Source of the DNA: Bacillota bacterium | GTDB lineage: Bacteria > Bacillota_A > Clostridia > Clostridiales > Clostridiaceae | DNA length: 9,790 bases | NCBI GenBank assembly: GCA_021780795.1 | Contig: JAJXYA010000426.1 | Coordinates: 1-9,790 of the forward strand | Reading direction: 5' to 3' | Shown: piece by piece, positions 1-9,790 of the stretch | How the letters are laid out: every line of letters starts with the position of its first letter | How positions within the stretch are numbered: the stretch's first letter is position 1 | Position numbers and translations under genes: made by a program | Notes under the pieces: model-generated | Seen by the model: only the letters and a program-made list of their open reading frames with translations | What the model was told of the DNA's origin: nothing | Database searches by the model: none

Positions 1-145
1 GATCGAAGCTATCGTAAATATTTCCTTTGATATTTTTATCACAAAGTTTAATTGCATCTTCAATTATCTTTTTTAGTTGATCTCTTTCACAAACAATACA
101 AGAACTGTCCATGTGCGTCCAACACCATGTTTCACTATTACTCAT
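1..145 (-). CDS. Small Cys/His protein, partial (runs off left edge)
   Basis: The reading frame opens with ATG at 145 and stays open for 48 codons to the window edge, so the C-terminus is missing. The visible product begins MSNSETWCWTHMDSSCIVCE, which holds Cys at 8, His at 11, Cys at 16 and Cys at 19. This spacing, C-x2-H-x4-C-x2-C, fits a small zinc-binding knuckle. A Lys/Ile/Asp-rich helical stretch follows. The start overlaps the stop of the upstream gene (ATGAGTAA arrangement, 8 nt), which suggests translational coupling. The function is unknown and I recognise no named family. The coupled start, the Cys pattern and the AT-rich codon use like the neighbours support a real gene. Confidence 0.7.
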   Translation of the reverse strand, partial: MSNSETWCWTHMDSSCIVCERDQLKKIIEDAIKLCDKNIKGNIYDSFD

Positions 146-503
146 ATTTTGGTTCTCCAACAATCATTTTATAAATTTGTTCTCCGTGTTCTTTATCTGG
201 TTCGAGAGTAACACCACCTTCATACCAACGAATAGTAGACATAGCATTACCAGTTCTTTCAAAATTATGCTGCATAACAGCCCACGTTCCTGGTAAATGA
301 TGAGGAACTTCTATCTTAACCCATTCAGCTAGCCAATCACCTCTATCAATTGCTTTTTGAAGTGGCTCAAACTTAGACCAAATTAAATCACCACTTCCAT
401 CATATAAAGCAATACCCATTGCAGTACTATCCCAGCCAGTAGGATTGCCTATTACTAAAATTGCGTAATGTCCTACATTACTAACTTCTTTGCTAGCACT
501 CAT
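138..503 (-). CDS. Hypothetical phage protein, 121 aa
   Basis: An ATG at 503 is preceded by GGAGAG about ten bases upstream, a good ribosome binding site lying at the end of the upstream gene. The 121-residue product is acidic and mixed alpha/beta, rich in Trp and Gly, with a hydrophobic strand near residues 12-19 (HYAILVIG) and a Gly/Asp-rich turn near 33-40. There is no signal peptide or membrane segment. It sits six bases after the upstream stop and overlaps the next gene by eight bases, so it is part of one co-transcribed run from 1228 to the left edge. I do not recognise the family. Confidence 0.85.
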   Translation of the reverse strand: MSASKEVSNVGHYAILVIGNPTGWDSTAMGIALYDGSGDLIWSKFEPLQKAIDRGDWLAEWVKIEVPHHLPGTWAVMQHNFERTGNAMSTIRWYEGGVTLEPDKEHGEQIYKMIVGEPKYE

Positions 504-509
504 TTTTTT

Positions 510-725
510 TTACTCTCCTTCTTCTTTCTTTACTGGAGTGAACTGAAGACAGTGTTCCATCCATTTTTTACTACCATCAGGATTCGGCATCATTCCGCCT
601 GTTTCATTGAAGCCATAGAATTCACATTCATCAATAAAAACTTGACCATCTGATATCCACCATTTATGGTGGCATTCTAATGTATGACCACAAGTACACA
701 TGGCATCACTATCAAATTTTTCCAT
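510..725 (-). CDS. Small Cys/His-rich (zinc-type) protein, 71 aa
   Basis: The product starts MEKFDSDAMCTCGHTLECHH and has C-x-C-x-H-x3-C-H-H near residues 10-20, followed by Cys at about 33 and 59. This resembles small phage zinc proteins with a CxCGH-type N-terminal knuckle. Longer starts exist in the same frame (ATG at 770, TTG at 779), but they overlap the upstream gene by 28-37 bases and lack a ribosome binding site. ATG at 725 falls 17 bases after the upstream stop behind an AGAAAG sequence, so I prefer it. The Cys pattern is similar to the C-terminal half of the protein at 5650-6054. DNA, RNA or protein binding are all possible; the role is unknown. Confidence 0.75.
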   Translation of the reverse strand: MEKFDSDAMCTCGHTLECHHKWWISDGQVFIDECEFYGFNETGGMMPNPDGSKKWMEHCLQFTPVKKEEGE

Positions 726-742
726 TTTATTTCTTTCTAATT

Positions 743-988
743 TTAACCTATCATTAAACTTCTGCCACATTTTGGACAAAATTCATTAGTAACTTTTCTA
801 TTTGCTACATTATCAAATCGATATTCAATATGAACACATTCTAATTGTGTTTTAGTTCTTTTTAGTTCTTTTAGTCTATTCTTACGAGAAAAATATATAT
901 TGAAATCATCTTCATTATCTTTTTCTAAGATATTTTCAAGAAGTTGAATTTCTTCTTGAACTGCTTTTATTCTTGACTCATTATTCAT
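743..988 (-). CDS. Coiled-coil protein with C-terminal zinc-ribbon-like half, 81 aa
   Basis: Residues 1-50 are charged and helical (Glu/Lys/Leu heptad-like pattern, probable coiled coil). The C-terminus has Cys at about 51 with a nearby His, and an FCPKCGRS motif at 71-78. This arrangement, C-x-H then C-x2-C-G, fits a small zinc ribbon. The ATG at 988 follows a weak AAGAG binding site. The upstream gene ends in TAG at 1001-1003, four codons upstream and in the same frame, so readthrough of that TAG would fuse the two coiled-coil proteins. The function is unknown. Confidence 0.78.
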   Translation of the reverse strand: MNNESRIKAVQEEIQLLENILEKDNEDDFNIYFSRKNRLKELKRTKTQLECVHIEYRFDNVANRKVTNEFCPKCGRSLMIG

Positions 989-1000
989 TTTACTCTTATT

Positions 1001-1228
1001 CTAACTATTAGTTTCTTCATAAAAAACATATAAAGCATCTTCATATATTTTACGTTTTGTAATAGTATCATCTCGTGTAATACCTACATTTTTTTGTGCT
1101 TTGTCACGATCTATAGCTGCTTGTTCTGCTATTGCTTTCTTTTCAGAGTATATTCTTACAGCTTCTTTATGATTAACAACACTCGATTCATACTCATGTC
1201 TAAGCTGCTCAAGTTCTTCTTCTTCCAT
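1001..1228 (-). CDS. Small coiled-coil protein, 75 aa
   Basis: An ATG at 1228 follows AAAGGAG at six bases, the strongest binding site in this cluster, and it is the first gene after the control region at 1284-1505. The 75-residue product is almost wholly charged helix (MEEEELEQL at the start, then many Glu, Lys, Ala and Gln), consistent with one long coiled coil. There is no membrane segment or enzyme motif. It ends at a TAG; the following gene is in the same frame four codons downstream. It could be a scaffold or an inhibitor of a host protein, but nothing in the sequence decides this. Confidence 0.82.
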   Translation of the reverse strand: MEEEELEQLRHEYESSVVNHKEAVRIYSEKKAIAEQAAIDRDKAQKNVGITRDDTITKRKIYEDALYVFYEETNS

Positions 1229-1283
1229 TATTACTCCTTTCCAATTTAACTTCTAATACACCTTAAATATTAGGGGATTAATA

Positions 1284-1405
1284 GATCATTAGTTAATCTA
1301 TTAGATGATCATTAGTTAGTTTATTGATTGACTAACTGTTAATCATTAGTGATATACAGCGCTTTAACAGCGCTAACCCAAGACAATTGACTATTAATTG
1401 ACTAT
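1284..1405. repeat. Cluster of short direct and inverted repeats in the control region
   Basis: GATCATTAGTTA occurs at 1284-1295 and again at 1307-1318, with a variant AATCATTAGTGA at 1341-1352. GTTAGT at 1315-1320 and ACTAAC at 1331-1336 form an inverted repeat. AGCGCT, itself a palindrome, occurs at 1358-1363 and 1369-1374 with a five-base spacer, giving a 6-bp hairpin. AATTGACTAT is repeated at 1385-1394 and 1396-1405. These lie between the promoter-like sequence at 1477-1505 and the first gene at 1228, in a 364-base stretch without a protein gene. They could be operator sites, leader RNA structure or iterons. Confidence 0.6.
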
Positions 1406-1476
1406 CAACTGATGATAATTGATTAGATGGAGTTACTACCCCACCCCAGCACCCCTAGACCTAGCGGTCATTATAA

Positions 1477-1505
1477 ATACTAATAGGATTACCTCAGCTT
1501 GTCAA
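1477..1505 (-). promoter_or_regulatory. Sigma-70-like promoter, TTGACA-17-TAGTAT
   Basis: On the minus strand TTGACA (1500-1505) is a perfect -35 box, and 17 bases later comes TAGTAT (1477-1482), a 4/6 match to the -10 box. It lies in the large gap upstream of the gene at 1228, downstream of the tRNA-like element at 1539-1581, and would give a leader of about 240 bases crossing the repeat cluster. Confidence 0.45.
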
Positions 1506-1538
1506 GGAGGTTAATCATTACAATTATATTACAATTTG

Positions 1539-1581
1539 TACCCCACCGGAGAGTCGAACTCCAGTTCATACCATATGGGGT
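1539..1581 (-). ncRNA. Minimal tRNA-like element 1 (acceptor + T-arm minihelix, 43 nt)
   Basis: Minus strand, 5' to 3': acceptor ACCCCAT (1581-1575), linker ATGGTATGAAC, T-stem TGGAG, loop TTCGACT, T-stem CTCCG, acceptor GTGGGGT (1546-1540), then A at 1539 followed by C. The acceptor pairs over 7 bp with one G-U; the T-stem pairs over 5 bp with one G-U. No D-arm or anticodon arm exists. It starts 11 nt after the stop of the gene at 1593 and is preceded by GGTA. The 18 bases at 1568-1585 are identical to those at element 8 (8637-8654), yet the T-stems differ completely and both still pair. Confidence 0.85.
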
Positions 1582-1592
1582 TACCCTATTCT

Positions 1593-1859
1593 TTATTCTT
1601 CAATACTCTCTAGATTAATTCGCATTTGTTTTTCTTTTTCTTCAAAGTCATCAATAAATATATCTACTGAATCTGCCACATCATCCATACTTTTTTGAAG
1701 CTTTAAAATTAATTCTTTTTCACTTTGAGTGATTGCCTTATTATTCAATAAATTAATCCAACCAGTCATTTCTGTATAAAGTTCTCCTATCATGTTGAGA
1801 GCTTGATAAAAAGTTAAATCCTCAGGCATAGGGTGGTCAACACCACATTTTTCACACAT
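1593..1859 (-). CDS. Helical protein with N-terminal Cys knuckle, 88 aa
   Basis: I place the start at ATG 1859, because AAGGA lies six bases upstream and the upstream stop (1861) is then cleared by one base. ATG 1877 would add six residues and overlap. The product starts MCEKCGVDHPMPEDLTFYQA, with Cys 2, Cys 5 and His 9 as possible metal ligands, followed by an all-helical, strongly acidic body. The segment FYQALNMIGELYTEMTGWI resembles the GYQALVDLTLLYKDINDELL segment of the protein encoded just upstream, so the pair are probably diverged paralogues. It is the last gene before tRNA-like element 1. The function is unknown. Confidence 0.8.
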   Translation of the reverse strand: MCEKCGVDHPMPEDLTFYQALNMIGELYTEMTGWINLLNNKAITQSEKELILKLQKSMDDVADSVDIFIDDFEEKEKQMRINLESIEE

Positions 1860-1860
1860 A

Positions 1861-2142
1861 TTATTCCTTATTTTCATTCAAAGAATTATTAAATCTTGTA
1901 ATTATTTCTTGAGAAGCTTTTATCTGTAACAATAAATCTTTTTCTGTAATTTCATTAGGAAGAAAATTATTAATTTCTTTTTTAATATCTTTAACAGATT
2001 TACCTTCAAAAATAGCTAAACGTTTTAATAATTCATCATTAATATCTTTATAAAGAAGTGTTAAATCTACTAGTGCCTGATAGCCAACTTCCATAGCTAC
2101 TACTACACTATCGTTTTCTTCATCATTGAAATTAACTTTCAT
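1861..2142 (-). CDS. Small all-helical protein, 93 aa
   Basis: The ATG at 2142 shares its A with the TAA of the upstream gene (TAATG junction), implying translational coupling; GGAAA lies just upstream. The 93-residue product is helical and rich in Asn, Asp, Lys and Leu, with no enzyme motif. Its YQALxxLxxLY segment at about residues 22-31 matches the next gene product (1593-1859), which suggests an old duplication. The next gene begins one base after this stop. It probably forms a complex with its neighbour or is a small regulator; neither can be decided from sequence. Confidence 0.82.
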   Translation of the reverse strand: MKVNFNDEENDSVVVAMEVGYQALVDLTLLYKDINDELLKRLAIFEGKSVKDIKKEINNFLPNEITEKDLLLQIKASQEIITRFNNSLNENKE

Positions 2143-2726
2143 TATTTTCCAATTATATTAGCTGCTTTTAAATCTATATTCATAAAATTAGTATATAAAT
2201 TTCCATGATATAAATAATCATTATTTATTAGTTTTGTAAGTGGCATAGAATAACCACCATACCAATATCCACATGGGAGCATTCTTCCATCATCCCTATG
2301 ACTTATACACAAAGCATGGTTTGCTTTTACCATTATTTTTTTGCCAATTACAACTTTAATTTTACGCGCAGGATAAAGACTATACTTTGAATTATATAGT
2401 CGATAGAGTTTGTTTACATCGTTATAGGCAAGATAATGGTTGTAATTCCAATTAGCTCGATTTGGATTTGAACCTGTATTATCAGGATACAAGCTTAAAT
2501 CAAGTTTATGTTGTTGCCAAATGACTTCTTTTCTATAAATTATTTTTTGAAGCACATTATATCTTGCTTCTTGCTCATAGAATTTTTTGTTAACTCTTAC
2601 TGATATTTTATCTAATGAGTAAACAGCTTGTACAATTACAAACGGATGCATATCATTAGATAAAACATCACCAACTATTGGTTTATAATCCTTGTCTATG
2701 AGTATAGGTTTTTTTTGTGTTGCCAT
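2142..2726 (-). CDS. Hypothetical protein, 194 aa
   Basis: This is the longest gene in the window. An ATG at 2726 follows AAAGGAG at seven bases. The product is basic and very rich in Tyr and Asn, with an aromatic Gly-rich stretch (PCGYWYGGYSMP, about 152-163) and Cys-His spaced ALCISHRDDGRMLPCG nearby. The composition suggests beta structure and a nucleic-acid- or sugar-binding surface, but I recognise no domain. There is no signal peptide. It is 18 bases after the upstream gene and overlaps the next by one base, in a block that runs 2951 to 1593. Confidence 0.83.
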   Translation of the reverse strand: MATQKKPILIDKDYKPIVGDVLSNDMHPFVIVQAVYSLDKISVRVNKKFYEQEARYNVLQKIIYRKEVIWQQHKLDLSLYPDNTGSNPNRANWNYNHYLAYNDVNKLYRLYNSKYSLYPARKIKVVIGKKIMVKANHALCISHRDDGRMLPCGYWYGGYSMPLTKLINNDYLYHGNLYTNFMNIDLKAANIIGK

Positions 2727-2744
2727 ATTATGCTCCTTTGTTTA

Positions 2745-2951
2745 TTACATTTTTGATCCTAAGCTAGTTCCAATAATTAACTTATTATAACTCTTAGTAT
2801 CATGAACCTTTAATCTGCCGAAAGCTCCATTATTGGTCTTACGCATTGTCCGTGCAGTATACTTTTCTGGGTCGGTAGATTGTGTAAAATATTTCTTGCG
2901 ATTTTCGTTCTTAATTTCAAAAAACAAATGATTATCTTTTATTGTGCTCAT
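2745..2951 (-). CDS. Small basic protein, 68 aa
   Basis: An ATG at 2951 follows GAGGA at six bases. The 68-residue product is strongly basic, with Lys/Arg throughout (for example ENRKKYFTQS and TARTMRKTNNGAFGRLK) and a C-terminus ending GTSLGSKM. This fits nucleic-acid binding, but no known fold is recognisable. It is the first gene of the block and lies directly downstream of a promoter-like sequence (2981-3009) and tRNA-like element 2, so it should be well transcribed. Confidence 0.8.
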   Translation of the reverse strand: MSTIKDNHLFFEIKNENRKKYFTQSTDPEKYTARTMRKTNNGAFGRLKVHDTKSYNKLIIGTSLGSKM

Positions 2952-2979
2952 ATATTTCCTCGTTTAGTATATAATAAAC

Positions 2980-3009
2980 AAGTATATACTTATTTCAATA
3001 AAATATCAA
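2980..3009 (-). promoter_or_regulatory. Sigma-70-like promoter, TTGATA-17-TATACT, overlapping a 12-bp palindrome
   Basis: On the minus strand TTGATA (3004-3009) is followed after 17 bases by TATACT (2981-2986), a 5/6 match in both boxes. The -10 box lies inside the perfect palindrome AAGTATATACTT (2980-2991), a natural place for a dimeric repressor, or a by-product of AT-richness. It would start transcription of the 2951-1593 block with a short leader just downstream of tRNA-like element 2. Confidence 0.5.
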
Positions 3010-3034
3010 GGATATAAGCAATTATTGCTATGAG

Positions 3035-3080
3035 TGGGACTAATGAGATTCGAACTCATTACTGATGTCGCCAGAGTCCC
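3035..3080 (-). ncRNA. Minimal tRNA-like element 2 (46 nt)
   Basis: Minus strand: acceptor GGGACTC (3080-3074), a 14-nt linker beginning TGGCGA, T-stem ATGAG, loop TTCGAAT, T-stem CTCAT, acceptor TAGTCCC (3042-3036), A at 3035, then C. Six acceptor pairs (GGGACT with AGTCCC) and five or six T-stem pairs are perfect. The element is preceded by GGTA and starts ten bases after the stop of the gene at 3091. It has no anticodon arm. The linker is the longest of the six minimal elements. Confidence 0.85.
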
Positions 3081-3090
3081 TACCAGTTGT

Positions 3091-3519
3091 TTAATTTTCA
3101 GTATTAAACATACTAATCATGCCATTAATATATTCTGAAAAACATAAAAAGAAATTTAAATGTTTGTTTAAGTCTCTTTTTAATGCTTCTACTAATACTT
3201 TTATTAAAGCAAAATATGTTTTTTTACCATTTTCAACAAAAATGTCATCATTTTGTTCTTTTAGTAATAAAGTTATTTTTTTTATAAGAATAATTGAAAT
3301 AGCAAAATCTTTAACTACGTCATCACTATATTTATCATATTGTTCATAACTATTATAAACTACCCCTATTAAAGAATAAATAGCTTCAGCTATATTACCT
3401 TGTACTTTTTCTTCAATAAGATCGTCAACCATTGCTTCAAATTTTTGAAAAGTTTGTAATTGAATATTCCCTTTAACTTTAAGAAAATCTTCAATTTCTT
3501 TAAAATCATCATCTAACAT
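3091..3519 (-). CDS. All-helical hypothetical protein, 142 aa
   Basis: An ATG at 3519 follows AGAGGA at five bases. The product is entirely helical, acidic at the N-terminus (MLDDDFKEIEDFLK), with amphipathic helices and aromatic-rich C-terminal helices (FFLCFSEYINGMISMF). Although some segments are very hydrophobic, charged residues interrupt them and I see no convincing membrane span. Size, composition and position link it to the helical genes at 3556-3900, 4376-4750 and 4764-5267, but it lacks their clear TPxQ motif. It is the last gene before tRNA-like element 2. The function is unknown. Confidence 0.82.
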   Translation of the reverse strand: MLDDDFKEIEDFLKVKGNIQLQTFQKFEAMVDDLIEEKVQGNIAEAIYSLIGVVYNSYEQYDKYSDDVVKDFAISIILIKKITLLLKEQNDDIFVENGKKTYFALIKVLVEALKRDLNKHLNFFLCFSEYINGMISMFNTEN

Positions 3520-3555
3520 TTTTCCTCTTTTTATTTAATTATTACAATCTTTTAT

Positions 3556-3900
3556 TTAATTATCATGATCACATCTTACTAAATTAAATAAATCATGTAA
3601 GAAATTTTCTAATTTTGAACTTGGGATTGATAAGCTTTCTTTTTCTTCATCGGACATATCATTAAATGTTTCTACAACTAATAGAGTTACTTCATTTGCG
3701 ATTTTTTTAAAATTTTGCAAAAGAATATAATCTTCTTGAGCTTTTTCATTATCATTTAAATAATTTAATAAATTTTGATCATGATTTTCTATATGAAATA
3801 ATTGACTACTTAAAACATTAAAAAGAAAATTTACAGAATTTCCAATAATTAATCTTTGCATTTCTGTAAGATCTTTTATTGAAATATTTTCATTGCCCAT
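3556..3900 (-). CDS. All-helical protein of a local paralogous family, 114 aa
   Basis: An ATG at 3900 follows AAGGA at about seven bases. Near the N-terminus the motif LTEMQRLIIGNSVNFLFNVL (11-30) matches LTPLQTLLLSETVIITSSLV in the protein at 4376-4750 and FTPQELLMMSLSFNHIANVL in the protein at 4764-5267. The rest is helical and acidic, ending in LVRCDHDN. It lies between tRNA-like element 3 and a 36-base gap before the next helical gene. Family duplication and divergence explain the pattern; no enzyme motif or membrane segment is visible. Confidence 0.82.
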   Translation of the reverse strand: MGNENISIKDLTEMQRLIIGNSVNFLFNVLSSQLFHIENHDQNLLNYLNDNEKAQEDYILLQNFKKIANEVTLLVVETFNDMSDEEKESLSIPSSKLENFLHDLFNLVRCDHDN

Positions 3901-3949
3901 ATATATCCTTTTTGATTTCTATTTATTGATATTTATATTGCTAATATCG

Positions 3950-3993
3950 TGGGCAGAGAAAGAATCGAACTTTCTCTAACGCACCAACTGCCC
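3950..3993 (-). ncRNA. Minimal tRNA-like element 3 (44 nt)
   Basis: Minus strand: acceptor GGGCAGT (3993-3987), linker TGGTGCGTTAGA, T-stem GAAAG, loop TTCGATT, T-stem CTTTC, acceptor TCTGCCC (3957-3951), A at 3950, then C. Six of seven acceptor pairs form (the innermost is T-T), and the T-stem can extend to six pairs. It begins six bases after the stop of the gene at 4000, the tightest spacing in the set. Confidence 0.85.
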
Positions 3994-3999
3994 TATTTA

Positions 4000-4218
4000 T
4001 TACTCATCTTCAGTTCGTCTATCTGCAGCAATGATAAACTCTGCTAAATTCGGTATATCTTGATATGCTGCTTCAAGTCTAAATAATTCATTTGCTTTTT
4101 CTTTACTAATTGCTTCTTTATCAGTCCATTGACAATATTTACTGTTATGTTTACCTTCATGATTTAGATCTAAGACACAAACCCCTCCATGAGGGCAATA
4201 ACTATTATAACTACTCAT
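4000..4218 (-). CDS. Small Cys/His protein, 72 aa
   Basis: The product begins MSSYNSYCPHGGVCVLDLNH and continues EGKHNSKYCQW, giving Cys 8, Cys 14, His 20, His 24 and Cys 29. The C-x5-C-x5-H-x3-H-x4-C pattern resembles small phage and bacterial zinc proteins with a C-x-L-x-x-x-H-x-G-x-H core. Residues 35-72 form acidic helix. The ATG at 4218 has no clear Shine-Dalgarno box close by; the leader instead holds the strong 10-bp hairpin of the structured RNA at 4252-4375, so its translation may depend on RNA structure. It stands alone between two RNA elements. Confidence 0.78.
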   Translation of the reverse strand: MSSYNSYCPHGGVCVLDLNHEGKHNSKYCQWTDKEAISKEKANELFRLEAAYQDIPNLAEFIIAADRRTEDE

Positions 4219-4251
4219 TTTTTGTTTGACCCAGGCCTTCTCAAAGTATTT

Positions 4252-4375
4252 CTAATACTAGCGCTTTGGGGATAACTAGTATTAGCTGATCTCCCAGAGA
4301 CAGCATCTTCAAAAATTTGAATTCTTTTTTGAAGGCGCTTGGCTGGCTTCCCATCTGCAGTACTGTGTTTCCCCA
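4252..4375 (-). ncRNA. Structured RNA element of unknown class (about 124 nt)
   Basis: This gap holds a folded element unlike the minimal ones. On the minus strand there are: hairpin CTTCAAAAA/TTTTTGAAG, 9 bp (4307-4315 with 4326-4334); hairpin GCTG-TCTC/GAGA-CAGC with a TGG loop (4285-4304); and a perfect 10-bp hairpin CTAATACTAG/CTAGTATTAG (4252-4261 with 4276-4285). The 14-nt loop of the last contains TCCCCA, which can pair over 6 bp with TGGGGA at the 5' end (4370-4375), giving a pseudoknot or alternative fold. There is no TTCGA T-loop. It starts directly at the stop of the gene at 4376 and precedes the gene at 4218. It may be a cis-regulatory leader or a diverged member of the tRNA-like series. 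Confidence 0.6.
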
Positions 4376-4750
4376 CTATTCATCACTTTCTTTGCGTAAC
4401 ATATTTATAAACTCATTAGCAATTTCTTCTAAAATAGAACTATATGCTCCTATAATTCCGATAAGTTCTTCTGGTATTTTTTCTCCAATTTGTTTTTCTC
4501 CACTTTCCCAAATTTTACGACGTACATCATACATTGTTGTTACAGCAGAATCAAGTAAAATTTTACCTACTTGTTCAGATTCTGGTGCTCTAGTATTATC
4601 TTTTGTAAATCTATCAATTTGTATAGCATTATTTACAAGTAAAAATTTTACTAAACTAGAAGTTATTATTACAGTTTCTGATAATAATAATGTTTGAAGA
4701 GGAGTTAAATTAACAGTAATACATTCTTCTAACAGTTTGTTTTCATCCAT
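4376..4750 (-). CDS. All-helical protein of a local paralogous family, 124 aa
   Basis: An ATG at 4750 follows AAAGGG at seven bases. The N-terminal motif LTPLQTLLLSETVIITSSLV (15-34) is the clearest version of the family signature shared with 3556-3900 and 4764-5267. The C-terminal half (LLDSAVTTMYDVRRKIW, then LEEIANEFINMLRKES) aligns with the C-terminal half of 4764-5267 (LFDNVTKVIINISSKIY, then LTFLKTLLSSQS). It lies 13 bases after that gene, so the two form a tandem pair. It ends in TAG. No catalytic motif; possibly a helical bundle that binds a partner protein. Confidence 0.85.
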   Translation of the reverse strand: MDENKLLEECITVNLTPLQTLLLSETVIITSSLVKFLLVNNAIQIDRFTKDNTRAPESEQVGKILLDSAVTTMYDVRRKIWESGEKQIGEKIPEELIGIIGAYSSILEEIANEFINMLRKESDE

Positions 4751-4763
4751 TTTTTCCCTTTAA

Positions 4764-5267
4764 TTAAGATTGGCTAGACAATAATGTTTTTAAGAAAGTT
4801 AATGAACTTTCCAAACAACTATGAAATATAGTAAAAAATTGTTCTGAATCTTCTGGCGCTTGATGAGTGTAAGACTCCATATAAGAATTATATATTTTGC
4901 TAGAAATATTAATTATTACTTTAGTAACATTATCAAAAAGTATAGAACCAGTTCCAAATTCTTCACTACTTTCGGTGTTCATTATATTTTTTAATTTTTC
5001 TAATGTTTCATGGTCTAAATCATTTAAATTATCAAAATCTATTTCAGAAAATTCTGGATGTTTTTCTTTAAATATTTTTGGTTCAAAAATAGCTACATTA
5101 GAATACTTTCTATACAACAGTAAAACATTTGCTATGTGATTAAATGATAATGACATCATTAATAGTTCTTGAGGTGTAAAAGTACTACTAATTTCTTTAG
5201 TAAAGAAATCCTCTAAAATTTTAATATTTTCATCATCATTAAATTTATTATTTAATTCACTTTCCAT
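4764..5267 (-). CDS. All-helical protein of a local paralogous family, 167 aa
   Basis: An ATG at 5267 follows AGAGGA closely (four bases). This is the largest family member. The signature FTPQELLMMSLSFNHIANVL lies at about 31-50, followed by an acidic linker (EFSEIDFDNLNDLDHETLEK) absent from the shorter paralogues. The second conserved half starts near 107 (SILFDNVTKVIINISSKIY). No transmembrane segment is convincing. It is the first gene after the long tRNA-like element (5296-5461) and is in tandem with its paralogue at 4376-4750. The function is unknown. Confidence 0.85.
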   Translation of the reverse strand: MESELNNKFNDDENIKILEDFFTKEISSTFTPQELLMMSLSFNHIANVLLLYRKYSNVAIFEPKIFKEKHPEFSEIDFDNLNDLDHETLEKLKNIMNTESSEEFGTGSILFDNVTKVIINISSKIYNSYMESYTHQAPEDSEQFFTIFHSCLESSLTFLKTLLSSQS

Positions 5268-5295
5268 GTTCCTCTTTTCTTTTTTGTCAAACTAG

Positions 5296-5461
5296 TAGTC
5301 CTGGAGGTAATCGAAACCCCTACTATAGATACTCAAGCAAAAACATAAATGTTAAAATCAACTAAAATACATTTTTATGTAATGCGAATATACTAGGAAC
5401 TATCGGCTGAAACTGACCAATAACCCGTAGCTTTATTATAGTAATACCAACTATCAGGACC
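5296..5461 (-). ncRNA. Long tRNA-like element 5 with D-arm and a large insert (166 nt)
   Basis: Minus strand: acceptor GGTCCTG (5461-5455) pairs over 7 bp with CAGGACT (5303-5297), with G-U at the first pair; A at 5296 is the discriminator, followed by C. A D-arm (TAGT-TGGTATT-ACTA, 5453-5439) follows the 5' acceptor. The T-arm is GGGGT, loop TTCGATT, ACCTC (5320-5304). Between them lie about 118 nt, including an ATTGG/CCGAT hairpin (5402-5421) and TACAT/ATGTA (5369-5381), where an anticodon arm would be. A possible 5-bp arm AATAA/TTATT has a nine-base loop and no convincing anticodon. It could be an intron-containing tRNA, a tRNA with an expanded arm, or a punctuation element with an insert. 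Confidence 0.7.
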
Positions 5462-5497
5462 ATGTAAGCATTTTTATGACGTGCTTAGGTCATATTA

Positions 5498-5650
5498 TTA
5501 ATCCTCAAACACATCAGGATCAGTTAATTCCTTAAAGAGAATTTCTCCAAAAGTTTGTTTAGCTTTAATAATAGCTAACTGTCTTGCATCATATTCATCA
5601 ATTATACCATCTAGATGAACTTGAAACTGAAATTGAACTGTAAAACTCAT
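5498..5650 (-). CDS. Hypothetical small protein, 50 aa
   Basis: The gene has 50 codons from ATG 5650 to TAA 5498. Its ATG shares the A of the upstream TAA (TAATG), the same coupling seen at 2142, which argues strongly that it is translated. The product begins MSFTVQFQFQVHLDGIIDEY and ends ELTDPDVFED: a beta strand of alternating polar and hydrophobic residues, one helix and an acidic tail. No domain is recognised. It is the last gene before the long tRNA-like element, 36 bases downstream. Confidence 0.75.
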   Translation of the reverse strand: MSFTVQFQFQVHLDGIIDEYDARQLAIIKAKQTFGEILFKELTDPDVFED

Positions 5651-6054
5651 TATTTATTCTCAACAAATTCTTTAGGTCTATCAACAATTATTGCACAGGT
5701 ACAACCTACTGACATCCAATCAGGCTGATTATGATGATGATCGCAACCATACTTACCATGCTCAGCCATAAGATGCTTACATTTTACACAGTATGTTTTA
5801 TCAAGTTCATCTTGATCAACTGGCTTAGTTTTTACTTCCCATTCTGCAATACTTAAATGTAGTACTATGCTTACTCCAAATTTAGTGACAATAATCTTTC
5901 TATCCCACCAACCTTTAGCATGTGGATCAGCTTGCCAATCTTCAGACTTACCTTCTCGATATGCCTGAGCTTCTTCAAGGGAATCAAAAATTTCTATAAT
6001 TTCTGAAATATCTAGATTTTCTTCGTTATGTTCTCTAAGAATATAAACTCTCAT
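5650..6054 (-). CDS. Protein with C-terminal Cys/His cluster, 134 aa
   Basis: An ATG at 6054 follows AAAGGAG at nine bases. The N-terminal half is alpha/beta and includes FDSLEEAQAYREG (about 23-35), a helix resembling the EEAI helix of the YDL-motif family encoded upstream. The C-terminal third has CVKCKHLMAEHGKYGCDHHH and then GCTC: C-x2-C-x-H-x4-H-x4-C, then C-x-C about 13 residues later. This is the layout of small zinc modules common in phage and bacterial proteins. The start overlaps the end of the frameshifted gene at 6035-6333 by 20 bases and the stop overlaps the next ATG. The role is unknown; metal binding is likely. Confidence 0.83.
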   Translation of the reverse strand: MRVYILREHNEENLDISEIIEIFDSLEEAQAYREGKSEDWQADPHAKGWWDRKIIVTKFGVSIVLHLSIAEWEVKTKPVDQDELDKTYCVKCKHLMAEHGKYGCDHHHNQPDWMSVGCTCAIIVDRPKEFVENK

Positions 6055-6333
6055 TTTCTATACTCCTTTCTTGTTTAATATAATTTTCTTTTTCATATAC
6101 ATCTGTTAATGCATTGTTAAATGATTCAGATAAATCATAAACCCTAAGATAGTTCCAACCAGCATTAAAATGCCATTCTATTGCTTCTTCTAAAGTTGTA
6201 AAACTACCCTGATTTGATGGGACAACTGCCCATTTATAGGAATCGTTTATGCTTTTTTAGCAACTATTAAATATTCTTTACCTTCTTGTTGAGCATCAAA
6301 GAACCATTGTCTTATATCGAGTTCTTTATTCAT
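6035..6333 (-). pseudogene. Fourth YDL-motif family member, interrupted by a -1 frameshift
   Basis: ATG 6333 follows AAAGGA. The first frame reads MNKELDIRQWFFDAQQEGKE then YLIVAKKA and stops at TAA 6247-6249. Shifting to the -1 frame at a run of six A (6253-6258) restores a family-like protein of 99 residues with VVPSNQGSFTTLEEAIEWHF and LRVYDLSESFNNALTDVY, ending in TAG at 6035. With one added A the join VAKKSINDSYKWAVVP aligns without gaps to LAKKLGEENYSFGLIP of the gene at 6922-7248. Alternatives are a true frameshift mutation, a homopolymer sequencing error, or programmed -1 slippage on the A run. The phase is not that of a canonical X-XXY-YYZ heptamer. Confidence 0.75.
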
Positions 6334-6375
6334 TATATTTTCATCCTTTCTTTTTATACTTTTTTATATTACTAG

Positions 6376-6418
6376 TACTCACGAGGGGAATCGAACCACC
6401 TCTACAACCATTATGAGC
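6376..6418 (-). ncRNA. Minimal tRNA-like element 6 (43 nt)
   Basis: Minus strand: acceptor GCTCATA (6418-6412), linker ATGGTTGTAGA, T-arm GGTGG, loop TTCGATT, CCCCT, acceptor CGTGAGT (6383-6377), A at 6376, then C. Six acceptor pairs form, two of them G-U. The T-stem is the weakest of the set: either one T-C mismatch, or a bulged T giving a six-pair GAGG-GG/CC-CCTC stem. It starts 16 bases after the stop of the gene at 6435. Confidence 0.8.
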
Positions 6419-6434
6419 TGTTTTATACATTTAA

Positions 6435-6596
6435 TTATCTTCTTTTGGTTTTTTGATGAATATTGTGTGTCGGATAATCTTTACATTCATCACGGTTACA
6501 CACTGCTCTTAAAAAATGATCATGTTTAATAGTTGCATATGCATGTGCATGAGAATGTTCATATTTTCCTTGACTATGTGAATGAATATTATTCAT
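6435..6596 (-). CDS. His-rich small protein, 53 aa
   Basis: The protein begins MNNIHSHSQGKYEHSHAHAY and continues with HDHFLRAVCNRDEC. It has ten His in 53 residues, mostly in H-x-H steps, plus a C-x4-C pair, so metal binding is plausible. A longer start at ATG 6641 (68 aa) would overlap the upstream gene by 32 bases, and its only purine-rich box (GGGA) is two bases from the ATG, too close; ATG 6596 is preceded by AAAAAGAA and clears the upstream stop. It is the last gene before tRNA-like element 6. The function is unknown. Confidence 0.72.
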   Translation of the reverse strand: MNNIHSHSQGKYEHSHAHAYATIKHDHFLRAVCNRDECKDYPTHNIHQKTKRR

Positions 6597-6609
6597 TATA
6601 TTCTTTTTA

Positions 6610-6915
6610 TTAAATCCATAAAATTCTTTCAAATCCTTCATGTTCCCAATTTTTTGCTGCTCTCCTAATATATGTTACTTGTTTACTAGTAGTAGAAGAA
6701 TATTTCTTAGGATTTATACAATATGTTCTATCAGTAAAATTAACAAAGCATATTAATGTTTTATAAGAATAAATGGCATAATCATATTTGTAATATTTAA
6801 TTAATTGTATTTCTTGATCTGGTTTAAGTATACCACTCATATTATTACCATAATGAGTAAAATTTAGGAAATACATCATATTTTTTACACAGACTGCATA
6901 ATTAACTTTTTTCAT
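6610..6915 (-). CDS. Internally duplicated Tyr/Phe-rich protein, 101 aa
   Basis: An ATG at 6915 follows AGG at about six bases. The protein appears to contain two copies of one unit: NYAVCVKNMMYFLNFT (5-20) and DYAIYSYKTLICFVNFT (45-61), both of the form [ND]YA[VI], then a hydrophobic strand and NFT. It is basic, especially at the C-terminus (YIRRAAKNWEHEG). The pattern suggests a tandem duplication of an all-beta or alpha/beta motif of about 40 residues. It lies seven bases after the YDL-family gene at 6922. No known domain is recognised. Confidence 0.82.
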   Translation of the reverse strand: MKKVNYAVCVKNMMYFLNFTHYGNNMSGILKPDQEIQLIKYYKYDYAIYSYKTLICFVNFTDRTYCINPKKYSSTTSKQVTYIRRAAKNWEHEGFERILWI

Positions 6916-6921
6916 TAAAAC

Positions 6922-7248
6922 CTACTTTATTTTGATTACACCACTAGGATTTTCTGATGTAATAATTCTCATTAATGCATATTCAAATTTTGCATATAAA
7001 TCATAAACTTTAATTAAAAAATATTCATTTTCTAAACACCATTTAATTGCTTCGTCTATACTGTCCCAATATGTTCCTTGAGGTATTAGACCAAAAGAAT
7101 AATTTTCTTCTCCAAGTTTTTTAGCAAGCACTAAATAATCATAATCTGATTTTTGATATTCTATAAACTTTTTTTGTGCAAAAGAAATATCTGATGTTGA
7201 ATCCAATATTTGATCTAATTCTGGATCTAATTTTATTTCTTCACTCAT
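6922..7248 (-). CDS. YDL-motif family protein, 108 aa
   Basis: The family shares: DYDYLVLAKK (about 34-43 here), a Gly/aromatic strand ending in IIP or LIP, WDSIDEAIKWCLEN (61-74), and a terminal IKVYDLYAKFEYALMRI strand-helix (79-95). The conserved EEAI helix with a strand on each side suggests a compact alpha/beta domain. This copy has an N-terminal extension of about 16 residues over its neighbour. Its ATG overlaps the upstream TGA (ATGA), so the two are coupled. It stops at TAG 6922. The family function is unknown; tandem copies suggest diversification, for example against varying host targets. Confidence 0.85.
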   Translation of the reverse strand: MSEEIKLDPELDQILDSTSDISFAQKKFIEYQKSDYDYLVLAKKLGEENYSFGLIPQGTYWDSIDEAIKWCLENEYFLIKVYDLYAKFEYALMRIITSENPSGVIKIK

Positions 7249-7523
7249 TGTTTTCTTTCTTCTAAATATTCACTTTGATGAATAGATTTTACTAATGCTG
7301 TTTCAAATTTAGAATAAAGATCATAGATATAAATTTCATCCCAAGAGTGGTTAAGACAATATTCAATGGCTTCGTCTACAGTTTCCCAAGAGAGTGGACC
7401 TTGAGAAGGTATTATTCCATAACCACTGATAAGACCTCCTCTAGCAATTATTAAATAATCATAATCTGTATTTTGAAATTCTTCAAATTTACGTTTTGCC
7501 AAATCTTTTAAAGTATCATTCAT
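7245..7523 (-). CDS. YDL-motif family protein, 92 aa
   Basis: An ATG at 7523 follows GGAG at seven bases. It carries all the family blocks: DYDYLIIARG (19-28), GYGIIPSQ (34-41), WETVDEAIEYCLNH (46-59) and IYIYDLYSKFETALVKSI (64-81). It is most similar to the gene at 6922-7248, with which it overlaps by four bases (ATGA), consistent with recent tandem duplication. It ends with a charged tail (EYLEERKQ). The 18-bp perfect palindrome at 7538-7555 lies between it and the upstream copy. The function is unknown. Confidence 0.85.
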   Translation of the reverse strand: MNDTLKDLAKRKFEEFQNTDYDYLIIARGGLISGYGIIPSQGPLSWETVDEAIEYCLNHSWDEIYIYDLYSKFETALVKSIHQSEYLEERKQ

Positions 7524-7537
7524 TAGTTCTCCAATTT

Positions 7538-7555
7538 AATAATACTAGTATTATT
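7538..7555. repeat. 18-bp perfect palindrome AATAATACTAGTATTATT
   Basis: The two halves are exact reverse complements with no spacer. It sits in the 32-base gap between two YDL-family genes, just after the stop of the upstream copy (7556-7558) and 15 bases before the ATG of the next. Related ACTAG-centred inverted repeats occur in the structured RNA at 4252-4285 and at 8291-8300. It may be an operator or a short RNA hairpin; no U-tract follows, so it is not a typical terminator. Confidence 0.7.
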
Positions 7556-7837
7556 TTAATAAACAATTTTTATTAACGATTCTTCAAAAGGAGCATATAG
7601 ATCATAAATTTTAATATTTTTGTAACCATAATTCAGATGATGCTCAATAGCTATATCTATAGTATCAAGCTCCTCACAATTTGCACCAATTTGAATAAGT
7701 AATTCATTCGGTATGATGTTCCAAAAAAAATTATCATTATTATTTTGACAAATTAGTAAATAATCTGCATCTGATCCTTGTAAGGATTTAAAACGTTCTT
7801 TTAAAAATTCTTCTTCACCTTCATTCATTTCTTTCAT
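7556..7837 (-). CDS. YDL-motif family protein, 93 aa
   Basis: An ATG at 7837 follows GGAG at six bases. Blocks: DADYLLICQN (23-32), FFWNIIPNE (36-44), LDTIDIAIEHHLNYG (57-71) and IKIYDLYAPFEESLIKIV (75-92). It is the most diverged of the three intact copies: the segment between the IIP strand and the helix is longer, and EEAI has become DIAI. It is the first gene after tRNA-like element 7 (28 bases away), so it heads the cluster. The function is unknown. Confidence 0.84.
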   Translation of the reverse strand: MKEMNEGEEEFLKERFKSLQGSDADYLLICQNNNDNFFWNIIPNELLIQIGANCEELDTIDIAIEHHLNYGYKNIKIYDLYAPFEESLIKIVY

Positions 7838-7865
7838 TTTTTCTCCAGTTTTAATCTATAAATCG

Positions 7866-7909
7866 TACTCGCTGTAGGAATCGAACCTACACTATGTACC
7901 ATAGCGAGT
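7866..7909 (-). ncRNA. Minimal tRNA-like element 7 (44 nt, fully paired)
   Basis: Minus strand: acceptor ACTCGCT (7909-7903), linker ATGGTACATAGT, T-stem GTAGG, loop TTCGATT, T-stem CCTAC, acceptor AGCGAGT (7873-7867), A at 7866, then C. All seven acceptor and five T-stem pairs are Watson-Crick, exactly the tRNA dimensions. GGTA precedes it, as for elements 1, 2 and 8. It is the best single example for modelling the class. Unlike the others it does not follow an intact gene; upstream is a degraded region. Confidence 0.9.
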
Positions 7910-7950
7910 TACCTTAATACCTAATACTTTTTAATACTTTTTACTTCCAA

Positions 7951-8148
7951 CTAATTCCTATTATAAAATTTTAATTTTAATGTGATATCTCCACTAAAAC
8001 AAAATTTTATAACAAAATTAGGATTATCTATACATATATTTTTAAAGGCTGATAGATAAGTCCTTCCCTCGTTCTTCCCTCAAAGCTTTTTACGCCTCTA
8101 TTGGTCCGTGCCCATATCCACAATATACTTTTGATTTACTGCTCTCAT
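7951..8148 (-). pseudogene. Possible remnant of a small gene with two in-frame stops
   Basis: From ATG 8148 one frame reads MRAVNQKYIVDMGTDQ, then TAG, five codons, TGA, then 42 open codons including NPNFVIKFCFSGDITLKLKF and a terminal TAG at 7951. The last part reads like a natural phage C-terminus, but it contains no ATG, GTG or TTG, so it could not start on its own. Other frames of the same stretch are also partly open. A 12-bp inverted repeat, TTATAAAATTTT and its complement (about 7961-8014), overlaps it. The rest of the 374-base stretch 7838-8211 holds tRNA-like element 7 and no other supported gene. Decayed gene or noncoding RNA are both possible. Confidence 0.25.
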
Positions 8149-8211
8149 TAGGAATTTACAATCTCCCAATCCTGGCCGGACTCACAATTTCATTGTGTTG
8201 ATGGGTGATGT

Positions 8212-8499
8212 GTGCACAACGTTACATTTATTTTCAATATAAAGAACTTCATAAAGTTAAAGCCACACTTAAACGTTCTGGTAGCTAACCTTACTAGTAA
8301 TAAGATGTATGCTAAATTTAGTCATATCAACAATGCCGGAGGACTGGCACAGCCTTTTCCCGGATTCACTATTGAACAATATATCTATCGTCAATATAAC
8401 AGAAAGTTTAGCCTAAATTTATATAATACTAATTTAGTAAGAGATTATCCAGCTCCACATTTACTATATGTTTTCAAAAATAATGAAATTTATAATTAA
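8212..8499 (+). CDS. Only plus-strand candidate gene, up to 95 aa
   Basis: The frame is open from GTG 8212 to TAA 8499; ATG 8305 would give 64 residues. It is unlike the shadow frames elsewhere: nothing codes on the opposite strand here, and the second half (for example PFPGFTIEQYIYRQYNRK and LVRDYPAPHLLYVF) has natural composition and AT-rich third positions. Neither start has a convincing ribosome binding site, and I see no clear promoter. The region from 8040 to 8220 is richer in GC than its surroundings, hinting at separate origin. It may be an inserted gene, a remnant, or a chance frame. No family is recognised. Confidence 0.4.
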   Translation: MHNVTFIFNIKNFIKLKPHLNVLVANLTSNKMYAKFSHINNAGGLAQPFPGFTIEQYIYRQYNRKFSLNLYNTNLVRDYPAPHLLYVFKNNEIYN

Positions 8500-8607
8500 T
8501 TTAATACACCATAGATGTAGAATGGATCAACAATTAATTAATTATAAATATTGATTTTCAAATTTTAATATAATAACGAGACACTTTAAGGGCATGTCCA
8601 GGCCCAG

Positions 8608-8650
8608 TACCCCATGAAAGAATCGAACTTTCATAAATACCATATGGGGT
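8608..8650 (-). ncRNA. Minimal tRNA-like element 8 (43 nt, fully paired)
   Basis: Minus strand: acceptor ACCCCAT (8650-8644), linker ATGGTATTTAT, T-stem GAAAG, loop TTCGATT, T-stem CTTTC, acceptor ATGGGGT (8615-8609), A at 8608, then C. Seven and five Watson-Crick pairs. The 5' half is identical to element 1, but the 3' acceptor strand has A where element 1 has G (A-U versus G-U), and the T-stem is wholly different with pairing kept: compensatory change that supports the fold. It starts 12 bases after the stop at 8663. Confidence 0.9.
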
Positions 8651-8662
8651 TACCTACATCAA

Positions 8663-8872
8663 TTAATTATCTCTTACTCCACCTTCGCTAGCAATAAGAC
8701 CTCCTGGTGTCCAGTATCGCTCTTCAAACTCAAACCAGATTTCAGGGAATGCTGCCTGTAACAAAACAATATTATTTGAATCGGCTTTACGCATTGCAGA
8801 CATAATCAGTGAAGAAAATGGAGGATCAGTTGCTGAAATTTCCAAACTTACTTGATAACTATGAAGACTCAT
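8663..8872 (-). CDS. Conserved-looking small phage protein, 69 aa
   Basis: I place the start at ATG 8872 (MSLHSYQVSLEIS), preceded by GGAAAAAG, rather than the upstream TTG-type extension that lies inside the neighbouring gene. The C-terminal part, LLQAAFPEIWFEFEERYWTP then GGLIASE, resembles small phage proteins of the general form LxxAFPE...RYxxPGG, from memory and without a search. An N-terminal beta strand precedes a helix. The ATG overlaps the stop of the gene at 8859 by 14 bases. It is the last gene before tRNA-like element 8. The function is unknown. Confidence 0.8.
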   Translation of the reverse strand: MSLHSYQVSLEISATDPPFSSLIMSAMRKADSNNIVLLQAAFPEIWFEFEERYWTPGGLIASEGGVRDN

Positions 8873-8981
8873 GCTTTTTCCAATTCTTACGAATACGACG
8901 CTTCTGTCTAAACGACAAAGCATCCTTATTAGTAGTACCCTTTTGCTTCAAATAATTCTGAAGTCGCTTTTCATTATCCAT
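8859..8981 (-). CDS. Very small basic protein, 40 aa
   Basis: ATG 8981 follows GGAG at six bases, which decides the start; the longer frame from 9047 lies inside the upstream gene. The product ends FRQKRRIRKNWKKHESS, a strongly basic helix, after an N-terminal helix MDNEKRLQNYLKQKG. Short phage proteins ending in RQxRRIRK-like helices are common and are often presumed to bind nucleic acid, but no function is established here. It is coupled to both neighbours: ten bases after the previous stop and overlapping the next ATG. Confidence 0.78.
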   Translation of the reverse strand: MDNEKRLQNYLKQKGTTNKDALSFRQKRRIRKNWKKHESS

Positions 8982-8991
8982 TTTTTCTCCT

Positions 8992-9348
8992 TTAATGCCA
9001 AGTTCTATGTGGTTCATGTATTGTTTCGATGCCATCATATTCATCAATTATGTAATCAAGGCCATCAGGGATTTCTACTACTTTAAGCTTGGCATATGGG
9101 CCATTAGCAGCATCTCCAAGCTCTTCAACTACTCTTACTAAGAGAGGATTATCCCTTTCATCAGATAGCCATGCATCCCATAATCTAGGTATAGATTCTG
9201 AAAAGCCTCCTCTGAAGATAACCTTTTCATCTTCAAAATTATCTGATGTTGGATAATCTACAATTGGAATTCCCCACTCATTTAACTTTTGGTAGGCTTC
9301 CTGACTGAGACCAAAGCCTCCATAACATGTATTGATAACTATTTTCAT
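8992..9348 (-). CDS. Conserved phage protein of unknown function, 118 aa
   Basis: ATG 9348 follows AAGGA at seven bases. The product begins MKIVINTCYGGFGLSQEAYQ and ends in IIDEYDGIETIHEPHRTWH. I recognise this architecture from many tailed-phage genomes: an N-terminal NTCYGGFGLS strand-turn, a middle RDNPLLVRVVEELGDAANG block (85-103), an AKLKVVEIP strand, and a terminal EYDGxExxxExHRTW. The conserved Cys/Gly turn and terminal His-Arg-Trp look functional, but I know of no assigned activity. Length and both ends match the usual full-length form. It lies eight bases after the previous stop. Confidence 0.88.
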   Translation of the reverse strand: MKIVINTCYGGFGLSQEAYQKLNEWGIPIVDYPTSDNFEDEKVIFRGGFSESIPRLWDAWLSDERDNPLLVRVVEELGDAANGPYAKLKVVEIPDGLDYIIDEYDGIETIHEPHRTWH

Positions 9349-9356
9349 AGTGATCC

Positions 9357-9599
9357 TTAAAGGTTATTTTCTGACTTAAGAAGAGTTTCCTTGCCAAATG
9401 CGCCACCAACAGCACGACGAATTGCCCTGCTAGTTCTAGGAGAACTCACAGTTGCTTTGATGTCTAAGTCCATTCCTGGAATTCCCTTTACATTCTTTTT
9501 TGTAACAGAAGAAGGTCGATAACCAAGATAATTAATCTCTGGCTTACCGGCTCCAACGACACCTCGCGGTGTCTTTACTTCGCTAGAAGATCTTGCCAT
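9357..9599 (-). CDS. Small basic Gly/Ser-rich protein, 80 aa
   Basis: ATG 9599 is preceded by AAAGGA, about 13 bases away, a rather long spacing. The product is basic and low in complexity at the start (MARSSSEVKTPRGVVGAGKP), with a later SPRTSRAIRRAVGGAFGKET stretch (53-72). There is no Cys cluster and no hydrophobic segment. It could be a disordered, nucleic-acid-binding protein. It is the first gene of the four-gene cluster and starts 45 bases after the 3' end of tRNA-Arg. I recognise no family. Confidence 0.78.
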   Translation of the reverse strand: MARSSSEVKTPRGVVGAGKPEINYLGYRPSSVTKKNVKGIPGMDLDIKATVSSPRTSRAIRRAVGGAFGKETLLKSENNL

Positions 9600-9644
9600 A
9601 CTTTTTTGATTCCTTTCTAACTACTGTTTCTCATATTTTGAGAG

Positions 9645-9716
9645 CCCCCCTGACAGGAATCGGACCTGTATCTAAACATTAGAAGTGTTCTGTTCTATCC
9701 ATTAAACTACAGGGGG
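9645..9716 (-). tRNA. tRNA-Arg (anticodon TCT)
   Basis: A full cloverleaf of 72 nt: acceptor CCCCCTG/CAGGGGG; D-arm GTTT-AATGGATA-GAAC with the GG pair; anticodon arm GAACA-CTTCTAA-TGTTT; variable loop AGAT; T-arm ACAGG-TCCGATT-CCTGT; discriminator G at 9645. CCA is not encoded, but the next base is C, as in the minimal elements. The T-loop has C where nearly all tRNAs have T at position 55, which is unusual. It reads AGA, a codon expected to be frequent in this AT-rich genome. It starts ten bases after the stop of the partial gene upstream, the same placement as the tRNA-like elements. Confidence 0.93.
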
Positions 9717-9726
9717 TTAAAACTAT

Positions 9727-9789
9727 TTAATTTATAATATCCCTTGTGATATCCATTTCATCATTGAGATAAATCCCCCCCCCGTCTGC
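9727..9789 (-). CDS. C-terminal end of a gene entering from the right edge
   Basis: One minus-strand frame is open from the right edge to TAA at 9727: ADGGGIYLNDEMDITRDIIN. It reads naturally and its stop lies ten bases before tRNA-Arg, matching the stop-to-RNA spacing elsewhere. However, a run of nine G (9775-9783) in a very AT-rich context encodes the Gly residues; an error in its length would change the frame upstream. Another frame (ending FISMMKWISQGIL) is also open but less protein-like. Confidence 0.4.
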   Translation of the reverse strand, partial: ADGGGIYLNDEMDITRDIIN

Positions 9790-9790
9790 T

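Follow-up and report, generated by a model that had tools for sequence, protein, structure and literature searches.

Phage DNA encodes a family of RNA minihelices of about 43 nt that keep the acceptor stem and T-arm of a tRNA without its anticodon, and these elements likely serve as punctuation, as predicted cleavage sites for RNase P and a 3′ tRNA nuclease. A preliminary description had placed six of them on the coding strand of the window, meaning the whole 9,790-nt stretch of DNA analysed here. All six (e1 to e6) were verified at those positions, on the minus strand, together with a seventh, expanded member. The features are as follows.

1539–1581, minus strand: e1, minihelix of 7+5 bp, starting 11 nt past the stop of ORF 1593–1877
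1593–1877, minus strand: ORF immediately upstream of e1, whose homologue adjoins the orthologous element in L166
3035–3080, minus strand: e2, minihelix of 6+6 bp, starting 10 nt past the stop of ORF 3091–3519
3091–3519, minus strand: ORF immediately upstream of e2
3950–3993, minus strand: e3, minihelix of 6+6 bp, starting 6 nt past the stop of ORF 4000–4218
4000–4218, minus strand: ORF immediately upstream of e3
5295–5461, minus strand: expanded seventh member, 167 nt, with orthologues at L031:4001-4164 and L166:4596-4761
6376–6418, minus strand: e4, minihelix whose T stem contains a bulged U, starting ~16 nt past the stop of ORF 6435–6641
7556–7837, minus strand: ORF immediately downstream of e5
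7866–7909, minus strand: e5, minihelix of 7+5 bp, ending 29 nt ahead of the start of ORF 7556–7837
8608–8650, minus strand: e6, minihelix of 7+5 bp, starting 12 nt past the stop of ORF 8663–8923
8663–8923, minus strand: ORF immediately upstream of e6
9644–9716, minus strand: ordinary tRNA-Arg(TCT) called by ARAGORN, a contrast case

Architecture of the minihelices

The six elements measure 43–46 nt and consist of an acceptor stem and a T-arm, with no anticodon arm. Their loops read TTCGA[ACT]T, in agreement with the TTCGANT loop first described, and the loop of the wider family is TTCRANT. The exact tRNA geometry claimed at the same time is found in e1, e5 and e6, which have an acceptor of 7 bp and a T stem of 5 bp, and was slightly too strong a wording for the other three. 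In e2 and e3, the seventh acceptor pair is missing and an extra T-stem pair is gained, the stack still being 12 bp, and in e4 the acceptor and the T stem each fold as 6 bp, the T stem with one bulged U, which by eye is retained in its orthologue (L166:5380-5424). All six elements carry TGG[T/C] 0–2 bases after the 5′ acceptor strand, as well as A73-C74, and none encodes CCA. The connector between acceptor and T stem spans 11–14 nt in the five strict window elements and gives no room to an anticodon arm. From its sequence, the conserved GG would correspond to the D-loop half of the tRNA elbow, able to form that elbow together with the T-loop.

Beyond the search pattern, GG followed the acceptor in 20/21 elements. 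Compared with an RNase P substrate, the elements possess the 12-bp stack capped by a T-loop and depart from the 3′ RCC(A), with C74 in 21/21 and CCA absent. Among 43 elements outside the pattern, R73 was present in 36 and C75 followed by A in only one.

The helix length of 12 bp is conserved though the internal junction shifts. A 12-bp helix, either 7+5 or 6+6, was found in 62/66 distinct strict elements; 22 of the 66 are 7+5, and 40 of the other 44 gain a sixth T-stem pair. Since membership of the strict set already required a TTCRA loop and 6+5 pairs, the informative part of this result is the 40/44, to be set against a mean of 21.6 and a maximum of 31 of 44 when partners were shuffled (2000 shuffles).

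The expanded member at 5295–5461 has the same acceptor, TTGGT and T-arm, here enclosing an internal domain of ~120 nt. Double changes affect 8 of its 53 predicted pairs, three of these in the 5-pair T stem, and it has no Rfam match. T4 rnaC/rnaD were considered as its kin on a by-eye reading alone. The preliminary description, correct as to the six elements, had missed this member, the elbow GG and the link with stop codons, and the system is wider than it had claimed.

Detection and recurrence in phages

A strict scan of the window returned five elements, e4 being excluded by its bulge; 200 dinucleotide shuffles gave 0.01 on average and never more than 1. These and the other shuffles, together with reversed-sequence controls that gave 0 matches, rule out a chance origin. 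An earlier, looser scan of L001–L030 had given two matches, one of them within a tRNA, versus one in the reversed control. ARAGORN called none of the six elements, tRNA-Arg(TCT) being its sole call in the window. Against Rfam 15 at E<=1, e5 gave a sub-threshold match to tRNA (RF00005; 22.1 bits, cut-off 29) and the other five window elements had no RF00005 match, while an element at L031:2759 scored 22.2 bits against the same cut-off of 29. No known Rfam family reached its cut-off with the elements of the window and L031; Plastid-ycf2 5′UTR (RF04354) was discarded, its antisense matches being far under the cut-off. A terminator scan found three minus-strand sites, none coinciding with an element, and shuffles contained promoter-like sites at least as often.

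Recurrence, which had been proposed as a check, was found in relatives. Orthologues with compensatory changes are present in two syntenic relatives: those of e1 lie at L031:8541-8585 and L166:1323-1370, those of e2 show compensatory changes in both the acceptor and the T stem, and e3 also has orthologues. A pairing-blind pattern search of phage contigs yielded 90 distinct elements, 35 of which are fully paired, compared with a mean of 0.10 and a maximum of 2 in 1000 shuffles; the acceptor sequences are varied, with 26 different ones among these 35. Covariation of the stems was found on the model-fitted alignment as well as in the orthologues, which agrees with the earlier statement that stems of different sequence keep their pairing.

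Model R2 identified members in 57 of 87 chosen loci, 100 distinct ones in all, the cultured mycobacteriophage Theia being among the carriers; e2 was missed by this model at E<=0.001. Copies in other phage contigs rule out a single-phage oddity, and among the records searched whole some phages, such as Theia, have only one element. A feature of the host genome was rejected, as 0/59 other genomes of the class of the MAG had a match at E<=1e-5, in a strictly filtered search that scored no more than 104 candidates in each genome. No strict element was present in L001–L030, the relatives obtained through phrog_16527, on which R1 gave weak matches, down to E=0.005, several within tRNA T-arms. Relatives sought through window:5650-6054 numbered none. 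Whole-genome R2 searches gave no match at E<=0.05 in T4, lambda, Skadi-5 and Stormageddon, partial matches only in SPO1, vB_BcoS-136 and LE2-3, and six weak matches in Myrna, the best full-length one at 26 bits. ET08 and Finch had no R2 match at E<=0.001.

Placement relative to genes

A stop codon lies at most 15 nt before the start of the element in 46/98 cases, and in 16/98 the last stop base is shared with the element. By comparison, a stop codon is this close for 9.9% of random non-ORF positions (n=1816) and for 11/132 true tRNAs (8%). These tRNA-shaped elements abut coding genes, as in punctuation of the mitochondrial type, and in contig L168 small genes and elements alternate. Other counts speak against punctuation: the upstream stop is more than 30 nt away in 47/98 elements, 23/100 overlap an ORF call, the next gene starts 16–45 nt downstream in only 38/89, and both flanking genes are co-directional in 63/89 (11 edge cases dropped). 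Within the window, e5 has no gene close by upstream. In Theia and its relatives, a TTGACA-type sequence was seen by eye directly after the element.

Proposed mechanism and alternatives

Under the punctuation reading, the minihelices would be the sites at which the host's RNase P, together with a 3′ tRNA nuclease, cleaves the polycistronic phage transcript. RNase P, cutting at the 5′ edge of the acceptor, would free the upstream message with nearly no 3′ UTR, and a 3′ tRNA-end nuclease, RNase Z or another, would cut near the discriminator, leaving a short leader on the next message; the released minihelix would possibly be CCA-tailed before decaying. Where the last stop base is shared, a 5′ cut would reduce the stop to an incomplete UA and would require tailing, cutting after translation, or a cut on the 3′ side alone. 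Incomplete UA stops of this kind occur in animal mitochondria.

The retained parts of the tRNA are those measured by RNase P, RNase Z and the CCA enzyme, and the decoding parts are lost. RNase P is described, in the cited excerpt, as measuring the stack of T-stem-loop and acceptor, requiring a T-loop or similar loop and dispensing with the D-loop (PMC4919913), and its RNA, according to another, cleaves model substrates made of acceptor and T stem (PMC11143913). Stop-codon adjacency beyond that of tRNAs and random sites, the alternation in L168 and the constant 12-bp helix strengthen the punctuation reading already put forward in the preliminary description, of which we still infer the cleavage step. 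Against it stand phages with a single element, such as Theia, in which little would be punctuated, the 16 elements whose shared stop base a clean 5′ cleavage would damage, and the 3′ end, which has no encoded CCA and keeps only C74 of RCC, suboptimal for an E. coli-type RNase P. More tentatively, many phages may have RNase P and RNase Z dice their polycistronic RNA into single-gene messages at dedicated minihelices, with stops ending at or inside base 1 of the minihelix, which would amount to an independent reinvention of mitochondrial punctuation.

Location directly after stop codons would also suit an element that stays on the upstream mRNA as a tRNA-like terminus, trimmed on its 3′ side alone and perhaps given CCA, with the 12-bp helix blocking 3′ exonucleases. 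The identity of acceptor base 1 and the last stop base in 16/98 favours this reading, as a 5′ cut would break the stop. We nevertheless consider it unlikely, given that protection needs no tRNA T-loop, elbow GG or C74 and that the RNase P determinants are conserved.

Retention of the acceptor and T-arm in the absence of the decoding parts could equally reflect free minihelices acting as decoys that occupy or inhibit tRNA-acting factors, whether defence nucleases, acceptor-end toxins or tRNA-processing enzymes, and attackers of tRNA tails or acceptor ends are described in the cited excerpts (PMC12851939, PMC11559606). A decoy, however, would draw no benefit from a position just past stop codons or between successive small genes, and the acceptors vary in sequence (26 different ones among 35), which makes this explanation quite improbable. 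We give slightly less credit still to another cis-regulatory RNA, for example a tRNA-like site bound by a phage or host protein that controls translation, decay or transcription of a neighbour: the position in cis beside genes and, by eye, the TTGACA-type sequence following the element in Theia and relatives agree with it, but the conserved features are those of a tRNA-processing substrate and are identical across very different phages. Decayed tRNA genes, stripped of the D and anticodon arms, are very hard to credit despite a likeness in sequence to the D-loop, T-arm and acceptor of tRNAs and the phage tRNA genes nearby in some contigs, as relics would lose pairing whereas both stems covary strongly around a stack constant at 12 bp, and the placement is unlike that of true tRNAs.

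Whatever its function, this RNA family occurs in dozens of phage contigs, has no Rfam 15 match at cut-off among the loci tested and is skipped by ARAGORN. If the punctuation mechanism is true, phages would have converged on the transcript-cutting logic of animal mitochondria, and this would account for separate messages arising from runs of tiny genes that have no promoters or terminators of their own. As mycobacteriophages such as Theia provide carriers in culture, the question is directly testable in M. smegmatis mc2 155.

Comparison with known systems

Some phage copies share the incomplete-stop arrangement of mitochondrial tRNA punctuation. As presented in the cited excerpt, that system likewise places tRNA shapes between the genes of a polycistronic transcript, with genes ending at or beside the element, but its elements are working tRNAs (PMC4394434), whereas the phage ones have no anticodon, are not functional tRNAs and cannot decode. 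They also belong to phage genomes, where they occupy one region rather than occurring throughout. No earlier account of such a phage system was found in the titles and abstract openings of the open-access papers screened.

The RNase P RNA model substrates described in the excerpt of PMC11143913 have the same architecture of acceptor stem, T stem and loop with no further arms; they are laboratory constructs, while the phage elements are genomic. The same excerpt names natural phage substrates of RNase P, namely C4 antisense RNA, M3 RNA and T4 gene 32 mRNA, which are phage transcripts too and, by their description there, individual RNAs rather than a repeated family of post-gene minihelices. The Rfam tRNA family RF00005 has the acceptor, T-arm, T-loop and D-loop-like GG in common with the phage elements, which differ in lacking the anticodon arm and the D stem and reach at best 22.1 bits in the window against a cut-off of 29.

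Plant mitochondrial t-elements resemble the phage elements in being tRNA-like, located beside genes, outside translation and without encoded CCA, and their cleavage by RNase P and RNase Z is reported, in the cited excerpt, to set mRNA ends (PMC11658184). There they are described as tRNA-gene homologues with typical tRNA-like secondary structures; the phage elements are instead bare acceptor/T-arm minihelices that form a recurrent family with covarying stems.

Anticodon-less tRNA-shaped elements of the window

All six minihelices lie where a preliminary description had placed them, on the minus strand, which is the gene-carrying strand, and lack an anticodon arm, as it had claimed. A seventh, expanded member was added.

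1539-1581, minus strand: element e1, 7-bp acceptor stem and 5-bp T stem
3035-3080, minus strand: element e2, 6-bp acceptor stem and 6-bp T stem
3950-3993, minus strand: element e3, 6-bp acceptor stem and 6-bp T stem
5295-5461, minus strand: expanded member, about 120 nt enclosed by the acceptor and T-arm ends that the others have, with TTGGT
6376-6418, minus strand: element e4, 6-bp acceptor stem and T stem with a bulged U
7866-7909, minus strand: element e5, 7-bp acceptor stem and 5-bp T stem
8608-8650, minus strand: element e6, 7-bp acceptor stem and 5-bp T stem

In each of the six, the 5′ acceptor strand is followed by TGG(T/C), at this strand or at most two bases from it, and by a short connector; next comes a T stem closed by a TTCGANT loop, and last the 3′ acceptor strand and A73-C74, with no encoded CCA. 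A strict scan of the window (TTCRA loop and all 6+5 pairs) retrieved five elements versus 0.01 expected (200 shuffles, maximum 1). Elements e1, e2, e3 and e6 lie 6-12 nt from the upstream stop codon and e4 lies 16 nt from it, while e5 has no close upstream gene.

Among the minus-strand genes, 6922-7248, 7245-7523 and 7556-7837 are adjacent paralogues of unknown function (37-44% identity), and 3556-3900, 4376-4750 and 4764-5267 seemingly form a second related small-protein set with a similar N-terminal motif, judged by eye. The approximately 700 bp from e5 to e6 (7910-8607) hold no convincing minus-strand gene and a lone plus-strand ORF (8212-8499).

Orthologous elements in related contigs

No named phage matched the window by megablast. 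The gene order of the window is common to IMG/VR contig 3300014499_000004 (67.8 kb; L031/L032), retrieved by a pattern derived from e1 and e6, and to a 5.5-kb contig (L166) in a MAG labelled Bacillota, retrieved by a close variant of that pattern. The recurrence in relatives and the covariation that the punctuation proposal called for were both found: orthologous elements adjoin orthologous genes, with compensatory changes. The acceptors of e2 and its two orthologues read GGGACT/AGTCCC, GGGGTT/GACCCC and GGAGCT/AGCTCC, the T stem of e1 varies among orthologues with pairing kept, and the bulged U of e4 is retained, by eye, in L166.

For the expanded member, alignment columns with the L031 and L166 orthologues average 90% identity. 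In the RNAalifold consensus of these three sequences, the acceptor has 7 bp and the T stem 5 bp, three of the latter showing double changes, and the internal domain is folded; Rfam returned no match at E≤5.

Searches used two models of the family, R1 (seven elements) and R2 (72 R1 matches from 40 chosen sources). At E≤0.05, the eight elements that R2 found on the 67.8-kb contig all fall within 46.3-64.4 kb, so that they are restricted to one region. The portal protein of this contig bears a distant likeness to actinobacteriophage portals; as L166 sits in a Bacillota MAG, the host is uncertain. At L032:2028-2074 (plus strand), an element with an ACCCCAT/ATGGGGT acceptor has neither the TTCRA loop nor the GG, as if both halves of the elbow had been lost jointly.

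Spread of the family in phage contigs

The pairing-free pattern TATGGTN{7,12}GTTCGAYTCN11AC matched at least 120 stretches in viral contigs. Pairing was analyzed on 90 distinct elements among the matches listed, leaving out L031, L166 and elements no more than 8 bases from the locus start: 35 showed all 6+5 pairs, whereas 1000 shuffles averaged 0.10 and never exceeded 2. The 5′ strands of these 35 come in 26 versions for the acceptor and 22 for the T stem. The remaining 55 fall short of full pairing in a fixed register; when the register may shift by two bases, 11 of 12 pairs are reached by 62 of the 121 pattern matches listed. In the model-fitted alignment of the 72 R1 matches, pairing holds in 95.6% of cells and double changes number 316, against 56.6% and 80.6 after shuffling; these figures are biased toward structure by the fitting, a bias from which the 90-element set is free.

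At E≤0.001, R2 gave 105 matches (100 distinct) from 57 of 87 chosen loci, e2 not being among them. The MAG's class was also sampled through 59 other bacterial genomes, none of which gave a match at E≤1e-5. T-arm-like elements also occur at L010:17760-17778, L010:19305-19323 and L011:14153-14171 (plus strand), loci without an ARAGORN tRNA. The minus-strand 1582-aa portal ORF at L043:4795-9543 shows additional matches, to endonuclease and helicase families, in its central part, perhaps an intein-like insert.

Mycobacterium phage Theia carries one element (48.7 bits, R2), as do Bonamassa, George, Discoknowium and Jovo, all four examined among the 54 records matching the Theia element region. A compensatory T-stem change sets the Bonamassa element apart from that of Theia. 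The element starts 3-4 nt past an annotated stop codon in Theia, Bonamassa, Discoknowium and Jovo; George has no annotated gene at the site. R2 found no element in T4, lambda, Skadi-5 or Stormageddon at E≤0.05, nor in ET08 or Finch at E≤0.001.

Constant features of the elements

Geometry was derived from 66 distinct strict elements of 124 loci (L145 and L162 being left out in favor of longer stretches of their records). The seventh acceptor pair is present in 22, and 40 of the 44 others have a sixth T-stem pair (shuffled partners: mean 21.6, at most 31), so that 12 bp are kept in 62 of 66. Strict elements not covered by the search pattern number 21, with 0 in the reversed-sequence control; they retain GG after the acceptor (20/21), C74 (21/21) and A(-1) (17/21). 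According to a review (PMC4919913), the acceptor/T-stem stack is what RNase P measures, the D-loop appearing dispensable and the T-loop or a similar loop needed, and RNase Z and the CCA-adding enzyme gauge the same edge.

Placement beside stop codons

With mechanical ORF calls, an upstream ORF is present for 98 distinct elements. Of these, 22 begin no later than the stop codon of that ORF ends, 46 no more than 15 nt and 51 no more than 30 nt past it; for random non-ORF positions (n = 1816), the proportions are 3.4%, 9.9% and 14.4%. In 16 of the 98, the base shared with the stop codon is exactly its last. Among 153 true tRNAs from 22 loci (five added for this control), 11 of the 132 with an upstream ORF lie within 15 nt of its stop. 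For the 43 elements unmatched by the search pattern, the figure within this distance is 28 of 42. On the downstream side, 38 of 89 elements have the next ORF start at 16-45 nt. Locus L168 holds nine elements (5039-8127; eight from R2, the ninth, at 7745, from a looser scan) interspersed with small ORFs in about 3 kb: those at 6074, 6321, 7163 and 8085 share the last base of an ORF stop, that at 6625 begins directly after one, and that at 7745 begins before the end of its ORF call. Counter to punctuation, however, 47 of 98 elements lie more than 30 nt from the upstream stop and 23 of 100 overlap an ORF call.

Proposed processing and related systems

Since the elements retain the tRNA parts measured by processing enzymes, have lost those that decode, and often lie beside stop codons, tRNA-style punctuation is the best reading, cleavage itself being what we infer. 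Where an element shares the last stop base, RNase P cleavage would leave UA; in mitochondria, such incomplete stops are completed by tailing. The main rival, that processing may occur on the 3′ side only, draws on the same positions: in phage, stop-base sharing may point to it rather than to stops completed by tailing. No earlier description of such a phage system was found in the open-access library searched, most subscription papers being outside its scope. The closest known systems are the tRNA punctuation of mitochondria (PMC4394434), the t-elements of plants (PMC11658184) and model RNase P substrates made of acceptor and T stem (PMC11143913).
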